Positions 1 to 64,000 of a stretch of 64,000 bases of DNA are shown here, in pieces; within the stretch, counting starts at the first letter, position 1; the number at the start of each line of letters is the position of its first letter. The stretch lies in NCBI GenBank assembly GCA_024761205.1, contig JAMASS010000004.1, forward strand, positions 372,001 to 436,000, given 5' to 3'. Under the pieces are notes generated by a model, which was given only the letters and a program-made list of their open reading frames with translations, was not told where the DNA came from and searched no databases. The position numbers and the translations under genes are program-made. The DNA comes from Limisphaerales bacterium (lineage in GTDB: Bacteria > Verrucomicrobiota > Verrucomicrobiia > Limisphaerales > AAA164-E04).

Positions 1-600
1 CCTATCTCTCTTGCGTTGCGCTTTCCATCTGCTTGTCCAGTAGCGTGCATGGCACTTGTAATACTCCCACCTGTATCTGTCTCTTCCGATACGGTGGGCT
101 CCCGGTATTCTGTTAGTGCATTTTCTCAGTGTTTCCGCTATGTCATCCAGTTCGTATTCGTAGTCTACAATAGCATTGTGTATCTCTGTATTTTTGGTAT
201 GGCTAGCATCCGAAAGTTCTGCATTGTAATCTTCGATGCAGGACTGCCTCATTTCAACTTCCGTCGCCCGAAGAAGGACTTTTCCATTCTCATCGGCATG
301 TATCAGACGCTGTTCTGCAATCTCGAAGCTATCTCGGCACCTTTGTTCGTGTGCTGTTCTATCGGTGTCCTGCTGAGCGAGGAGGTTGAAGGAACCGAGC
401 AGCAGTGACACGCCCATAGCGACCCAACAGCTTAGGGCAGCTACCCTCCTGCGCTTCGATGCCCCTGATTGAGAGGCAGCCGGTCCCGCATCAGTCTGTT
501 GCGGTGCTTTTCGCTCCGGTTTTTTCCCGGGTTTCCTAGGCGACTGTTTGAAGAGGGCACCCAATGTCCGCTTCATACGTTCTTCGATGTCTTGGTTCAT
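1..600 (-). CDS. Membrane-anchored hypothetical protein, cut by the window edge
   Basis: An uninterrupted 200-codon reading frame starts at the ATG at 600 and runs off the left edge, so the C-terminus is missing. An AAGGA-like ribosome binding site lies about six bases upstream of the ATG. The first 50 residues are charged and rich in Lys, Pro and Gln. One hydrophobic segment follows (about residues 53-74, containing WVAMGVSLLLGSFNLLA). The rest is a hydrophilic, Glu/Arg-rich, probably coiled-coil region with five scattered Cys residues. I infer a single-pass protein with a cytoplasmic tail and an extracytoplasmic domain. I do not recognise the family. The opposite strand also has an open frame here (16-408), but it lacks a ribosome binding site and its composition looks non-coding. 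Confidence 0.7.
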   Translation of the reverse strand, partial: MNQDIEERMKRTLGALFKQSPRKPGKKPERKAPQQTDAGPAASQSGASKRRRVAALSCWVAMGVSLLLGSFNLLAQQDTDRTAHEQRCRDSFEIAEQRLIHADENGKVLLRATEVEMRQSCIEDYNAELSDASHTKNTEIHNAIVDYEYELDDIAETLRKCTNRIPGAHRIGRDRYRWEYYKCHARYWTSRWKAQRKRDR

Positions 601-652
601 GGTTTTCCTTTTTTGTGACTGTGTGTAGTTTTTTGTAGTTAGGTGTGGTGAT

Positions 653-1507
653 TCATTTGGTGAGCATCGCCCAGGTCAACCGCTTGCCGAAGGCGCCTCG
701 ACACACCGTGCCCAGCCAATCTTCAGCCGTGTTCACACTTTGATTGATGCGCCAGGCGAACTCGTTCAGATACCGGGAGCAATGCTTGCGGCTCCAATGG
801 TGGTAGGTGCCGTAAAATCCCCGCTTCAATATCGCCCAAACGCTCTCAATGCTATTGGTGCGGACCTGCCCTTTCACATATTGCCGGGCGGAATGATTCA
901 CCCGGCGATGCCGATACCAGAGCCTCTCCGGCCCCGTGTAAGAGGGGAAGTCATCCGTGTAAATGGGGGAGCCACGCGGCGGCGGATGAGAGCGAACATG
1001 ACGGGCTTGGCTCACCCTCTCCGCCGGGAACAGCGAGACCCCTCCGTTTCTTTCCCGCATCCCCGCTACGGGCATCTTGCCCGCCGGGCCGCGTCCTTGC
1101 CGCCTAGGTAGGTTTCATCTATCTCAATGACGCCTTCGAGGTAAATTTTAGCCTCCTCGCAAGCCTCGCCAATGCGCCAGGAACCACGCCGTCTTGGGTG
1201 TCACTCCCAAGACCCTGGAAAGCTGCAAGGAAGAGACACCCTTGCGCCCCATGTTCAGCAGATAGACGGCGTAAAGCCATGTTTGCAAGGAGACATGGCC
1301 GCGCTCGAACACCGAGCCGATCCGCACGGTGAAATCCTTCCGGCAACGCCGGCAGCGCTAAACGCCCGGGCGCGGGCGCCGTTCTGCGGCTTGTTTTTGG
1401 GCGTGGCACTTGGGGCACTCCACGCCATGTTTCCATCGCCCCTCTTCGATGAATTTACGAGCAGCGTTTTCATCGGGGAAACGTTTGAAAAATTCGCATC
1501 CACTCAT
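653..1507 (-). pseudogene. IS1595-family transposase, broken
   Basis: Reading from the ATG at 1507, the translation begins MSGCEFFKRFPDENAARKFI and continues through a CPKC...CRRC zinc ribbon, which is typical of the IS1595 (ISXO2-like) family. Next comes a helix-turn-helix-like stretch (KGVSSLQLSRVLGVTPKTAW), the first catalytic segment (EIDETYLGGK), and then YTDDFPSY and the NSIESVWAILKRGFYGTYHH block. The frame is interrupted by an in-frame TAG inside the zinc ribbon, a frameshift near 1155 and another near 1080. The last frame (653-1075) is intact to its stop. The element is therefore dead as a transposase source, although all the expected family blocks are present in order. A 46-bp repeat sits 74 bp upstream of the start. 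Confidence 0.92.
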
Positions 1508-1580
1508 TATCTTGTTAAAATTTTAATACTTAAAAATGTTGCAATGCAAGACTTTGCTTTGTCAATTTCCAATTCTGGTT

Positions 1581-1626
1581 AAAACAGCCTTTACTCCCTC
1601 CTGTGGTGTCAAGTATGTAATTCCCT
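1581..1626. repeat. Single-arm copy of the 31-bp palindrome-ended element
   Basis: These 46 bases are identical to the reverse complement of 31314-31359, which is the left arm of the small inverted-repeat element at 31.3 kb plus its inner flank. Only one arm is present here. It lies just upstream of the broken IS1595 transposase start, so it could be a terminus of that insertion sequence. No matching arm is visible beyond the other end of the transposase gene (601-652). Confidence 0.85.
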
Positions 1627-1699
1627 TTGTTATCCTAGGTAATGTCAAATACAATCTCCTCCAAACTGGCGACGGTCCCTACGAACATCCCTGCGAGAA

Positions 1700-2420
1700 A
1701 GAAGAGAGAGTCGGACAATGAAACCGAAAGAAGGCGTAGGCATGACAGACGAGCAAAGCAAACACGATCACCTTCCCCATTGGCTTTTTGTGTACTGTAG
1801 AGCCTTGCGGGGCTGTTTGGGCTTCCCGACCCGGAGGAGGAATCGCTTGAATCCATCAAGGAGTCGCCAGCCGAAGCCCCATCGGGATCAAGCCGGTGAT
1901 TCAGGCGCACGGCTACATGAAGGCGTTCTTCAAGAATAAGAAACGCTTCAGCAAGGGCTCTGAGCAGCTCTGCCACATCGTCGAAGAACACGACCGGCAC
2001 GACAACCTACGCATGGTGTCCAGCATCTTTCAGGACTTGGTGCGCTATCACGAAGCAGCAGCGCATCCGCCGGAGGATGTGATGATGGAGGAGAGGCGGC
2101 CCAGCGAGTTCGATCCGATTGCAGGCCGGCCGTTCACCGAAATGGCACCCAAGCGTTCTCTCTAATCCACTAGACGAATTGTTGGAGCCCAAGACCTGGG
2201 GCGAGGAAGCGCACGAATACGCCGAGAGCATCGCCTATAAACTGCACGCACCTAAGCTGATGGCCGGAAGCGGAGGCGATGGCCCTGCGGGATCGGGTCC
2301 TCACAGAGATCACACCGGCGGATGCGCCGGTCGAGCCTAGTTTTGCGGATGATAATGATCACGAATACGCCTTGAAACCGGGAGATTCGTTCCTGATTCC
2401 CAAGGAAAGCTAGGTGGAGG
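1700..2420 (+). pseudogene. Remnant of an unrecognised gene
   Basis: Several plus-strand stretches read like real protein but sit in different frames. The best is 1896-2165 (KPVIQAHGYMKAFFKNKKRF and onward, with an acidic/His-rich continuation). It is followed by a piece around 2180-2270 (LDELLEPKTWGEEAHEYAES) and one near 2340-2410 (EYALKPGDSFLIPKES then a stop). Composition and amphipathic helices suggest a decayed soluble protein. I cannot name the family. At least two frameshifts would be needed to join the pieces. Confidence 0.35.
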
Positions 2421-3020
2421 CGCGTTGGGAGTTCCAAGATGAGGTGATCGCGCCCCGACCATGGCCCGGAAAGCCAAGGAATCCCTGCAGCGGCAAAGGG
2501 AAGACCCTTGACTCCGTTGCCAGAGCGCGGAATCAGAGCCGAATCAGGCCATCCTCCGGGGCGGCCTTTTCGTGCCTCACCGTTTCCCAATGATACGGTG
2601 TCAGATTTCGAGAGGCGGTGATTCGATCGGGATGAAAGCAAGAGCGTCGGTGGGAAGCGATCAAGCTGTTGCGCATCGAAAATGAGTAGCTGGCTGTGGG
2701 GCTCTCGAGCGTCATGATGAATGCGCCGGGCTTTGATATCGATGCGCCGAGTCTTTGGCCCTGGCTCGGTGGCTCGGCATTGGTCACGCCTACTCTCCTA
2801 CCCCGTCCGCTGGAATTGACCCGGCGAGGTCTTCGGCCAACTCACCCCCGCCTCCAAATCCTTCGGCCGAGCCGCCCAAGACATGTTCTCTCGCCGTGGC
2901 CAATGGGGCAAGGCGCCTTGGCGTCTTCGCACGGGGAAGAGGTGTTTTTCCTCGGTTGCAAGAACCTGCCCTCTATCGGCGCCCTACGGGCATAGCCCCA
3001 CAACCAAAGCGGTGAAAAAT
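2421..3020. other. No supportable gene
   Basis: Open frames occur on both strands, but none has a convincing start, composition or family signature. A weak plus-strand stretch near 2690-2780 may continue the remnant upstream. I see nothing else. Confidence 0.4.
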
Positions 3021-3026
3021 CGGCCG

Positions 3027-3140
3027 CACTCCAAAACCTGACGGCAGTTCTTAAACTCCCCTGCAGCGCAATTGGCGTCCTATTCCTCATCCGAAGCCTT
3101 GGCGAAGGATGGGAGTGCGGTGATCCCTCACCGCACTCCC
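3027..3140. repeat. Hairpin repeat family, copy A
   Basis: Bases 3027-3126 share their start (GCACTCCAAAACCTG), their end (CGAAGCCTTGGCGAA, then GAGTGCGGTGATCC) and their spacing of about 100 bp with a second copy at 9507-9631. At the right end, 3111-3123 and 3128-3140 form a perfect 13-bp stem around a 4-base loop. I infer a dispersed palindromic repeat. A partial third copy is at 47148-47190. Confidence 0.75.
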
Positions 3141-3178
3141 ATCACTGAGAACAAAACCACAAGAGCACTGTCCTCTTT

Positions 3179-3622
3179 CTATTTTGCCAAATAAAAATCC
3201 TTCAAAGAATCCGACCGCTCCCAAAACCGCCAAAACGACTTCCCGCCCGACTGCTGCTGTTTCGAAAGCTTCTGCAACCGCCGCCGCTGTTTCCGCTGCA
3301 TCTTTTTGTACTCCTGCGCCACATCGCGCTGCTTACGCGCCATCTCCCGCTCCTTCTTCTTCAATGCCCACGCAAACTCCTCCTGCCGTTGTTTCTCCTC
3401 CTTCGCCCGTTTCTTCTGAGCCTTCCGCAACTCCTTTTCCAGTGCCTCCCGGTCCCGTTCCTGCTGCCTCAACTCCGCCTTCTTAGCCTCATCAGTGGTC
3501 GATTCCGTCGTGCCTCCAGCATCATTCTTCTTCCAAAACCGCCATCCCTCCGCTTCGGCATGGAGCAATTCACCGCAAAGCACAAAGGCCAGACAAACCA
3601 AACTGATTTTTCGAATCGACAT
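3179..3622 (-). CDS. Exported, highly charged coiled-coil protein
   Basis: The protein is 147 residues long. I chose the ATG at 3622 because it is followed directly by a typical signal peptide (MSIRKISLVCLAFVLCGELL, with cleavage near the following HAEA). The mature part is almost entirely Lys, Arg, Glu and Gln (for example KELRKAQKKRAKEEKQRQEE) and should form a long charged coiled coil. It is flanked by two similar Trp/Phe-rich motifs, WRFWKK at the start and FWRFWERSD at the end. The frame stays open upstream to 3859, but that extension reads as the tail of a broken hydrolase. Function is unknown; the repeated WRFW motif may be a binding site. No catalytic motif is visible. Confidence 0.6.
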   Translation of the reverse strand: MSIRKISLVCLAFVLCGELLHAEAEGWRFWKKNDAGGTTESTTDEAKKAELRQQERDREALEKELRKAQKKRAKEEKQRQEEFAWALKKKEREMARKQRDVAQEYKKMQRKQRRRLQKLSKQQQSGGKSFWRFWERSDSLKDFYLAK

Positions 3623-3624
3623 CT

Positions 3625-4110
3625 CGCCAGTAAACCCGCCCTTCATCTGCGACGCAACAAAATCAGTACCCCACGGATGATCCGCTAAATCCGTGCAAAT
3701 GCGAACCTGATGAACACTCACCGCATAGGGATCGTCATGTGCCGACACCAAAAACATCGGCGCCGGCGCGTTAAATTCAAGCTGCGGCCCCGGCTCAAAA
3801 TCATCGCCGTAAATCAATCCAGCAAAAGCGAGCGGTTGATGCACAATAAGCCCATTCATTCGATCATGAATCTCATTCTGAAACAGCAGCTAGGCTCCGG
3901 CAGAAAACCCAACCGCTCCATCGCTCAGCATTCTCCCGGACCACCACCAACGCCCGCCGGACATCGTCACAACGTACCCGCTCGCCATGCGACTCCAAGT
4001 AAGGCTTCGTCCGATATTTCAGCACAAAGGCAGCGATACTGCGTTCCACCAAATACGCCGTCACGTCGCGGGATTCGATGAAAAAGCCGCACGATGGGGC
4101 CAGCTCGCAT
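3625..4110 (-). pseudogene. Alpha/beta-hydrolase (esterase-like), broken
   Basis: Two minus-strand pieces match successive parts of the BD-FAE-like alpha/beta-hydrolase fold. The upstream piece (about 4105-3873) contains AAFVLKYRTKPYLE and DDVRRALVVVRENA, the segments that normally lead into the GxSxG nucleophile elbow. The elbow itself is lost after WSG. The downstream piece (3859 to about 3630) contains FAGLIYG and APAPMFLVSAHDDPYAV, which normally carries the catalytic Asp. The C-terminal His region is missing and the frame runs into the next gene. It is inactive as it stands. It lies downstream of two other decayed genes on the same strand, possibly a former operon. Confidence 0.6.
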
Positions 4111-4399
4111 CATCTCATAGCTCATCATTGCCTGAACATTGACGTTTGGAGAGAACTTGCTCCTCACCTTATTGCCATTCGCTCTGCGGCACGTGATCAA
4201 CTCATTCTCGCGGCGCACATTGAAGGCTTCCCGATTCTTGGTATCCCTAAAAGGGCTGTGGCTCGACCGAGCGGCCACGTCCGTTAAGTTGTCGGTAGAT
4301 TTTGCGAGCGGAATAACAGCTCTCCAGCAATTCCAAATTATCATCGGACAAAAATCGGAGTGAGCACGATCGAGAAAACCCTCGATCGCCTAGTCTACG

Positions 4400-4905
4400 A
4401 CATCCCCTGATCCTTGGCTCCCTGCTCAATGATCTTCTTCAGTTTGGCCGGTGCTGCCCGCATAAACGTGTGGGCGCGGACGGGATCCAAACCGTGATAG
4501 CAATCGCGCCGACCGCCATGCTGCACTTCATTTGAGCTCCCCATCCGACAACAACCAATGCCAGGACAAACTCGGCAAGACGAACTGTTGTCCATGCGCC
4601 TCGGCAAACGCCTGCATCACCGAACGTTCGTCCTCCTCCTGCTCATCAGACTGCCGCAGATTGTTGAATCACGCGATAGCGCTCGTCCACTGATACGGTC
4701 TAATCGTTCGTGGACGTTATTCGCCGTCATCACAGGATTAAACATATCGTAGCCACACCATCCGCCTTCCAAATGCCAATAGGTCAGAAAGTGTGGATTG
4801 CCCTTGGCTGCAGCAGCATCCGCTGCCAGCCGAACGGCCTTGGCATCACGCGGAGCGGCATAGGCGGAGAAGCATCTTAGGAAACCAGCGCACGTGAGCG
4901 CGCCG
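4400..4905 (-). pseudogene. Remnant of the partner of a cytochrome DUF1549-type protein
   Basis: The frame around 4890-4650 reads AGFLRCFSAYAAPRDAKAVR and then NPHFLTYWHLEGGWCGYDMF. This resembles a Tat-type leader followed by the first strand of a secreted protein. The continuation is scattered over other frames (QAFAEAHGQQFVLPSL near 4620-4560). Its position directly downstream of a DUF1549-type remnant suggests a DUF1501- or DUF1552-like partner, as in the intact pair at 36.3-40.1 kb. The family assignment is inferred from position and not from a diagnostic motif. Confidence 0.35.
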
Positions 4906-4909
4906 ACAC

Positions 4910-6215
4910 CTAATCCGGTCTGCTCAACAATTTCGGCCGGCACTTCATATATTAGTAGCCCAGGAAGAGTATGCTGAGCTGCGCGGCATGGTTGTAGTGT
5001 GGCAAACCGGGTTTGTCTTCGATGAAACCCGGCAGTCGTCAACACACCCGTATTCCCGTGATAGGCCGGGCAATCCTGTTGGTTCATTAACTCATCCACG
5101 GTGTAGGCGCCGGTGAGGATATTCCTCGGAAGGAACGATCATTGAAAGCAACGTTGCACCACAGTCGCACCGGTTCGTCCTATGTTTTAGTGCCTTGACT
5201 CTCCAAATAGAGCCACAAACGAGGTGGTAGCAAAACTCACGAAAATCCTGGTCGCCAAGTAGTGGGCGACGGTCTCATCCCAGTTCCACGAATCAACGAA
5301 CTGATTCAACTCGTCCATAGTCGGCGGTCGCCCCGTTAAATCCAACACCACACGCGACAACAGCAAACGGCATCGCTCCGTTTCCTCGCCCATCCAATCC
5401 AGGGCCGGAGCGCGCGTAAAGAGAAAATCCAGGTGCCGCATCATTGCTTGAGTTAAGGCCAAGCAGCCCGGGAACTCGGTATCTTGGCTGGGCGCTTCAA
5501 AGGACAGCACGCCTTCTTCTGCCGATAAATTCATAGGCACGCCCGCGGGGTTATCACCAGCGGAACCGCAAGTCACTCCCCTGCGTGATGAACGATCCCA
5601 TGGCATCCAGACGCACTCAGCTTCCTAGAGCAGACTGCAAGGGCTTCATCAAGCGAATCAGCAGTGACAATGCTTCGGCCCGAATCAAGACCGGGGGTTC
5701 GGGGCTTGTGATTTCGCTTCCCAGGATAGTAAACTTGCAATCGATAAAAATCGTCGGCCACTCAACCATCGTCCTGTCAGTCTTGGGAAAATAGCGGAAG
5801 AACAACTCACCTTTCCGCTCGTTCTTATCTTCCACCCAGGTGCTACGATTGTTGTACGCGTTGAACAAAATAGCCTTAAACGGCGACCATTCGTTGAACC
5901 CATTTGCCTCCTTGATATCGACCTCTTAATAGCTCCAAAAATGCGACCGGACCCGCAGCGACCTTTTCTCGGCCGCAAAAATCCCCGATGAAGACCAAAT
6001 CCGTGCTGGTGAGTTCATCATAGCATCCCACACAACTTGCCGCGCCACCTCGGGGGAGCAAGGGGTAAGCCTGTTCCGTGAATCGAGTCTCAAATTCGAG
6101 GAAATCCGGCGACTCCAGAGCACTTCCAGGCAGGGCCAAGAGAGCAGACTCCAGCAAACATTGCCGCCAAGACAACAATCAAACGGGACGTTCTGAGATT
6201 CCCGCGAATGTTCAT
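4910..6215 (-). pseudogene. Planctomycete-type cytochrome protein (DUF1549/DUF1588-like), broken
   Basis: A signal-peptide start lies at 6215 (MNIRGNLRTSRLIVVLAAMF). After a frameshift comes FLEFETRFTEQAYPLLPRGG then AASCVGCYDE, which looks like a heme c site (CxxCH) with the His replaced by Tyr. Near 5390-5290 is CRLLLSRVVLDLTGRPPTMDE, a hallmark of DUF1549. Near 5090-4990 is HGNTGVLTTAGF, similar to the C-terminal part of DUF1588/DUF1592 proteins. Several frame changes and stops separate these blocks. The gene is clearly decayed. Confidence 0.6.
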
Positions 6216-6351
6216 TTACCTAAACTCCAGGCCTATCCCAGATTCACGATGAATCAAGACGTTTGCGGAGGCAACCGGGACTGAGGAATTAGACAATTTT
6301 TGTCCCCCCTTTTGGCTATACCTGCTTAAGCTAGACTTCAGCACCTTGCCA

Positions 6352-6851
6352 ATGGTTTCGAAACAACAATGGTTCCTTGCGCTTGAGAAGCCTCTGGATC
6401 GTCGTTCGGGACGTCATTTTTCAGGGAAATCCCCCAATGTTTATTTTCAAAGAGTCAATCAGAAAACCATCTACATCGGCCAATCCAAAAACCTCCACCA
6501 CTGGCTCCTTTCTTACCAGAACGCCCATCCGAATCATTCGCCCGGGCGGGTGCTGCGGTTTGTCCAATCGATGCATCACATCTCATGGGAAGCACTTACG
6601 GATGTTCGTTCTGGGGTCCTCCTCGAGAACGAACTACTCCGCACATTGAAGCCACGCTTTTTGAGTAAGATTGGATCTTGGCGAATCTCATCATCCTCGA
6701 CGATTTTTGTCAGCACGGCCTATTGCTAAATCGACAATTGATCCAGCAGATGCAATTGGAGACGGATATTATCGAAGCGACCCAATTGAACGATCCCATT
6801 GCCAAAGCGCGCCACCAACAGCCCTCAGTGTTCCGACGCTGCGGCATCTAA
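6352..6851 (+). pseudogene. GIY-YIG nuclease-domain protein, frameshifted
   Basis: The first frame (ATG 6352 to about 6690) carries a UvrC-N-terminal-like GIY-YIG domain: NVYFQRVNQKTIYIGQSKNL with the usual Gly-Gln-Ser-x-Asn stretch, then a conserved Glu-Asn-Glu-Leu motif (LLENELLRTLKPRF). The Gly-x-Tyr half of the signature reads NVYF. The frame then shifts by one, and a second open stretch continues (LANLIILDDFCQHGLLLNRQ to ...NDPIAKARH) to a TAA at 6849. It thereby overlaps the 3' end of the convergent tsaD by 27 bases. Small stand-alone GIY-YIG proteins occur in this phylum; their role is not settled. I think one indel has disabled this gene. Confidence 0.55.
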
Positions 6852-7868
6852 CGACCAGCCTGGTTTGACATCGCCATCATCGACTAGATGTCCTCGACCA
6901 GATTTCAGATGCAAATCACCCAATACCGCAACCATTCCGGCGTTATCGGTACACAATTTCGGCGTGGCGATCCGAAGCATAAACCCTTTACGTTCACAAG
7001 CCCTCTCAAGCACTGATCGCAGTCCGGAATTACAAGCCACACCGCCAGCCGCTGTGATGGTGTCCAAACCACACCTTTTAGCCGTGCGTATCGTCTTCGT
7101 CACCAGCACTTCGACAATCGCAGCCTGCACGCTAGCACAAAGATCGCGAATCGACGGACCGCTCTCCAGGATTTCCGGATGCTTTTCTAAAAAGCATCTC
7201 ACCGAGGTCTTCAACCCGCTAAAACTAAAATCGTCATTGGCCTCCTTGAGCATGGGACGGGGAAATTGGAAAGCCTTAGAATTCCCCCCCGCCGCCAGAC
7301 GATCCATTTCCGGCCCACCCGGATAGGGCAAGCCAATCAGCTTGGCCACCTTGTCAAAACATTCCCCCGCGGCGTCGTCAATCGTGCCGCCTAAAATCCG
7401 ATGTTCCAGCGGTGCGTCTACCCGAACCAACAGGGTATGACCACCGCTGACAATCAACGATACCGAGGACCGAAACGAATCCCACTCTGCCCGAGGTGGA
7501 TCGCCAGAGATCCAGGGCGAATACAAATGCGCTTCGTGGTGATGTACGCCCACAAACGGCACCTTGAGAGCAAAGGCATAACCTTGAGCAGCTCGGAAAC
7601 CAATCATCAGAGCCGGCGGCAATCCGGGGCCCTGAGTCGCCGCCACAGCATCGATGTCGGTGGTATCCAACCCAGAATCGTGCAAAGCGGACTGAAGGAG
7701 CGGTGGAATATTCTTCAAGTGTTGTCGCGTAGCGAGCTCCGGCACTACGCCGCCATAGACCGCATGTGTCTCAATCTGGGAAGAAACCGCATTGGCGACA
7801 ATCGCGCCATCGCGGAGAACCGCAACGCTCGTCTCATCACAACTAGTCTCGAAGGCGAGAAGATTCAA
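6825..7868 (-). CDS. tsaD: tRNA N6-adenosine threonylcarbamoyltransferase TsaD
   Basis: This is a 347-residue protein of normal family length. TsaD transfers the threonylcarbamoyl group from TC-AMP to A37 of ANN-decoding tRNAs, working with TsaB and TsaE in bacteria. The start MNLLAFETSCDETSVAVL is the classic ASKHA-fold first motif. The metal-binding HxxxH appears as HHHEAHLYSPW (about residue 112), and SGGHTLLV and later GGVACN follow in order. It lies 36 bp downstream of the S41 protease on the same strand and is probably cotranscribed with it. Its 3' end overlaps a convergent broken gene. There is no sign of damage. Confidence 0.97.
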   Translation of the reverse strand: MNLLAFETSCDETSVAVLRDGAIVANAVSSQIETHAVYGGVVPELATRQHLKNIPPLLQSALHDSGLDTTDIDAVAATQGPGLPPALMIGFRAAQGYAFALKVPFVGVHHHEAHLYSPWISGDPPRAEWDSFRSSVSLIVSGGHTLLVRVDAPLEHRILGGTIDDAAGECFDKVAKLIGLPYPGGPEMDRLAAGGNSKAFQFPRPMLKEANDDFSFSGLKTSVRCFLEKHPEILESGPSIRDLCASVQAAIVEVLVTKTIRTAKRCGLDTITAAGGVACNSGLRSVLERACERKGFMLRIATPKLCTDNAGMVAVLGDLHLKSGRGHLVDDGDVKPGWSLDAAASEH

Positions 7869-7904
7869 AGTCCGAGAGTGGGCGCTGCGAACATAATTAC
7901 TTCT

Positions 7905-9233
7905 TCACTTCTTGGCCATTTCATCGACCGAGTTCTTGACACGCTGGGAGTAGAGCCAAATTCCCTTCAAAATGTCTTTCGCTCGCTCCAATTGGATATC
8001 ACGCACATTGCGAATCTTCTCCCGTTGTTCTTCAGTTAAATTCGTCAGGCTATCCACTCCTCCGGGAGCGCGTTGGTGGTAGAGCGCCTCCTGGTCTTCA
8101 TTGGAGAGCTTCACGAGGATATTCGGGGTGATCCCATTTTTGTGAATGATCTTCTCACTAGGTGTGTAATATTTCGCGGTGGTCAGGCGCAACGCCGAAC
8201 CATCCGGCAACGGCAAGATACTCTGCACCGAACCTTTGCCAAAGGTCTGCTCACCGACGATGATGGCACGATTCAAATCCTGGAGGCAACCCGAGACAAT
8301 CTCGGAAGCGCTCGCACTGCCGCGATTGACCAGGACGACCATGGGGATATCAAGAATCGGGTCTCTCGACCGAGCATACCGCTCGGAACGCATGGTTCGC
8401 TCCCTCCCTTGCATCGAGACCACCAGTTGTCCGCGCTCGAGGAACTTCTCTGAAACGCCAATGGCCTGATCGAGCAAGCCACCTGGATTGCCTCGGAGAT
8501 CGAGAATCAACGACTCCATACCTTGCTCAGTGAGCCGATCGAGCGCCTTCTGCAGGTCATCACTGGTCTTCTCGCCAAATTGAGTCAGCCATACATAACC
8601 AATGCGGTCTTCACCCAGTTCAAAATCCGTACCGCCTTTGATGTCCTTAACGGTTTGGAGTTTTATGGTGGCGCGGGTCAGCTTAATCTCCTTGGTGATT
8701 CCGGTACTGGGACGATAAACAGAAATATTGACATCTGTCCCGGGTTTGCCGCGCAAACGCAGCACGGCGTCTTGAAGCGAAGTGTGTTCTGAATTTCGCC
8801 CCTCAATCTTAACGATGCGATCGCCCGAGTGTACGCCCGCCCGAAGAGCCGGCGTGTCGGCCATTGGTGAAACGACCGTCAGAAACCCATCCCGAATGCT
8901 CACCACAATACCAACGCCTCCAAATTCCCCTTCCGTGTCTTCCTGCAGCTCATTATACTTGAGCGGCTCCATGAACTCGCTGTGCGAATCCAGCGAATCC
9001 AACATTCCCTTCAGGGCACTCCGAATCAACGCCGAATACGACAATTTCTCTCCGTCCACATAGTCCCCCCGAACATGCTCGAGAACTCGAGAAAACAACT
9101 CCAAATTGCCGTACAAATCATCTTCGGTCGCCGCCTCAGCGGAGTAGCGATAGATGAGCACACCAAAGATAAGATTCAGTCCCAGAATGACCGAGACCGA
9201 AGAAAATAAAATGCGCCGTTTTGTCGAATTCAT
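7905..9233 (-). CDS. S41 carboxyl-terminal processing peptidase (CtpA/Prc-like)
   Basis: The protein is 442 residues. I chose the ATG at 9233 because a membrane-spanning or signal segment follows at once (RRILFSSVSVILGLNLIFGV). The frame is open further upstream, but that part is not protein-like. The order is an N-terminal helical region, a PDZ domain (GVGIVVS... GVHSGDRIVKIEG, about residues 105-180), then the protease domain with LDLRGNPGG, the nucleophile Ser in RGSASASEIVSG and the catalytic Lys in TFGKGSVQS. It should act in the periplasm, trimming C-termini of envelope proteins. The C-terminus has a helical Glu/Lys-rich tail. Confidence 0.93.
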   Translation of the reverse strand: MNSTKRRILFSSVSVILGLNLIFGVLIYRYSAEAATEDDLYGNLELFSRVLEHVRGDYVDGEKLSYSALIRSALKGMLDSLDSHSEFMEPLKYNELQEDTEGEFGGVGIVVSIRDGFLTVVSPMADTPALRAGVHSGDRIVKIEGRNSEHTSLQDAVLRLRGKPGTDVNISVYRPSTGITKEIKLTRATIKLQTVKDIKGGTDFELGEDRIGYVWLTQFGEKTSDDLQKALDRLTEQGMESLILDLRGNPGGLLDQAIGVSEKFLERGQLVVSMQGRERTMRSERYARSRDPILDIPMVVLVNRGSASASEIVSGCLQDLNRAIIVGEQTFGKGSVQSILPLPDGSALRLTTAKYYTPSEKIIHKNGITPNILVKLSNEDQEALYHQRAPGGVDSLTNLTEEQREKIRNVRDIQLERAKDILKGIWLYSQRVKNSVDEMAKK

Positions 9234-9506
9234 AAATCCAAACCTGCGTTCAAGCGTTTCCAACCTAACCTGGATTTCTCGCCAATAAAAGTTCTCCAAC
9301 AACAAGAAAGTTGGGGAAGCATTGACATTGGTATCATTACAACCATGGACACCCCAATCCCGCCGCCATTGTGCCCCTAGATGGTAAGCCGTCGCCGCGG
9401 TTCTTTCCAGAACTAATCCGCAAGAAAACCGCCGACCCATCCTCGAGAATCCCTCAAAATCTCGGCCACCTCATGAGGGCCGACTCCATTAGCAAAAAAT
9501 CAAAAG

Positions 9507-9632
9507 CGATGAAGGATCACCAGCACTCCAAAACCTGCTGGCGTCTCGGGATCTCTCAATTACGCGATAGCCTCCTGTTGGTCATTCGAAGCCTTGGCGA
9601 AAGATGAGAGTGCGGTGATCCTTCATCGCTTT
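9507..9632. repeat. Hairpin repeat family, copy B
   Basis: This copy is homologous to 3027-3126. Its outer ends are inverted: 9507-9529 (agcgatgaaggatcacc...) is the near-perfect reverse complement of 9608-9630. The conserved inner segment ATTCGAAGCCTTGGCGAA lies at 9584-9601. The rest of 9234-9738 holds no supportable gene. Confidence 0.7.
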
Positions 9633-9738
9633 CCTCTCCTTCCTTACCCGCCCGAGAGTTATCGGTTAGATTCACAGATGATGCTGTCAAAATGACTGGT
9701 GCTAACATTCCTAAGCGAACCGCATTAGCCACATAGTA

Positions 9739-10416
9739 TCATCGCGCCAACAACCACTCGACGAACGGCAGATCCGCCTTCACCGTAACTTTTGGATTTG
9801 GCGCATCACTTTCAACCAAGGTCACCGCTTGCCCGATTAACTCGCAAGCCGCGGTATCATCCGTGACTTGAGCACCGACCTCTCGCACTGCCTGCATAGC
9901 TCGCACAATAACGTCACGTCGAAATACCTGCGGGGTTTGAACAGACCATAGTAGAGACCGATCAACATTCCGGCGAATCGTTTGGTCCCGATGCGCCTCC
10001 TTCAAGGTATCCGCAACCTTCGCGGCGGCGGCGCTGGCATCAGTGCGACGAGCCACTTCAAAACAATCCTCAATCACGCCGCCCGAGACACACGGCCGCA
10101 CTCCATCATGAACCGCCACCAAACTCGCCGTCTCATCGGTTGCCACAAGACCATTCCATACCGAGTCCTGGCGTTCCGATCCCCCATGAACCAATCGAAA
10201 AGGTTTCGTCGTCTGTATCTGGTTCGCCACCTCTTGAAATTCCGATTCTCGACCGTTCCGAATGACCACGACCACTTCGTGGATACAAGGTGATCGATCG
10301 AATCGCCGCCACGTATGCGCGATAATCGGCTCACCAGCGGCCTCAAAAAACAGCTTGTCTGCGCCACCGCCCATCCGAGTTCCTTTTCCCGCCGCCACAA
10401 TCACCACGGAATCCAT
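9739..10416 (-). CDS. ispD: 2-C-methyl-D-erythritol 4-phosphate cytidylyltransferase
   Basis: The 225-residue protein is full length. IspD makes CDP-ME from MEP and CTP in the non-mevalonate isoprenoid pathway in the cytoplasm. The CTP-binding N-terminus is VVIVAAGKGTRMGGGADKLF. Further family blocks follow: VHDGVRPCVS (about residue 102), a PQVFRRD segment (about residue 160) and VTDDTAACE. The gene stands alone, between a repeat-bearing intergenic region and a GC-rich stretch with no clear gene. It looks functional. Confidence 0.96.
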   Translation of the reverse strand: MDSVVIVAAGKGTRMGGGADKLFFEAAGEPIIAHTWRRFDRSPCIHEVVVVIRNGRESEFQEVANQIQTTKPFRLVHGGSERQDSVWNGLVATDETASLVAVHDGVRPCVSGGVIEDCFEVARRTDASAAAAKVADTLKEAHRDQTIRRNVDRSLLWSVQTPQVFRRDVIVRAMQAVREVGAQVTDDTAACELIGQAVTLVESDAPNPKVTVKADLPFVEWLLAR

Positions 10417-12685
<2,269 letters not shown>

Positions 12686-12714
12686 CGGCAGGGTCCCCCA
12701 TATTTTATCCTCCT

Positions 12715-12745
12715 AAAAGGCGAGCCGTGGCGGTTCGCCTTTTTT
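12715..12745 (+). terminator. Rho-independent terminator of eno
   Basis: An AAAAGGCGAGCC / GGTTCGCCTTTT stem with a short loop is followed by a run of T. It lies 30 bp after the eno stop. The flanking A and T runs let it also work for the convergent methyltransferase gene. Confidence 0.9.
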
Positions 12746-12803
12746 CATTGCCGAGTATCACCATTTCGGAGCGCGGAGGGGAGTGTCCGCGCTCCATGTG
12801 ATC

Positions 12804-13604
12804 TCACTCTTTCTCAAAGACGATGATATGCTGCCGTGGTAAGACATCCAGAGTCTCGATCCACTTAAAGCCCTGCGCGGACGCTTCTTTCTTCACTTGT
12901 GCCTGGGTCATTTTGTGAAGGGGTTTGATGGGCACCCAAACGTCCTCGCCGCGGTACTCCACAAATACGACTCGACCGCCCGGCCTCAAGGCCTTGCGAA
13001 TGGCCGTCATCATTTCGTGCGGGTAGGCAAACTCGTGGTAAACATCCACCATGATCACCAAGTCAACCGACTCAGCGGCTAATTTGGGATCCTGCTCCGT
13101 ATTCAACACAGATCGATAATTCGTCAGCCCGTGCTTTTTCATGTTGGCTTCAAGAATCTTGATCATCTCGGGTTGAATATCAACGGCGTAGACGATGCCG
13201 TCTGGGGCAATCCGGCGAGCAATCCGGCGGGTGAAGTAGCCGCTTCCGGCACCGATGTCGGCTACCGCCATTCCCGGCTTCAATTTGAGCGCCTCCATGA
13301 GTTTCATGGGCGCCTCCTCGACCTCTCGCGAGCTCCGCTCTAACCACCCCGCACTCAAATGGCCCATGACCTGGGAAATCTCACGCCCAAAGTAGAACTT
13401 CCCGATCCCATCATGATCGGGAACGTCGTTGTAGGTATAGAGTTTAGCGATTGCCTCGTCCGGCGTTGCCTCATCGACCTTCGCTGATTGGGCTTGGCTG
13501 ACACGAGCCACCTGGACTAAACAAATGCCGAGACAAATCAATATCCGAATAAACGCGACCACACCGAGACTAAGCCACAAATTCCCGCTCGCTCGCAAGC
13601 TCAA
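12804..13604 (-). CDS. Exported or membrane-anchored SAM-dependent methyltransferase
   Basis: The protein has 266 residues. A hydrophobic N-terminal segment (about residues 10-36, IRILICLGICLVQVARVSQA) looks like a signal peptide or anchor. The body is a class I methyltransferase: motif I VADIGAGSGYFTRRIARR (about residue 112), the acidic end of the second strand (VYAVDIQPEMI), and LVIMVDVYHEF with LRPGGRVVFVEY further on. SAM-dependent methyltransferases with export signals occur in planctomycetes and verrucomicrobia, and their substrates are unknown. It converges on eno and diverges from the sppA-like gene. I cannot name the substrate. Confidence 0.85.
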   Translation of the reverse strand: MSLRASGNLWLSLGVVAFIRILICLGICLVQVARVSQAQSAKVDEATPDEAIAKLYTYNDVPDHDGIGKFYFGREISQVMGHLSAGWLERSSREVEEAPMKLMEALKLKPGMAVADIGAGSGYFTRRIARRIAPDGIVYAVDIQPEMIKILEANMKKHGLTNYRSVLNTEQDPKLAAESVDLVIMVDVYHEFAYPHEMMTAIRKALRPGGRVVFVEYRGEDVWVPIKPLHKMTQAQVKKEASAQGFKWIETLDVLPRQHIIVFEKE

Positions 13605-13816
13605 AGCTCATCGGTATTATCGTGGGTGGAATCCGGAAAGAGTCCAATCGTCCGGTTTAAGATCATGTTGGATTGCGGTAGCCCGCTGCCGATTTGCTCC
13701 AGCGCAGCCTAGCTTGCTGCACCGCTAAGTAAAAAGGGATGGAAGTCTCTTCCACGCAACCGGAAACGCTCCCTTCTCCCTTGCCGACCTCTTGAGGTGG
13801 GGATAGGGTTATCTCC

Positions 13817-14920
13817 ATGGAAAGCGACCAACCAGCAAATCCCTATCGCATTCGGCGAAACCCCGGAGGGATCGCCCACTACCCGCCGCCGCCCTTGAGA
13901 GGACGGGGCTGGTTTTTCTTGTGCCTCATCCTCGCAGCGCTCTTGGGACTGACCTGGCTTGGCATTCTCGGTGCAGCCGGAACCGGATTGGCCTTGACCG
14001 GCGGCACCAGTGGCTACTGGGAGGAAGCCGTAATCAAAAACAACCAATCAACCAATCGCGTGGTCATCGTGGAAGTGGATGGTCTCATTTCAAATCTCGC
14101 CATCGATCCGAGCGGCAAGACCATGGTCGACTCCATCGAAGATCAACTCGATCTGGCAGCGGAGGACGATTCCGTCATCGGTGTGATTCTTCGAGTCGAC
14201 TCACCGGGCGGCGAGGTACTGGCCTCCGATGATATTTACCGCGAGATTAAACAATTCCAGGAGAAGACCGGAAAACCGGTCCTCGCCTCAATGTCCGGAC
14301 TCGCTGCCTCGGGCGGTTACTACATAGCCGCGTCTTGTCGCTGGATCGTCGCCAACGAACTCACCATCACGGGCAGTATCGGTGTCATTTTGCACAGTTA
14401 CAACTATCGCGGTCTCATGGACAAAGTTGGCGTCTTCCCCCAAGTCTTTAAGAGCGGCCGCTACAAGGACATGTTGAGAGGGGATAAAGCCCCAGGGGAG
14501 ATCGAACCGGGCACAAATGAGATGGTGCAAGGGATGATCAACGAAATCTTTGATCGCTTCAAAAAAGTAGTAAGCGAAGGACGATCCGGGGCACAAAGTG
14601 AGAATAACGGAGAGGGGAAGGCCTTGGTTGAGGACTGGGAATCTTACGCTGACGGCCGAATTCTCTCGGGGAAGCAAGCCTTCAACCTGGGCTTCGTGGA
14701 CGAACTAGGTAACTTCGATACGGCGACCGCAAGAATGGCTCAGCTCACCAAAACGGAAGACTTCAATCTGATCCAATACCAATTGCCGTTCACTTTTGCC
14801 AACCTCTTCCGTGCTTTCGGTGAAGCCAATCCCAAGCGAATTGAAATTGACCTTGGCCTCAGGATCCCCCCACTCCAAGCTGGCCGACTTTATTTCCTCG
14901 CACCAAACTACCTCAACTAA
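13817..14920 (+). CDS. sppA: Signal peptide peptidase SppA-like, S49 family
   Basis: The protein has 367 residues. A proline-rich cytoplasmic N-terminus (YPPPPLRGRG) precedes one membrane segment (about residues 33-60, FFLCLILAALLGLTWLGILG). The single S49 domain follows, with VDSPGGEV, the nucleophile Ser in SGLAASGGYYIAA and the catalytic Lys in FKSGRYKDMLRG. The single-domain length matches the short SppA form that works as an oligomer on signal peptides left in the membrane. The M24 peptidase gene starts 53 bp downstream, so the two may be cotranscribed. Confidence 0.93.
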   Translation: MESDQPANPYRIRRNPGGIAHYPPPPLRGRGWFFLCLILAALLGLTWLGILGAAGTGLALTGGTSGYWEEAVIKNNQSTNRVVIVEVDGLISNLAIDPSGKTMVDSIEDQLDLAAEDDSVIGVILRVDSPGGEVLASDDIYREIKQFQEKTGKPVLASMSGLAASGGYYIAASCRWIVANELTITGSIGVILHSYNYRGLMDKVGVFPQVFKSGRYKDMLRGDKAPGEIEPGTNEMVQGMINEIFDRFKKVVSEGRSGAQSENNGEGKALVEDWESYADGRILSGKQAFNLGFVDELGNFDTATARMAQLTKTEDFNLIQYQLPFTFANLFRAFGEANPKRIEIDLGLRIPPLQAGRLYFLAPNYLN

Positions 14921-14972
14921 CCTAGTGGCAGGATCCTCTCACTCCTCTCAATCGCGTTCCCACTCGATCCTC

Positions 14973-16082
14973 ATGATTGCGGACAGCGAACGCGATGCCG
15001 ACATGCTGTACGCCACCGGGCTCTTTGTTCCCTCCCCCTTCATCTACCTGCAGAAAAACTCGCAAGTCCATCTCGTGCTAAGTGATCTGGAGATTGATCG
15101 TGCGACGAAACACTGTCCCGATGCCACGATTCATTCCTATTCCGAACTCCTCGCCCGAGCTCTCCAAGATGGAATTCGAAGACCAAACCTTGGCCACCTT
15201 GCGGCGCTGCTTCTCCGTAAACTCAGAATGAAAAGGGTCAAGGTCTCAATGACATTTCCTCACGCCCTTGCGGAAACCATCAAAAAGATCGAACCTTCCG
15301 CCCGCCTAGCAACCGGGCAGCTCTTTCCCCAGCGTGCAGTCAAGACCCCGAGCGAGTGCCGCAAGATCAAGCAAATCCTAAATATCACCCAAGAAGGACT
15401 ACGAGCGGGAATTTCGTTGATTCGAAAAGCGAAGATCAAGAAGGACGGAAAGTTGTACCTTGAAAATCACCCGCTGACTTCCGAGTACGTACGGAGCGCC
15501 ATTCACACCCAGATCAGCGCCCGCGGCGGCATTCCGTGCAATACCATTGTGGCCGGAGGCAACCAGGCCTGCGATCCTCACGAGCGCGGGCATGGCCCGT
15601 TGAAGGCGAATCAACCAATCATTGTCGATGTCTTTCCCCGCTCCGAATCTACTGGATACTTTGGAGACATCACCCGGACAGTTGTTAAAGGCCGGGCCTC
15701 GGAAGCGCTGCGTCGAATCTACCACAGCGTAGCCCAAGCGCAGCAGAAAGCAATGGACTTATTACGCGCTGGTGTGAGAGCTCAGAAGGTCCATCTCGGT
15801 GTCGAGCAAATTTTCAAGACACACGGATTCGAAACCAGCCAGCACCAAGGCCACATGCAGGGATTCTTCCATGGAACAGGACACGGACTCGGGTTGGACA
15901 TTCATGAGGCACCGAGTGTGGGACAAACCTCCTCGGACACACTCAAGGCCGGAAACGTCGTCACCGTCGAACCGGGGCTTTACTACCCCGGAACCGGGGG
16001 TGTTCGAATTGAGGACGTGGTCATCGTCGGCAATCGACGGCCTCGCAAACTGACGGACTTCGAACAGGTCTTGGAACTTTAG
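14973..16082 (+). CDS. M24 metallopeptidase (Xaa-Pro aminopeptidase-like)
   Basis: The protein has 369 residues. I chose the ATG at 14973 because it gives the expected N-terminal domain (MIADSERDADMLYATGLFVP). The frame also extends upstream inside sppA, but that part is not protein-like. The C-terminal pita-bread domain has the five metal ligands in order: Asp in IVDVFPR and GDITRT, His in GTGHGLGLDIHEAP, Glu in TVEPGLY, and Glu in GVRIEDVVIV. It should remove N-terminal residues ahead of proline in peptides. It is probably in an operon with sppA upstream and the DUF971 gene 36 bp downstream. Confidence 0.92.
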   Translation: MIADSERDADMLYATGLFVPSPFIYLQKNSQVHLVLSDLEIDRATKHCPDATIHSYSELLARALQDGIRRPNLGHLAALLLRKLRMKRVKVSMTFPHALAETIKKIEPSARLATGQLFPQRAVKTPSECRKIKQILNITQEGLRAGISLIRKAKIKKDGKLYLENHPLTSEYVRSAIHTQISARGGIPCNTIVAGGNQACDPHERGHGPLKANQPIIVDVFPRSESTGYFGDITRTVVKGRASEALRRIYHSVAQAQQKAMDLLRAGVRAQKVHLGVEQIFKTHGFETSQHQGHMQGFFHGTGHGLGLDIHEAPSVGQTSSDTLKAGNVVTVEPGLYYPGTGGVRIEDVVIVGNRRPRKLTDFEQVLEL

Positions 16083-16118
16083 CCTCAGTAAACGCCTCAA
16101 GACCAACCACGAACTCAA

Positions 16119-16442
16119 ATGCAACCCGTTGATATCCAAGTGATCGGAAACGCCCTGGCGATCAAATGGGATAACCAAAGCGAATCATTCATTCCCGTGG
16201 AGACACTCCGCCACCGTTGTCCCTGCGCGAGCTGCCAAGGAGAAAAGGACATCATGGGCAATGTGTACAAAGACTCACCGAAACCTCTGGAGCCAAATGC
16301 CTTTGAGATCAAACAGCTGGCCAAGGTGGGCGGTTACGCAATCCGTCCGGTCTGGGGTGACGGACATGCCACTGGATTGTTCTCCTTTGATTACCTCATC
16401 AAGTTGGCGGAGAGTGACGACGAAGTTGAAAAAAGCCGTTAA
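16119..16442 (+). CDS. DUF971 domain protein
   Basis: The 107-residue protein is essentially one DUF971 domain, similar to the N-terminal domain of gamma-butyrobetaine hydroxylase. Visible features are ALAIKWDN, ETLRHRCPCASCQGE with the conserved CxC-type cysteines, and the end motif GYAIRPVWGDGHATGLFSFD. The domain binds a metal and is often linked to Fe-S carrier proteins; a specific role here is inference. It follows the M24 peptidase closely. Confidence 0.92.
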   Translation: MQPVDIQVIGNALAIKWDNQSESFIPVETLRHRCPCASCQGEKDIMGNVYKDSPKPLEPNAFEIKQLAKVGGYAIRPVWGDGHATGLFSFDYLIKLAESDDEVEKSR

Positions 16443-16484
16443 GTTTGACTCGAACTAAAATTGCAGCACCAAAGCTTAATTCCG

Positions 16485-16525
16485 CTGATTCCAAAAGCGG
16501 CGATGATTCCTCGCTTTGGAATCAG
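16485..16525. terminator. Inverted repeat between convergent genes
   Basis: CTGATTCCAAAAGCG at 16485 pairs with CGCTTTGGAATCAG ending at 16525, with one bulged base. It sits between the stops of the convergent DUF971 and DUF5069 genes. There is no T-run, so it may act as an RNA-stabilising structure instead of a classic terminator. Confidence 0.5.
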
Positions 16526-16530
16526 ACTCG

Positions 16531-16980
16531 CTACGCCTTGGCACCAAACGTCACGTAATCATCGACATCCAGCAAGTCGAACCAAGTCATAATATCGTTG
16601 CGGGTGGGCGCGACTTGTTCCTGGAGAGAATTGAAAAACTTCCGCGATTCCACATCCGCTGGTGCATACCTACTTTCGGTTTCAGACCAAAATTCGATCT
16701 CCGACTGCGTCCGTTGTTTCGGCGCTGATTTTCGAATCCAGGTGAGAACCAGTTCATCCGATTTCCCGGTTGCCAACTGATTCATCAACGAATTGGGGCT
16801 GATTCCGGTAAAGTCAAAAAAACGGCGATCTAAAGGACAGCTGAATTGGTAAGCGCCATTTTTTCCGGCAATGGTCGCCCGTCCTTTGTCGAGCATTCGC
16901 GGCAAAATGACATACCCCCCCAATCGAACTCGAGGACTACGCGGCGGTGCCTTCGTCAAATCTGGACCTGTGATTACCAT
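16531..16980 (-). CDS. DUF5069 domain protein
   Basis: The 149-residue protein matches the DUF5069 family, which is common in Verrucomicrobia. Diagnostic stretches are SPRVRLGGYVILPRMLDKGR near the start, the CPLDRRFFDFTGIS segment, and MTWFDLLDVDDYVTFG at the end. No catalytic motif is known and the function is unknown. It is transcribed toward the DUF971 gene. It looks intact. Confidence 0.9.
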   Translation of the reverse strand: MVITGPDLTKAPPRSPRVRLGGYVILPRMLDKGRATIAGKNGAYQFSCPLDRRFFDFTGISPNSLMNQLATGKSDELVLTWIRKSAPKQRTQSEIEFWSETESRYAPADVESRKFFNSLQEQVAPTRNDIMTWFDLLDVDDYVTFGAKA

Positions 16981-17114
16981 AATTAAAAGCTATCGTTACG
17001 GCCACCAAATCGTACAAGTAAATCAACGACACAAACAACCATTAACGTCATTTCTCAACAATTCTGCGACCTCAGAAGCAGATCACGTTCCCCACCACCG
17101 GCGAATCCGTTCCG

Positions 17115-17150
17115 CAAAAAAACGCCGTCACAGACACGGTCTGTGACGGC
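17115..17150 (-). terminator. Rho-independent terminator of the four-module Cys/His protein gene
   Basis: GCCGTCACAGAC and GTCTGTGACGGC form a perfect 12-bp stem with a 3-base loop (17124-17150). On the minus strand it is followed by a run of seven T. It lies 27 bp past the stop of the gene ending at 17177. Confidence 0.92.
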
Positions 17151-17176
17151 TCACTAATCAACTTATTCCAACCAGA

Positions 17177-18322
17177 CTACTTGAGGTCGATCTTCGAAGC
17201 TGTGAATTCAAGCTGATTCTTAATCTTGGAAACTGTTCCCTCCGCAACAACAGCCACGGAATCCTGGCAAACGTAGCGGTGGAACTTCTTGCTGACACTA
17301 TTCTGATCGAGAATGTAAATTATGTCCTCGCCGTCCACAGATACCTTGATGACATTCTGACAGGTTCGGCTCTTGCCCATCTCACATTTCAAGCAGAGCC
17401 CCGTACCTTCCAAGGTCTTAGTTTCCTGCACCGCCAATTTGGTTGCCGTGAACACGGGCCGTCCACCTTCTCCAGAGAGCGCACCTGTCGCTACGATGTT
17501 GGCGGTCGACGAACAAACGTTTTTGTGGAACGCTTCACTGACATCATTGGCGGCAAACAAATAAATCACTTCCTTGCCATCCTTGGTCAATTTCACTGCA
17601 TTCTGGCATTGCGCCGTTTCGCCTAGCTCACACTTCGCACACATTCCGAGGCCCTTGATCGTCAGCTGCTTGTCCGGCGCGGCTTTAGCTTTGGCTACTT
17701 TCTTCACTGATGCCTCTTCCGCCGACTGCTCCTTGGCCGCAACTTTGACCAGCTCAATCTTGGCTGCAGTCAATTTCTTCACCCCGGAGAGTCCGGCAAC
17801 GTCGCCGATCTTGCCGGTTGCGACGACCTCGACCGTGTTTTGGCAGACATGCTTGTGAAAGCTCTTGCCCACGTCGTCATGCGCAATGACATAGAGAACT
17901 TGCTTCCCGTCTTCATCGATCCGGATGCCGTTTTGACAACTAGGGGTCAAGCCCAAGGCACACTTCAGGCAAAGACCTTCGCCCTTAACGACTTCCTCTT
18001 TGCGGAGGCTCAGTTTGTTGGCGGTAAAAACCTTCTTGCCGCCAATCTCTTTAAAGAGGCCCACCGCTGAAATACTAGTGCTGCCGGAACAAAGATTCTT
18101 ATGAAAGGCCTTGCTGACATCATTGGCGGTCAGCAAATAGACGACCTCTTTGCCATCGACCTTCACCTTTATCGCATTCTGACATGTGTCTGTCTGCCCC
18201 AGCGCACATTTTGCACAAAGACCCACACCGTTGAGGGTCACCGATTCATCAGCGGCTATTTGTTGCGGCACGGCGGCCAACAGAAAGAAAATCGCTCCTA
18301 AGGAGCCCCATAACTTTTTCAT
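17177..18322 (-). CDS. Secreted protein with four Cys/His modules (DUF6370-like)
   Basis: The 381-residue protein has a signal peptide (MKKLWGSLGAIFFLLAAVPQ, cleavage near AAD). The ATG at 18322 is preferred to one eight codons upstream because the signal starts there. Four modules of about 80 residues follow at roughly 26-106, 107-186, 226-302 and 303-381, with a Lys/Ala-rich linker between modules 2 and 3. Each has the pattern CxKCxxGxxxxCQN, then a Tyr strand, then FH(K/R)xxC, giving four Cys and one His per module. Modules 1 and 3 share CAKC and AFHKN; modules 2 and 4 share GLCLKC, so the array is ABAB. Single-module relatives are small secreted proteins of unknown function. I infer a metal- or ligand-binding envelope protein. 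A terminator follows, so it is probably transcribed alone. Confidence 0.85.
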   Translation of the reverse strand: MKKLWGSLGAIFFLLAAVPQQIAADESVTLNGVGLCAKCALGQTDTCQNAIKVKVDGKEVVYLLTANDVSKAFHKNLCSGSTSISAVGLFKEIGGKKVFTANKLSLRKEEVVKGEGLCLKCALGLTPSCQNGIRIDEDGKQVLYVIAHDDVGKSFHKHVCQNTVEVVATGKIGDVAGLSGVKKLTAAKIELVKVAAKEQSAEEASVKKVAKAKAAPDKQLTIKGLGMCAKCELGETAQCQNAVKLTKDGKEVIYLFAANDVSEAFHKNVCSSTANIVATGALSGEGGRPVFTATKLAVQETKTLEGTGLCLKCEMGKSRTCQNVIKVSVDGEDIIYILDQNSVSKKFHRYVCQDSVAVVAEGTVSKIKNQLEFTASKIDLK

Positions 18323-18481
18323 TTTCAAACCAAGGGTATGTTGCAACGTTTACTCTAGCCTAATCCATGTCTCCAGAGATTCATTGTCCGGATAAAGATC
18401 CTGAAAATAGAATCCAAGGGAGTTTCTTGTCAGTCTCTAATTATAGTCACCGCCTCTCCGCCCCGCAACCCTTATTCCCGC

Positions 18482-18577
18482 CTAGGGAAACTCTGATCTA
18501 ATCCCTGAACTTTGCTGTTTTCGGTGATTTTTCCAGAGAAAACCGAGTCTCCGGTTATCTAATCAGAGTTTCCCTAG
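18482..18577. mobile_element. 96-bp element with 16-bp terminal inverted repeats
   Basis: CTAGGGAAACTCTGAT (18482-18497) and its exact reverse complement (18562-18577) bound an AT-rich core of 64 bp that holds no gene. The size and ends fit a MITE or the joined ends of a deleted insertion sequence. I cannot identify the parent element. Confidence 0.65.
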
Positions 18578-18784
18578 TATTTCAAAACTCATTCAAAAAA
18601 GCGCTGCGCCATGGGGGTCTTTGAATGAGACAGCACGGCTTCGGGGGAGCCAGATTCACCAATTTCTTCCTTGGGCGAGGAAACAAATTCGATCAACTGC
18701 CTTGCGGGCAAATCCCATTTACATGAGTTACCAGAATGAAGCCGACACCTTCCTCCTTAATCTCCCAAACCAAAACCTCAGCTA

Positions 18785-19155
18785 TCATTTTGAGGCCAAG
18801 GCAGACACTGGCTCGTCCAACAAAAGCAATTGCAGTTTCGTCGCTAACGCACGGGAGATCGCAATCCGTTGCCGTTGTCCACCCGACAACTCAAACGGTT
18901 TCTTTCCGCTGTGTTCTAACAATTGGAATCGTTTCAGCAACGCCCCAGCGGTCGCTTCCACCACCGCCCGCCGCTTGGCCATGAACAACCGTTGACGGCA
19001 AGGTAATGTTCTCCTTGGCCGTGATGATGAGGAAACAAATTAAACGACTGAAAGACGATGCTCAATCGTTTCCGATAATCTCTGAGCCGTTTTTCGTCAT
19101 AAGTCCGTGTTATCCCATTGAGCCGGATCGAACCCTGATCGGGAACAAGGAGTAG
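18785..19155 (-). pseudogene. ABC transporter ATP-binding subunit, internal fragment
   Basis: Two frames together give the middle of a polar-amino-acid-type ATPase. The first is GSIRLNGITRTYDEKRLRDY then [14 protein letters not shown], which carries the Q-loop. After a frameshift come [10 protein letters not shown], the signature [17 protein letters not shown], and Walker [12 protein letters not shown]. The Walker A region and the H-loop are both absent. The upstream end is joined in frame to a restriction endonuclease remnant at about 19155, so the fragment reached its place by a deletion or rearrangement. It cannot be functional. Confidence 0.88.
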
Positions 19156-19550
19156 GTTTTGCTTGCCTGCCTGGTTCTTGATCCATCGTTCAGCCCCTTG
19201 GGAGTAGCCGCCCCCGTCAAGCACGATGATCGTGTCGAATTTGCCTAGACCGATCGACAACACCTCGAAGGGGTATTTTCTTCGACGCTGCCCTGCGAAG
19301 CCTGCCAATTACACTGAATGACAAGGCTGTTTGGCCAGCGTTGCGGGCGGCAAAGGATGAAGTCTACGCGCCGTTTCTTGCCGTAGATATCGTGTCCGAT
19401 GGGCATTTGTTTCGCGTAAATGGCCTAGAGCAATTCCCGCAACGCAAGAAATCGGGATGGCGTCACGTATTGGTATTCTTCATCGAGTCATTCCATTATA
19501 GAATGCTCTAGCATTTTCCCTCTTCGGTTGGCTCGAATACCTTTAGTCAT
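19156..19550 (-). pseudogene. PD-(D/E)XK restriction endonuclease-like protein, broken
   Basis: From the ATG at 19550 the translation is MTKGIRANRRGKMLEHSIME, a stop, DEEYQYVTPSRFLALRELL, a stop, then GHDIYGKKRRVDFILCRPQR and PNSLVIQCNWQ. After a one-base frameshift near 19280 it reads KYPFEVLSIGLGKFDTIIVL then DGGGYSQGAERWIKNQAGK. The Asp of VDF and the strand IQCxW are in the right places for a PD-(D/E)XK nuclease core, but Asn stands where the catalytic Lys is expected. The C-terminus is lost into an ABC ATPase fragment. Its ATG overlaps the end of the methylase remnant (ATGA), as in translationally coupled restriction-modification pairs. Confidence 0.72.
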
Positions 19551-20462
19551 GGCTGGTTAATGATGAGTTCAGGGGCGTTAATCCTCTCGGCCGGCTTGCA
19601 GTTGGACCACCCGGGGAGCGGAGGCTTCATGCAGGACATAGGCACACTTTTTTGCCTCGCCCCCTATACAATTCGCGGATCAACATTGTGTCCGCATTGC
19701 TGGCTATGACCTTGACACCTGCGTCCGTCCACCGTTCCATAGCATCACGAAGTCGCCCTTGGTCCATCTCAGTGAAGCCGCCCCGCCAGGTAACTCGTGA
19801 AACAGCCGTCGTAGGCGGGCCGCAATAAATCACGTCCTGGAGAAACGGTTTCACTACTTTGTCGAAATCCCCCACCCGGATTGTTGCCTTCGAGAGCGTC
19901 TTGCTTGCCTCACGTAAGCGTTGGGCGTTGCAAATATCGGGTTTCATGTAACGCCCCTTGAGAACGTTGAACCTTCCTTGCTCGTTGACGTGCGATACAG
20001 ACCATTGAAGCAGGTCTTGTTGAGGTAAATGAACCGTGTGGCAATGCCAATTGCGTCCGCTGTCTTTTGTTTTCTTATCCGCAAGTAGTGTCCGGCGTTC
20101 TTATTTTTGCGTTGGTGTAAGCGCAGAACCTCAATCAATTCTTCCACTCGGGTTCTCACCACTTGATAAGTGAGGACAAGTTCTTCATTCACGTCGTACA
20201 AACAGGCGGTCCATCCGATTGGCCAGTGCAAAGAACACCTCCCCTCCACCGACGAACAGTTGTGGTTCGATTGACTGCCCATCCTCCGGAATACTCGCAG
20301 AACCTTGTTGCAACTGATGCCCCTCATCGGGAGAACCTCCCCTCTCCTTCCCCCGTAAATCTCCTCCACCTCTCCGCTGCCCCTCGCCTGAATAGTTCGC
20401 TGTAGCATGTGCGTCATGCCCCTACTTTTAAGTCGCCCCGCTGTCCTTAGTGAGTTGCGCAC
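19547..20462 (-). pseudogene. D12-class (Dam-type) adenine DNA methyltransferase, broken
   Basis: Pieces in successive frames give the family in order: FVGGGEVFFALANRM (SAM-binding motif I) near 20270-20220, YDVNEELVLTYQVV, KTADAIGIATRFIYLNKTCF then NGLYR near 20060-20000, MKPDICNA at 19947, VIYCGPPT where DPPY is expected, GGFTEMDQGRLRDAMERW, and VIASNADTMLIRELY. The natural end (APELIINQP then TGA) overlaps the ATG of the nuclease remnant. The degraded DPPY motif and several frameshifts make it inactive. Confidence 0.88.
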
Positions 20463-21309
20463 CGGAGATTCCCATGTCGTGACAGGTCTCCAGGCAGATG
20501 AACATGAACTCCTTAGGTAGGAGATTGAGCGCGCCCTTGCCGAAAACGGGAGAGGTCAAGGGAAAACGCCTCTGCAGCCGCAGCCCTCGCTGTAGTGGGG
20601 CGTCTTGTCCGCACTGCCGGCGGACAAAATGCGCCCTCCGCCGGGCAGGCTGCCTCAATATGCTTGAGACAGTCTGCGAACGTCGTCTATCGCTGTGCGA
20701 ATTCGCACGATGGTGGTCATTGATCGCATTCCTCGACTCGAAGGCAGCACGCCCCCACCCTGCATTTTCAGAAACCTCAAGCGTAGAGTTACTTAAATAT
20801 ATAGTTCCCAATGCAAAATAATGATGCGGTCATTGAGGGACACGTCGAAGAGTTTCTTGCTATCCCCGTAGGTGTTGTCTTCGGCGCCCCACAGCCGGCT
20901 TTTGAATCAAAGGTCATGGCGATGGGTTGACAGAAATTCAGCAGCGAACAAGGCGGCCTGAAATCCTTCTGGCATTTTCTTGGCAGTTCGTTAGTGGCAA
21001 GAAGGGAGAGTGGTGAAGAATCACCATTATCCCTGACGCTATTGCGATAGCACTCACCTTACGAATGGCCGATAGTCGACTATCGGGCGAGCAGGGAATT
21101 TCGTAGTTTGGGGTTGATGGCGGGGCTCCAATCACTTAGAAGACCGTCAGGGCCCAATCCTAAGGAAGCCGGCGGTGTGATGCTTGCCTAGTCTGGAAGT
21201 AGTCTACGGATTAGCGATGAAAGCGGACTGAACTCGATTCTCGGGTCTCAGCTTCCACCGCACGTAATGAGGACGTTCAAAACATAAGTAACATCAAATC
21301 GGTACTGAA
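20463..21309. other. Decayed intergenic DNA
   Basis: Open frames on both strands (for example 20428-20811 minus) have poor coding character. The stretch 20520-20620 has the sequence feel of short GC-rich interspersed repeats (GCCGAAAACGGGAGAGG). Around 20810-20930 the minus strand reads AEDNTYGDSKKLFDVSLNDR, a plausible scrap of a lost protein. I cannot name any gene here. Confidence 0.4.
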
Positions 21310-24000
21310 ATGAATCAAGCGAGAGTGCGTATTAGTCTCCGTTGGTTAGGTGCTTTCCTAATTTTTGTTGGAATGGAGCGCCTGATGGCTCAGGTGGCGT
21401 TCAATCCTCCTGAAGGAGGTTGGAATTACAAGTATGAAGGCGATGAGGCCGCCTACGCTCCGGACGGCGAGGGATTCGCCTCTCTCGATGGCACCTGGAG
21501 CCATGACAACAATTCGGACCAATGGGATGGTTCTGGCATCGGCGGTGAATTCGGCGACGACAATCGACCTGGGGGCGCCCAAATAATTACCGAAGGGGAT
21601 GCAACCTATTTGCGGATCCAAGACACCGGAGATCCCCGAGATTACGGATACTCGGATCCTGCCTCAAATCGAAAGATTTATTTCGGACACGACCTAACCG
21701 CCGACGGCGCCAGTGAAACGATTCTGGACGATGGCGTGACCTTGAATTTCCGGGCTCGGGTTCCAACCGACGGTCCGCTGGATCCCCTCCATCCGAATGA
21801 CCAGCAAGATAACGGTATTCAGCCATATCCTGCTGGCGGTGACGGGTATGTCACTTCCAATGGTGGTAAGGGTAACTTTGTGATCAAACAAAGTTCCGGC
21901 GGTGCGATTGCGTTTTCGCTGACCACGGCAACCGATACGCCGGACGGCAACCCCAATGAGTTCGTCACGAATTTCGCGGGACTCAGTATGAATGAGTTCG
22001 CCGGCAATGAAATCAGCGATGACGTCAATTTTGGGCAAGGTGACGGAGCCAATGTGGTGCCGTTTGATCCCACCCAATGGCATGAGTTCTGGATTACGAT
22101 CGAGAAGGATGCGGCGAACGTCGGCACGCACATCGCGTCCATTTACATTGACGGCGACACCATCCCGCAGGTGTTCAAAATGACCGCTGGTTCTGGCAAT
22201 GACTTTGGTGATTTGAGCTACCTCGCGATGGGGGCGACGGCAACACCGCAGAACGCAGCACTCGATATTGATTTCTATCGAGTCAAGTTTGGCGCTGTGG
22301 CTCCGGAGGGTGCGCCGGCAGGTGCGCCGCCCAACTTCGCTGACGTCTCCCCAACAATTGGCGCCGGGTTCGTCAACCCGGACGATGGTGTCACGTTTAC
22401 GGCAACCTCGGACGATTCCATTCCCGACGGGAACATCCAAGTAATCCTCAATGGGCAAGATCTCAGCGCCAATCTAGAGATCGGAGGCACGCCGAGGGCT
22501 CGGACGGTTAAGCTGACAGGCCTCCAGGCTAATGTGATCTACGACGGTATGGTGGTGGTGACGGATTCCAAGGGCGTCTCCATTACCGGCATTCTGTCAT
22601 TTAACACGTTCTCAGCGGACAACCGCATGTTCGAAGCCGAGGATTTCAACTTTGACAAGGGTGAATTCATCGACAACCCAGCGGTGGACGGCGACAACTC
22701 TTACTTCGACAAGGGTGTGCTTACGAACAGTGAAGGGATCGATTTTCACGAGCTCTCAGACGAGTTCGACTTTGCCAACGAAGCTGCGTGGCGAATCCCG
22801 TCGGCGGGAAACATGCCGGCCACGGCTCCCAACAATAACGAAGCAGGGCGAGATCGATACGTTGACCTGCCGGAGAACGACTTCAGCGTCGAGGGCACTC
22901 AGGCAGAAGAATGGCTGAACTACACGCGGAACTTCTCGGGTGGAGATTCCAATATCTATCTGCGCGCCACTGACAGTGGCCCGTACGTCGTGCAACTGGA
23001 CAGAGTCACAAGTAGCGCTTCGCAGCCAAACCAAACGACCGAATTGCTCGGGTTGTTTCGATCTGAAGGTGCTCGTGGCGAGGATTATCAATGGGTGCCG
23101 CTCACCGGCGATACAGGCGCTCTATCCATCGTCAACTTGGATGGGGGAGTGACCCTGCGAGCCACCATCGTTTCGGGCTCGCCGAATCTGAATTTCTTCA
23201 TGCTCACCCCGGTCCCATCGCTGGATGATGGCGCCGTCCTAGCAATTAACTTTGCCTCCGAGGAACCAATGGAAGCGGGGTCTAAAGTCACCGGGGCTGC
23301 TGGTGTCTTAGGCACGGTGAATTGGAACAACCTGACCGGCCAGGATGGTGATAGAGCGGTGTTGGTTGCGGACGTTGGCGGGACCGCCACGAATGTCGGA
23401 GTCACCGTTTCCTGGACCTCAAACAACACTTGGGCCAGTCAGGGGCGGGGTGAGGACAACAACAGCGCTCCCGACGGAAATGACCGGCTGCTCATGACGG
23501 GCTATCTTGATACGAACGCCAGTGACCCGAATTCGGTGACCGTCAGTGGTCTCGCCGATGGGGCGACCTACGACGTCATCGTCTACACTAAGGGCGGCGT
23601 GATTGGCCGCGGCGGTGACTACACCATTGGCGATCAAACGCAATCGCACATTGATGCGGCAGCCTTCTCAGGTAGCTATGTCTTTGGTGCTGAGGGAGAT
23701 TATCTGGTCTTCAAAGATATCAGCGGTTCGAGCTTCACCCTGATCGGGCAGCCAACGACCGGCTCCCCGGCGCGGGCACCGATCAATGCGGTCGAAGTTG
23801 TGATTGGCGGCGGCGTTGAAATCCCGACTGCGGGCGGCATCACGAGTTTCTCGGTGAGCAACGGTGCGTTGGTCATAGAGTACACCGGCACGCTGAAATC
23901 GGCCTCTGATGTGGCTGGACCTTACACCGATGTTGCCGGCGCCGTCTCGGGCTTGCCGATCAGCCTTGATGCCGCTGCCCAGTTCTTTATCGCTGAATAG
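21310..24000 (+). CDS. Large multi-domain secreted protein
   Basis: The 896-residue protein has a signal peptide (about residues 1-27, ending at LMAQ). Residues about 30-330 look like a concanavalin/LamG-type beta sandwich (WHEFWITIEKD and IASIYIDGDTIP). About 340-430 is an Ig/fibronectin-like domain. About 440-630 begins MFEAEDFNFDKGEF and has the layout of a CBM6-like sugar-binding module. About 640-835 is another beta-rich domain (SVTVSGLADGATYDVIVYT). The last 45 residues resemble the C-terminal tail of many verrucomicrobial exported proteins (SASDVAGPYTDVAGA). The composition is acidic and low in Lys, as in secreted proteins. No catalytic motif is visible, so a polysaccharide-binding or surface role is inferred. 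A terminator follows it. Confidence 0.8.
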   Translation: MNQARVRISLRWLGAFLIFVGMERLMAQVAFNPPEGGWNYKYEGDEAAYAPDGEGFASLDGTWSHDNNSDQWDGSGIGGEFGDDNRPGGAQIITEGDATYLRIQDTGDPRDYGYSDPASNRKIYFGHDLTADGASETILDDGVTLNFRARVPTDGPLDPLHPNDQQDNGIQPYPAGGDGYVTSNGGKGNFVIKQSSGGAIAFSLTTATDTPDGNPNEFVTNFAGLSMNEFAGNEISDDVNFGQGDGANVVPFDPTQWHEFWITIEKDAANVGTHIASIYIDGDTIPQVFKMTAGSGNDFGDLSYLAMGATATPQNAALDIDFYRVKFGAVAPEGAPAGAPPNFADVSPTIGAGFVNPDDGVTFTATSDDSIPDGNIQVILNGQDLSANLEIGGTPRARTVKLTGLQANVIYDGMVVVTDSKGVSITGILSFNTFSADNRMFEAEDFNFDKGEFIDNPAVDGDNSYFDKGVLTNSEGIDFHELSDEFDFANEAAWRIPSAGNMPATAPNNNEAGRDRYVDLPENDFSVEGTQAEEWLNYTRNFSGGDSNIYLRATDSGPYVVQLDRVTSSASQPNQTTELLGLFRSEGARGEDYQWVPLTGDTGALSIVNLDGGVTLRATIVSGSPNLNFFMLTPVPSLDDGAVLAINFASEEPMEAGSKVTGAAGVLGTVNWNNLTGQDGDRAVLVADVGGTATNVGVTVSWTSNNTWASQGRGEDNNSAPDGNDRLLMTGYLDTNASDPNSVTVSGLADGATYDVIVYTKGGVIGRGGDYTIGDQTQSHIDAAAFSGSYVFGAEGDYLVFKDISGSSFTLIGQPTTGSPARAPINAVEVVIGGGVEIPTAGGITSFSVSNGALVIEYTGTLKSASDVAGPYTDVAGAVSGLPISLDAAAQFFIAE

Positions 24001-24027
24001 TCCTTAAATCAGCTAAATCTTGGGAAG

Positions 24028-24057
24028 TCCGGGTATTTGAGCCCGGCCTCTTTTTTT
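24028..24057 (+). terminator. Probable Rho-independent terminator
   Basis: A short GC-rich hairpin (CCGGG / CCCGG with a 9-base loop) is followed by CTC and a seven-base T-run. It lies 28 bp after the stop of the large secreted protein gene. Confidence 0.7.
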
Positions 24058-24262
24058 GTGTGGGAGGTGTCGGGTGAGCTCCTTGTTCGCGATTTTGGAG
24101 ACCCGAGCATTCCAGCTGATTTGGCAACATCGCTTCCTTTTGCGTTGAGGCAGCGCAATGTGCGCTTCAGAGACACACCTAAAACCTGACAATTCTTTGA
24201 AACTGAACATTCCCAGCGTGAGTATAGTCCAATAACTATGGTATTCATTAACGGAGGGCATC

Positions 24263-24982
24263 ATGCAAAATAGACTTAGGGATGCGGCGCGGTTGATCCG
24301 ATCGCGGAGGAGATTGGGATTCACCTTGATGGAGCTTTTGGTCGTCGTGGGAATCATTGGCATCCTTGCCAGTCTCTTGTTACCAGCGTTGGCGAGAGCC
24401 AAAGGGAAGGCGAATGAGATCAAGTGCGTGAGCAATCTGCGTCAGCTAGGGTTGGCACTACAGATGTACGCCGACGATTTCAATGATGAATGTCCGCCAA
24501 TAAGTCGTTCGCCCGAAAGCAATTGGATCGTCAAGCTCAAACCCTATTACGTGAATCGAAAGGTCCTGAAGTGTCCCTCTGATCGGTTTACCGAGTGGCG
24601 GAGCTACTTGATCAATGGCTGGAATGACTATTTCCGGAGCACCATGAGCAGGGAGGTTTTTGATCGATTCTCCGAGGGACTGTGGCCGCACGGAATGAAG
24701 CTCAGCAAAATCCGTTATCCCACAGAGACCCTAGTGTTTGGGGAGAAACAAAAGGGGTCTTACCATGTGCATATGGATTTCTACCAAGGCCGGGGAAACG
24801 ATGTTGAGGAAATCGACCAAAGCCGGCATCGAAGGGGCAGCAATGAGAAGACTGGCGGTTCCAATTATGCCTTTGCTGATGGAAGTGTGCGATTCTTGAA
24901 ATACGGTAGTTCTGTCCGTCCCGTCAACCTGTGGGCAGTCACGGACGAGTGGCGCAATGCACCGAAGGTTCCACTGGAATAG
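24263..24982 (+). CDS. Prepilin-like protein with C-terminal H-X9-DG-type motif
   Basis: The 239-residue protein has a good ribosome binding site (GGAGGG, 4 bases before the ATG). A long basic leader precedes the prepilin cleavage motif GFTLMELLVVVGIIGILASL, followed by the usual hydrophobic helix and CVSNLRQLGLALQMYADDF. The end has SNYAFADGSVRFLKYG, the 'DG' signature of the DUF1559-like planctomycete/verrucomicrobial family. These proteins are type II/IV-like pseudopilins in the envelope; individual functions are unknown. It follows the large secreted protein by 262 bp, and the two may be exported by a shared system, though a terminator separates them. Confidence 0.92.
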   Translation: MQNRLRDAARLIRSRRRLGFTLMELLVVVGIIGILASLLLPALARAKGKANEIKCVSNLRQLGLALQMYADDFNDECPPISRSPESNWIVKLKPYYVNRKVLKCPSDRFTEWRSYLINGWNDYFRSTMSREVFDRFSEGLWPHGMKLSKIRYPTETLVFGEKQKGSYHVHMDFYQGRGNDVEEIDQSRHRRGSNEKTGGSNYAFADGSVRFLKYGSSVRPVNLWAVTDEWRNAPKVPLE

Positions 24983-25049
24983 CTCAGTTCGTATATGCTT
25001 CTTAAGCTCACGAAATGTTGGGAGGGAGCTTCTCGAATCGCCTGCCTTG

Positions 25050-26240
25050 GTCTTCAATGAATTGATGCACCATCTACCGGGAGATTTGGATGACTATCTT
25101 GTTGTTTGCAAAAACAGAAAGGCCTTTGAGTCATGGTATGTGTCCTAACGCTGTTGCGGGGAGACTTTGCCGGACGCCACAGCCACAAAGAGGAAACCGT
25201 TTCGATCAGTGATGCCAACGGGAAGATTGTCGATCGAATCGACTACAAGGATCGTGACCCGGGGCTTTGAGCGGTGGATGGCTATTCCATCTCACTTCCC
25301 AAATCGACCGCTGGCGAACCCTCAAACTGATCCAGCTTTAAGCGGTTGCCCCGAAGAGATGGTTTTGTTGAGGAAATCCCGGGGTAATCCGAGGGTGCTT
25401 TGCTTCGCTTTCAATTTCGGCTTGAGGCTGGGAATGGAACGGCCAGACGCTTTCTCTTGCCCAACGAACTGCACCTGCGTTCAGCGTTTATGTGGGCTGC
25501 CCGTTTAAACGTCAAACAGATCGGATACGGCCATATCATCAATACCACTCGGCTCGAACGGGGAATCGACAAGTTCCATCGTTCCCGAGGAGACACCGTG
25601 ACCGAGCCCCGAGCCGAGGTAATACAGCCTTTACTATCCCGTCAATGGCGGAGAATTCGAACTTTACGATTTCATTCGGCCGGCGCAGCACTACGGCGGA
25701 TTTAAGCTGCGATTTCATTCCGCTCAACGATTTGGCGAAATGTCGGCGGTAAACGCAATTTCAAAGGGCAATGATTGCTGTTCGTTGTCGGAATCCCTAT
25801 CGCATGAACTTTATCATCGGATATGTGTTCCAGCGCCAAGTCGGGACACATTCGATTTGTGACGGACAGCCCTTATCAGGGTATTTTCTGAGCGTCGAAC
25901 AGCCCAATCGGACATTTCTCAAACGGAATCCTGACGGCAATCTCTACAAGATTCTCTGGCATGGGAATGACATCGTAGATCAGCACGAGAAGAAGACGAA
26001 TCGCCACGAAGCGCACGAAGACGGTGATTGTCGTGATCAATGGCGATTCATCCAGCAGCATTTTAATGTACCGGAATCCATCGACTACTTCACCGTGAAT
26101 ATGTGACTTTCGAACTAGGATGGTTTCTTCAACAATTATTTCACTTATTGGAGACTACCGTGTGGCTGGTTGAGATCTATCTTCGCGGTCATTCGTTCAG
26201 GATCGGCTATTAGAAGGAGTATCCTGAGTATGTGAATCAA
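25050..26240 (+). pseudogene. Lamin-tail / CotH-kinase protein, broken
   Basis: Scattered frames give the family in order. A lamin-tail-like domain appears as LDDYLVVCKNRKAFESWY near 25090 and LRGDFAGRHSHKEETVSISD then NGKIVDRIDYKDRDPG up to 25268. Further on are CotH-kinase blocks: YQGYFLSVEQPNRTFLKRNP then DGNLYKILWHGNDIVDQHEK (25860-26000), DQWRFIQQHFNVPESIDYFT and VNM (26035-26105), and DGFFNNYF near 26120. At least five stops or frameshifts and internal deletions are present. CotH-domain proteins phosphorylate spore-coat proteins in Bacillus; in this phylum they are large secreted proteins of unknown role. Confidence 0.82.
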
Positions 26241-26539
26241 CCGGGGTTCCTATCTATATGAGTCGGCTCATTCGGTGCATACCTTGACGGTTTTGGAATT
26301 GAATGATGAGGACACAGACGTTTGATTTGCGATCACTGGCGTGAATTTAAATATAAATGAAAGAGGGGATGTGGACTCAGACGTTGACGCACATTCTATT
26401 CCTCAGTGCCTGTCGGCAAGGGGTATTTTCCGGCAGGTTTGCCGATTTCACGGTTCACGAGTTGTGTTGGATTTCAGTTGATCGTCGGCAGGTGATGAAT
26501 TTGAATCGGATCACTCACGAATGAGGTTACGTTTAAGGC
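26241..26539. other. No supportable gene
   Basis: This may be the lost 3' part of the CotH remnant. No continuous protein-like frame and no repeat were found. The promoter for the following small gene must lie here, but I see no clear boxes. Confidence 0.4.
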
Positions 26540-26695
26540 ATGATGCGTGCGAGGTTTGCGAACCGCTTGACAAGACAGGAAGGGTTAGTGATAGCTGTTA
26601 TCTTAGTGATTTTACTTTCAGGTGGTTTCGCGAAGTATTTCTTGCGAGAAAGCCCTCAGACGCATCCCGATCCAGCGGAGTCTGGGACAAGATGA
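26540..26695 (+). CDS. Small single-pass membrane protein
   Basis: A 51-codon frame starts ATGATG and ends at TGA 26693. It encodes a basic N-terminus (MMRARFANRLTRQEG), one strong membrane helix (LVIAVILVILLSGGFAKYFL) and a short Pro/Thr/Glu-rich tail (RESPQTHPDPAESGTR). The stop lies 7 bp before the start of the Minf_1886-type gene, which suggests an operon. The positive-inside rule puts the N-terminus in the cytoplasm. I do not recognise a named family. Confidence 0.6.
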   Translation: MMRARFANRLTRQEGLVIAVILVILLSGGFAKYFLRESPQTHPDPAESGTR

Positions 26696-26702
26696 GAATG
26701 GT

Positions 26703-27149
26703 ATGCAAGCGGTAGATTTTGACGAAACGATCGAGCAGATCGTCGCGCAAGACTCCAGATACACCTTGGAGGCCTATTATTTTGTCCGAGAGGCCTTGGA
26801 CTACACGCAAAAAAAAAAACTGGGACGGAATAAGAAAATCCAGCAGCCACAGCACATTTCGGGTCAAGAGCTGCTTGATGGCGCTCGAAAGTATACCCTC
26901 AAAGAATATGGCCCTATGGGATTCTATGTTTTGGCGGAATGGGGCATTCACAAGTGCGAAGATATTGGCGAGATTGTATTCAATATGGTGGCGTCCAATC
27001 TTCTCTCGAAGACGGATAAGGACACGCGAGAAGACTTCGCCGGCGGTTTTATTTTTGAGGAAGCATTGGTGTGGCCGTTCTTGCCTCCCAGCAAATTATC
27101 CAAAAAAGCCAAGCTACAGGCCGATGCCAGCAAGGGATCGCCTCAGTAG
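26703..27149 (+). CDS. Minf_1886 family protein
   Basis: The 148-residue protein belongs to the family named after Methylacidiphilum Minf_1886, found in Verrucomicrobia and Planctomycetes. I chose the ATG at 26703 (MQAVDFDETIEQIVAQDSRY), where the family starts; the upstream extension is out of character. Conserved segments are AYYFVREALDYTQ, HISGQELLDGAR and YGPMGFYVLAEWGI, then DIGEIVFNMV. The function is unknown; it is a soluble alpha-helical protein. A run of nine A at 26811-26819 is a place where indels could easily arise, but the frame is intact. Confidence 0.93.
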   Translation: MQAVDFDETIEQIVAQDSRYTLEAYYFVREALDYTQKKKLGRNKKIQQPQHISGQELLDGARKYTLKEYGPMGFYVLAEWGIHKCEDIGEIVFNMVASNLLSKTDKDTREDFAGGFIFEEALVWPFLPPSKLSKKAKLQADASKGSPQ

Positions 27150-27200
27150 CGGGGTCCGTCTTGGGGCGAATCCCTCCCCACTGTCAACACTAACGGTTTA

Positions 27201-29789
27201 ATGCCTAATTTTTCAGGAGAACGGAACACGGATTCCGGTCATAAGTTTTCGCCTTCGATCCAACAGGGTGCTTGGCTCACCACTTTGTCGAATGGATTGA
27301 CGATTATTGTTCGAGAGGACCGAAGCGCACCCGTTGTGTCCGCTCAGGCCTGGTGTTGCACCGGAAGCGTTAATGAAGGTCGATGGATTGGTGCGGGACT
27401 CTCGCACGTTTTGGAGCACATGCTCTTCAAGGGGACCAAAACTCGCGGCGCCGGCCGCATCGACCAAGAAGTCCAGGATCTAGGGGGGTACATGAATGCT
27501 TACACCTCTTTCGACCGGACGGTTTACTGGGTCAATTCACCCAAGGAAGGCGTTTCAACGATTGTCGACATTCTGTGTGACATCATGATGAATGCGACCC
27601 TGCCAGAGGACGAGCTCGTGAAGGAGTTGGATGTTATACGACGGGAGATGGACATGAATGATGATGATCCCGGGCGATCTTCGAGTCGCAGGCTCTTTGA
27701 GTCGGCCTATCGGGTGAGTCCCTATCGATATCCGATCATCGGCTATCCGGATGTGTTCAACCGGATCAAGCGGACAGATGTTGTGGCGTATTACGAGGAG
27801 AAGTATTCGCCAGCGAATGTCTTTTTTGTGGTGATTGGCGATGTTGATGCCACAGCAGTGACTCAGCAGATTGGAGATATCTACTCGGCAGTGCCGTGCC
27901 GCCCCTTGCCACCTACGGTATTGCCGGGGGAACCGAGACAAGCGGCCTCAAGGGAATATGTCGAAGAGGCGCCGATCGAGCTCGGTTACTTTCATTTTGG
28001 CTGGCATATACCGGATATTTGCCATCAAGATGTCCCAGCGCTCGATGTTTTGGGGACCATTTTGGGAGAGGGGCGTAGTTCCCGGCTTTTTCAGCGTGTT
28101 CGGGATCAGCTTGGTTTAGTGCACTCGATTGACGCCTGGACTTACAGTCCGGGAAACCCAGGCTTAATTGGGGTGAGTGGTGTCGCGGATGGCGTAAAGT
28201 GTGCCGACGCCTGGGCAGCTGTGCTCGCGGAGGTGGAGCGAGCGAAAGAGGGTGGTTTCACGGCCGAGGAAATTGAGAAGGCCAGGAAGATCTTTCTGGC
28301 TGGCGCGCTGGGTGCCAAGAAGACGATGCAAGGCCAAGCGCAGGATTTGGGCGGCAACTGGATGGCAGCGCATGATCTGGAGTTCTCCAACCGCTATCTA
28401 GAGCGGGTAAGGGCTTTGAAGGTCGATGATGTGCAGCGGGTGGCTTGTCAGTATCTGACTGAGCCGAACCGAACCCTTGCAGGGCTCCTGCCAGAGGGGA
28501 CGAAGGCGACAACCCGGGTGGCGGTGGAAACGCATCAGCAGAACGCCATCGCCCTGTCTTCATTTGGGAACGGACTGCGATTGTTGACTAAGCAAGATCA
28601 TCGGCTGCCCTTTGTGGAGTTACGGGCGGTGTTTCGTGCGGGCGTGCTGGCGGAAACAGCAGCCACGAATGGCCTGACGCAATTGACCGCCAAGCTCCTC
28701 TTAAAAGGAGCAGGGGGCCGCAGCAGCGCCGAGATTGTGGACGCGATTGAGTCGGTTGGCGGCCAGGTGGATACCTATGGCGCCAGCAACAGTTTTGGCA
28801 TCAGTGTTGAAGTTTTCAAAGAGGACCTGTCGTTAGGGCTGGAGATTCTTTCTGACTTGGTGCTTCGACCGACCTTCCCCGCGGACGAGCTGGAACGGGA
28901 ACGTGTGGTGCAGCTGGCAGCTATCCGATCACAGAGTGATCAGATTTTGCAGACCGGGTTTCGGGTGGTTCGACGTGCTTTGTTTGGTTCCTGCGGCTAT
29001 GGACTGGATGCCCTGGGAACGCCTGAGAGCGTCGAGGCGCTGAGCCTCTCTCAGATTCAGGAGTTTTTCGCGACCTATCGGGCGCCGGAGAATTGTGTAA
29101 TCTCGGTGTTCGGCGACATCTCGGCCAGTGACGTTCAGGCTACGGTCCGCCGGGTCCTGGGTCCGGAGACTTGGCCACGGATAGATGCCGTTGGATTTCC
29201 GAAACTGGATATCCCGGCGCCTCAGGAGTTAACGGTCCGTCAGGCGGTCGACAAGAAGCAGGTGGTGGTCATCGTCGCTGCGCAGGGGACGACTTTTCAG
29301 GCGGAGGATCGTTATGCCTTGGATCTCTTACAGGAGGCTTGCAGTGATTTGGGATCTCGGTTGTTTATTCGAATTCGGGATCGTCTTGGATTGGCCTACT
29401 ATGTTGGCGCGCAACATATGCCGGGATTGGTTCCCGGCTTCTTTGCTTTTTATGCTGGGACCTCCTCGGAGAATGCTCAGCGGGTGGATGAGGAATTGAC
29501 CCGAGAAATCGAGTCTATTTGTCAGGAGGGCCTGACCGAAACCGAACTCAAACGAGCCAAGGCCAAGGTGGTTGGTCGGAAGAAAATCGCCCGTCAAGAT
29601 CTGGGTGGCATAGCGATGGTAACGGCCTTGGATGAGCTTTATGGCTTCGGTTATCAGCGTTGGGAAGAAGAGGAAGCCGCTTATGAGGCTATCAAACTTG
29701 CGGATATCCAGGTTGCGGCGACCACCTATTTCCGACCGGATCGCACGGTGCATGTGGTGGTTGGTCCTGAAGGGGAAGTCGGCGAGTGA
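27201..29789 (+). CDS. M16 (insulinase-family) metalloprotease, two fused halves
   Basis: The 862-residue protein contains two M16 units in one chain. The N-terminal half has the zinc motif HxxEH in LSHVLEHMLFKGTKTRG (about residue 71), with the distal Glu expected in the following helix. The C-terminal half starts near residue 450 (ALSSFGNGLRLLTKQDHRLP) and lacks HxxEH, as is usual for the non-catalytic half. There is no signal peptide, so it should be cytoplasmic. Fused M16 proteins degrade peptides. It is 51 bp downstream of the Minf_1886-type gene and may be in the same operon. It looks intact. Confidence 0.94.
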   Translation: MPNFSGERNTDSGHKFSPSIQQGAWLTTLSNGLTIIVREDRSAPVVSAQAWCCTGSVNEGRWIGAGLSHVLEHMLFKGTKTRGAGRIDQEVQDLGGYMNAYTSFDRTVYWVNSPKEGVSTIVDILCDIMMNATLPEDELVKELDVIRREMDMNDDDPGRSSSRRLFESAYRVSPYRYPIIGYPDVFNRIKRTDVVAYYEEKYSPANVFFVVIGDVDATAVTQQIGDIYSAVPCRPLPPTVLPGEPRQAASREYVEEAPIELGYFHFGWHIPDICHQDVPALDVLGTILGEGRSSRLFQRVRDQLGLVHSIDAWTYSPGNPGLIGVSGVADGVKCADAWAAVLAEVERAKEGGFTAEEIEKARKIFLAGALGAKKTMQGQAQDLGGNWMAAHDLEFSNRYLERVRALKVDDVQRVACQYLTEPNRTLAGLLPEGTKATTRVAVETHQQNAIALSSFGNGLRLLTKQDHRLPFVELRAVFRAGVLAETAATNGLTQLTAKLLLKGAGGRSSAEIVDAIESVGGQVDTYGASNSFGISVEVFKEDLSLGLEILSDLVLRPTFPADELERERVVQLAAIRSQSDQILQTGFRVVRRALFGSCGYGLDALGTPESVEALSLSQIQEFFATYRAPENCVISVFGDISASDVQATVRRVLGPETWPRIDAVGFPKLDIPAPQELTVRQAVDKKQVVVIVAAQGTTFQAEDRYALDLLQEACSDLGSRLFIRIRDRLGLAYYVGAQHMPGLVPGFFAFYAGTSSENAQRVDEELTREIESICQEGLTETELKRAKAKVVGRKKIARQDLGGIAMVTALDELYGFGYQRWEEEEAAYEAIKLADIQVAATTYFRPDRTVHVVVGPEGEVGE

Positions 29790-29823
29790 GTGCCGATCAC
29801 GGAGGGAACTGTGATCAGCACTC
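29788..29823 (+). terminator. Inverted repeat directly after the M16 gene
   Basis: GAGTGCCGATCAC at 29788 pairs with GTGATCAGCACTC ending at 29823 with a single mismatch. It overlaps the stop codon region. No T-run follows, so termination is only suggested. Confidence 0.45.
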
Positions 29824-29885
29824 TTAGAGCCACTCAACCTTACCCACGTTTTTAGTCAAGGGGGGGCAAGAGACAGTGCATGATC

Positions 29886-31285
29886 TTATTTCGTCGACGC
29901 CTTGAGAAGCGCTTCGGCATGCTTTCTTGCTGCTGGGACTTTTCCCCTGAGCATGCGGGCGAGTTCGTCGATTCTCTCTTTTCGTCGTAACGATGCGACT
30001 TGGGTTCGGGTGCGATTTTTTCTGTCATCCTCGGTAACCTGAAGATGGTTGTTAGCCGCAGCGGCAACAGGCCCAGGGTGGGTGATGCAGATCACTTGAT
30101 GGCTCGCGCCCAAGGTACGCGTTTTTTCGCCCACGGCGTGAGCTGTTTCCCCGCCGATATTGGTGTCAACCTCGTCGAAGACTAAGAGTAAAAATCTTGT
30201 CTTCCGCGGCTGAGACAGTCTTTAGAGCGAGCATGATGCGAGCGATTTCACCGGAGGAAGCGATTTTCTTGAGGGGATGAAGCGGTTCGCCAAGATGGAT
30301 CAAAGAGAAACTCGACATGCTTGGCACCGGTGGGACGAAACGACTCGGGGCTGGTTGGGGGCGCCGGGGTTAGCTGAACTGCAAATCGGCTTCCGCGGAA
30401 GCCGAGGTCAGCGAGTTGATTGATGGTTGTTTTGGCAAGCGTTTGGCCTTTTTGAGCCCGGGGCGGCAGAAAGTTTCTTGGCGCGCACAGCCAGTTCGCT
30501 CGGGGGTTCATTCGTTCGATCTCGATATCCCGGGATTCGGGTTTTTTGTGAGCTTGGTTGCCGAACTCAGTGATATTCTTGATGGTGTTGCCGTATTCCA
30601 TTTCAGGGATTGGAGGCGATTGATTTGATCTTCGAGTTCGATGAGGCGCCTGGGTCCGCTTCAACCGTGTCCAGGTAACGGAATCAATGCGTTTGAAGGC
30701 CGTCGATCAGCTCCACTAGCTGGAGGTGCGACTCCGTCAAGGATTCTTTGCCCAAGCTGCTGAATTTGGGTGGTGCTTGGCGATAGTCGTCTTCCAAGGC
30801 TTGTTCGTCGATGCGATCCAGTTGAGCGTCGGCAATCTCTCGAGTTTGGAAACGGAGAAGATCCAATTACTGAGCGTAGGTCTATCCGTCTTCGATCAAA
30901 GCCTGCTTTTGATGGTGAAGCCGCTTCATCTCAGAAACCAAATCGGGCGTAGGCCAAACGATCGGCGGTTATATTGGCGAAGGCATTGAAAAGTTCGAGT
31001 TGCTTCAGGTTATCGAACAGCGATTGGTGGTCGTAAGGTCCGTGGATGTCGACCAGATAGCGTCCGAGGGCGGTCAGAATGGAAAGAGACGCCGGTGAGT
31101 GGTTGATGAATTGTCGGTTATTGCCGGAGGCCGTAACCGTGCGCTTGATCAGGAGTTCGGCGTTTTCGCAGTTGTCAATACCATGCTTGATGAGAAAAAG
31201 TCGATGGACAACCAGACCTTGGCCAGGTTAAAAATGCCCTCGACCGTGCAACTCTCGGCTCCAGATAGACGCAGCTCCCCCTCCC
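29886..31285 (-). pseudogene. recN: DNA repair protein RecN, broken and 5'-truncated
   Basis: The C-terminal part (30134-29886) is clear: VGEKTRTLGASHQVICITHP then VAAAANNH, ending in a helix with ELARMLRGKVPAARKHAEAL. Upstream frames give FDEVDTNIGGETAHA (Walker B region) near 30190-30140 and SSGEIARIMLALKTV near 30250-30215, where the ABC signature lies. At the 5' side they give AESCTVEGIFNLAK near 31260 and NNRQFINHSPASL-like codons near 31100. Many frame changes occur. The first roughly 60-80 codons, with Walker A, are missing, and homology stops about 25 bp from a palindromic element at 31316. RecN is an SMC-like double-strand-break repair protein. Confidence 0.88.
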
Positions 31286-31315
31286 CGCCAAAGGCTCTCC
31301 CTGACCATAATTTAG

Positions 31316-31428
31316 GGAATTACATACTTGACACCACAGGAGGGAGTAAAGGCTGTTTTTGGGGGTGACAGGGAGCCGCTGCTTCTAAAAACAGCGGCTC
31401 CCTCCTGTGGTGTCAAGTATGTAATTCC
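31316..31428. mobile_element. Palindrome-ended miniature element (31-bp perfect inverted repeats)
   Basis: The left arm 31316-31346 and right arm 31398-31428 are perfect 31-bp inverted repeats (ggaattacatacttgacacc... and its complement). The 51-bp core holds a second inverted pair (GGGAGCCGCTG at 31371 and CAGCGGCTCCC at 31392), giving a nested fold. There is no coding capacity. A 46-bp one-armed copy is at 1581-1626, and a 13-base trace (TATGTAATTCCCC) is at 59478-59490. I infer a non-autonomous element moved by a transposase in trans. Confidence 0.8.
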
Positions 31429-31429
31429 C

Positions 31430-31765
31430 CGAAAAAGCCCTTGGGCTTATACGAGACTTTAATGGATCCGGCTCCACAGGATCCAAAGAGGAAGAGTATC
31501 TCGAACGGTAGTCGATTACCGTTGAGCACTACGAAAAAAGATTCTCTATAGATTCATCATATCCGGTGGATACAATCCGAATTCGTAAGGACCAAGAGGG
31601 ATCTCAGACTCAAAGATTTCGCACAATTCATTCAGGCAAGAAGAAGGATTCCAGAAGTGCTAAGTCGCAAACGAGATTGGAGCCGCTCGATGCTCCTTTT
31701 GCTCCCTAAAAGGCCTGGCATTCCCAAAGAGGTTTTACTCCATAGACTTGTAAATAAAAGGGAAA
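31430..31765. other. No supportable gene
   Basis: There is no clear protein-like frame. A few plus-strand scraps near 31560-31680 are basic and could be the lost neighbour of the RhuM remnant. Confidence 0.35.
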
Positions 31766-32020
31766 GCGGCCCAATGAGCGAAGGGGAAACTCATCCTCTA
31801 CACATCCGAAGACGGCATGACGAAGCCTCAACTTAGGGAGTAGACGGAACGGTCTGGTTGACACGAGCCGAGATCACCCAGCTCTTTCAAATCAGCCCAC
31901 AAGCCACAACTTAGCTTCTCCAAACCATTCATGAAGACGGCGAACTCACCCCGGAGGCAACTTGTAAGGATTTCGCACAAGTTCGAAAAACGCCCCCTCC
32001 GCGAAGTGCGCCGCAACTTA
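31766..32020 (+). pseudogene. RhuM-like protein, broken
   Basis: The plus frame reads LYTSEDGMTKPQLREVDGTV then WLTRAEITQLFQISPQATT, a stop, LLQTIHEDGELTPEATCKDF and AQVRK. This is the conserved N-terminal part of the virulence RhuM family (a winged-helix-like DNA-binding region). After a frameshift come REVRRNLKK, and homology stops near 32020, where the RhuM body should continue. It abuts the 3' end of a convergent restriction endonuclease remnant. Confidence 0.75.
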
Positions 32021-32055
32021 AAAAAGTTGCCATTACCAATCTAATTGGCCAAAGT

Positions 32056-33021
32056 CTAGATAATGTGACAGCGGATCATCTGGCCGATAACTGTCCACCA
32101 GTTCAAGCCAACGTGACATCCTTGACTCACTCGGGCAACTTTCCCCCAATACTCAACTAACAACTCATCATTCAGGCGTATCGAAGTTTTTTGAATAGCC
32201 AACCTGTTGTTCTGTATTGCTCGGATCAGATAGTCTCCACCACGCTCCGCACTGCCCACGCTTCCCACGGAAACAGATCGCGCATCTGCGGCGCAAACAC
32301 ATCGTGTTACGTAAGCAGGTAAACGGGCATCATCTTACTCCCCCGCTGACGCGATCTCTTAAATATTTGTGGGCACATTAACGCAGCCTCGGCGCGGAGC
32401 TGCGCTTCTTGGTCGCCGCTCGGAAGGAGCCGATATAGGCGTAACATGTGCCGGCAATATGTGGCTTTCTTCCCCATCAAACCACCACGGCCTTTCTCCT
32501 GGCGGCATACGCTGCTTTACTTGATCGCGAACTCTGAGCATTTTGTCCTGAAGTGGCGGGATCAGAATTGTTCATGAGACCTGCCCAGGTTCTCAAAAAA
32601 TTACCCGTCCCCATCCATGCCGACCGTGTATCTCGTTGAGTGCAAAATTCGCACACCCTTGATGCAATCTTCGTAGGGACGCCAGCGAATTTCGAGACGA
32701 TCAGCGCGACAATAGACAAGATAAACCTGTCTTGCGCTTTCATCCCTCATCCCCTCGAAGATACTGTTCCCTGTTGCGTGTCCTGAGGCTCGCTTTGTGA
32801 ACTTTACTTCAACACCGAAGCCATTCACAGCGATGTCTGGAAACGCACTGTTTGAAACGCGGGATTGGCCTCCCCCCTGAACCGCAAGCTGCCCTGAGTT
32901 CCGCAGGAACAGTGTTCTCGAAAGGGTCAGAATCCCCATAACCACTCGCTCCGGCTCGGGACGAAACACTCATGCGTTCAACAGCTTGGGACAAGATCAC
33001 CTCAAACTCATCCCGAGTCAT
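32056..33021 (-). pseudogene. Type II restriction endonuclease-like protein, broken
   Basis: From the ATG at 33021 the pieces are MTRDEFEVILSQAVERM, then after a frameshift VVMGILTLSRTLFLRNSGQL and NSAFPDIAVNGFGVEVKFTK, which is a PD...ExK nuclease core. Then come GNSIFEGMRDESARQVYLVY and RWRPYEDCIKGVRILHSTRY. After further shifts follow VKQRMPPGERPWWFDGEE, EAQLRAEAALMCPQIFKRSR, SAERGGDYLIRAIQNNRL and RLNDELLVEYWGKV near 32130. The whole family length is traceable over 960 bp. The catalytic PD, E and K are still present. Its ATG overlaps the stop of the cytosine methylase remnant upstream by four bases. Confidence 0.8.
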
Positions 33022-33372
33022 GAGTCAACCACCTATTCGTGGATTGTGCGAGCTATATGCCATGCCAAGACCGGAGGCACAGCGTTCCCGATCTACCGCT
33101 CCGTCTCGCGCATCCCTACATGAAATTTGAATTCATCAGGAAATGACTGTAGTCTGAACTGCTCCCGCAGAGATATTCTGCACGGCTTCATAATAGTGCC
33201 ATTGCACGTTCCCATAATACTCAGCGCGGATCGTTGTGACAGGCCGATTAGGTGCCAAACGTCTTAATCCTGTGATTCTGGCGAGAGCTTTTGGCCTTGC
33301 TCCATATATGCAGCGAGGCGGCATCCTCGGGAGCATTTTCCAGATTTTCGAGCAACATCACGGCACGTCACC
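33018..33372 (-). pseudogene. C-5 cytosine DNA methyltransferase, C-terminal remnant
   Basis: Successive frames give ENLENAPEDAASLHIWSK, NRPVTTIRAEYYGNVQWHYY, ISLREQFRLQSFPDEFKF and IGNAVPPVLAWHIARTIHE, which are the target-recognition end and motifs IX-X of Dcm-type enzymes. One in-frame stop replaces the Gln before IGNAVPP. The catalytic PCQ region and SAM-binding N-terminus are missing. The upstream side is joined to a transposase remnant. It was probably the partner of the endonuclease gene that starts in its stop codon. Confidence 0.87.
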
Positions 33373-33394
33373 GGAGGAACGCCCAAGTCAGGTC

Positions 33395-33740
33395 ACTGAA
33401 ATGGCACACCGCCCTTTATGCCGACGATCAGAAGCCGCTCGCGATCTTGTGAGTACACCGCAGTCTGCTTGTACATCAGACGCCATGCCGCCTCTTGTGC
33501 AATGCCCAACTCAAGAGCTAACTGGAAGCTGGAGACGCCTTTGCGTGCTGCGCGGCAACTGAAATGCTTGCGGCAGTCCCTGCATCGATACAGCTGCGGT
33601 TTCTTGTTTTTGACCTCTTATATGTGGCAACACCAGCAGTGTGGGTATATCCGCTCACCGCCAGGCCAACGGATAGCCCCAAAATACTCAATCGCCGCCT
33701 CTTCGGTCAGCAACATTTCATGAAACTGAAGAGTGAAAGT
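33395..33740 (-). pseudogene. IS1595-type transposase, N-terminal remnant
   Basis: Reading minus from about 33740 gives FHEMLLTEEAAIEYFGAIRW and GERIYPHCWCCHI, a stop, EVKNKKPQLYRCRDCRKHFS and ARKGVSSFQLALELGIAQEA. This is the zinc ribbon and helix-turn-helix of the IS1595 family, a different subtype from the copy at 653-1507. The catalytic part is absent. It ends where the cytosine methylase remnant begins, so an insertion may have disrupted that methylase. Confidence 0.82.
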
Positions 33741-33819
33741 GGTATCTTAGCGCCGCATTTCACGCCCTCCTGATGGACTTTCAAAATAACATGTCATCAT
33801 ATAGTGGAATATATTTCAG

Positions 33820-34500
33820 CTAATTAGACTGGTGGTTGCCCAATGACTGTTGAGGCACGGTTGTCTGCAGACGTTGGGAGGTGGTTATGTCCAAGCTTGG
33901 AAAATCGAAGACATGATAAAGACCCGCGAGTTTCTCGCGATTGATGAACCCATACAATGCTCGTGCCCAATGAGAGAGTTCAACCGGTGATTTCTGAATC
34001 GGGAGACCACTGACCCCGTGGATCCAACTCACCGTCTACCCACAGCATGGAGTCTCTCATCACCTCAAAAGCCATATGCCGCTGATTCTGCCGCCAAAGC
34101 CAACGATTCTCCGGATCCTTCATCCGCGCTACCGGACGAGCCACACTCGATTGCTGCCAGGTAGCCGACAACAAGATATTTCGATGCAACCGCTCCAACA
34201 ACCTCCATGATCCATCAAATAGTCCGCCCAGTCATCCAACAACCTTGGATGACTGGGCGGTTCGCTGCGAACCCCGAAATCACTGGGCGAACTAACGAGC
34301 CCGGAACCAAAGTGCCAATCCCCAAACTCGATTCACCAACACCCTCACCATCAAGGGATTCCGACTAACGGGAATCGCTCGTGACACCCGAACCCCCAAA
34401 CGCTGTGGATTCCCCCGCAGGAAAACGTGCTGGGTGACCGGCTCGGGCGTATCTCCCACCATCATCGGGCGCGGCGCCATCCACTCTACGGTTCCAAGGA
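33820..34500 (-). pseudogene. DUF1553 domain, broken
   Basis: Minus frames give HVFLRGNPQRLGVRVSR and [18 protein letters not shown] (34430-34300), [20 protein letters not shown] (34275-34210), [20 protein letters not shown] and DPENRWLWRQNQRHMAFEVM then RDSML (34200-34040). The last piece is YGFINREKLAGLYHVFDFPS then QTTVPQQSL (33950-33850). These are the ordered DUF1553 blocks seen intact at 36.3-38.7 kb. Frameshifts separate them and the DUF1549 half is missing. Confidence 0.85.
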
Positions 34501-34860
34501 AGACTCGCTTAATCTATTGGCAAAATGTTTCCGCACCTCGACACGCTTATACTAAGGAAACCCTGGCTGATACTGTTCAGCCAATCATCATTGTATTGTT
34601 CTGGAATAGAGCCGAGTGGATGAGCCAGCGGACATTCTGCGGAATCGGATTTTTGCCAGGTCCCATCAACCGACGCGCAAGGCGGCCTTCCCGTCGAAGA
34701 TGGAATAAGCCAGCCCTCGGGCGAGGGTTGCGCGAGACGATTGAGCCGTACCATCCCAAGCCGCGTTGTGCGGGGCCGCCTCCAGCGGCGGAGAGGCGAC
34801 ATGGGTTCGACCTGGCGGCCCCTGGCGGTGGAGGATGCGCCATCCGGCTCAATGGCGCCT
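34501..34860. other. GC-rich stretch without a supportable gene
   Basis: Open frames on both strands are Arg/Pro-rich and overlap each other. None has a family signature. The 5' part of the Cache/SpoIIE remnant may begin at the right end. Confidence 0.35.
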
Positions 34861-35966
34861 CGGCGGCTCGCAGGGATTGGCCTGGGATTTGAGGCGGGCG
34901 CGGAACGAGACGGCGCCCTGCAAGCCCAGGAAAACTGCCTGTTCGGGAATCGCGCCACCTCCATTGCCTACGCCAAACAGATCCTTGAACTGCACCCGTA
35001 ACTCACCAACCCCTACTTGGAGCCTGTGCCGGCCGAGCTCCGCAAGACTGCCGATGATAATGGGCGATTCCTCCTCTACTAGTCTCAGGACCATGATCTA
35101 TTTTACCAAGAGGTCAAGAACCTCGTCCAGAATCGGTCCGAAACCTTCCAGGTGGCTCTTGCCTCTGACTGAGCCAGCACTTCGTCTTGGAGGGCCACTC
35201 CGCCAACGACAAGAGCTGGTTGAAGATGATGATCACCGAGCCATATATTTACGAAGGGGAGCTGATCTTCGAACAGACTTACCCCCATCATTATTGAGGG
35301 AAAATTCGTCGGCATCGCTAGCGTTGATCGCGCACTGGCGGACGGCCAAAACCACCTCGCCTCCCTCAAACCATTCAACACCGCGGACTTTATCCTCATC
35401 AGCCGTTTCGGCCGCATCATCGCCACCACCATGGACTCCGCCATGAACAGCAATTGGCTCGATGAAGATCAACTCGCGATCTACCTCATCAATGTCTGCG
35501 GCCACGGGGTTAGAGCCGCCCTCCTCTCAATCTCAATCATCAACATTCTCCGTTCTCAAGCCCTGCCCGACATCGATTTTGAGAACCCTCCCGCGTCCTG
35601 GAAGGCCTTAATAAGACCTTCCAGATGAACCGCACAACAACATGTATTTCACCATGCGGTGCGGTGTCTTCAACCGGTCCTCCGACTGAGAATCCGAGCG
35701 ATGCTAGTCGGCGCTATGGAAGGCGTCACGTTCCCCTCAGGCAAATGTCAGGCGCCCCCAGTCTCCTCTACGTCTTCAGCGACGGCACCTACGAAATCGA
35801 ACAAAAGAATAACGACATGCTAGGGCTAGACGACTTCATCCAAAAACTCGCCACGCTTGCCCCGGGAACGAAACCAGAACTCGATCAACTACTAGAGTAT
35901 GCCAGAGACATCCAAGGCTGCCCAAACTTCGACGACGACTTCTCCATCATGCGCATCGAACTCTAA
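34861..35966 (+). pseudogene. Cache-domain sensor with SpoIIE/PP2C phosphatase, broken
   Basis: Ordered plus-strand pieces are FGNRATSIAYAKQILELHP near 34945-35000, then MMITEPYIYEGELIFEQTYP near 35230-35285. A shifted frame gives IIIEGKFVGIASVDRALADG and LKPFNTADFILISRFGRIIA up to 35430; these are Cache-type sensor blocks. The phosphatase follows: LDEDQLAIYLINVCGHGVRA then ALLSISIINILRSQALPD (35460-35575), NNMYFTM-like codons near 35640, and LLYVFSDGTYEIEQKNND then NFDDDFSIMRIEL at the end. Frame changes near 35280, 35600 and 35680 destroy it. The intact relatives sense ligands outside the cell and dephosphorylate a regulator. Confidence 0.82.
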
Positions 35967-36258
35967 AGCGTGGATTTTAAGGGCGGGCGGCATGACCCCA
36001 AAGGACGCCGCCACGGGCGATACGTAAGACGTTCTCGTGCGCTGAGGTGTTTGCCTATGGCCTTAACCTCACCGAGGCACTTGGCGCCTGAAAATCTTGA
36101 ACTAGTCCTAGCCCGGCTCGACAGAATCTCGCCCCACCTCACCCCTTCGAATCACGCCCAAACCAACCGCTCGGTCCATGATTTACTTGAAAAGATCGGC
36201 TTAATTACCTGATATTTACACAATCCCGGTTTTATGATGAACTGATGGTCTCTATTAC

Positions 36259-38655
36259 ATGTATCTGAAGCCACCCAGATTAACCGTTTCACTCCTGCCT
36301 GAGCTCTGCTTGTTCACCAGCTTCGTCCTCCCCACCGTTTCTCTTCTCGGCAATCCGGAATTCGATTTCTTCGAACGCAACGTTCGCCCCCTTTTGGCAG
36401 CGCATTGTTACGAATGTCATTCAACTGTGGCCGGCAAATCCAAAGGCAATCTGCTGCTGGACAGCCGTCAAGGATGGCAAACCGGCGGCGACTCGGGTCC
36501 GGCGATCATTCCTCACGAGCCGGACACGAGCCTGCTCATTCGGGCCGTTCGCTATACAGACCCCGATCTTAAAATGCCACCCGATGGCCGTCTTCCTGAG
36601 CACCAAGCCGAGATTCTTGAAGAGTGGGTTCGCCTGGGATCTCCCGATCCCAGAGAAGGCCAAGCCAAGGCTAGCGAACAAACGATTGATATCGAGAAAG
36701 GCAAACAGTTCTGGGCTTTTCAACCACCCTCACATCCGGATATCCCACAAGTCAAAGACCAGCAATGGCCGAAAAACCACATTGATTTCTTTATTTTGTC
36801 CCGGCTCGAGGCGGCTTCAATCAAACCCGTACCACCGGCGAACGAGCTAGATATCATCCGCCGACTTTACTTTGACTTGATCGGACTGCCGCCGACACCT
36901 GAGCAGGTCCAGGAAGCACAAAACCTCCCCTCGGAAACACGCATTGTCGACCTCGTCGACCGTTTGCTCTCCTCGAAACACTTTGGCGAGACCTGGGGGC
37001 GGCATTGGTTAGACTTGGCTCGGTATTCGGAATCGACCGGCGGTGGGCGAAGCGCTCTTCTCCCGAACGCCTGGCGCTATCGAAACTACGTGATCGACGC
37101 ATTCAACAATGATAAGCCGTATGACCAATTCATTCGGGAACAGATCGCAGGCGACCTCCTTCCGTTTGACAACGATAACCAGCGGGCCGCACAACTAATC
37201 GCCACCGCCTTTCTGGTTCTCGGCCCCAAGAACCTCGACTTACAGGATAAGGAACTCCTACGGATGAACACCGTCGACGAACAGATCGACACCGTCAGCC
37301 GCGTGTTCATGGGGATGACCGTCAGCTGCGCCCGTTGCCATGACCACAAGTTCGATCCCATTCCGGCCAAGGATTACTACGCCTTGGCAGGAATTTTTCG
37401 CAGCACCCGAACCCTCAAGCGGAGCAACGTCTCAACCCTAACCCTTCGAGAGCTCCCGATGTCCAAGGCGCATTTGAAAGCCGTGGCGGATTACACTCAA
37501 TCCAAGAAGGAACTAGACGCCAAAATCAAAGCAGTGAAGAAAACAAAATTTCAGACCGTCGAGTCAAGACGCTATCTCGCCTCATTGGAGAATTCTCTGC
37601 GCGATATCGAAGCCAACGCGCCGGATCCGATTCCTCAGACGCTTGGCGTCACCGACGAACAAGAAACCGGGGACTATCATCTGTGCATTCGCGGCAACGT
37701 TCATCAGCCGGGCGAGAAAGTGCCCCGTGGTTTCCTCCAAGTGATGATGACCGATCCGAGCGACTTACCGGAGATCACTCCCGGCCAGAGCGGTCGCCTG
37801 GAGTTTGCCAAGTGGCTGAGCAGTCCCGACCATCCGCTGGCAGCCAGGGTCTTGGTGAATCGCGTGTGGAATCACCTTTTCGGAGACGGGATCGTGGCAA
37901 CCGTGGACAATTTCGGCACCCAAGGCCAGCCGCCCACGCACCCTGAACTCCTCGACTACTTGGCCACCCGGTTCATCCAAGACGGTTGGTTCATCAAACG
38001 GCTCATTCGCCAAATGGTCCTATCCCAAACCTATCAGCTGAGCAGCATCACGGATCCAGCGGCTGCGGCCATTGATGCCGAAAATCGGCTGCGCTGGCGC
38101 ATGCCGCGCAAACGCCTCCCCGCCGAAGCGGTTCGCGACGCCATTCTCGCCACCTCCGGCACCTTGACACACCTCCAAGTGGAATGTCTCTTCCCGGAAT
38201 CGGCCCGCAACGACAAGGCATTGCAAAAGGCTTCCCTGGATGTTCCGACCATCGTGAACCCGCCCCTTCGCAGCATCTATATTCCAGTATTGCGGGAAGA
38301 AGGACTGAACCCGCTCTTAAAGACCTTTGATTTTGCCAATCCTAGTTTTCCCGTGGGCAAACGGAATCAAAGCACCCTGCCCACTCAGGCCCTGTACCTC
38401 ATGAACAGCAACTTTGTTATGAAGGAAGCGGAAAAGGCGGCGCAACGGCTCGTTACCGACTATCCTGCTGCGAATGACGAAACACTGCTCGATCTGGCCT
38501 ATCTCCGAACCTTGAATCGCCTCCCCTACAAATTGGAACGAGCCGTGGCCCTCGAGTTTATTCGTGAATCCAATACAGCCGAGCAACCTCGAGCTGCGTG
38601 GCCGTCTCTCTTCCACTCGCTTTTTGCCTCGGTTGACTTTAGATTCCTAAGATAG
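36259..38655 (+). CDS. Cytochrome c (PSD1) DUF1549-DUF1553 protein
   Basis: The 798-residue exported protein has a signal peptide near residues 8-31. Next is a PSD1-type heme c domain (FFERNVRPLLAAHCYECHST, heme site CYECH). A DUF1549 domain follows (RRLYFDLIGLPPTPEQV, then FGETWGRHWLDLARYSES; about residues 205-400) with a second CARCH site in VSCARCHDHKFDP. The DUF1553 domain is at about 550-790 ([40 protein letters not shown]). These proteins are abundant in Planctomycetes and Verrucomicrobia and are thought to act in the periplasm in polymer degradation; the reaction is unknown. The DUF1501 partner lies 21 bp downstream, and the two form the usual pair. Confidence 0.95.
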   Translation: MYLKPPRLTVSLLPELCLFTSFVLPTVSLLGNPEFDFFERNVRPLLAAHCYECHSTVAGKSKGNLLLDSRQGWQTGGDSGPAIIPHEPDTSLLIRAVRYTDPDLKMPPDGRLPEHQAEILEEWVRLGSPDPREGQAKASEQTIDIEKGKQFWAFQPPSHPDIPQVKDQQWPKNHIDFFILSRLEAASIKPVPPANELDIIRRLYFDLIGLPPTPEQVQEAQNLPSETRIVDLVDRLLSSKHFGETWGRHWLDLARYSESTGGGRSALLPNAWRYRNYVIDAFNNDKPYDQFIREQIAGDLLPFDNDNQRAAQLIATAFLVLGPKNLDLQDKELLRMNTVDEQIDTVSRVFMGMTVSCARCHDHKFDPIPAKDYYALAGIFRSTRTLKRSNVSTLTLRELPMSKAHLKAVADYTQSKKELDAKIKAVKKTKFQTVESRRYLASLENSLRDIEANAPDPIPQTLGVTDEQETGDYHLCIRGNVHQPGEKVPRGFLQVMMTDPSDLPEITPGQSGRLEFAKWLSSPDHPLAARVLVNRVWNHLFGDGIVATVDNFGTQGQPPTHPELLDYLATRFIQDGWFIKRLIRQMVLSQTYQLSSITDPAAAAIDAENRLRWRMPRKRLPAEAVRDAILATSGTLTHLQVECLFPESARNDKALQKASLDVPTIVNPPLRSIYIPVLREEGLNPLLKTFDFANPSFPVGKRNQSTLPTQALYLMNSNFVMKEAEKAAQRLVTDYPAANDETLLDLAYLRTLNRLPYKLERAVALEFIRESNTAEQPRAAWPSLFHSLFASVDFRFLR

Positions 38656-38676
38656 TGGCCTCGGTTAGCATTTATC

Positions 38677-40122
38677 ATGAACCCAGCAAACCAGATCGTT
38701 GACTCCGTAATGACCCGACGTGAAATGCTCCGTAGATCAGCCTGCGGCTTTGGATCGATCGCCCTAGCCGGGCTGTGCCGCGACGCTCTGGGTTTGTCCT
38801 CGAGCACCTTGAACCCGTTGGCAGCCAAAGCCTCGCACTTCGCACCGCGAGCCAAACGGGTGATCTTCATCTTCATGCAAGGTGGCCCTAGCCACGTCGA
38901 CAGCTTTGATTTCAAGCCCCAACTAGTGAAGAACCATCAGCGCCAAGTGGATATCATGGGCTATCGTTTCGATGATTTCCGGCAGATGACCAAGCGAACC
39001 ATGATGAAGCCCCTCTGGGAGTTCCAACGCTACGGTCAATGCGGCCAGCCTGTGTCCAGTCTTTTTCCGGAAACCGCTAAACATGTGGACGACATCTGTT
39101 TCCTCCACGGAATGCACACCGAAGGGATCGCCCATGGTCCGGCCACCCTGTTTCTTCATACGGGTTCCGTCAACTTGGTCCGCCCCTCAGTCGGCAGCTG
39201 GGTCAGCTACGGCCTCGGCAGCGAGAACGAAAACATGCCCGCCTTTGTGACCCTCATGCCCACGGAACGCATGGGCGGCCCTCAGAATTACGGGAACGCC
39301 TTTCTCCCTGCGATCCACCAGGGAACGGCCATTGGCAAGGCAGAGCAGGACATCAAGAACATCAAGATTCCGCACATCGCCAACTCGCGACTCTCAGAAA
39401 CCGCCCAAAAGCGCCAGTTTGACTTGTTGCAGCAAGTCAACCACAGCCAAGCTGAGACCTCGCCGGGCGAAGATGATATCGAGGCATCGATCAACGCCTT
39501 TGAACTCGCCTACCGCATGCAGATCAACGCTCCAGGACTGACGGATCTGTCCGGCGAATCAGCGCCAACGAAGGCCATCTACGGGATTGGAGAAAAGGAA
39601 ACCGACGTCTTCGGACAGCAATGTCTCATGGCCCGCCGTTTGGCCGAATCCGGCGTCCGTTATATCCAAGTCAACTACAGCGACAATCACGGCGGCAACC
39701 CGCGTTGGGATCAGCACTCCAACTTACCTCAGCATGCCCGGCACGCCAAAGCCGTGGACAAACCGATCGCCGGGCTGTTGCAAGATTTGAAAACGCGTGG
39801 GTTGCTGGAAGACACCTTGGTTTGGTGGGGCGGCGAATTTGGGCGCACACCCTTCTCGCAAAACAAAGACGGGCGGGATCATAACCCGCACGGATTCACC
39901 GTTTGGTTGGCCGGCGCCAGTGTCAAGCCCGGCATCGCCTACGGCGCCACTGATGAATGGGGCTATATGGCCGTCGAAAACAAACTCCACATGCACGACC
40001 TCCATGCCACGCTGCTCCACCTCCTGGGGCTCGATCATGAAAAACTCACCTACCGTTACGCCGGTCGGGATTTCCGCCTCACGGATGTGTACGGCCAGGT
40101 CGCCCACCAGATATTGGCTTAA
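38677..40122 (+). CDS. DUF1501 protein with Tat-type leader
   Basis: The 481-residue protein starts with a twin-arginine-like leader (MTRREMLRRSACGFGSIALA at residues 12-31). DUF1501 belongs to the alkaline phosphatase/sulfatase fold group. Family marks are FIFMQGGPSHVDSFDFKPQL, FLHGMHTEGIAHGPATLFLH, VRYIQVNYSDNHGG and LVWWGGEFGRTPFSQNKDGR then DHNPHGFTVWLAG. It is the constant partner of DUF1549/DUF1553 proteins, probably in one transcript with the gene ahead. The enzymatic activity is not established. The gene is intact. Confidence 0.95.
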   Translation: MNPANQIVDSVMTRREMLRRSACGFGSIALAGLCRDALGLSSSTLNPLAAKASHFAPRAKRVIFIFMQGGPSHVDSFDFKPQLVKNHQRQVDIMGYRFDDFRQMTKRTMMKPLWEFQRYGQCGQPVSSLFPETAKHVDDICFLHGMHTEGIAHGPATLFLHTGSVNLVRPSVGSWVSYGLGSENENMPAFVTLMPTERMGGPQNYGNAFLPAIHQGTAIGKAEQDIKNIKIPHIANSRLSETAQKRQFDLLQQVNHSQAETSPGEDDIEASINAFELAYRMQINAPGLTDLSGESAPTKAIYGIGEKETDVFGQQCLMARRLAESGVRYIQVNYSDNHGGNPRWDQHSNLPQHARHAKAVDKPIAGLLQDLKTRGLLEDTLVWWGGEFGRTPFSQNKDGRDHNPHGFTVWLAGASVKPGIAYGATDEWGYMAVENKLHMHDLHATLLHLLGLDHEKLTYRYAGRDFRLTDVYGQVAHQILA

Positions 40123-40508
40123 ATCATCCCTCCTCGCTCGCCGCTCGTCCACTAAACCAGCGCGCCAAAAAAAGTTCATTTTCCCTATTGCCTTCCTCTA
40201 AATTCTTGCCTGTCTGCATTTGACGGCTTCCTCTGCCGGGTCGCCTGCTCAATACAATAACCTGTCACACTTAGCTGTCAGATGTAGATAACGACCCGAC
40301 GCCATAGTGCTTGGCGTTTCGGCCGTTGTTCACTGCAGAGTAACGGTCTTGGGGCTTCAACCAGAAAGAGATTGACCATGATTGCATGGATCCGTTGAAC
40401 CTCATCGGAATCGGCCTGTTCGGGGCCGTCGGCACATCAATGACCCGCCCCTTGCCTTGGGTTCCGCGGGAAAAGCCTACACATTACCGATTCTAACAGC
40501 ATCCTGAC
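40123..40508. other. Intergenic, no supportable gene
   Basis: This lies between two convergent transcription units. No clear hairpin with T-run was found. A short stretch (CGTTGAACCTCATCGG at 40394) resembles a TPP-riboswitch core, but the rest of the fold is absent. Confidence 0.5.
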
Positions 40509-41168
40509 TCATGATTGACCTGAAACCGTTGAGGATCCATCGATCTCTAACGCCGCAATACCCTTCATGATCTTGTCGGCCACCTTCGCATAGAGTTCCC
40601 GGATTTGTTGTTTTGAGCTGGTCTGAATCTCCGCAATCTCAGCGTCGAATCGAAGCGGCTGACCAAAAACCACCGTAACCTGACGAGGAAGCGGAAGCCA
40701 CATTCTCCGATTATAGGCTTGGTAGGATCCGTAAATGCGCACCGGAATCACAGGCGCACCGGATTTCACGGTCGCCAAGCCAACACCCGAGCGGGCGGCT
40801 TGAAATTCTCCATCATTCGTTCGCGTTCCCTCCGGAAAGAGCACCACCGGCTCGCCACTCGCCAGACAATCAAGAATAGCCTTGAGTCCCTTGGGACTCC
40901 GCCCGGCCCGATCCACAGGAAGCGCATTCATCGCGCGCAAAACTCGGCCCATGACCGGAAAACGAAAGAGAGACTTTCGGGCCAAGTAATAAAACTCGCG
41001 AGAGGCAGCACTTCCAATCAGTGGAGGATCCAAGTATGACGCATGATTGGAAGCTAGAATGACCGCTCCAACTTCCGGGATTCGATCGGCGCCCACCACT
41101 CGCCATCTAAAATAGACCAGAAAAAAAAATCGCAGCAACCACCAACAAATCCGGTAGGGAATCTTCAT
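40509..41168 (-). CDS. plsC: 1-acyl-sn-glycerol-3-phosphate acyltransferase
   Basis: The 219-residue inner-membrane protein makes phosphatidic acid from lysophosphatidic acid in phospholipid synthesis. The N-terminal helix is at about residues 5-22 (YRICWWLLRFFFLVYFRW). The acyltransferase motif I NHASYLD is at about residue 41, the FPEGTRTND substrate-binding motif at about 114, and PVIPVRIYGS further on. It is the last gene of the tyrA-aroA-cmk-plsC run, 42 bp after cmk. Cmk and PlsC side by side are common in this phylum. Confidence 0.94.
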   Translation of the reverse strand: MKIPYRICWWLLRFFFLVYFRWRVVGADRIPEVGAVILASNHASYLDPPLIGSAASREFYYLARKSLFRFPVMGRVLRAMNALPVDRAGRSPKGLKAILDCLASGEPVVLFPEGTRTNDGEFQAARSGVGLATVKSGAPVIPVRIYGSYQAYNRRMWLPLPRQVTVVFGQPLRFDAEIAEIQTSSKQQIRELYAKVADKIMKGIAALEIDGSSTVSGQS

Positions 41169-41210
41169 CTCATCAACCCACGGCCCTAAGCCGGCGCCTC
41201 TGCAGAAGGC

Positions 41211-41903
41211 TCACCGGAGAGCCCCCCTGCTTCCAAGCATCTGAGCGCGCACTTTGTTCAGAATCAACTCGCTCGACTGCGCCGGCGTCCTTGCTGAAGT
41301 ATCGATCTTCTCAGCTCCCAGCGGAACCATTAGCGGCGCCTCCGCCCGTTGGCTATCCCGCTGGTCTCTCGCTTCGAGGTTTTCTTGAACGCCATCCATT
41401 TTCCGCCGCTTGGACCGCTCGCCCAAATCGGCATCAAGGTAAAACTTATAGTTGGTTTCCGGAAAGACATTGCTGCCGATATCCCGGCCTTCCATGACGA
41501 GGGAGCCAAACTGAAGGCAGTCCCGCTGTTTTCCTCTCATCCAATCACGCACCTTCGGCACGGCGGCCACATGCGGCACCAAAACACTGGTTTCCGCTGT
41601 TCGGATTTCCTTCTCGGGAAAATAATTATCCACCAGCAGCCGCACGGAACCGTCGACACAATCCAGTTTGACCTTCCACTGCCGACAGACCTGGCCCACG
41701 ACCTTCTGGTCGTGAACGTCCACCCCCCGGCGACAACGGCAATACCAGGCCAAGGTGCGATACATGGCGCCGGTATCCACATATATAAACTCCAAGGCCT
41801 TGGCCACCAGTCTTGCGTTGGTGCTTTTGCCACTGGCGCTCGTGCCGTCAATGGCAATGACAATAGGCTCCCCTTCCTTCAACTTCGCCCTCCTCTCTTT
41901 CAA
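41211..41903 (-). CDS. cmk: Cytidylate kinase
   Basis: The 230-residue protein phosphorylates CMP and dCMP using ATP. The P-loop is in IVIAIDGTSASGKSTNARLV (about residues 14-33). YVDTGAMYRTLAWYC follows, and the lid and base-binding region has MEGRDIGSNVFPE and the Arg-rich SKRRKM. The ATG overlaps the aroA stop (ATGA), so translation is likely coupled. The length is normal for the bacterial family. The C-terminal tail is slightly extended (MLGSRGALR). Confidence 0.95.
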   Translation of the reverse strand: MKERRAKLKEGEPIVIAIDGTSASGKSTNARLVAKALEFIYVDTGAMYRTLAWYCRCRRGVDVHDQKVVGQVCRQWKVKLDCVDGSVRLLVDNYFPEKEIRTAETSVLVPHVAAVPKVRDWMRGKQRDCLQFGSLVMEGRDIGSNVFPETNYKFYLDADLGERSKRRKMDGVQENLEARDQRDSQRAEAPLMVPLGAEKIDTSARTPAQSSELILNKVRAQMLGSRGALR

Positions 41904-43201
41904 TCAGCCGCCAATCCTTCGTTTTGGAGCCGCCGCCCCGATTGGGCGTCCCAGATCGTCGCTCCGAGTCCGCATGGTGGAGGGGCGGCAAGCTTTTGAA
42001 AAAAACTGGGAAACGTCTTCCGGACACACCCCGGGTCCCGTATCTCAATGCCCGAACGGCAAAGCCCGATCAGCGCGAAACACATGGCCATGCGATGATC
42101 GTTATAAGTCTCGACTGACGCAGACCGATGCTCTCCCGGCTCCACCACCAACGTGTCACCTTCCTCGATCACGTGAGCCCCGCACTTGCCAAGTTCCGTT
42201 CGTAACGCAACCACCCGTTCACATTCCTGAACCCGCAATCGCCCAAGATCTACGAAGCGCCGAGGGGTGTTCCGAAGCGCCGCAAGGACAATCGCCGTCA
42301 TAATGCTATCGCCCAAATCGCGTTCCCGAGACAACTCTCCGTCATAATTCAAAAACTTCGGAAATTCCGCATCAACCTGCCACCCGCTTTCCGGCCAGTT
42401 CTGGACCTTGACATTGAGGCGATCATCAGCGACCCCGTTTTCACCTTCGAGAGGCAGACCTAACGCATTGAGCGCCCAAAAATAACTTCCGCTCGAGGCA
42501 TCCGGTTCAATTTGAAACTTCCTGCCCCCTTGCTTCATCGCCGCCATCAATTCCACGGTCATTTTGACATACGGTGATTGATCGGCGGACTGCCCCTTCA
42601 GCCGAACCTTCCACCCGCCCGCCTCCGACGCAAGCAGCAACGCCGAGGCAAACTGCGAGCTTTCCAAACTATCCACCTCACACAGCGCCTGCTTCAGCCC
42701 GGCGCCCTCGACAACCACCGGCAAACGATCGTTCTCAGATTTCACCTCGTAGCCCAACCGGCGCAATGCGTGAATCAGACCCGACTGAGGTCGATCATGC
42801 ATCCGATCAATGCCGGCTAAACGATAGCATCCATCACCGAGACAAACCAATGCGGTGAGGAATCGAGCCGCCGTGCCAGCATTGCCGACAAACAACTCCA
42901 ACGGACTCTCAACACTGCCCCCAGCTGGAATACGCCCCCCTCGTCCATGAACGATTAGAGTTCGGTTACTGCCCTCAGCCAGGTCTGATTCAACAGCAAT
43001 CTCAAATCCCAAAGTCCTCAAGCACAAAACCATGACCTGAGTGTCCTCACTCCATAGGGCTCCCCTCAAGCTTGTCACGCCCTCGCGCAGAACTGCGAGA
43101 ATCAGAGCCCGATTGGTGATGCTCTTTGATCCCGGAACCACAACCTCAACCCGGGGTAGTCGGGTGAGCGGTTGAAGGGAAATGATCTCAGGCAGCGCCA
43201 T
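41900..43201 (-). CDS. aroA: 3-phosphoshikimate 1-carboxyvinyltransferase (EPSP synthase)
   Basis: The 433-residue enzyme joins shikimate-3-phosphate and PEP in aromatic amino-acid synthesis. The conserved N-terminal PGSKSITNRALILAVL, the LFVGNAGTAARFLTAL loop, the DRMHDRPQSGLIHALRRLG segment, and the C-terminal ETYNDHRMAMCFALIGL and DPGCVRKTFPSFF are all present. It overlaps tyrA by 14 bases and cmk by 4. NAGTAAR carries the Gly that is typical of glyphosate-sensitive class I enzymes; sensitivity itself is inferred. The gene is intact. Confidence 0.96.
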   Translation of the reverse strand: MALPEIISLQPLTRLPRVEVVVPGSKSITNRALILAVLREGVTSLRGALWSEDTQVMVLCLRTLGFEIAVESDLAEGSNRTLIVHGRGGRIPAGGSVESPLELFVGNAGTAARFLTALVCLGDGCYRLAGIDRMHDRPQSGLIHALRRLGYEVKSENDRLPVVVEGAGLKQALCEVDSLESSQFASALLLASEAGGWKVRLKGQSADQSPYVKMTVELMAAMKQGGRKFQIEPDASSGSYFWALNALGLPLEGENGVADDRLNVKVQNWPESGWQVDAEFPKFLNYDGELSRERDLGDSIMTAIVLAALRNTPRRFVDLGRLRVQECERVVALRTELGKCGAHVIEEGDTLVVEPGEHRSASVETYNDHRMAMCFALIGLCRSGIEIRDPGCVRKTFPSFFQKLAAPPPCGLGATIWDAQSGRRLQNEGLAAD

Positions 43202-44066
43202 CTCGCGACTGTTCCCACCTCATGCGTCGATATCGGGCGGTCTCCAAAAAACGCACCACCTGATCAACATTTTTCGCACCCAATGCCTGCCGAAACTTTG
43301 CGAGCGTTCCGATGTAGTTATCCAGAGCCTCACCGATATTCACTGAGTTCTGCACCAATATATCACGCCACATCGTAACATCCCCTGCTGCAATCCGAGT
43401 CGTGTCCCTAAATCCCGTGGCGCAGAGACTTGCCCGTAATGAATCCGCCTCAGGATCCAACACCTCGTGCGCCAATAACGCAGCCGCGACGTGCGGCAAA
43501 TGACTGGCTCGACTGACATGTCGATCATGCGCTGAGGGATCCATCTCGACCACTTGACCACCCAAGGAATTCCAAAAACGCCGAACGCCGTCCGTTGCTT
43601 CCTGCGGAGTCTCCGGTCCGGGAGTCATGATGCAGACAGCCCCCTCAAACAGTTCGGCGCTCGAACGAGCCACCCCGGTCTTCTCAGCCCCAGCCATCGG
43701 ATGACTGCCAACAAAAGCTACCGAACTCTGCGCCACGATTTCGGAAATCTTTGCCCCCACCTCTGCCTTTACACTGCCCACGTCCGTTAGCAAGGCCCCA
43801 GCACGACAATCCCACAACATCTTTTCAACTAGCGCCGGCATCGCCCCCACAGGGGTGCAAAGGATAATCAAGTCAGCCCCACCAACCGCTTCAGGAAGAT
43901 CCAAGGTCCCATGATCAATCGCCTCGCAATCCTTGGCCTCGGCAATCGTCGACTCCCGCCGCACATAGCCAACGACCAATTCCGCCAAGCCTTTTTTTCG
44001 GAGAGCGCAACCGATTGATCCACCCAAAAGTCCAACCCCTATAAGTGTCACTTTTTCCCAAGGCAT
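43188..44066 (-). CDS. tyrA: Prephenate dehydrogenase
   Basis: The 292-residue protein converts prephenate to 4-hydroxyphenylpyruvate in tyrosine synthesis, or arogenate in some lineages. The Rossmann motif is VTLIGVGLLGGSIGCALRKK near the start. The catalytic His region is SHPMAGAEKTGV (about residue 120), followed by HDRHVSRASHLPHVAAALLA. It has no chorismate mutase or ACT domain. It leads the aroA-cmk-plsC run, so the cluster combines aromatic synthesis with nucleotide and lipid steps. Confidence 0.94.
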   Translation of the reverse strand: MPWEKVTLIGVGLLGGSIGCALRKKGLAELVVGYVRRESTIAEAKDCEAIDHGTLDLPEAVGGADLIILCTPVGAMPALVEKMLWDCRAGALLTDVGSVKAEVGAKISEIVAQSSVAFVGSHPMAGAEKTGVARSSAELFEGAVCIMTPGPETPQEATDGVRRFWNSLGGQVVEMDPSAHDRHVSRASHLPHVAAALLAHEVLDPEADSLRASLCATGFRDTTRIAAGDVTMWRDILVQNSVNIGEALDNYIGTLAKFRQALGAKNVDQVVRFLETARYRRMRWEQSRDGAA

Positions 44067-44160
44067 TCGGCCGGATTAAGAAGCAATTCCAATTCGGGAG
44101 GAAGCAAAATCCCAACAAAACAATCCACCTGAGCCAAATTGATCAAGGAACAGAAAGATT

Positions 44161-45081
44161 CTAGCTCGAAGACTGACCGATCACTAATCGCTCCGCCCCC
44201 CCCCAAGCCACACTCTCCCGCACCCGCTCCATAATCACATCAGGAATCCTCGGATCAAGACCGATGCTCTTCGCATACCAGACCAGCTTGCCGTGTCGCT
44301 CAGTTGGGTTCCGCCAGGTCGGCTTGCCGTCCTGCAAACGCTGAGCCACGACCCGCCCAGGTTCGCCAAGGAGCACGGGAATGTCCTCAAAGGAATGCAA
44401 CCCATCACTAATAAAAAACGGGACCACAACCACATGCTTCGATTGCGCCAAGGCATAGCAATCGCCGATTCGCGGTTCCTCCCCCATAAAAATGGCATGC
44501 ACATCACGATAGCGTCCAGTCGATTGTAACTGCTGAACCTGTTTTTCGATGATCGCCCGCGAATTCTCATTATTTCCGGTGCCATGCCCCGCAACAAACA
44601 AAGACGTATTCGCATCCTGAGGACGCGATGGGAAGGGGTGGTCATCCAGAATCGACGTCGCCCGGTTGGCGAGCACCTCTGTCATGCTCAAGTGAGTACC
44701 GACAGGATTACAATAGCGCACTACCTGCCCCCCCCATTCTCTCACTCGCTGAAACGACTCATCACCGTTCTGACAGAAACCCAACTCACGCGGAATCACC
44801 TGCTGCGTGAAATAGCCCTCGCTGATAAAAATGGGAACCAGGAACACCCGCGGAGAAAAGACCTGCCGGCGCACCCCGGAGATCGGCGGCTCGAGCTTCC
44901 AAAAACACTCTTGCACTTCCGCAAAGACCCCTTGTTCGCGAAAAAAATCCACGTGCTGATAGATAGGATCTCCCGACTCCGCATTCAACATGGAACCATG
45001 CCCGACCAAAACGAGTGCGGCATCACTGAAGGATTCGTCATCCACAACCAATCCCTTACCCCATAAGCCTAGCTCCCGCAA
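44161..45081 (-). CDS. Two-domain CbiX-like protein (sirohydrochlorin chelatase family)
   Basis: The 306-residue protein consists of two CbiX-type chelatase domains in tandem. The first has ALVLVGHGSMLNAESGDPIY (about residues 22-41) and VFLVPIFISEGYFTQQVIP. The second has LFVAGHGTGNNENSRAIIEK (about 161-180) and VVVVPFFISDGLHSFEDIP. The chelatase family inserts cobalt, nickel or iron into tetrapyrroles; the conserved first-strand His and the metal-site His of FxxxGxH are seen in each half (the second as DGLHS, the first replaced by EGYFT). No cobalamin or siroheme genes lie nearby, so the substrate is uncertain. An alternative start further inside cannot be excluded. Confidence 0.85.
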   Translation of the reverse strand: MRELGLWGKGLVVDDESFSDAALVLVGHGSMLNAESGDPIYQHVDFFREQGVFAEVQECFWKLEPPISGVRRQVFSPRVFLVPIFISEGYFTQQVIPRELGFCQNGDESFQRVREWGGQVVRYCNPVGTHLSMTEVLANRATSILDDHPFPSRPQDANTSLFVAGHGTGNNENSRAIIEKQVQQLQSTGRYRDVHAIFMGEEPRIGDCYALAQSKHVVVVPFFISDGLHSFEDIPVLLGEPGRVVAQRLQDGKPTWRNPTERHGKLVWYAKSIGLDPRIPDVIMERVRESVAWGGAERLVIGQSSS

Positions 45082-45179
45082 GCTGCCAAACCATCCCTTC
45101 GCACTCCAACGGCTTCTCGCCCCCTATTTCAATACAACTTCATTGACGTCTGTGGATCGACAGACAAACTTCCAAGCGA

Positions 45180-45737
45180 GTGACGCTCCCAAACTACATT
45201 TCAATTCTACGCATCCTCCTTATCCCCGTGTTTGTCGCATCAATCGTCTACTATGTGAATCACGAACTCGAGGTCTACCGTTACCTAGCTATCGCCGTTT
45301 TTAGTATCGCGTCGCTCTCAGACGCCTTGGACGGCTATCTCGCCCGCCATCTCAACCAGCAGAGCCGCCTAGGTGCCATCCTTGATCCCCTAGCGGACAA
45401 ATTGCTGCTCGTTGCCGGCATCGTGGTCCTGAGCCTCGATCATCGCCCCAGTCTGCCCTCGATCCCGATTTGGCTGACGACCCTTGTCATCAGTCGCGAT
45501 GTCTTTCTGCCGCTAGGAACCATCCTGATCAGCTACAGCGGGAAAACACCCCACGTTCAACCCAAGAGCTTAGGCAAAGCAGCCACCATCGCACAAATGG
45601 CCGTGATTCTCTGGGCCCTCCTTAAACTCCCCCCCGCCGGTCTCACGCTATTGGTCTACTTGGCTGGGCTGCTGACCCTAGTTTCTGGAATCCAGTACGT
45701 CCGCGATGGCATCCAACAACTGAGCGAGGAGCCTTGA
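45180..45737 (+). CDS. pgsA: CDP-alcohol phosphatidyltransferase (phosphatidylglycerophosphate synthase type)
   Basis: The 185-residue membrane protein has a GTG start (MTLPNYISILRILLIPVFVA). The CDP-alcohol motif DxxDGxxARx8GxxxDxxxD is in SDALDGYLARHLNQQSRLGA then ILDPLADK (about residues 53-79). Four or five more hydrophobic segments follow, including LVSGIQYVRDGIQQL near the end. Family members join CDP-diacylglycerol and glycerol-3-phosphate to make PGP; other alcohols are possible. The next gene downstream, starting about 50 bp later on the same strand, is a broken prepilin. Confidence 0.9.
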   Translation: MTLPNYISILRILLIPVFVASIVYYVNHELEVYRYLAIAVFSIASLSDALDGYLARHLNQQSRLGAILDPLADKLLLVAGIVVLSLDHRPSLPSIPIWLTTLVISRDVFLPLGTILISYSGKTPHVQPKSLGKAATIAQMAVILWALLKLPPAGLTLLVYLAGLLTLVSGIQYVRDGIQQLSEEP

Positions 45738-45819
45738 CAGCAATTCCTTCCCTATCGCAGCATCGTCTCACTCAGCCAGGGTCGGCCGTACCTCCTCTAA
45801 TATATCCACCCCAAACACA

Positions 45820-46619
45820 TGAACCCATCACTCACGAAAAAGGTCCATCCAAGCGCCACCGCCGAAATACCTTCACGCTCATCGAACTGCTGGCAGTCAT
45901 CGCCATTATCGCGATTCTCGGCAGGCATGCTGCTCCCGGCCCCGTCGTGAGCAAAGGACAAAGCGTTTGGGTCGGTCGATCTAAACAACAAACAAACCAT
46001 GCCCGCCATGACCATATACACCATGGACAATGAAGAGTTCCTCCCCGGCCCCGGTTGGGGGACCGGCAATCCCTCACGGCGGTAGTCAGGCCACACCCGA
46101 ACTCTCGTCGCACGCCAATTAGAGAGCACGAAACGAGGCCAGCTCTGGCCCTATATCGGCCCGGAAAATATCTTTATTTGCCCCCTGGACTTGAAAAAGA
46201 ACAACGAGGTTCCAAGAGCTCTCTCTACCATCAACGCGTGGTTTACCTTTGCAGCTACGTCTGGAACAGATCGGTTATCAGCTATGGCCGACTCAAGAAT
46301 GGACACACACACAAAATCACCTCCTTTGACGCGATCGATATTCTCCAGTGGGAGGCCAACGAACTCCAACCCTTCTTTTTCAACGACGTCTCCAGCCGTC
46401 CTGATCGCGGCATTTCACAAAGACACAGTTGGCGGGACCAACCGAGACTCGAACGTCGACACAGACGGAGGCGGCAGTGCGGAATACCTGCGCTACTCAT
46501 GCTACTATGCCCTCGCCGGTCCGCCGATGAGTAGCGGCACCGGACTCACGGAAGACCAACTGCCGAATGAACTCTGGAATGACCCCGGAGACCCTAAAAA
46601 AAGGGGTGCCGGACGGTGA
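45820..46619 (+). pseudogene. Prepilin-like protein, broken
   Basis: A start region with basic leader and cleavage motif reads NTFTLIELLAVIAIIAIL near 45870-45920. After a frameshift come MTIYTMDNEEFLPGPGWGTG (46000-46070), then LWPYIGPENIFICPLDLKKN near 46150-46200, YVWNRSVISYGRLKNG and DILQWEANELQPFFFNDVSS then RPDRGISQRH up to 46430. The end reads GGTNRDSNVDTDGGGSAEYL and PNELWNDPGDPKK. All blocks of the verrucomicrobial prepilin family are recognisable, but at least three shifts separate them. Confidence 0.8.
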
Positions 46620-46723
46620 CCGTTGCCCGCCGAGGGCGAATCTCATTCCTTGGCGGAAATGGGAATGCGACGGTTTCGTCAGCTTCTTCGAAAGTGGAGA
46701 GAGCGTCCCAAGCTGTGTGAAAA

Positions 46724-47237
46724 CGCCTCGCCTGATGACCTTACAACACCAACGAGAGTGCACCCGGCAGCCAAAGCAGTGCAGAGTCGCCGCACGGCTC
46801 TGAGTGTTGAATTGCCCCACTGGTTTCTCCGTGTTCGTTGATCCTTCCGATCGCTCCGTGAGCCGGGAGGCCGAGGTTCCCCTGCTCGGCGCCAATGCTT
46901 TGCGAATCCTTGGGACCGCGCGGTCTGCCTTGGGCGGGGGGGAATGCGCGGTCAGGGGCTTGGGGTTTGAAGAGGCGGGGCGCTCAAGGCTGGACTAGCG
47001 GGCCTTGGGGCTGCCGGGGGAATCATGCACTTGGCCCGTGCAACTAGCTTGGACTTGTTGGGCGGCGGCCTGTTGTCCGACCGCCCACTCTGAGGAGGTC
47101 CGTGCGCGCGGGCGGTGGCGGAACCGATCCCGAGGGCAAACAACGCAATCCTCGGCGAAGGATGGGAGCGCGGTGATCATTCGCCGCCTCAGTCGCCGAG
47201 GGCGTTCGTTGGCGTTGTAAGGTCGTCAGACGAGGCG
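46724..47237. mobile_element. 514-bp element bounded by 32-bp inverted repeats
   Basis: 46724-46755 and the reverse complement of 47206-47237 agree at 29 of 32 positions (cgcctcg[c/t]ctga[t/c]gaccttac...). The interior is GC-rich, has no convincing gene, and includes a partial copy of the hairpin repeat family at 47148-47190. I infer a decayed non-autonomous element or the remains of an insertion sequence. Confidence 0.65.
47148..47190. repeat. Hairpin repeat family, partial copy C
   Basis: CTCGGCGAAGGATGGGAGCG then CGGTGATC matches the right half of copy A (3099-3126) with two or three changes. The left half is not seen. Confidence 0.6.
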
Positions 47238-47369
47238 TGCTCACGCAGCCTGGTCTCTCGAGTCGCACATCACTATTGCTTGGGCAGGTAGATTGGAAAG
47301 GGACTCCGTCTTCTTTCGTTGCGCTATGGCGGACGGCAGCTCGACGGAGTCTTGCCCCACCTCAGGCAG

Positions 47370-47600
47370 TCTTCTTCAGATAGCGGAATGTTTGTTTGAG
47401 CGGGGGGAATGCCAATTGGGCGATCATTTCCTGATTGGGTTCCTGGTAATAGAGTCGAGTTGATCGCGGAAGCTTGAGGTTGGATGTTTTCGATCGAATC
47501 AACTTCGGCCATGAAGAAGCAGTCGGTCACTTTATAGGTGATCGACTGATACGTATATTGGTTGGGAAAGGAGGTGAGAACTAGTGGTTATTTGTGATGA
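47370..47600 (-). pseudogene. NUDIX hydrolase, C-terminal remnant
   Basis: The minus frame reads VLTSFPNQYTYQSITYKVTD then CFFMAEVDSIENIQPQAS. This corresponds to the strands after the Nudix box in ADP-ribose/NADH pyrophosphatase-like proteins. A second frame gives AQLAFPPLKQTFRYLKKT near the end. The Nudix box itself (GX5EX7REUXEEXGU) is missing, so the gene is truncated as well as shifted. Confidence 0.55.
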
Positions 47601-47639
47601 CCAGATTCACCTTTTCACTGGTCTCTCGAGCCAGCGTTT

Positions 47640-48445
47640 CTTTGGGAGCGAGCGGGCATCAGGGGTTTGGAGTGTCCCTTTCAGTGCGCCAAGGAGGCGG
47701 TCGATATGTTTGGCTTGGGGGGATTTTCCCATGAGACCAACGCGCTAGGCTTTACCTTTCAGCGGACTGAGTCCGGCGTTGATTTCGATTTTGTGATCTT
47801 GGAGTAACTTTTGACAGATTTCGGGCTCACTAGCCTTCCGGGACCGAAACGGCATTCGATTGCCAGAGTTGGTGCCTTTTTGGGGAGGTGAGATTGAGTT
47901 CCAGATCGGTGAGGCCGGATTTTAGGCACTCGTGATTTGTCTGATGTCGTTTCCAAGGGGCCTTCAGTCATTCTGTCAAGGACGAGTCGCAGGGATTCGT
48001 GACAGGCATAGTTCATGGAGATGAGCGCAGTGTAAGTGATACACGTGTTCCTCGCTTCAGTAAGCGGCGAGGAGGTTGACATTGAGGCGCTAACTCTGAA
48101 CTTTGGTTTCGCGTCGCGTCGCGTCGTCGAGAGCCGCTTGGCTGAGCGAAATCGGTGCTAGGTCAGGCGGGCAATCAGGCACTTCTGAGTGTTGCTGTAG
48201 ACGGCGCCGATCTTTGGTTGGACTTCCTTCACTTTGGCTTCGACTTGATGGGCAGGAATGATCTCGCCCCATGGGGGGCTTTTATGTGATGCACGGTGGC
48301 ACTACATCGTTCTGCGACGTCGCACATTCGATTTCCGAAGGCACTGATGGCGATGGTGTCGCCGAGTTCCAGCAGATTGACGATGCACAAAACTCCATGC
48401 CAATGCTGTTGGTGGCTGGAGAGTTTCATTACGTTCAATGTTGAC
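47640..48445 (-). pseudogene. Class V aminotransferase (alanine-glyoxylate type), broken
   Basis: Minus-strand pieces in order are LCIVNLLELGDTIAISAFGN then RMCDVAERCSATVHHIKAPH (48420-48270), ISMNYACHESLRLVLD near 48030-47975, and EPEICQKLLQDHKIEINAGL then SPLKGKA, a stop, and RVGLMGKSPQAKHIDRLLGA near 47830-47710. These fit the middle, the substrate region and the C-terminal domain of alanine-glyoxylate or serine-pyruvate aminotransferases. The N-terminus and the PLP lysine segment are missing or scrambled. Confidence 0.8.
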
Positions 48446-48555
48446 GCAGGGAACGCGAGTTCTGTCCTCCTTTGCTGAAGCTATGGCGGCGGGGCGGCTC
48501 GCTGCCTTTTGATTGGCCCGCCGGCGTGGATTTCAAGCGAGCGGAGGGAAGGCAG

Positions 48556-49923
48556 TTAGGACGAACGAAAGGCGCGCCAACCGAGCTTCTTGATGCGATC
48601 GAGAAGCACGGCTCCGAGAATCACCAAACCCAGGACTACCTTTTGGGTGTAGCTTTCCACTCCAGTGAGGTTCATACCGTTCTGAATCACGGCGATGATG
48701 AATGCCCCGATGAGCGTGCCTAGAATCTTGCCTTCACCTCCGGCCAAGCTGCTCCCACCAACGACCACGGCAGCAATGATATAGAGTTCATACATCAACC
48801 CGTAAGTTGGTGATCCACTCTTCAATTGAGAAGCGGTAATGACGCCCCCAAGCCCAGCCAAGCAGCCACAACAGGTGTAGACGAACACTAAGACTTTTTT
48901 TACGGGAACGCCGGAAAGACGAGCGGCGACGGCATTGCCTCCGGTAGCATAAATGTAGCGGCCGATCCGCATCCGGGCCATCAGAACGTGGGCGATGGCA
49001 TAAAGTACGAGCATGAGGAAGACCGTGTTTGGGATGCCGAGGAAATCGTCACCCCGACCGAGCCAAATGAAGCTGTCAGGAAGTTGGTAAATGGATTGGC
49101 CGTCAGCAATGATGGAAGCCAACCCGCGTCCCACCAACATCATACCGAGCGTGACAATGAAGGGCGGGATGGCGAACTGGGTGATCATGAGTCCGGAAAA
49201 AGCGCCCAGCAACCCGCAACTGAGGATGGCCGCCAGACAGGACAGGGTCATGGCTGTAGCGCTGGCTTCGGGGCCGCCGCCAGCCTCGCGGATTAGCCAG
49301 GCGCAAATGACGGCTGACAGCGCGATGAAGCTTCCCACCGAGAGATCAATCCCGGCGGTAATGATGACCATGGTCATGCCGATCGCAATGACAGCGATCA
49401 CGGCGATTTGATTGGCTACATTGAGAAGATTGTCCTTCTTTAAGAAATTGGGCCAGTAGTAGGGGCGAGCTTGATGAAACTTGGCGTTGGCAGTGACCGG
49501 ATAGGTTGTTGTCATGTTGTTGAAAACCACCCAGTTCAAACTGACGTGATTTCCCGCGATGACTTGAATTGACATTCCTGCCTGTTGAGCGGCCTCAAGC
49601 GCTTTGCGGGCGCTGGCGGGGTCGCCGTTAATGTTGGCAACGATTTCAAATCCCGCAGCTTCCAAGGTTTGGTTGAGTGTTTGGCTAAACGCCTGATCTT
49701 CCGTATTCGTACGAGCGAAAGTCATGATCCGATCGCCCGGGGAATGGTCTCTGATGATTTCCTTAGCAACGCTCTTTGCCGCGGCTTCACCTACGGGATA
49801 CTGTTTTTCCCAAGTAACCCAACTGAAGTAGGCCGCCAGCACCAAAAGCATGACCACCATCCCGTAATCGGCAAGATAGTGTCTAATGGTCGACTGAATT
49901 CCGGTTGCCAAAGTTGCTTGCAA
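48556..49923 (-). CDS. Ribose-type sugar ABC transporter permease with an inserted domain
   Basis: The 455-residue protein is longer than the usual 320-residue RbsC type. A first membrane segment is at about residues 18-36 (MVVMLLVLAAYFSWVTW). A hydrophilic insertion of roughly 120 residues (about 38-155) reads like a substrate-binding-domain fragment (SARKALEAAQQAGMSIQVIA). The regular permease then follows: IGMTMVIITAGIDLSVGSFI, FIVTLGMMLVGRGLASI, TGGNAVAARLSGVPVKKVLV (coupling loop) and VVVGGSSLAGGEGKILGTLI. No ATPase or binding-protein gene lies next to it here; a decayed aminotransferase lies downstream. It must work with subunits encoded elsewhere. Confidence 0.9.
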   Translation of the reverse strand: MQATLATGIQSTIRHYLADYGMVVMLLVLAAYFSWVTWEKQYPVGEAAAKSVAKEIIRDHSPGDRIMTFARTNTEDQAFSQTLNQTLEAAGFEIVANINGDPASARKALEAAQQAGMSIQVIAGNHVSLNWVVFNNMTTTYPVTANAKFHQARPYYWPNFLKKDNLLNVANQIAVIAVIAIGMTMVIITAGIDLSVGSFIALSAVICAWLIREAGGGPEASATAMTLSCLAAILSCGLLGAFSGLMITQFAIPPFIVTLGMMLVGRGLASIIADGQSIYQLPDSFIWLGRGDDFLGIPNTVFLMLVLYAIAHVLMARMRIGRYIYATGGNAVAARLSGVPVKKVLVFVYTCCGCLAGLGGVITASQLKSGSPTYGLMYELYIIAAVVVGGSSLAGGEGKILGTLIGAFIIAVIQNGMNLTGVESYTQKVVLGLVILGAVLLDRIKKLGWRAFRSS

Positions 49924-49975
49924 TCAAGGCCGCTTCTAATAGCCAATCTCGAGAGATTGGTCGAAGCCAAAATCT

Positions 49976-50836
49976 TCAAAAGCGATCTCGCTGTTTTGGA
50001 GGTGAGTATAGAACACGATACAAGGTTAGCCCATGGGCCGGAGCGGTCATGCCCGCGTATTGCCGGGCTCTTTGATTCAGGATCTGGGGAATATCCTCTG
50101 CGCTTTTTTTGCCTCGACCGACCTGATGGAGTGTACCGACGATGGCTCGGCACATCTTGTAGAGAAATCCATCGCCTTCCATGATGATGGTGATGAGCGA
50201 ACCCGATGCCTGGAGGTCGCAGCGAAAAAGCGTGCGCACGGTATCTTCACTTTCGTAGTCCTGATTGGCGGCCAGCGATCGGAAATCGTGTTTCCCGACA
50301 AAACCTTGGGCTGCCTGCCTCATGCGGTCGAGATCCAGCTTCACCGGAACATGCCATGTGAAAGAGCGGAGAAGGGGATTGGCAGTGCGGTGGTTCCAGA
50401 TTTGATAGCGGTATTGTTTGCGCTGACAGTCGAATCGCGCGTGGAATCCAATGGGAACTCGACTAGCGTTAATGATGCGGATGTCATCGGGAAGAAAGGC
50501 GTTCAGGGCCAGAGGGACCTTTCTGACCGTCATGTGAAACTCCGACTTCGGAATTGTCACATGAGCCGCCATGCCCAGAGCGTGCACACCGGTATCCGTC
50601 CGGCTGGATCCGTGGATTCGTGCGACGGAAGGAAAGAGACTTTGGAGAGCCTCTTCGATTCGCTGTTGGATGGTGACGCCGTTTTTCTGAGCCTGCCAGC
50701 CTTGGTGGTTAGTGCCGTCGTAGGCGATCGTCAGTTTCAGTTTGATCGAGTTTTGATCGGAAGATTCGCGCCTTGGATCGTGTTGCGGATTTGTTGTTGA
50801 AGCGATTCGTTTCCTAGTCCTGCCCGAAGTCTTCAT
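49976..50836 (-). CDS. truA: tRNA pseudouridine(38-40) synthase TruA
   Basis: The 286-residue enzyme isomerises U38-U40 in the anticodon stem-loop. It has an N-terminal basic extension of about 30 residues before LKLTIAYDGTNHQGWQAQKN. The catalytic Asp is in IHGSSRTDTGVHALGMAAHV (about residue 85). The tRNA-binding region has RFDCQRKQYRYQIWNH, and the C-terminus has GDGFLYKMCRAIVGTLHQVG. The gene starts 8 bp after ruvX and ends the hemL-ruvX-truA run. Confidence 0.96.
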   Translation of the reverse strand: MKTSGRTRKRIASTTNPQHDPRRESSDQNSIKLKLTIAYDGTNHQGWQAQKNGVTIQQRIEEALQSLFPSVARIHGSSRTDTGVHALGMAAHVTIPKSEFHMTVRKVPLALNAFLPDDIRIINASRVPIGFHARFDCQRKQYRYQIWNHRTANPLLRSFTWHVPVKLDLDRMRQAAQGFVGKHDFRSLAANQDYESEDTVRTLFRCDLQASGSLITIIMEGDGFLYKMCRAIVGTLHQVGRGKKSAEDIPQILNQRARQYAGMTAPAHGLTLYRVLYSPPKQRDRF

Positions 50837-50844
50837 CTCATTGT

Positions 50845-51258
50845 TCAGAGTTGGACGCTGTCGAGATAGCTTTGGAGAATGATGGCCGCCGCTATCTTGT
50901 CGACCTTGCCTTTGCGTTTTCTTTTCGGGACCTTGGTCTGCGCGAGGACTCGGCTGGCTTGAGTGGAGGAGAGTCGCTCATCCCAGGTTTTTGTCGGTAT
51001 GTCGATTTCTTGATTCAAGTGCTGAATGAAGTGTTTGACCTTTGCTGCCGCCGGACCGTAGGTGCCATTCATGTTGCGCGGCATCCCAATAATGATCAGT
51101 CTGTATGGAGTCGCCCGATGAACGGAGCGCAGCTGCGCCCAAACGCCGGAGAGCGGGTATGCCCGAATGAATTTGACGGGCTGGGCGATCATGCCCAATT
51201 CATCGCTGAGTGCCATCCCGATGCGTTCGGTGCCGTAATCCAGACCCAAGATTCTCAT
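50845..51258 (-). CDS. ruvX: RuvX/YqgF pre-16S rRNA nuclease
   Basis: The 137-residue protein has an RNase H fold. The start MRILGLDYGTERIGMALSDE carries the first catalytic Asp, WDERLSSTQASRVL the middle acid, and VDKIAAAIILQSYLDS the last. The family was first called a Holliday junction resolvase and is now linked to pre-16S rRNA 5'-end processing. It lies 12 bp after hemL and 8 bp before truA, so the three are probably cotranscribed. Confidence 0.95.
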   Translation of the reverse strand: MRILGLDYGTERIGMALSDELGMIAQPVKFIRAYPLSGVWAQLRSVHRATPYRLIIIGMPRNMNGTYGPAAAKVKHFIQHLNQEIDIPTKTWDERLSSTQASRVLAQTKVPKRKRKGKVDKIAAAIILQSYLDSVQL

Positions 51259-51270
51259 GGTTAGAGCTCG

Positions 51271-52551
51271 CTAAAGCTGTTTCAAGACAGTCGCTGCTGC
51301 GTCGATTGTCTGTTGAATGTCTTGTTCGGAATGGGCAGTTGAGAGGAAGCCGGCTTCAAACTGCGATGGCGCCAAGTAGATTCCTTGCTCCAGCATGCCA
51401 TGAAAGAATTTGGCGAACTTGTCCCGGTCACTGGTCATGGCATCGTCGAGGTTGGCCACCGATTGGGCGGTGAAGTAGGCACAGAACATGGAACCGATGC
51501 GATGGAACCGAACGTCCTGATTCGCGTTCTTGGCAGCGAGTTTGAGCCCGTCTTCCAGGAGCTGCCCCCGAGATTCCAGCAGGTTGTATAGCGAATTGTT
51601 GCGAAGCTCCTGGAGGGCAGCGATTCCGGCGGCCATGGCTATCGGATTGCCGCTGAGGGTGCCGGCTTGATAGACACTGCCGATGGGCGCCAGGTAATCC
51701 ATGATCTCTGCCCGGCCACCAAAGGCGCCTACTGGGAGGCCGCCCCCGATGATTTTTCCGAAGCAGGACAAGTCGGGTTGGATTTGAAATCGCTGTTGGG
51801 CTCCGCCGAACCCGAGTCGGAACCCGGTCATCACTTCATCGAATATCAGGAGGGATTGATGCTTTGACGTGACTTCCCGGAGATGTTCTAAGAAACCGGG
51901 TTGCGGAAGATAAAGGCCGGCATTTGCCGGGACGGGTTCCAAGATGATACCAGCGATTTTATCGGGATTTGCCGCGAAGGCCGCGTCGACGGCTTTGGGG
52001 CGATTGAAGGGGATGACGATGGTGTGGTCTGTGAAACTTTGCGGCACACCGGCACTATCGGGATTGCCGAAGGTGAGGGCGCCGGAACCCGCTTTGACGA
52101 GCAGGGAGTCGACGTGGCCGTGATAACACCCTTCAAACTTAATGATCTTGTCCCGTTGAGTGAACCCTCGCGCCAGCCGAAGGGCGGACATCGTGGCCTC
52201 GGTGCCGGAGTTGCACATCCGAACTTTGTCGACACTGGCTACGTTTTGGCAAATCAGAGTCGCCATATCGACCTCGAGGGGATTGGGAATGCCGAAACTG
52301 GTCCCGTTTGCCGCCGTTTGTCGTACGGCTGAGATGATCGCATCAGGGGCGTGACCGAGAATCGCCGGGCCCCAGGTGCCGACGTAGTCGATGCGTTCAT
52401 TCCCATTGACATCCCAGATGCGGCAGCCTTTGGCGCGATCCACATAGAAGGGAGCACCACCCACTGCACGGAAGGCTCGGACTGGGGAGTTCACGCCGCC
52501 GGGGATATATCGGAGCGCCGTTTCCATCAATTGCTGCGATTGATTGGCCAT
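51271..52551 (-). CDS. hemL: Glutamate-1-semialdehyde 2,1-aminomutase
   Basis: The 426-residue PLP enzyme makes 5-aminolevulinate in the C5 heme pathway. Visible are the start AALRYIPGGVNSPVRAF-like segment, MCNSGTEATMSALRLARG (phosphate loop), EGCYHGHVDSLLVKAGSG, LIFDEVMTGFRLGFGGAQ and the PLP lysine in LSCFGKIIGGGLPVGAFGGR, then GTLSGNPIAMAAG. It is followed directly by ruvX and truA. The length and motifs are normal. Confidence 0.97.
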   Translation of the reverse strand: MANQSQQLMETALRYIPGGVNSPVRAFRAVGGAPFYVDRAKGCRIWDVNGNERIDYVGTWGPAILGHAPDAIISAVRQTAANGTSFGIPNPLEVDMATLICQNVASVDKVRMCNSGTEATMSALRLARGFTQRDKIIKFEGCYHGHVDSLLVKAGSGALTFGNPDSAGVPQSFTDHTIVIPFNRPKAVDAAFAANPDKIAGIILEPVPANAGLYLPQPGFLEHLREVTSKHQSLLIFDEVMTGFRLGFGGAQQRFQIQPDLSCFGKIIGGGLPVGAFGGRAEIMDYLAPIGSVYQAGTLSGNPIAMAAGIAALQELRNNSLYNLLESRGQLLEDGLKLAAKNANQDVRFHRIGSMFCAYFTAQSVANLDDAMTSDRDKFAKFFHGMLEQGIYLAPSQFEAGFLSTAHSEQDIQQTIDAAATVLKQL

Positions 52552-52589
52552 GAGGCATTCGATTTACAGGAATTGCCGCCGCTTCGCAA

Positions 52590-52795
52590 GAATCCTGGGG
52601 CTTGAGAAACCGCCGCTTAGTGGGTTTCAGTCTGGTTTGGCGATGCTTTTTTGGGATCTGGGTCTCAGGGTCCCATTTTGTCCAATTGAATTCCCGGTGG
52701 AGCAGGTTGTCGTAGTTCCAGCGGCGCATGGCTGCATCCACGGGCAAGGTCCAGTTTCTCAGGGTGTCGCTCTCCATGTGCACGCAGCGCGAGGG
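52590..52795 (-). pseudogene. C-terminal fragment of a prepilin-like protein
   Basis: The minus frame reads [20 protein letters not shown] then RWNYDNLLHREFNWTKWDP. It is a near copy of the end of the adjacent prepilin ([20 protein letters not shown] then WNWNHG). No N-terminal prepilin part precedes it. I infer a partial tandem duplication, or the surviving end of a former neighbour. Confidence 0.7.
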
Positions 52796-52849
52796 TTGGC
52801 TTCGGTCGATTGAAGGGCGAAGGGGAAGGTTCAGAGCCTGCGGGGGGAG

Positions 52850-53722
52850 TCAGTCAGCGTGATTCTCGTTTCGCCAATTCTCCAGAGGCGGCCCGTGATT
52901 CCAGTTCCAGCGGCGGCGTTTCTCGGACACGGGCAAAGTCCAATTGCGCAGGGTGTCCCTCTCCACATGCCCGTCCGCCAAAAGCATGTTCGTCCGCTGG
53001 TTGTGCCGCCGGGCCATGCCGGGGCGCTGGCGATTGCCAAGGTGCGACCAGTGCAATCTCTCGCCCCAATAGATGTCAGCCCAGTCGTGTTTCGTCAGCT
53101 GAATCCCGCCGGCTTTTGTTTTCCTGTAGCCCGGTTTCTCGCCGACGGCGATCATCTCCGAGGGCGCGAAACGTCCGGTGGTCAGCCCATACCATACGGC
53201 CTTGATCGGGTTGCCGGTGAAATCGGAGACGCCGCTGGCGTTGAGGGCGTAGCTGAAGTTCCAGGCTCGGCCTTCGTTCAATATTTCTATTACTTGGCCA
53301 AATCCGGGGAATTTGGTATCCGAATCATTCCGATATTCCCGGATGGCCCGCTGCACTAGCTTGCGGTTGGTAACACACCACCAGACGTTGGTGTCCCGCC
53401 CGTGATAGCTGTCCCAGAGCAGACGGCGCCAAGTGACGTTGAAGACCGAGGAAGGGGCCATATTGGCCCATTTGGGCGGAGGCTTGGGGAGTGAACCGAC
53501 CAGCACCGATTTGCCGAGGGTTACGTGGTAATCCTCGTTGTCGCCAGCATACATGGCCATCGCTAGGCCGATCTGCTTCAGGTTGCCAACGCAGTGGATG
53601 CGCTCGGCGGCGGCCTTGGCTCGGCTGAGGACGGACAGGAGCAGGGCAGCGAGAATGCCGATCACAGCAATCACGACCAGCAATTCGATGAAGGTAAAGG
53701 CGGTTCGGGAATTGGTTTTCAT
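52850..53722 (-). CDS. Prepilin-like protein with C-terminal DG motif
   Basis: The 290-residue protein starts [20 protein letters not shown], a short basic leader followed by the prepilin cleavage site and hydrophobic helix. I preferred this ATG to one six codons upstream because it gives a normal leader. [20 protein letters not shown] follows. The C-terminus has [20 protein letters not shown], a variant of the 'ADG' signature with His instead of Ser. Proteins like this are envelope pseudopilins of unknown individual function. The gene is intact and next to a duplicated end fragment. Confidence 0.9.
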
Positions 53723-53824
53723 GCTTTTGGAAACAGGCAATATTCGTGCCAGGGTTCAATGAAAAGAGGCGGGCTCTCTTTTTCCCGGCCCGGCCCGCGC
53801 GCTTCATAGGGTGCGCTTCCGAGG

Positions 53825-54456
53825 TCAAATTACCGACACTGGCACCTCATAGGAATTGCCGTCGCTGTCATAAACGTAGGCACTGAACCCTCCATCGAAG
53901 TAGACAGTGATGTCGGTCCAAACCTTCCAGTGCGCGTAATCGTATCGCACTTGATTGTCCCCCGCAGCGATAGATCGTGCAGTAGCAGGCGTCATAGCCA
54001 TCGAATTTGTAGAGGTCATACCAATTTTCTTGATAATCACTGTAAAAGCCACCATCCCATTTGTATTTTTCGAAGGTAAAGGCCTCCGAATCGTGCGAGA
54101 TGCCCATGCTCATCCGACATTCTTCCGCACAGCCCCACCAGGTGATGCTGCTGTCGCCATGGACGTGGATGTTATACCCTGCTGATGACCGCCGGGGGCG
54201 GCAGGGGCAGGCCGCTCAGCGTTTCCTGTGCTTGGGCGGCGGGCAAAGGCGCGCTTACCGGCACGCCGAAGAGGAGCATTCCAGCGGTGAGGACGCCGAT
54301 GCTGGCGGCCTTGGTGGTGAAAATCAGGCTTTTTGCGCTATTTTTGATGCCGCGAGTAATCGCCAGCGGGAGGCTAGGCGCCGAGGGCCAAGGAGCGCTT
54401 GGCGATGTTTTGGATGAGGGCAGCCGGGGCCGCAGGATCGAATGAAGTTTGTTCAT
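53825..54456 (-). pseudogene. Secreted protein of unknown family, frameshifted
   Basis: The ATG at 54456 opens MNKLHSILRPRLPSSKTSPS and a hydrophobic export-like segment (AASIGVLTAGMLLFGVPVSA, near residues 43-62). The frame stops at 54172. An overlapping frame continues GYNIHVHGDSSITWWGCAEE and FTFEKYKWDGGFYSDYQENW then YDLYKFDGYDACYC to about 53960. A third frame reads QVRYDYAHWKVWTDITVYFD then GGFSAYVYDSDGNSYEVPVS to a stop at 53825. The three pieces are Tyr/Trp/Asp-rich and look like one protein. It could be a recent pseudogene with two indels; I do not recognise the family. Confidence 0.55.
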
Positions 54457-54779
54457 TATTTGCGAATCGTTGTAAGTCACGTTTTCAGACGACGACCCAC
54501 ACTCGACAACGCCGGACCGTTGTCAACATTGCGCAGCTTGTAAGGTGCGGCAAGCCCCCATCTGCTCGCCTGCGTCTCAGCGGAGTTGTGTCTAGGCTGT
54601 TGCATTCAGCGAGCGGTCCGGTATGTGAGGTGCTGGAGAATGCTGACGAGGGAAACATATCAAGGGGGGGGCGGCGTCAAGAGAGAACCGCCCTTCATCG
54701 GTGTGGCTATCGGATTGATTGCTTGTTGGAAGGCTATTGGCGGCTGGCGCAGGGCAGGGGTTTGGGGCAGGGTGTGGGG

Positions 54780-55622
54780 ATGATGCAATGGAAGATCGGC
54801 GGGCGAGAAATGGTTTTTGGGAAGGATCCTGTAGTCATGGGGATTCTCAACCTCACTCCGGATTCCTTCTCCGATGGGGGGATGTTTCTTGATCCGAATC
54901 GGGCTGTTGATCGGGCACTTGAGATGGTGTCGCAGGGAGCTGGCATCATTGACATCGGTGGTGAATCCACTCGGCCTTCGGCGCCCCACATTTCGTTGGA
55001 AGAGGAACGGCGTCGGGTGCTTCCAGTATTGGAGCGATTGATCGGCGAGGTTCAGGTTCCGCTTTCCATTGACACCCAAAAGCCCGAGCTAGCCAGGGAA
55101 GCGCTCTCGACTGGTGTCGAGATCGTCAATGACGTGGGAGCAGCTCGGTTTGATCCGTCGATGCTGGAGGTCGTTGGTGAGTTTGGTTCGGGATACGTGT
55201 GCATGCACATGAAGGGCACCCCGGGGACAATGCAGCATCAGCCCACTTATTTCAACGTGGTCGCTGAGATTGACGAGTTCTTTGCCAAGGCAATCTCGAG
55301 CTATTTGAGTGTGGGACTTGCGTCTGAACAGGTTGTGTTGGATGTTGGAATTGGTTTTGGAAAGACCGTTTTGCATAATTTGGAGTTGATTCATCATGTG
55401 GAGACATTTAAAAAGCATGGTAGGCCTATTGTATTGGGTGTCTCCCGCAAATCCTTTATTGGAAAGGTCCTGGGAATCGAGAGTGCTGCTGAGAGGCTTG
55501 CCGGCAGTTTGGCTTGTGCTTGTTGGGGGCTTCATGTTGGGGCGGCGGTTTTCCGGGTTCATGATGTCTTGGCGACGAGTCAGGCCCTAGCAATGTGGCA
55601 GGCTATTAAGCAAACGGTTTGA
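54780..55622 (+). CDS. folP: Dihydropteroate synthase
   Basis: The 280-residue enzyme makes dihydropteroate from DHPPP and p-aminobenzoate, the sulfonamide target in folate synthesis. I chose the ATG at 54780 (MMQWKIGGREMVFGKDPVVM); the frame is open further upstream but not protein-like. Conserved blocks are GILNLTPDSFSDGG, IDIGGESTRPSA, LSIDTQKPELA, VCMHMKGTPGTMQ, VLDVGIGFGKT and VLGVSRKSFIG. The stop overlaps the TTG start of cdaA (TTGA). The cluster folP-cdaA-cdaR-glmM is widely conserved. Confidence 0.97.
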   Translation: MMQWKIGGREMVFGKDPVVMGILNLTPDSFSDGGMFLDPNRAVDRALEMVSQGAGIIDIGGESTRPSAPHISLEEERRRVLPVLERLIGEVQVPLSIDTQKPELAREALSTGVEIVNDVGAARFDPSMLEVVGEFGSGYVCMHMKGTPGTMQHQPTYFNVVAEIDEFFAKAISSYLSVGLASEQVVLDVGIGFGKTVLHNLELIHHVETFKKHGRPIVLGVSRKSFIGKVLGIESAAERLAGSLACACWGLHVGAAVFRVHDVLATSQALAMWQAIKQTV

Positions 55623-56464
55623 GTTTAGACTGGAATCTATTTGAGGTAGCGTGGCGACCGCTGCTGGAGATCGGGATCCTTTCGGTCGGGATTTATTGGA
55701 TTCTCATGTTCGTGCGGCGCACTCGGGGATGGTCAGTCGTGTTGGGGCTTCTGGCTCTTCTCGGGTTGTTAGCTTTTACGATTTTGCTCGACCTGATGGT
55801 GCTGAGCCAGATACTGCGTAAGTTCTTCTCGTTCTCAGCCTTCGCAATCCTCATCTTGTTTCACCGGGAGATTCAACGGATATTGGCGACTATCGGCAGC
55901 TTCTCCAGTATCTATAGTGTACGTGAGCAGCGGGAGAATTTGGAGACGATTGTGCAGACGGCGGATCGGTTATCCGATGTGAAGATCGGTGCTTTGATTG
56001 CCATCGAGCAGTCGATCGACTTGGATGAACTTGTGGAGTCAGGGGTCACGGTAAATTGCGAGGCGACTGCTGAGATGTTAGAGACGATTTTTTTCCCCAA
56101 TAACGCAATCCATGATGGAGGCGTTATTATTCGAGGTGATCAGATCGCCAGTGCGGCGTGCATTTTTCCCTTAACGCGCCGGGAAGATCTGAACAAATCC
56201 TTGGGTACTCGGCACCGGGCTGCGATCGGATTGAGTGAAGAGAGCGATGCTGTCGTCGTCGCAGTGTCCGAGGAAAATGGAATGATTTCCTATGCGCACA
56301 AAGGACAATTGATTCGGGGGATCAGCGCGGATGAACTACGTTCCTTTTTGACCTCGATCCTCTTTTCGGATCCGAAGCCCAAGAAAAGCTTTTGGGCGCG
56401 GCTAGGGCGGCGCAAAGGTAAGGCGAAGGCACAGCTTCCGTCCTTATCCGCAACGAAGTTATAG
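55619..56464 (+). CDS. cdaA: Diadenylate cyclase CdaA
   Basis: The 281-residue membrane protein makes c-di-AMP from two ATP. It starts with TTG overlapping the folP stop. Three hydrophobic segments (about residues 15-32, 38-58 and 65-82) anchor the catalytic DAC domain. The active-site motifs are read as IHDGGVIIRGDQI (DGA is usual; here DGG) and GTRHRAAIGLSEESDAVVVA (RHR). The DGG substitution is conservative, but worth testing. A basic C-terminal tail follows. It is normally regulated by CdaR, whose gene starts 5 bp downstream. Confidence 0.93.
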   Translation: MSLDWNLFEVAWRPLLEIGILSVGIYWILMFVRRTRGWSVVLGLLALLGLLAFTILLDLMVLSQILRKFFSFSAFAILILFHREIQRILATIGSFSSIYSVREQRENLETIVQTADRLSDVKIGALIAIEQSIDLDELVESGVTVNCEATAEMLETIFFPNNAIHDGGVIIRGDQIASAACIFPLTRREDLNKSLGTRHRAAIGLSEESDAVVVAVSEENGMISYAHKGQLIRGISADELRSFLTSILFSDPKPKKSFWARLGRRKGKAKAQLPSLSATKL

Positions 56465-56469
56465 ACGCC

Positions 56470-56904
56470 ATGGACGGTTATCGATTGGTAATGCGGCATT
56501 TCGGGTGGAAGGTGACGTCGGTATTTATTGCCACCTTACTTTGGATTGCCATATGGTGGGATATGATAGAAAAGAGGGGTGATAGTGCTCAGGATCAAGG
56601 GCCTTTGGGAACCCGGGTCTACGAGGACATTCCGATCATTGTCTTGAAACGGGCATCCGACACCAATCGATTTGTTCTTGAGCCGTCTGCCGCCAGTGTG
56701 AAGCTGAAGGCTAATTCTGCGCTGTTGGAAAAGACCCTAGTGTCAGACCTTCGAGTGTCGGCCAATTTGATTGATGTGCCGAGGACAAATCAGTTTTTGG
56801 TCCCGCTGGAATTGGATGTGCCAGCGCGCCTTGAAGTCGAGTTTTTGAAGCCTCGCGCGACTGAAGTCAGAATTATTGAGAATCAAAATTTCGCAGAGCA
56901 ATAA
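56470..56904 (+). CDS. cdaR: YbbR-domain protein CdaR-like
   Basis: The 144-residue protein has one N-terminal membrane segment (about residues 12-30, WKVTSVFIATLLWIAIWWDM). One YbbR-like domain follows (IIVLKRASDTNRFVLEPSAA then SVKLKANSALL). Full-length CdaR proteins have two to four YbbR domains, so this one is short, as in some Gram-negative relatives. It should sit in the inner membrane with the domain outside and modulate CdaA. It lies between cdaA and glmM, with 17 bp to glmM. Confidence 0.85.
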   Translation: MDGYRLVMRHFGWKVTSVFIATLLWIAIWWDMIEKRGDSAQDQGPLGTRVYEDIPIIVLKRASDTNRFVLEPSAASVKLKANSALLEKTLVSDLRVSANLIDVPRTNQFLVPLELDVPARLEVEFLKPRATEVRIIENQNFAEQ

Positions 56905-56921
56905 AACAGAACGAACAGAAA

Positions 56922-58304
56922 ATGGCGGAAGCTTCGAAGAAGATTTTTGGTACGGACGGCGTCCGTGGACGCGCCAATGTGGAGCCAGTAACGGCCGAGA
57001 GGGCGCTGAAGCTGGGTAGGGCTGCAGCGCATGTATTCAAGCAGCTGGAGCCGCGCTCGCACACCAAGCATAAGATCGTGATTGGCAAGGATACCCGGCT
57101 TTCGGGCTACATGCTTGAGAATGCGATCTCCTCGGGGATATTGTCGGTGGGAGTTGATGTTCTTTTCATCGGTCCGCTGCCGACGCCCGGTGTGGCTTAC
57201 GTAACGCGTAGTCTGCGAGCCGACGCAGGCATCGTGATTACCGCTTCGCATAATCCTTACGACGATAACGGGATTAAGTTTTTTCGGCCGGATGGTTTCA
57301 AGCTGGATGATGAGATCGAGAAGCAAGTTGAACGACTGGTATTTAGTGGGGAGATTGAGTCGATTCGTCCCAGTGCGAAGGAGATCGGGAAGGCAGTTAG
57401 GATTGATGATGCTTTAGGACGCTATATTGAATACGCGAAATCCTCGGTGCCGCGAGGGGTGGCATTGGATGGTATAAGAATCGTCGTCGATTGCGCCCAC
57501 GGCTCGGCGTACAAGGCGACGCCCTGTGTGCTGAGAGAGCTGGGTGCGGAGGTCTTTGTGTATGGCAATGATCCGGATGGGATGAACATTAACAAAGAGT
57601 GCGGCTCCATGTATCCGGAGAGCATTTCGCAGAAGGTATGGAAACACCGCGCTCATCTCGGTGTCTCCCATGATGGTGACGCGGATCGAGTCCTCTTGGT
57701 GGATGAAACCGGACGTGTTGTTGATGGAGATGATGTGCTTGCGATTGCCGGTCTGGATATGATCGCAAAAGGAACCCTTAAGGAGAAGACGGTGGTTGCA
57801 ACGGTGATGAGCAACGCTGGGCTTGACCAAGCGATCCGGCGGGCAGGAGGGATGGTGAAGAGAACTCCGGTTGGTGACAAACATGTGATTGATCTGATGC
57901 TCCGAGAGAGGTTGAACCTGGGAGGCGAATCCAGCGGGCACCTGATTTTTCGAGACCACGGAACGACCGGGGATGGTTTGGTTGCTGCTTTGCAGATCCT
58001 CGCAATCATGAAGGGGCAGGGAAAGTCTTTGAGTGAGTTGGTGAAGTGTTGGAGCCGATTCCCACAGTTGGTTAGAAATGTTCAGGTAAGGACAAAGGTG
58101 CCGTTTGAGGAGCTGGACGGGGTGATGGACTTGGTCTCTTCGGCGGAGCAGGAGTTGCAGCCCAACGGGGGGCGCGTTCTTTTGAGATATTCCGGAACAG
58201 AATTAAAAGCGCGGTTGTTGCTGGAGGGTCCGGATATGAGCGAGATTGAAAGATGGAGCGTCAGGATCGTGACACTGATTAGGGATCAAGTTGGCGTCGA
58301 CTGA
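56922..58304 (+). CDS. glmM: Phosphoglucosamine mutase
   Basis: The 460-residue enzyme converts glucosamine-6-phosphate to glucosamine-1-phosphate on the way to UDP-GlcNAc. FGTDGVRGRANVEPVT starts the protein. The phosphoserine loop is VITASHNPYDDNGIKFF (about residue 107), the metal loop is SHDGDADRVLLVDE (about 247), the sugar loop GGESSGHLIFRDHGTTGDGL (about 335), and the phosphate-binding end is LLRYSGTELKARLLLEG. It ends the folP-cdaA-cdaR-glmM cluster, which links folate, c-di-AMP and cell-wall precursors. Confidence 0.97.
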   Translation: MAEASKKIFGTDGVRGRANVEPVTAERALKLGRAAAHVFKQLEPRSHTKHKIVIGKDTRLSGYMLENAISSGILSVGVDVLFIGPLPTPGVAYVTRSLRADAGIVITASHNPYDDNGIKFFRPDGFKLDDEIEKQVERLVFSGEIESIRPSAKEIGKAVRIDDALGRYIEYAKSSVPRGVALDGIRIVVDCAHGSAYKATPCVLRELGAEVFVYGNDPDGMNINKECGSMYPESISQKVWKHRAHLGVSHDGDADRVLLVDETGRVVDGDDVLAIAGLDMIAKGTLKEKTVVATVMSNAGLDQAIRRAGGMVKRTPVGDKHVIDLMLRERLNLGGESSGHLIFRDHGTTGDGLVAALQILAIMKGQGKSLSELVKCWSRFPQLVRNVQVRTKVPFEELDGVMDLVSSAEQELQPNGGRVLLRYSGTELKARLLLEGPDMSEIERWSVRIVTLIRDQVGVD

Positions 58305-58399
58305 CATTTTGAGATCGCTTTCCTTCCAGCCCCCAAGTGATGGTTTAGGGCGCATTACTAGAGCGGATTTTTGCGTAGCATCTCGTTTATTTGGAACAT

Positions 58400-58603
58400 G
58401 GGATCCAAGAATCATCATTGAAGTTCGTTGACCAACGCAGTTTTTCGTTTGTAGAAGGTTGGCTGGGGCTTGGCGATTCTCGAGCAGCGGCAAACGAGCT
58501 TCAGAGTGTCAGTGATGACGCGTTGTTGCACCCCGCCGTTCTTGGTCTGCGCTGGCAGATTCGTGCTTTCGAGAATGATTGGGAAATTATACATTTAATT
58601 TAG
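58400..58603 (+). pseudogene. TPR-type protein, truncated remnant
   Basis: The frame reads SFVEGWLGLGDSRAAANELQ then SVSDDALLHPAVLGLRWQIR and AFENDWEIIHLI before a stop. This matches the first repeats of small tetratricopeptide proteins common in this phylum (EGWLELGNxxEAxxEL pattern). The C-terminal repeats are lost. No start codon with a ribosome binding site is evident. Confidence 0.6.
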
Positions 58604-59470
58604 CGGCAAAAGTCTCTTCGGGATAGAGGGCATTGTCCACTCGGTTTCTCGCTGGCGCCTCGGAGGGCGGGTGGGGGGTAATCATCCAACTGCAGCAAGA
58701 CCGTTCCATTAGAGCTTCGGCAAGACCCGATCAAGGCGACGCCGGAAAGAAAGGTTCCCAATCAGATGGCTGCTCGCATCAATGCCGCCGGCGGAACACC
58801 AAAATGCCCCTTCAATCTCGGGCGGCCAATCTCCGGCATGAACCATTGGTGACGCCGATGGCGGCGATAGCCGCCCGGCATCACTAGGATTGCGGTGGCG
58901 CAGTTCTTCCGGCACGCCCGGGTTTAAGTGCGCACACACGGCATGATTGATGCAAGGTCCCATCACGGATGGCCGCTTTGTCTCACGCACTCCAAACCAA
59001 GCCCCGAGCCGGCTGCCGATGAAACCCGAAGGGCAACGTCCAAGGCTGAGGCCCGGCGGCGAGGAATTTCTCAAGGATAACCGCTCTCGGGGCGTTTCTC
59101 TGAGGATGCGTTGGTGACCGCTCGCCTCACCAACGAGCGCGATGACGCCGATATTCTCGGTGCGGTTTCATGCTCGCCCCGCCCTTGAGGCTCGATCAAA
59201 CACAGGTAACAGCGATTGCCCATTTGCGGCGCACTTTGGAAGGCTCCAAGCCGTGCGGTGCGCACGCTGAGGTCGCTCTCCGGCAATCTCTGCGGACATG
59301 GCGGTGGGAGCCTTGCGCGCGCTCGTGCCTCCGCAGTGACTGCAATGGCGGACTTTGGCTCATATTTGCGCTTCAAACCACTTGGCGGCATCCCTTTTCC
59401 CGGTGTTCTACGCCGGTAAACTCGCCTCATTTCATGTCCGAAGTAGCAGCAAATCCAAGACAGCACGCCA
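58604..59470. other. GC-rich decayed stretch
   Basis: Overlapping open frames on both strands have Arg/Ser/Pro-rich composition and no family signature. The stretch ends at a 13-base trace of the palindrome element (59478-59490). I cannot identify a gene. Confidence 0.4.
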
Positions 59471-59489
59471 AGCTGTGTATGTAATTCCC

Positions 59490-60070
59490 CTCATTTTTGG
59501 CATCGCTATCGGCTCGATCACGGACGATCCCACTTTCCTCGCCACCGCCGAATACGGGGAAGACGACAACATCCATCTCTTCAGTCGCGAGAGCAGTCAG
59601 CAACTATCGACTCAACTCCAGCATACGAGCGGCATGCGATAAATGATCTTCAGCTCCAACGGCGAGTTTCTGGCAACCGCCTCAACGACCGCTCGGCCTA
59701 GGTCTGGAATCAAGCGGGATCGCTCATCGCCAGGCCGATGGATACCAGGACAACGTGATGATGGCACTCGCATTTAGTCCCGACAACAGACTCCTGGCAA
59801 ACCAGCATTTTTACTGGCGACGTCCGCCTCTGGAACATCGAAGACGACCATCCGCTCGGAAGCCCTTGGCAACACGACGACTGAGCCGTCGGACTCCAGT
59901 TTACCCTCGATCAACGGCATCTCTTTTCAGCGTTCTGAGACAAAGCGATCAAGATCCGCTCCATTGCCCCACCGCCTCTTCCGGCACTGGAATGGTTACT
60001 GTCATGGCTAGAAGCAACCTCGGGCGTTCGCATCATCGAAAAACGAAAAACAGCAACTCGTTCCGATGAG
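59490..60070 (+). pseudogene. WD40-repeat protein, broken and 5'-truncated
   Basis: Frames in order give ITDDPTFLATAEYGEDDNIH and SSQQLSTQLQHTSG, then MIFSSNGEFLATAS, VMALAFSPDNRLL, DVRLWNIEDDHPLGSPWQHD, and FSVLRQSDQ-region codons that read HLFSASDKAIKIRSIAPPPL in another frame. The end reads PALEWLLSWLEATSGVRI near 59990-60035. These are three or four WD40 blades with the C-terminal tail seen in kinase-WD40 proteins of this phylum. Everything upstream is lost, and the broken edge adjoins the palindrome trace TATGTAATTCCCC. Confidence 0.75.
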
Positions 60071-60400
60071 CAGTCTCTTTAAACCCAGCCAATAAATTAT
60101 GGCGGTGGATATTCCAAGATGACTACGCCACTCTAGTGCATTCGATGCTCCCGAAATGACCGCCCGTCCAAGCGCAAGGCTTATTATTCGTGCTCTGGTC
60201 CTCGAATTCTCTGGGGACTGCTGATCCGTCATCCCAGGGAACTTGAATGTCAGCCTGGCGGCGCCCCTCGGTTTGGTCGGTAGATAAAAGTAGCAAAAGA
60301 TCACCAAGGGTAAGAAGACACCAACAAACAACGCCCAAATCCACTTTTGACGCCAATGGCATTCACGACATCCAAAAACTCAAAAGACCACGAACACGAA
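60071..60400 (-). other. Possible remnant of a small membrane protein
   Basis: On the minus strand one frame reads CRECHWRQKWIWALFVGVFL then PLVIFCYFYLPTKPRGAARL from about 60350 to 60250. That is a CxxC pair and a single membrane helix, followed by a less convincing tail. The frame lacks a clear ATG and ribosome binding site. It could be a small decayed gene between manC and the WD40 remnant. Confidence 0.3.
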
Positions 60401-60486
60401 AGATTGGGTTCACCATTATCATCTCTAATGGTGTGTCTGGAAAACAGGAATTCAAACACATTCCCTCTAAACGCCCGCCAAGGGGC

Positions 60487-61617
60487 TTAAGTCAATTTCC
60501 TATACCTTTTGTCTATGGACAGCAGGCTGAGCAGCTTTTTGATCTTATGCGCCTGGTTCTTGCGGGCAACCATCGTCGCATTATCCGTCTGCACCACAAT
60601 CGAATCCTCCAAGCCCACCAAAGCAATGAGAGTCCGTCCCTTCGTTCGCGCATCAAAGACGATATTTCGCGCTGCATCAACGTGCATAAAATCACCCTCA
60701 GCACAATTCCCAGAACTATCCGGCTTGAGATGTCGTGCCAGCGCCTCCCATGACCCAAAATCGTCCCAACGAAAGGCTCCATCGGCAATCACGATGTTCT
60801 GCGCCTTCTCCATCAGTGCATAGTCTATCGAAATTTTCTTAGCCTTGGGATGTTCTTCCTTGAGCACTTGAGTCAGCGTGGTCGAGTTCACAGCGGCGTC
60901 AAGCCAGCGATAGCACGCCGTCGCCATTTCCGGCTGATGTTTCTGCAGTGCTTCCGTGATGGTGACAAACGACCAAATAAATATCCCCGCGTTCCAGGCA
61001 TAATCCCCCGAACGGACATATTTCACTGCTGTGGCAGAAACCGGTTTCTCCACAAACCGTTCTGACCGATAGAAAATCGTCTTATACTTCTCTACGCCTG
61101 CCCGTAACTCCTCACCCTTTTGAATGTAACCATAACCCGTCTCCGGCGAGGTCGGCTTGATGCCGATCGTCACAATCACCTGTCTTCGAGAGGCCAAATC
61201 AAAGCTATCCTTCAGCACCTGCTGAAACTTCCTCTCATCCCGAATCACATGATCCGACGGTAAAACCGCCATCACCCCACTAGTTGAACGTTGCCCGACA
61301 ATTGCTGCCCCCAAGGTCACGGCCGCGCAGGTGTCACGGCCGCAAGGTTCGGCAATGATATTTGCCCTCGACAATTCCGGCAGTTGTTTGGCGACTTGAG
61401 TCGCTTGCATCGAATTAGTGATCACGATAATGTTGGCATCGGGAACCAGCGGCGAAACACGATCATAGCACTGCTGCAAGAAAGATCGTTTCCCCAAGAG
61501 CGCCAACAACTGCTTCGGAGACTTCTCCCGGCTGACCGGCCAAAATCGCTCCCCCCGACCTCCCGCCATAATGACGACATACCGGTCTTTCTGCGCGGGC
61601 GTCCTTTTCTTCGTCAT
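60487..61617 (-). CDS. manC: Mannose-1-phosphate guanylyltransferase
   Basis: The 376-residue enzyme makes GDP-mannose from mannose-1-phosphate and GTP. I chose the ATG at 61617, which overlaps the trpA stop (ATGA), because the family then starts normally: RYVVIMAGGRGERFWPVSRE then KSPKQLLALLGKRS. ITNSMQATQVAKQLPEL, AVLPSDHVI (metal-binding Asp), ETGYGYIQKG, FVEKPVSATAVKYVRSGDYA and the AFRWDDFGSWEAL segment follow. The isomerase domain of bifunctional AlgA/ManC is absent. It is coupled to trpA, an unusual neighbour for this gene. Confidence 0.95.
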   Translation of the reverse strand: MTKKRTPAQKDRYVVIMAGGRGERFWPVSREKSPKQLLALLGKRSFLQQCYDRVSPLVPDANIIVITNSMQATQVAKQLPELSRANIIAEPCGRDTCAAVTLGAAIVGQRSTSGVMAVLPSDHVIRDERKFQQVLKDSFDLASRRQVIVTIGIKPTSPETGYGYIQKGEELRAGVEKYKTIFYRSERFVEKPVSATAVKYVRSGDYAWNAGIFIWSFVTITEALQKHQPEMATACYRWLDAAVNSTTLTQVLKEEHPKAKKISIDYALMEKAQNIVIADGAFRWDDFGSWEALARHLKPDSSGNCAEGDFMHVDAARNIVFDARTKGRTLIALVGLEDSIVVQTDNATMVARKNQAHKIKKLLSLLSIDKRYRKLT

Positions 61618-62414
61618 GACGCTCTCAATGCGGTACTCAACGTTTTTACAAACCCGCACACACCCGAAACCAGTGATGGTGAGTCCCCTAGAACAGCAAT
61701 GCGATTCACCACGGCGCTCCCCACCACACAAGCCTCCCCGAAGCTCGCCACTGTCTTCGCTTGCCCGGGGTTCGACACGCCAAACCCAATCGCAATCGGT
61801 AGGTCGGTATACTTCCGAATCAAAGTTATCATGGGTTCAATCGTTTCCGAAACACTGCTTTGCATCCCAGTCACACCTTCTCGCGAAACGTAATAAATAA
61901 ATCCAACCGCGCGCGAAGCGATAAACTTGATTCGAGCTTCCGGAGTGGTCGGCGCGATCAAATAGATCGGCAACAAACCGGCCTCCATCATCGCTTCATG
62001 ATAAGCGTCGCCCTCCTCGGGCGGCAAATCGAGAATCAACAATCCATCTACCCCCGCCGCTGCGGCATCCGCGACAAACAGATCAAGCCCACGTTGGTGA
62101 ATCAAGTTGTAGTAGACATAGAGAAGAATGGGAATCTCACTGCTTTCCCGGATCTGGCTCACCGCCTGCATCACTCCCCCCGGAGTCGTTCCCGATTCCA
62201 AACCCCGCTGCGCTGCGAGTTGATTGACGATCCCATCAGCCAAAGGATCGCTAAATGGAACCCCCAGTTCCAAGATATCGACACCCGAATCGGCAAAACC
62301 GATAGCCAGCTCCTGGGTAGCCTTTAGATTCGGATCTCCTGCTCCTATATAAACCACTAATCCCTTCTTCCCTTGTTCTTTAAGCTCCGAGAAGCGAGCC
62401 TCAATCCGATTCAT
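61614..62414 (-). CDS. trpA: Tryptophan synthase alpha chain
   Basis: The 266-residue protein cleaves indole-3-glycerol phosphate to indole, in complex with TrpB. Catalytic Glu lies in GVDILELGVPFSDPLADGIV and Asp in GVDGLLILDLPPEEGDAYHE. IYLIAPTTPEARI, GFIYYVSREGVTG and IAIGFGVSNPGQAK complete the TIM barrel. No trpB lies in the window on either side. The stop overlaps the manC start, so the two are translationally coupled. Confidence 0.96.
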   Translation of the reverse strand: MNRIEARFSELKEQGKKGLVVYIGAGDPNLKATQELAIGFADSGVDILELGVPFSDPLADGIVNQLAAQRGLESGTTPGGVMQAVSQIRESSEIPILLYVYYNLIHQRGLDLFVADAAAAGVDGLLILDLPPEEGDAYHEAMMEAGLLPIYLIAPTTPEARIKFIASRAVGFIYYVSREGVTGMQSSVSETIEPMITLIRKYTDLPIAIGFGVSNPGQAKTVASFGEACVVGSAVVNRIAVLGDSPSLVSGVCGFVKTLSTALRAS

Positions 62415-62565
62415 GTAGAGAAATGTTCATCGCTCCAATTGGAAGCTTCAAGACTTAATCCCTCCCAGACACCGTGGGGTACTTTCAATCCCCACCACGG
62501 CACGCCGCCACCCAGACGCACCTTGCATCGAAGACGCTTCTGGCCTATAACCGGAACAAAAGGGC

Positions 62566-63303
62566 ATGCCAAAAATTGCAATTACCGGATCGAAAGGCAG
62601 AATGGGGCAAGCACTCGTTCGCTGTGCGGAAAATGATCCCGAACTAGAGGTTGCCGGCACTGTCGATTTAGGTGATGACCTTGCCCCAGCGATCGAAGCT
62701 TCCGAAGTAATCATCGATTTTAGCTTCCACGACGCCACTCGGGAAATCGCGGAGCTCGCAGCAGCGCAGTCGAAACCGATCGTCATTGGCACCACTGGAC
62801 ACTCCGATGAAGATCGCGGTGCGATTGAGGCCCTAGCCCAGACGATTCCGATGGTTTGGGCATCCAATTACTCGACCGGTGTCAACACCCTCTTTTGGCT
62901 CACTCGCAAGACGGCAGAGGTCTTGGGGTCGGACTTCGATCTCGAGGTGATTGAGATGCATCATCATCACAAACAGGACGCGCCCAGCGGTACGGCGGCA
63001 ACACTTGGCAAAATCTTGGCCGAAGTCCGCGGTTTGCAAGTCAAGGAGGCCTTTCGCCACGGACGTGAAGGGATCGTCGGAGCACGCACGCGAGATGAAA
63101 TCGGGATGCATTCGCTGCGCGGCGGAGATGTCGTCGGCGATCATACCGTGGTTTACGCGACGAATGGGGAACGACTGGAATTGACGCATCGAGCAGCGAG
63201 TCGGGACACCTTTGCCAACGGAGCGCTTCGGGCCTCGAAGTGGGTGTTGGGGCGGAGTCCGGGGCTTTACTCGATGCAGGATGTCTTGTGGCTTAAGGAT
63301 TGA
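62566..63303 (+). CDS. dapB: 4-hydroxy-tetrahydrodipicolinate reductase
   Basis: The 245-residue enzyme reduces HTPA with NAD(P)H in lysine and diaminopimelate synthesis. The nucleotide-binding start is PKIAITGSKGRMGQALVRCA. VIDFSFHDATRE, VIGTTGHSDEDRGAI and VWASNYSTGVNTLFWL follow. The catalytic loop is VIEMHHHHKQDAPSGTAATL (about residues 127-146), with the substrate Lys, and the end is FANGALRASKWVLGRSPGLY. It is divergent from trpA and followed by folK 3 bp later. Confidence 0.97.
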   Translation: MPKIAITGSKGRMGQALVRCAENDPELEVAGTVDLGDDLAPAIEASEVIIDFSFHDATREIAELAAAQSKPIVIGTTGHSDEDRGAIEALAQTIPMVWASNYSTGVNTLFWLTRKTAEVLGSDFDLEVIEMHHHHKQDAPSGTAATLGKILAEVRGLQVKEAFRHGREGIVGARTRDEIGMHSLRGGDVVGDHTVVYATNGERLELTHRAASRDTFANGALRASKWVLGRSPGLYSMQDVLWLKD

Positions 63304-63306
63304 GAA

Positions 63307-63840
63307 ATGGGGAGGACTAGAGACTCCGCTTACACCGCTTACCTCGCCCTAGGCTCCAACCTAGGCAACCCGCTGGAAAACTTACGCGGCGGCGCGAAAC
63401 GACTGCAGTCTATCGGCATCACACCGCTGGTGCTCTCGGCTACATGGACCACCACACCGATCGATTGCCCACCTGACGCCTCACCGTTTGCCAACGCCAC
63501 ACTCGCCATTACCGTTCTCACCAGTACCACACCTCGGACTCTCCTCGCTCATTGCCAAGCGATCGAACGAGACCTCGGGCGCAAGCCAAAAAAATTAAGG
63601 AACGAATCCCGGCCACTCGATATCGACATCATCACCTACGCTGACCGCGTCGAGTCCTCACCGGAACTCGTCTTGCCACACCCTCGCGCCCGCCACCGTT
63701 TTTTCGTCCTCGCCCCGCTGAATGAGATCGCCCCAAACCTCGTGCTTCCGGGCCACGAACATTCCGTGAAAGAATACCTAGCTGATTGCCCGGAAGACAC
63801 CGCGGCCAAACGACTTGATGATTTTGTATGGGACTTGTAG
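63307..63840 (+). CDS. folK: 2-amino-4-hydroxy-6-hydroxymethyldihydropteridine pyrophosphokinase
   Basis: The 177-residue enzyme transfers pyrophosphate from ATP to the pterin alcohol in folate synthesis. AYLALGSNLGNPLENL starts the domain; ATWTTTPIDCPPDASPFANA and RDLGRKPKKLRNESRPLDID follow, with the metal-binding Asp pair in PLDIDIITY (the usual motif is RPxDxDI). PHPRARHRFFVLAPLNEIAP is the C-terminal signature. The start is 3 bp after dapB, so the two are cotranscribed. Confidence 0.95.
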   Translation: MGRTRDSAYTAYLALGSNLGNPLENLRGGAKRLQSIGITPLVLSATWTTTPIDCPPDASPFANATLAITVLTSTTPRTLLAHCQAIERDLGRKPKKLRNESRPLDIDIITYADRVESSPELVLPHPRARHRFFVLAPLNEIAPNLVLPGHEHSVKEYLADCPEDTAAKRLDDFVWDL

Positions 63841-63977
63841 CCGAACAATAACCTGCCCACTTCAAAATCAGAAAACAGAACTCGTCACTCGCTATTCATC
63901 CCTCACGACGCACTTGTTCCCTTGATTCGACCCACACGCGCCGTCTAAACTCCGTGCCCGGCTCTCGGGAAACCACT

Positions 63978-64000
63978 ATGACATCAGAAACGATCAAAGA
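63978..64000 (+). CDS. Possible start of the next gene, cut by the window edge
   Basis: ATGACATCAGAAACGATCAA begins an open frame 138 bp after folK and runs off the edge (MTSETIK). A GGGAA stretch lies about 6 bases upstream and could be the ribosome binding site. Seven codons are too few to name it. Confidence 0.3.

What the first reader, a model, noticed from the sequence alone, without database searches (positions are those of the whole stretch)
17177..18322. Secreted protein with four Cys/His modules in an ABAB arrangement
Each module has CxKC, CQN and FHxxC marks. Modules 1 and 3 resemble each other, as do 2 and 4, so a two-module unit was duplicated. Single-module relatives are small. 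A four-module chain with a Lys/Ala linker could bind several metal ions or make a disulfide-linked array. It is intact amid decay and has its own strong terminator, suggesting it matters.
Basis: partly seen in the sequence, partly recalled or inferred. Interest (0 to 1): 0.7.

Follow-up and report, generated by a model that had tools for sequence, protein, structure and literature searches.

The report
Secreted four-domain Cys/His metal-binding protein
A marine verrucomicrobial bacterium secretes a protein made of four linked copies of a small, uncharacterised barrel domain (DUF6370), each with the same four cysteines and one histidine; its relatives sit next to zinc-uptake and heavy-metal-efflux genes, so it is most likely a four-site metal-binding protein of the cell envelope.

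Summary
Window 17177-18322 (-) encodes a 381-aa secreted protein with four modules carrying CxKC-x7-CQN...FHxxxC; its only 16 Cys are these. Modules 1 and 3 pass Pfam DUF6370 on their own, modules 2 and 4 do not. A module tree supports ABAB (2+4: 96/89; 1+3: 87/79), but AU tests do not reject other pairings. The four-module gene is present, whole or in pieces, in all 11 searched genomes of its family (three genera) and under purifying selection; the other searched genomes of the order carry single modules, apart from one independent three-module protein. AlphaFold2 (pLDDT 94) gives an OB-fold whose topology puts the four Cys and the His at one pole. The CCCHC pattern is kept in 115 of 118 full modules. 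Single-module relatives lie in CobW/ZnuA zinc-starvation clusters, and distant DUF6370 proteins lie beside CusA/CzcA efflux pumps, some with His-rich tails. Best reading: DUF6370 is a periplasmic OB-fold binder of a soft metal (Zn2+ or Cu+), and this protein is a four-site version, probably a buffer or chaperone. Metal binding is inferred; most loci, including every four-module one, have no metal genes nearby. Disulfides remain the main rival.

The parts
17177..18322 (-). four-module secreted DUF6370-type protein, 381 aa plus stop
   Evidence: orthologues; dN/dS 0.07-0.08 between close orthologues
18251..18322 (-). Sec signal peptide (residues 1-24, no lipobox); predicted by eye
   Evidence: sequence MKKLWGSLGAIFFLLAAVPQQIAADE; low pLDDT over 1-25
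18005..18247 (-). module 1 (type A), residues 26-106; Cys36, 39, 47, 78; His74
   Evidence: DUF6370 28.8 bits, cut-off 25; tree
17750..18004 (-). module 2 (type B), residues 107-191; Cys118, 121, 129, 160; His156
   Evidence: no DUF6370 hit on its own; groups with module 4
17672..17749 (-). Lys/Ala-rich linker between the two AB pairs, residues 192-217
   Evidence: sequence; pLDDT under 50 over 194-217
17420..17671 (-). module 3 (type A), residues 218-301; Cys228, 231, 239, 270; His266
   Evidence: DUF6370 30.9 bits; OB-fold model, pLDDT 94
17180..17419 (-). module 4 (type B), residues 302-381; Cys310, 313, 321, 352; His348
   Evidence: no DUF6370 hit on its own; tree
17124..17150 (-). intrinsic terminator, 12-bp stem then T-run
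18440..18468 (-). possible promoter: TTGCGG, 17 nt, TATAAT; found by eye, not by the scan
   Evidence: sequence

Best explanation
Each module is a small OB-fold barrel (b1-b2-b3-helix-b4-b5) exported to the cell envelope. Its four invariant Cys and one invariant His lie in the b1-b2 connection and in and just after the helix between b3 and b4. In an OB-fold these are the same pole of the barrel, so they can form one site for a soft transition metal, most likely Zn2+ or Cu+. The four-module protein joins four such sites as two tight AB pairs on a flexible Lys/Ala linker and would act as a multi-site buffer or chaperone. Shown: the gene, four modules, residue conservation, family-wide retention and purifying selection. 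Predicted with high confidence: the OB-fold of one module. Inferred: export, clustering of the five residues, metal binding, which metal, and the buffering role.
For: CCCHC is complete in 115 of 118 full-length distinct modules; an invariant His beside four invariant Cys is expected for a metal site and not needed for disulfides. AF2 on module 3 with 64 modules: pLDDT 94, OB topology; PDB matches are OB-folds, including the periplasmic Ag/Cu chaperone SilF at Z 6.5. Single-module relatives form clusters with CobW GTPase, WD40 protein and ZnuA (L105/L108 type; L046 with CobW and WD40) or with CobW, ZnuA and a ThrRS-like gene (L052); Haas et al. 2009 (PMC2770081) describe COG0523-WD40-znuABC clusters and ThrRS paralogues as zinc-limitation genes. 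CobW hits: five within 3 kb of the module, none further out in the same loci. Distant DUF6370 genes lie next to CusA/CzcA efflux pumps in three families (L163, L148, L160), one followed by two YHS-like proteins, and two have His-rich tails.
Against: No metal-related gene is linked to any four-module locus, and most single-module loci have none either. The protein is exported, where Dsb systems may oxidise Cys pairs. The CobW cases come from only two arrangements, so they are not five independent events. OB matches below Z 8 show the fold, not the function.
Confidence: 0.55

Rival explanations
1. The four Cys of each module form two disulfides that stabilise an OB-fold outside the cytoplasm; the chain is a structural or ligand-binding array (protein, glycan or inhibitor function) and the His has another role.
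For: Secreted protein with an even number of Cys and no spare Cys; other envelope OB-folds such as NlpE and potempin A match the model equally well.
Against: The His is as invariant as the Cys; relatives are linked to metal genes.
Confidence: 0.28
2. Redox-active envelope protein in which CxKC is a thiol-disulfide active site.
For: CxKC is invariant in the verrucomicrobial branch.
Against: Not a thioredoxin fold; two further Cys and a His are equally invariant; no Dsb-like neighbours were seen.
Confidence: 0.07
3. OB-fold nucleic-acid binder (SSB/PriB-like) with structural metal.
For: Top structural matches are SSB and PriB.
Against: Apparent signal peptide; OB is a common fold with Z under 8; no sequence match to solved structures.
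Confidence: 0.03

Closest known systems
Pfam DUF6370 (PF19897), single-module secreted proteins
   Same: Same domain; modules 1 and 3 pass the cut-off; same CCCHC set
   Different: Four modules instead of one; modules 2 and 4 diverged beyond the model
CusF/SilF periplasmic Cu(I)/Ag(I) chaperones
   Same: Small periplasmic OB-fold; distant DUF6370 genes lie next to CusA/CzcA pumps as CusF/SilF do next to CusA/SilA
   Different: No CusF sequence match; no Met/Trp/His site (the only Trp is in the signal peptide); predicted site at the helix pole with Cys ligands
NlpE C-terminal OB domain
   Same: Envelope OB-fold (Z about 7)
   Different: Structural match only; no test of shared Cys arrangement or function

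Membership tests
DUF6370 (PF19897) | Score above Pfam gathering cut-off | tested here: met
   Modules 1 (28.8) and 3 (30.9) above 25 bits; modules 2, 4 and the full chain give no hit. Single-module homologues score 35.6-47.2.
DUF6370 (PF19897) | Conserved C..C, C, H, C set shared with distant members | tested here: met
   distant members L032, L033, L035, L160 keep the same order
CusF/SilF | Sequence match to the CusF family | tested here: inconclusive
   Not listed by hmmscan of Pfam up to E 10 for the protein or its modules; the scan's filters can drop weak matches
CusF/SilF | His/Met/Met/Trp metal ligands | tested here: not met
   One Trp (signal peptide) and three Met in the whole protein; SilF ligands from PMC10656224
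OB-fold | Five-strand barrel with helix between strands 3 and 4 | tested here: met
   (prediction)
Metal-binding protein | Bound metal ion | not testable with these tools
   needs purified protein

The most novel reading that the evidence does not exclude
DUF6370 is a further class of OB-fold dedicated to metal binding, using a Cys4/His site at the helix pole, and this lineage built a four-site envelope metal buffer from it by tandem duplication, with a separate three-site version in another family. A 2023 paper states that SilF and CusF are the only OB-fold proteins whose sole function is metal binding (PMC10656224).
Probability: 0.4. Interest if true: 0.62.

Novelty: new variant of a known kind. 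Interest (0 to 1): 0.45.

Why it matters
DUF6370 is uncharacterised: no paper in the library searched names it or PF19897. The neighbourhood evidence gives a testable function (zinc or copper handling in the envelope) for a domain found in 167 of 293 genomes searched in this order, and the four-module gene, kept across a family that seems to be largely marine, is a compact object on which to test it.

Tried and rejected
Operon partner for the four-module gene: none; flanking genes differ between genera. Plasmid copies: none found with two single-module queries. Viral copies: none found. Solved relatives by sequence: none, best E 0.58. ORF clustering of neighbours in GC-rich loci was too noisy and lost many centres; it was replaced by probe searches. 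NCBIfam: no credible hit. Full-length model: pLDDT 76, pTM 0.40, so relative placement of modules is not interpretable. The three-module protein of L011 was considered as an intermediate but its modules cluster together (93/89), so it looks like an independent multiplication.

Full report
WHAT IS THERE. The gene lies at window 17177-18322 on the minus strand and encodes 381 residues: a Sec-type signal peptide, module 1 (26-106), module 2 (107-191), a Lys/Ala linker (192-217), module 3 (218-301) and module 4 (302-381). Each module has CxKC-x7-CQN and FHxxxC. All 16 Cys of the protein are in the motifs, and no shuffle of 20,000 gave even one module. A strong terminator follows the gene. Upstream, from about 18785, are fragments that read by eye as a broken ABC ATPase and a methylase.

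FAMILY. Modules 1 and 3 are DUF6370 by Pfam's own cut-off; modules 2 and 4 are not recognised, nor is the full chain. Single-module secreted relatives of about 105-125 aa score 36-47 bits. In the order, 167 of 293 genomes carry the domain. In the listed matches the four-module chain occurs only in the window's family: all 11 genomes searched there (three genera) have it whole or, in fragmented assemblies, in pieces. Elsewhere in the order the listed proteins are single-module, apart from one three-module protein (L011). Named records place the family in marine Pedosphaera-like Verrucomicrobia. Close orthologues show dN/dS of 0.07-0.08.

ABAB. In this protein only modules 1 and 3 stand out by identity (56%, others 38-47%). 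With orthologues, modules 2 and 4 form a group (96/89) and 1 and 3 form a group (87/79), each outside most single-module proteins. Quartet columns pooled over five orthologues favour 13|24 by 21 to 9 to 6. AU tests do not reject other pairings (p 0.15-0.31), as expected with 81 columns. The duplication of an AB unit before the family radiated is therefore the best-supported reading, not a proven one.

FOLD. AlphaFold2 on module 3 with 64 modules gives mean pLDDT 94 and strands 2-10, 23-29, 32-38, 56-65, 72-80 with helices 11-15 and 42-50. This is OB-fold topology, and the PDB matches are OB-folds (SSB, PriB, NlpE, potempin A, SilF; Z 6.5-7.8). In module numbering the conserved residues are C10, C13, C21, H48 and C52: the end of strand 1, the strand 1-2 connection, the helix and the start of strand 4. 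In an antiparallel OB barrel these are at the same pole. That is an inference from topology; no coordinates were available. The full-length model keeps all four folds, with modules 1-2 and 3-4 almost abutting and a disordered linker between the pairs, but its pTM is 0.40.

FUNCTION. Three lines point to metal. First, CCCHC is intact in 115 of 118 full-length distinct modules. Second, among 78 loci with a located module, five have a CobW GTPase within 3 kb and none has one further out. In the L105/L108 type the order is CobW, WD40, DUF6370, then ZnuA (shown by Pfam in L108), and in L052 CobW and DUF6370 lie beside a second CobW, a ThrRS-like gene and ZnuA. Haas et al. (PMC2770081) describe exactly such COG0523-WD40-znuABC clusters and ThrRS paralogues as zinc-limitation genes. 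Third, distant DUF6370 genes in three families lie next to CusA/CzcA heavy-metal efflux pumps (L163, L148, L160), one of them followed by two YHS-like Cys proteins, and two carry His-rich tails. Against this, no four-module locus has a metal gene nearby, and most single-module loci do not.

MECHANISM. The most likely mechanism is binding of one soft metal ion per module in the envelope, with the four-module chain acting as a higher-capacity buffer or chaperone. CusF and SilF are the nearest analogues: periplasmic OB-fold Cu/Ag chaperones, which a 2023 paper calls the only OB-folds with metal binding as sole function (PMC10656224). DUF6370 differs in ligands and in the predicted position of the site, and no sequence match to CusF was seen, so it works like, but is not shown to be, a CusF-family member.

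VERDICT. A real, conserved, lineage-specific four-module variant of an uncharacterised domain, with a plausible and testable metal-handling function.

Noticed in passing
window 18482-18577: A 96-bp element with 21-bp terminal inverted repeats (CTAGGGAAACTCTGATTAGAT), MITE-like, just upstream of the putative promoter; 16 matches to the repeat in the genome with up to 2 mismatches, some in facing pairs, and none of the reversed control pattern.
   Followed up: partly
window 18785-19308: Frameshifted fragments that read as a broken ABC-transporter ATPase on the minus strand.
   Followed up: no
G000:C78:81012-81353 (L002, L161): A diverged single-module paralogue in the same genome (CQA instead of CQN, insertion after CQA) that gives no DUF6370 hit; similar copies in G002 and G003.
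   Followed up: partly
L011 / L167:2589-3386: A three-module DUF6370 protein in another family of the order, apparently an independent multiplication.
   Followed up: partly
L058:3346-3807, L126:8678-9163: A His-rich secreted protein (HxPHGG) with no Pfam hit recurs near single-module genes and CobW.
   Followed up: no
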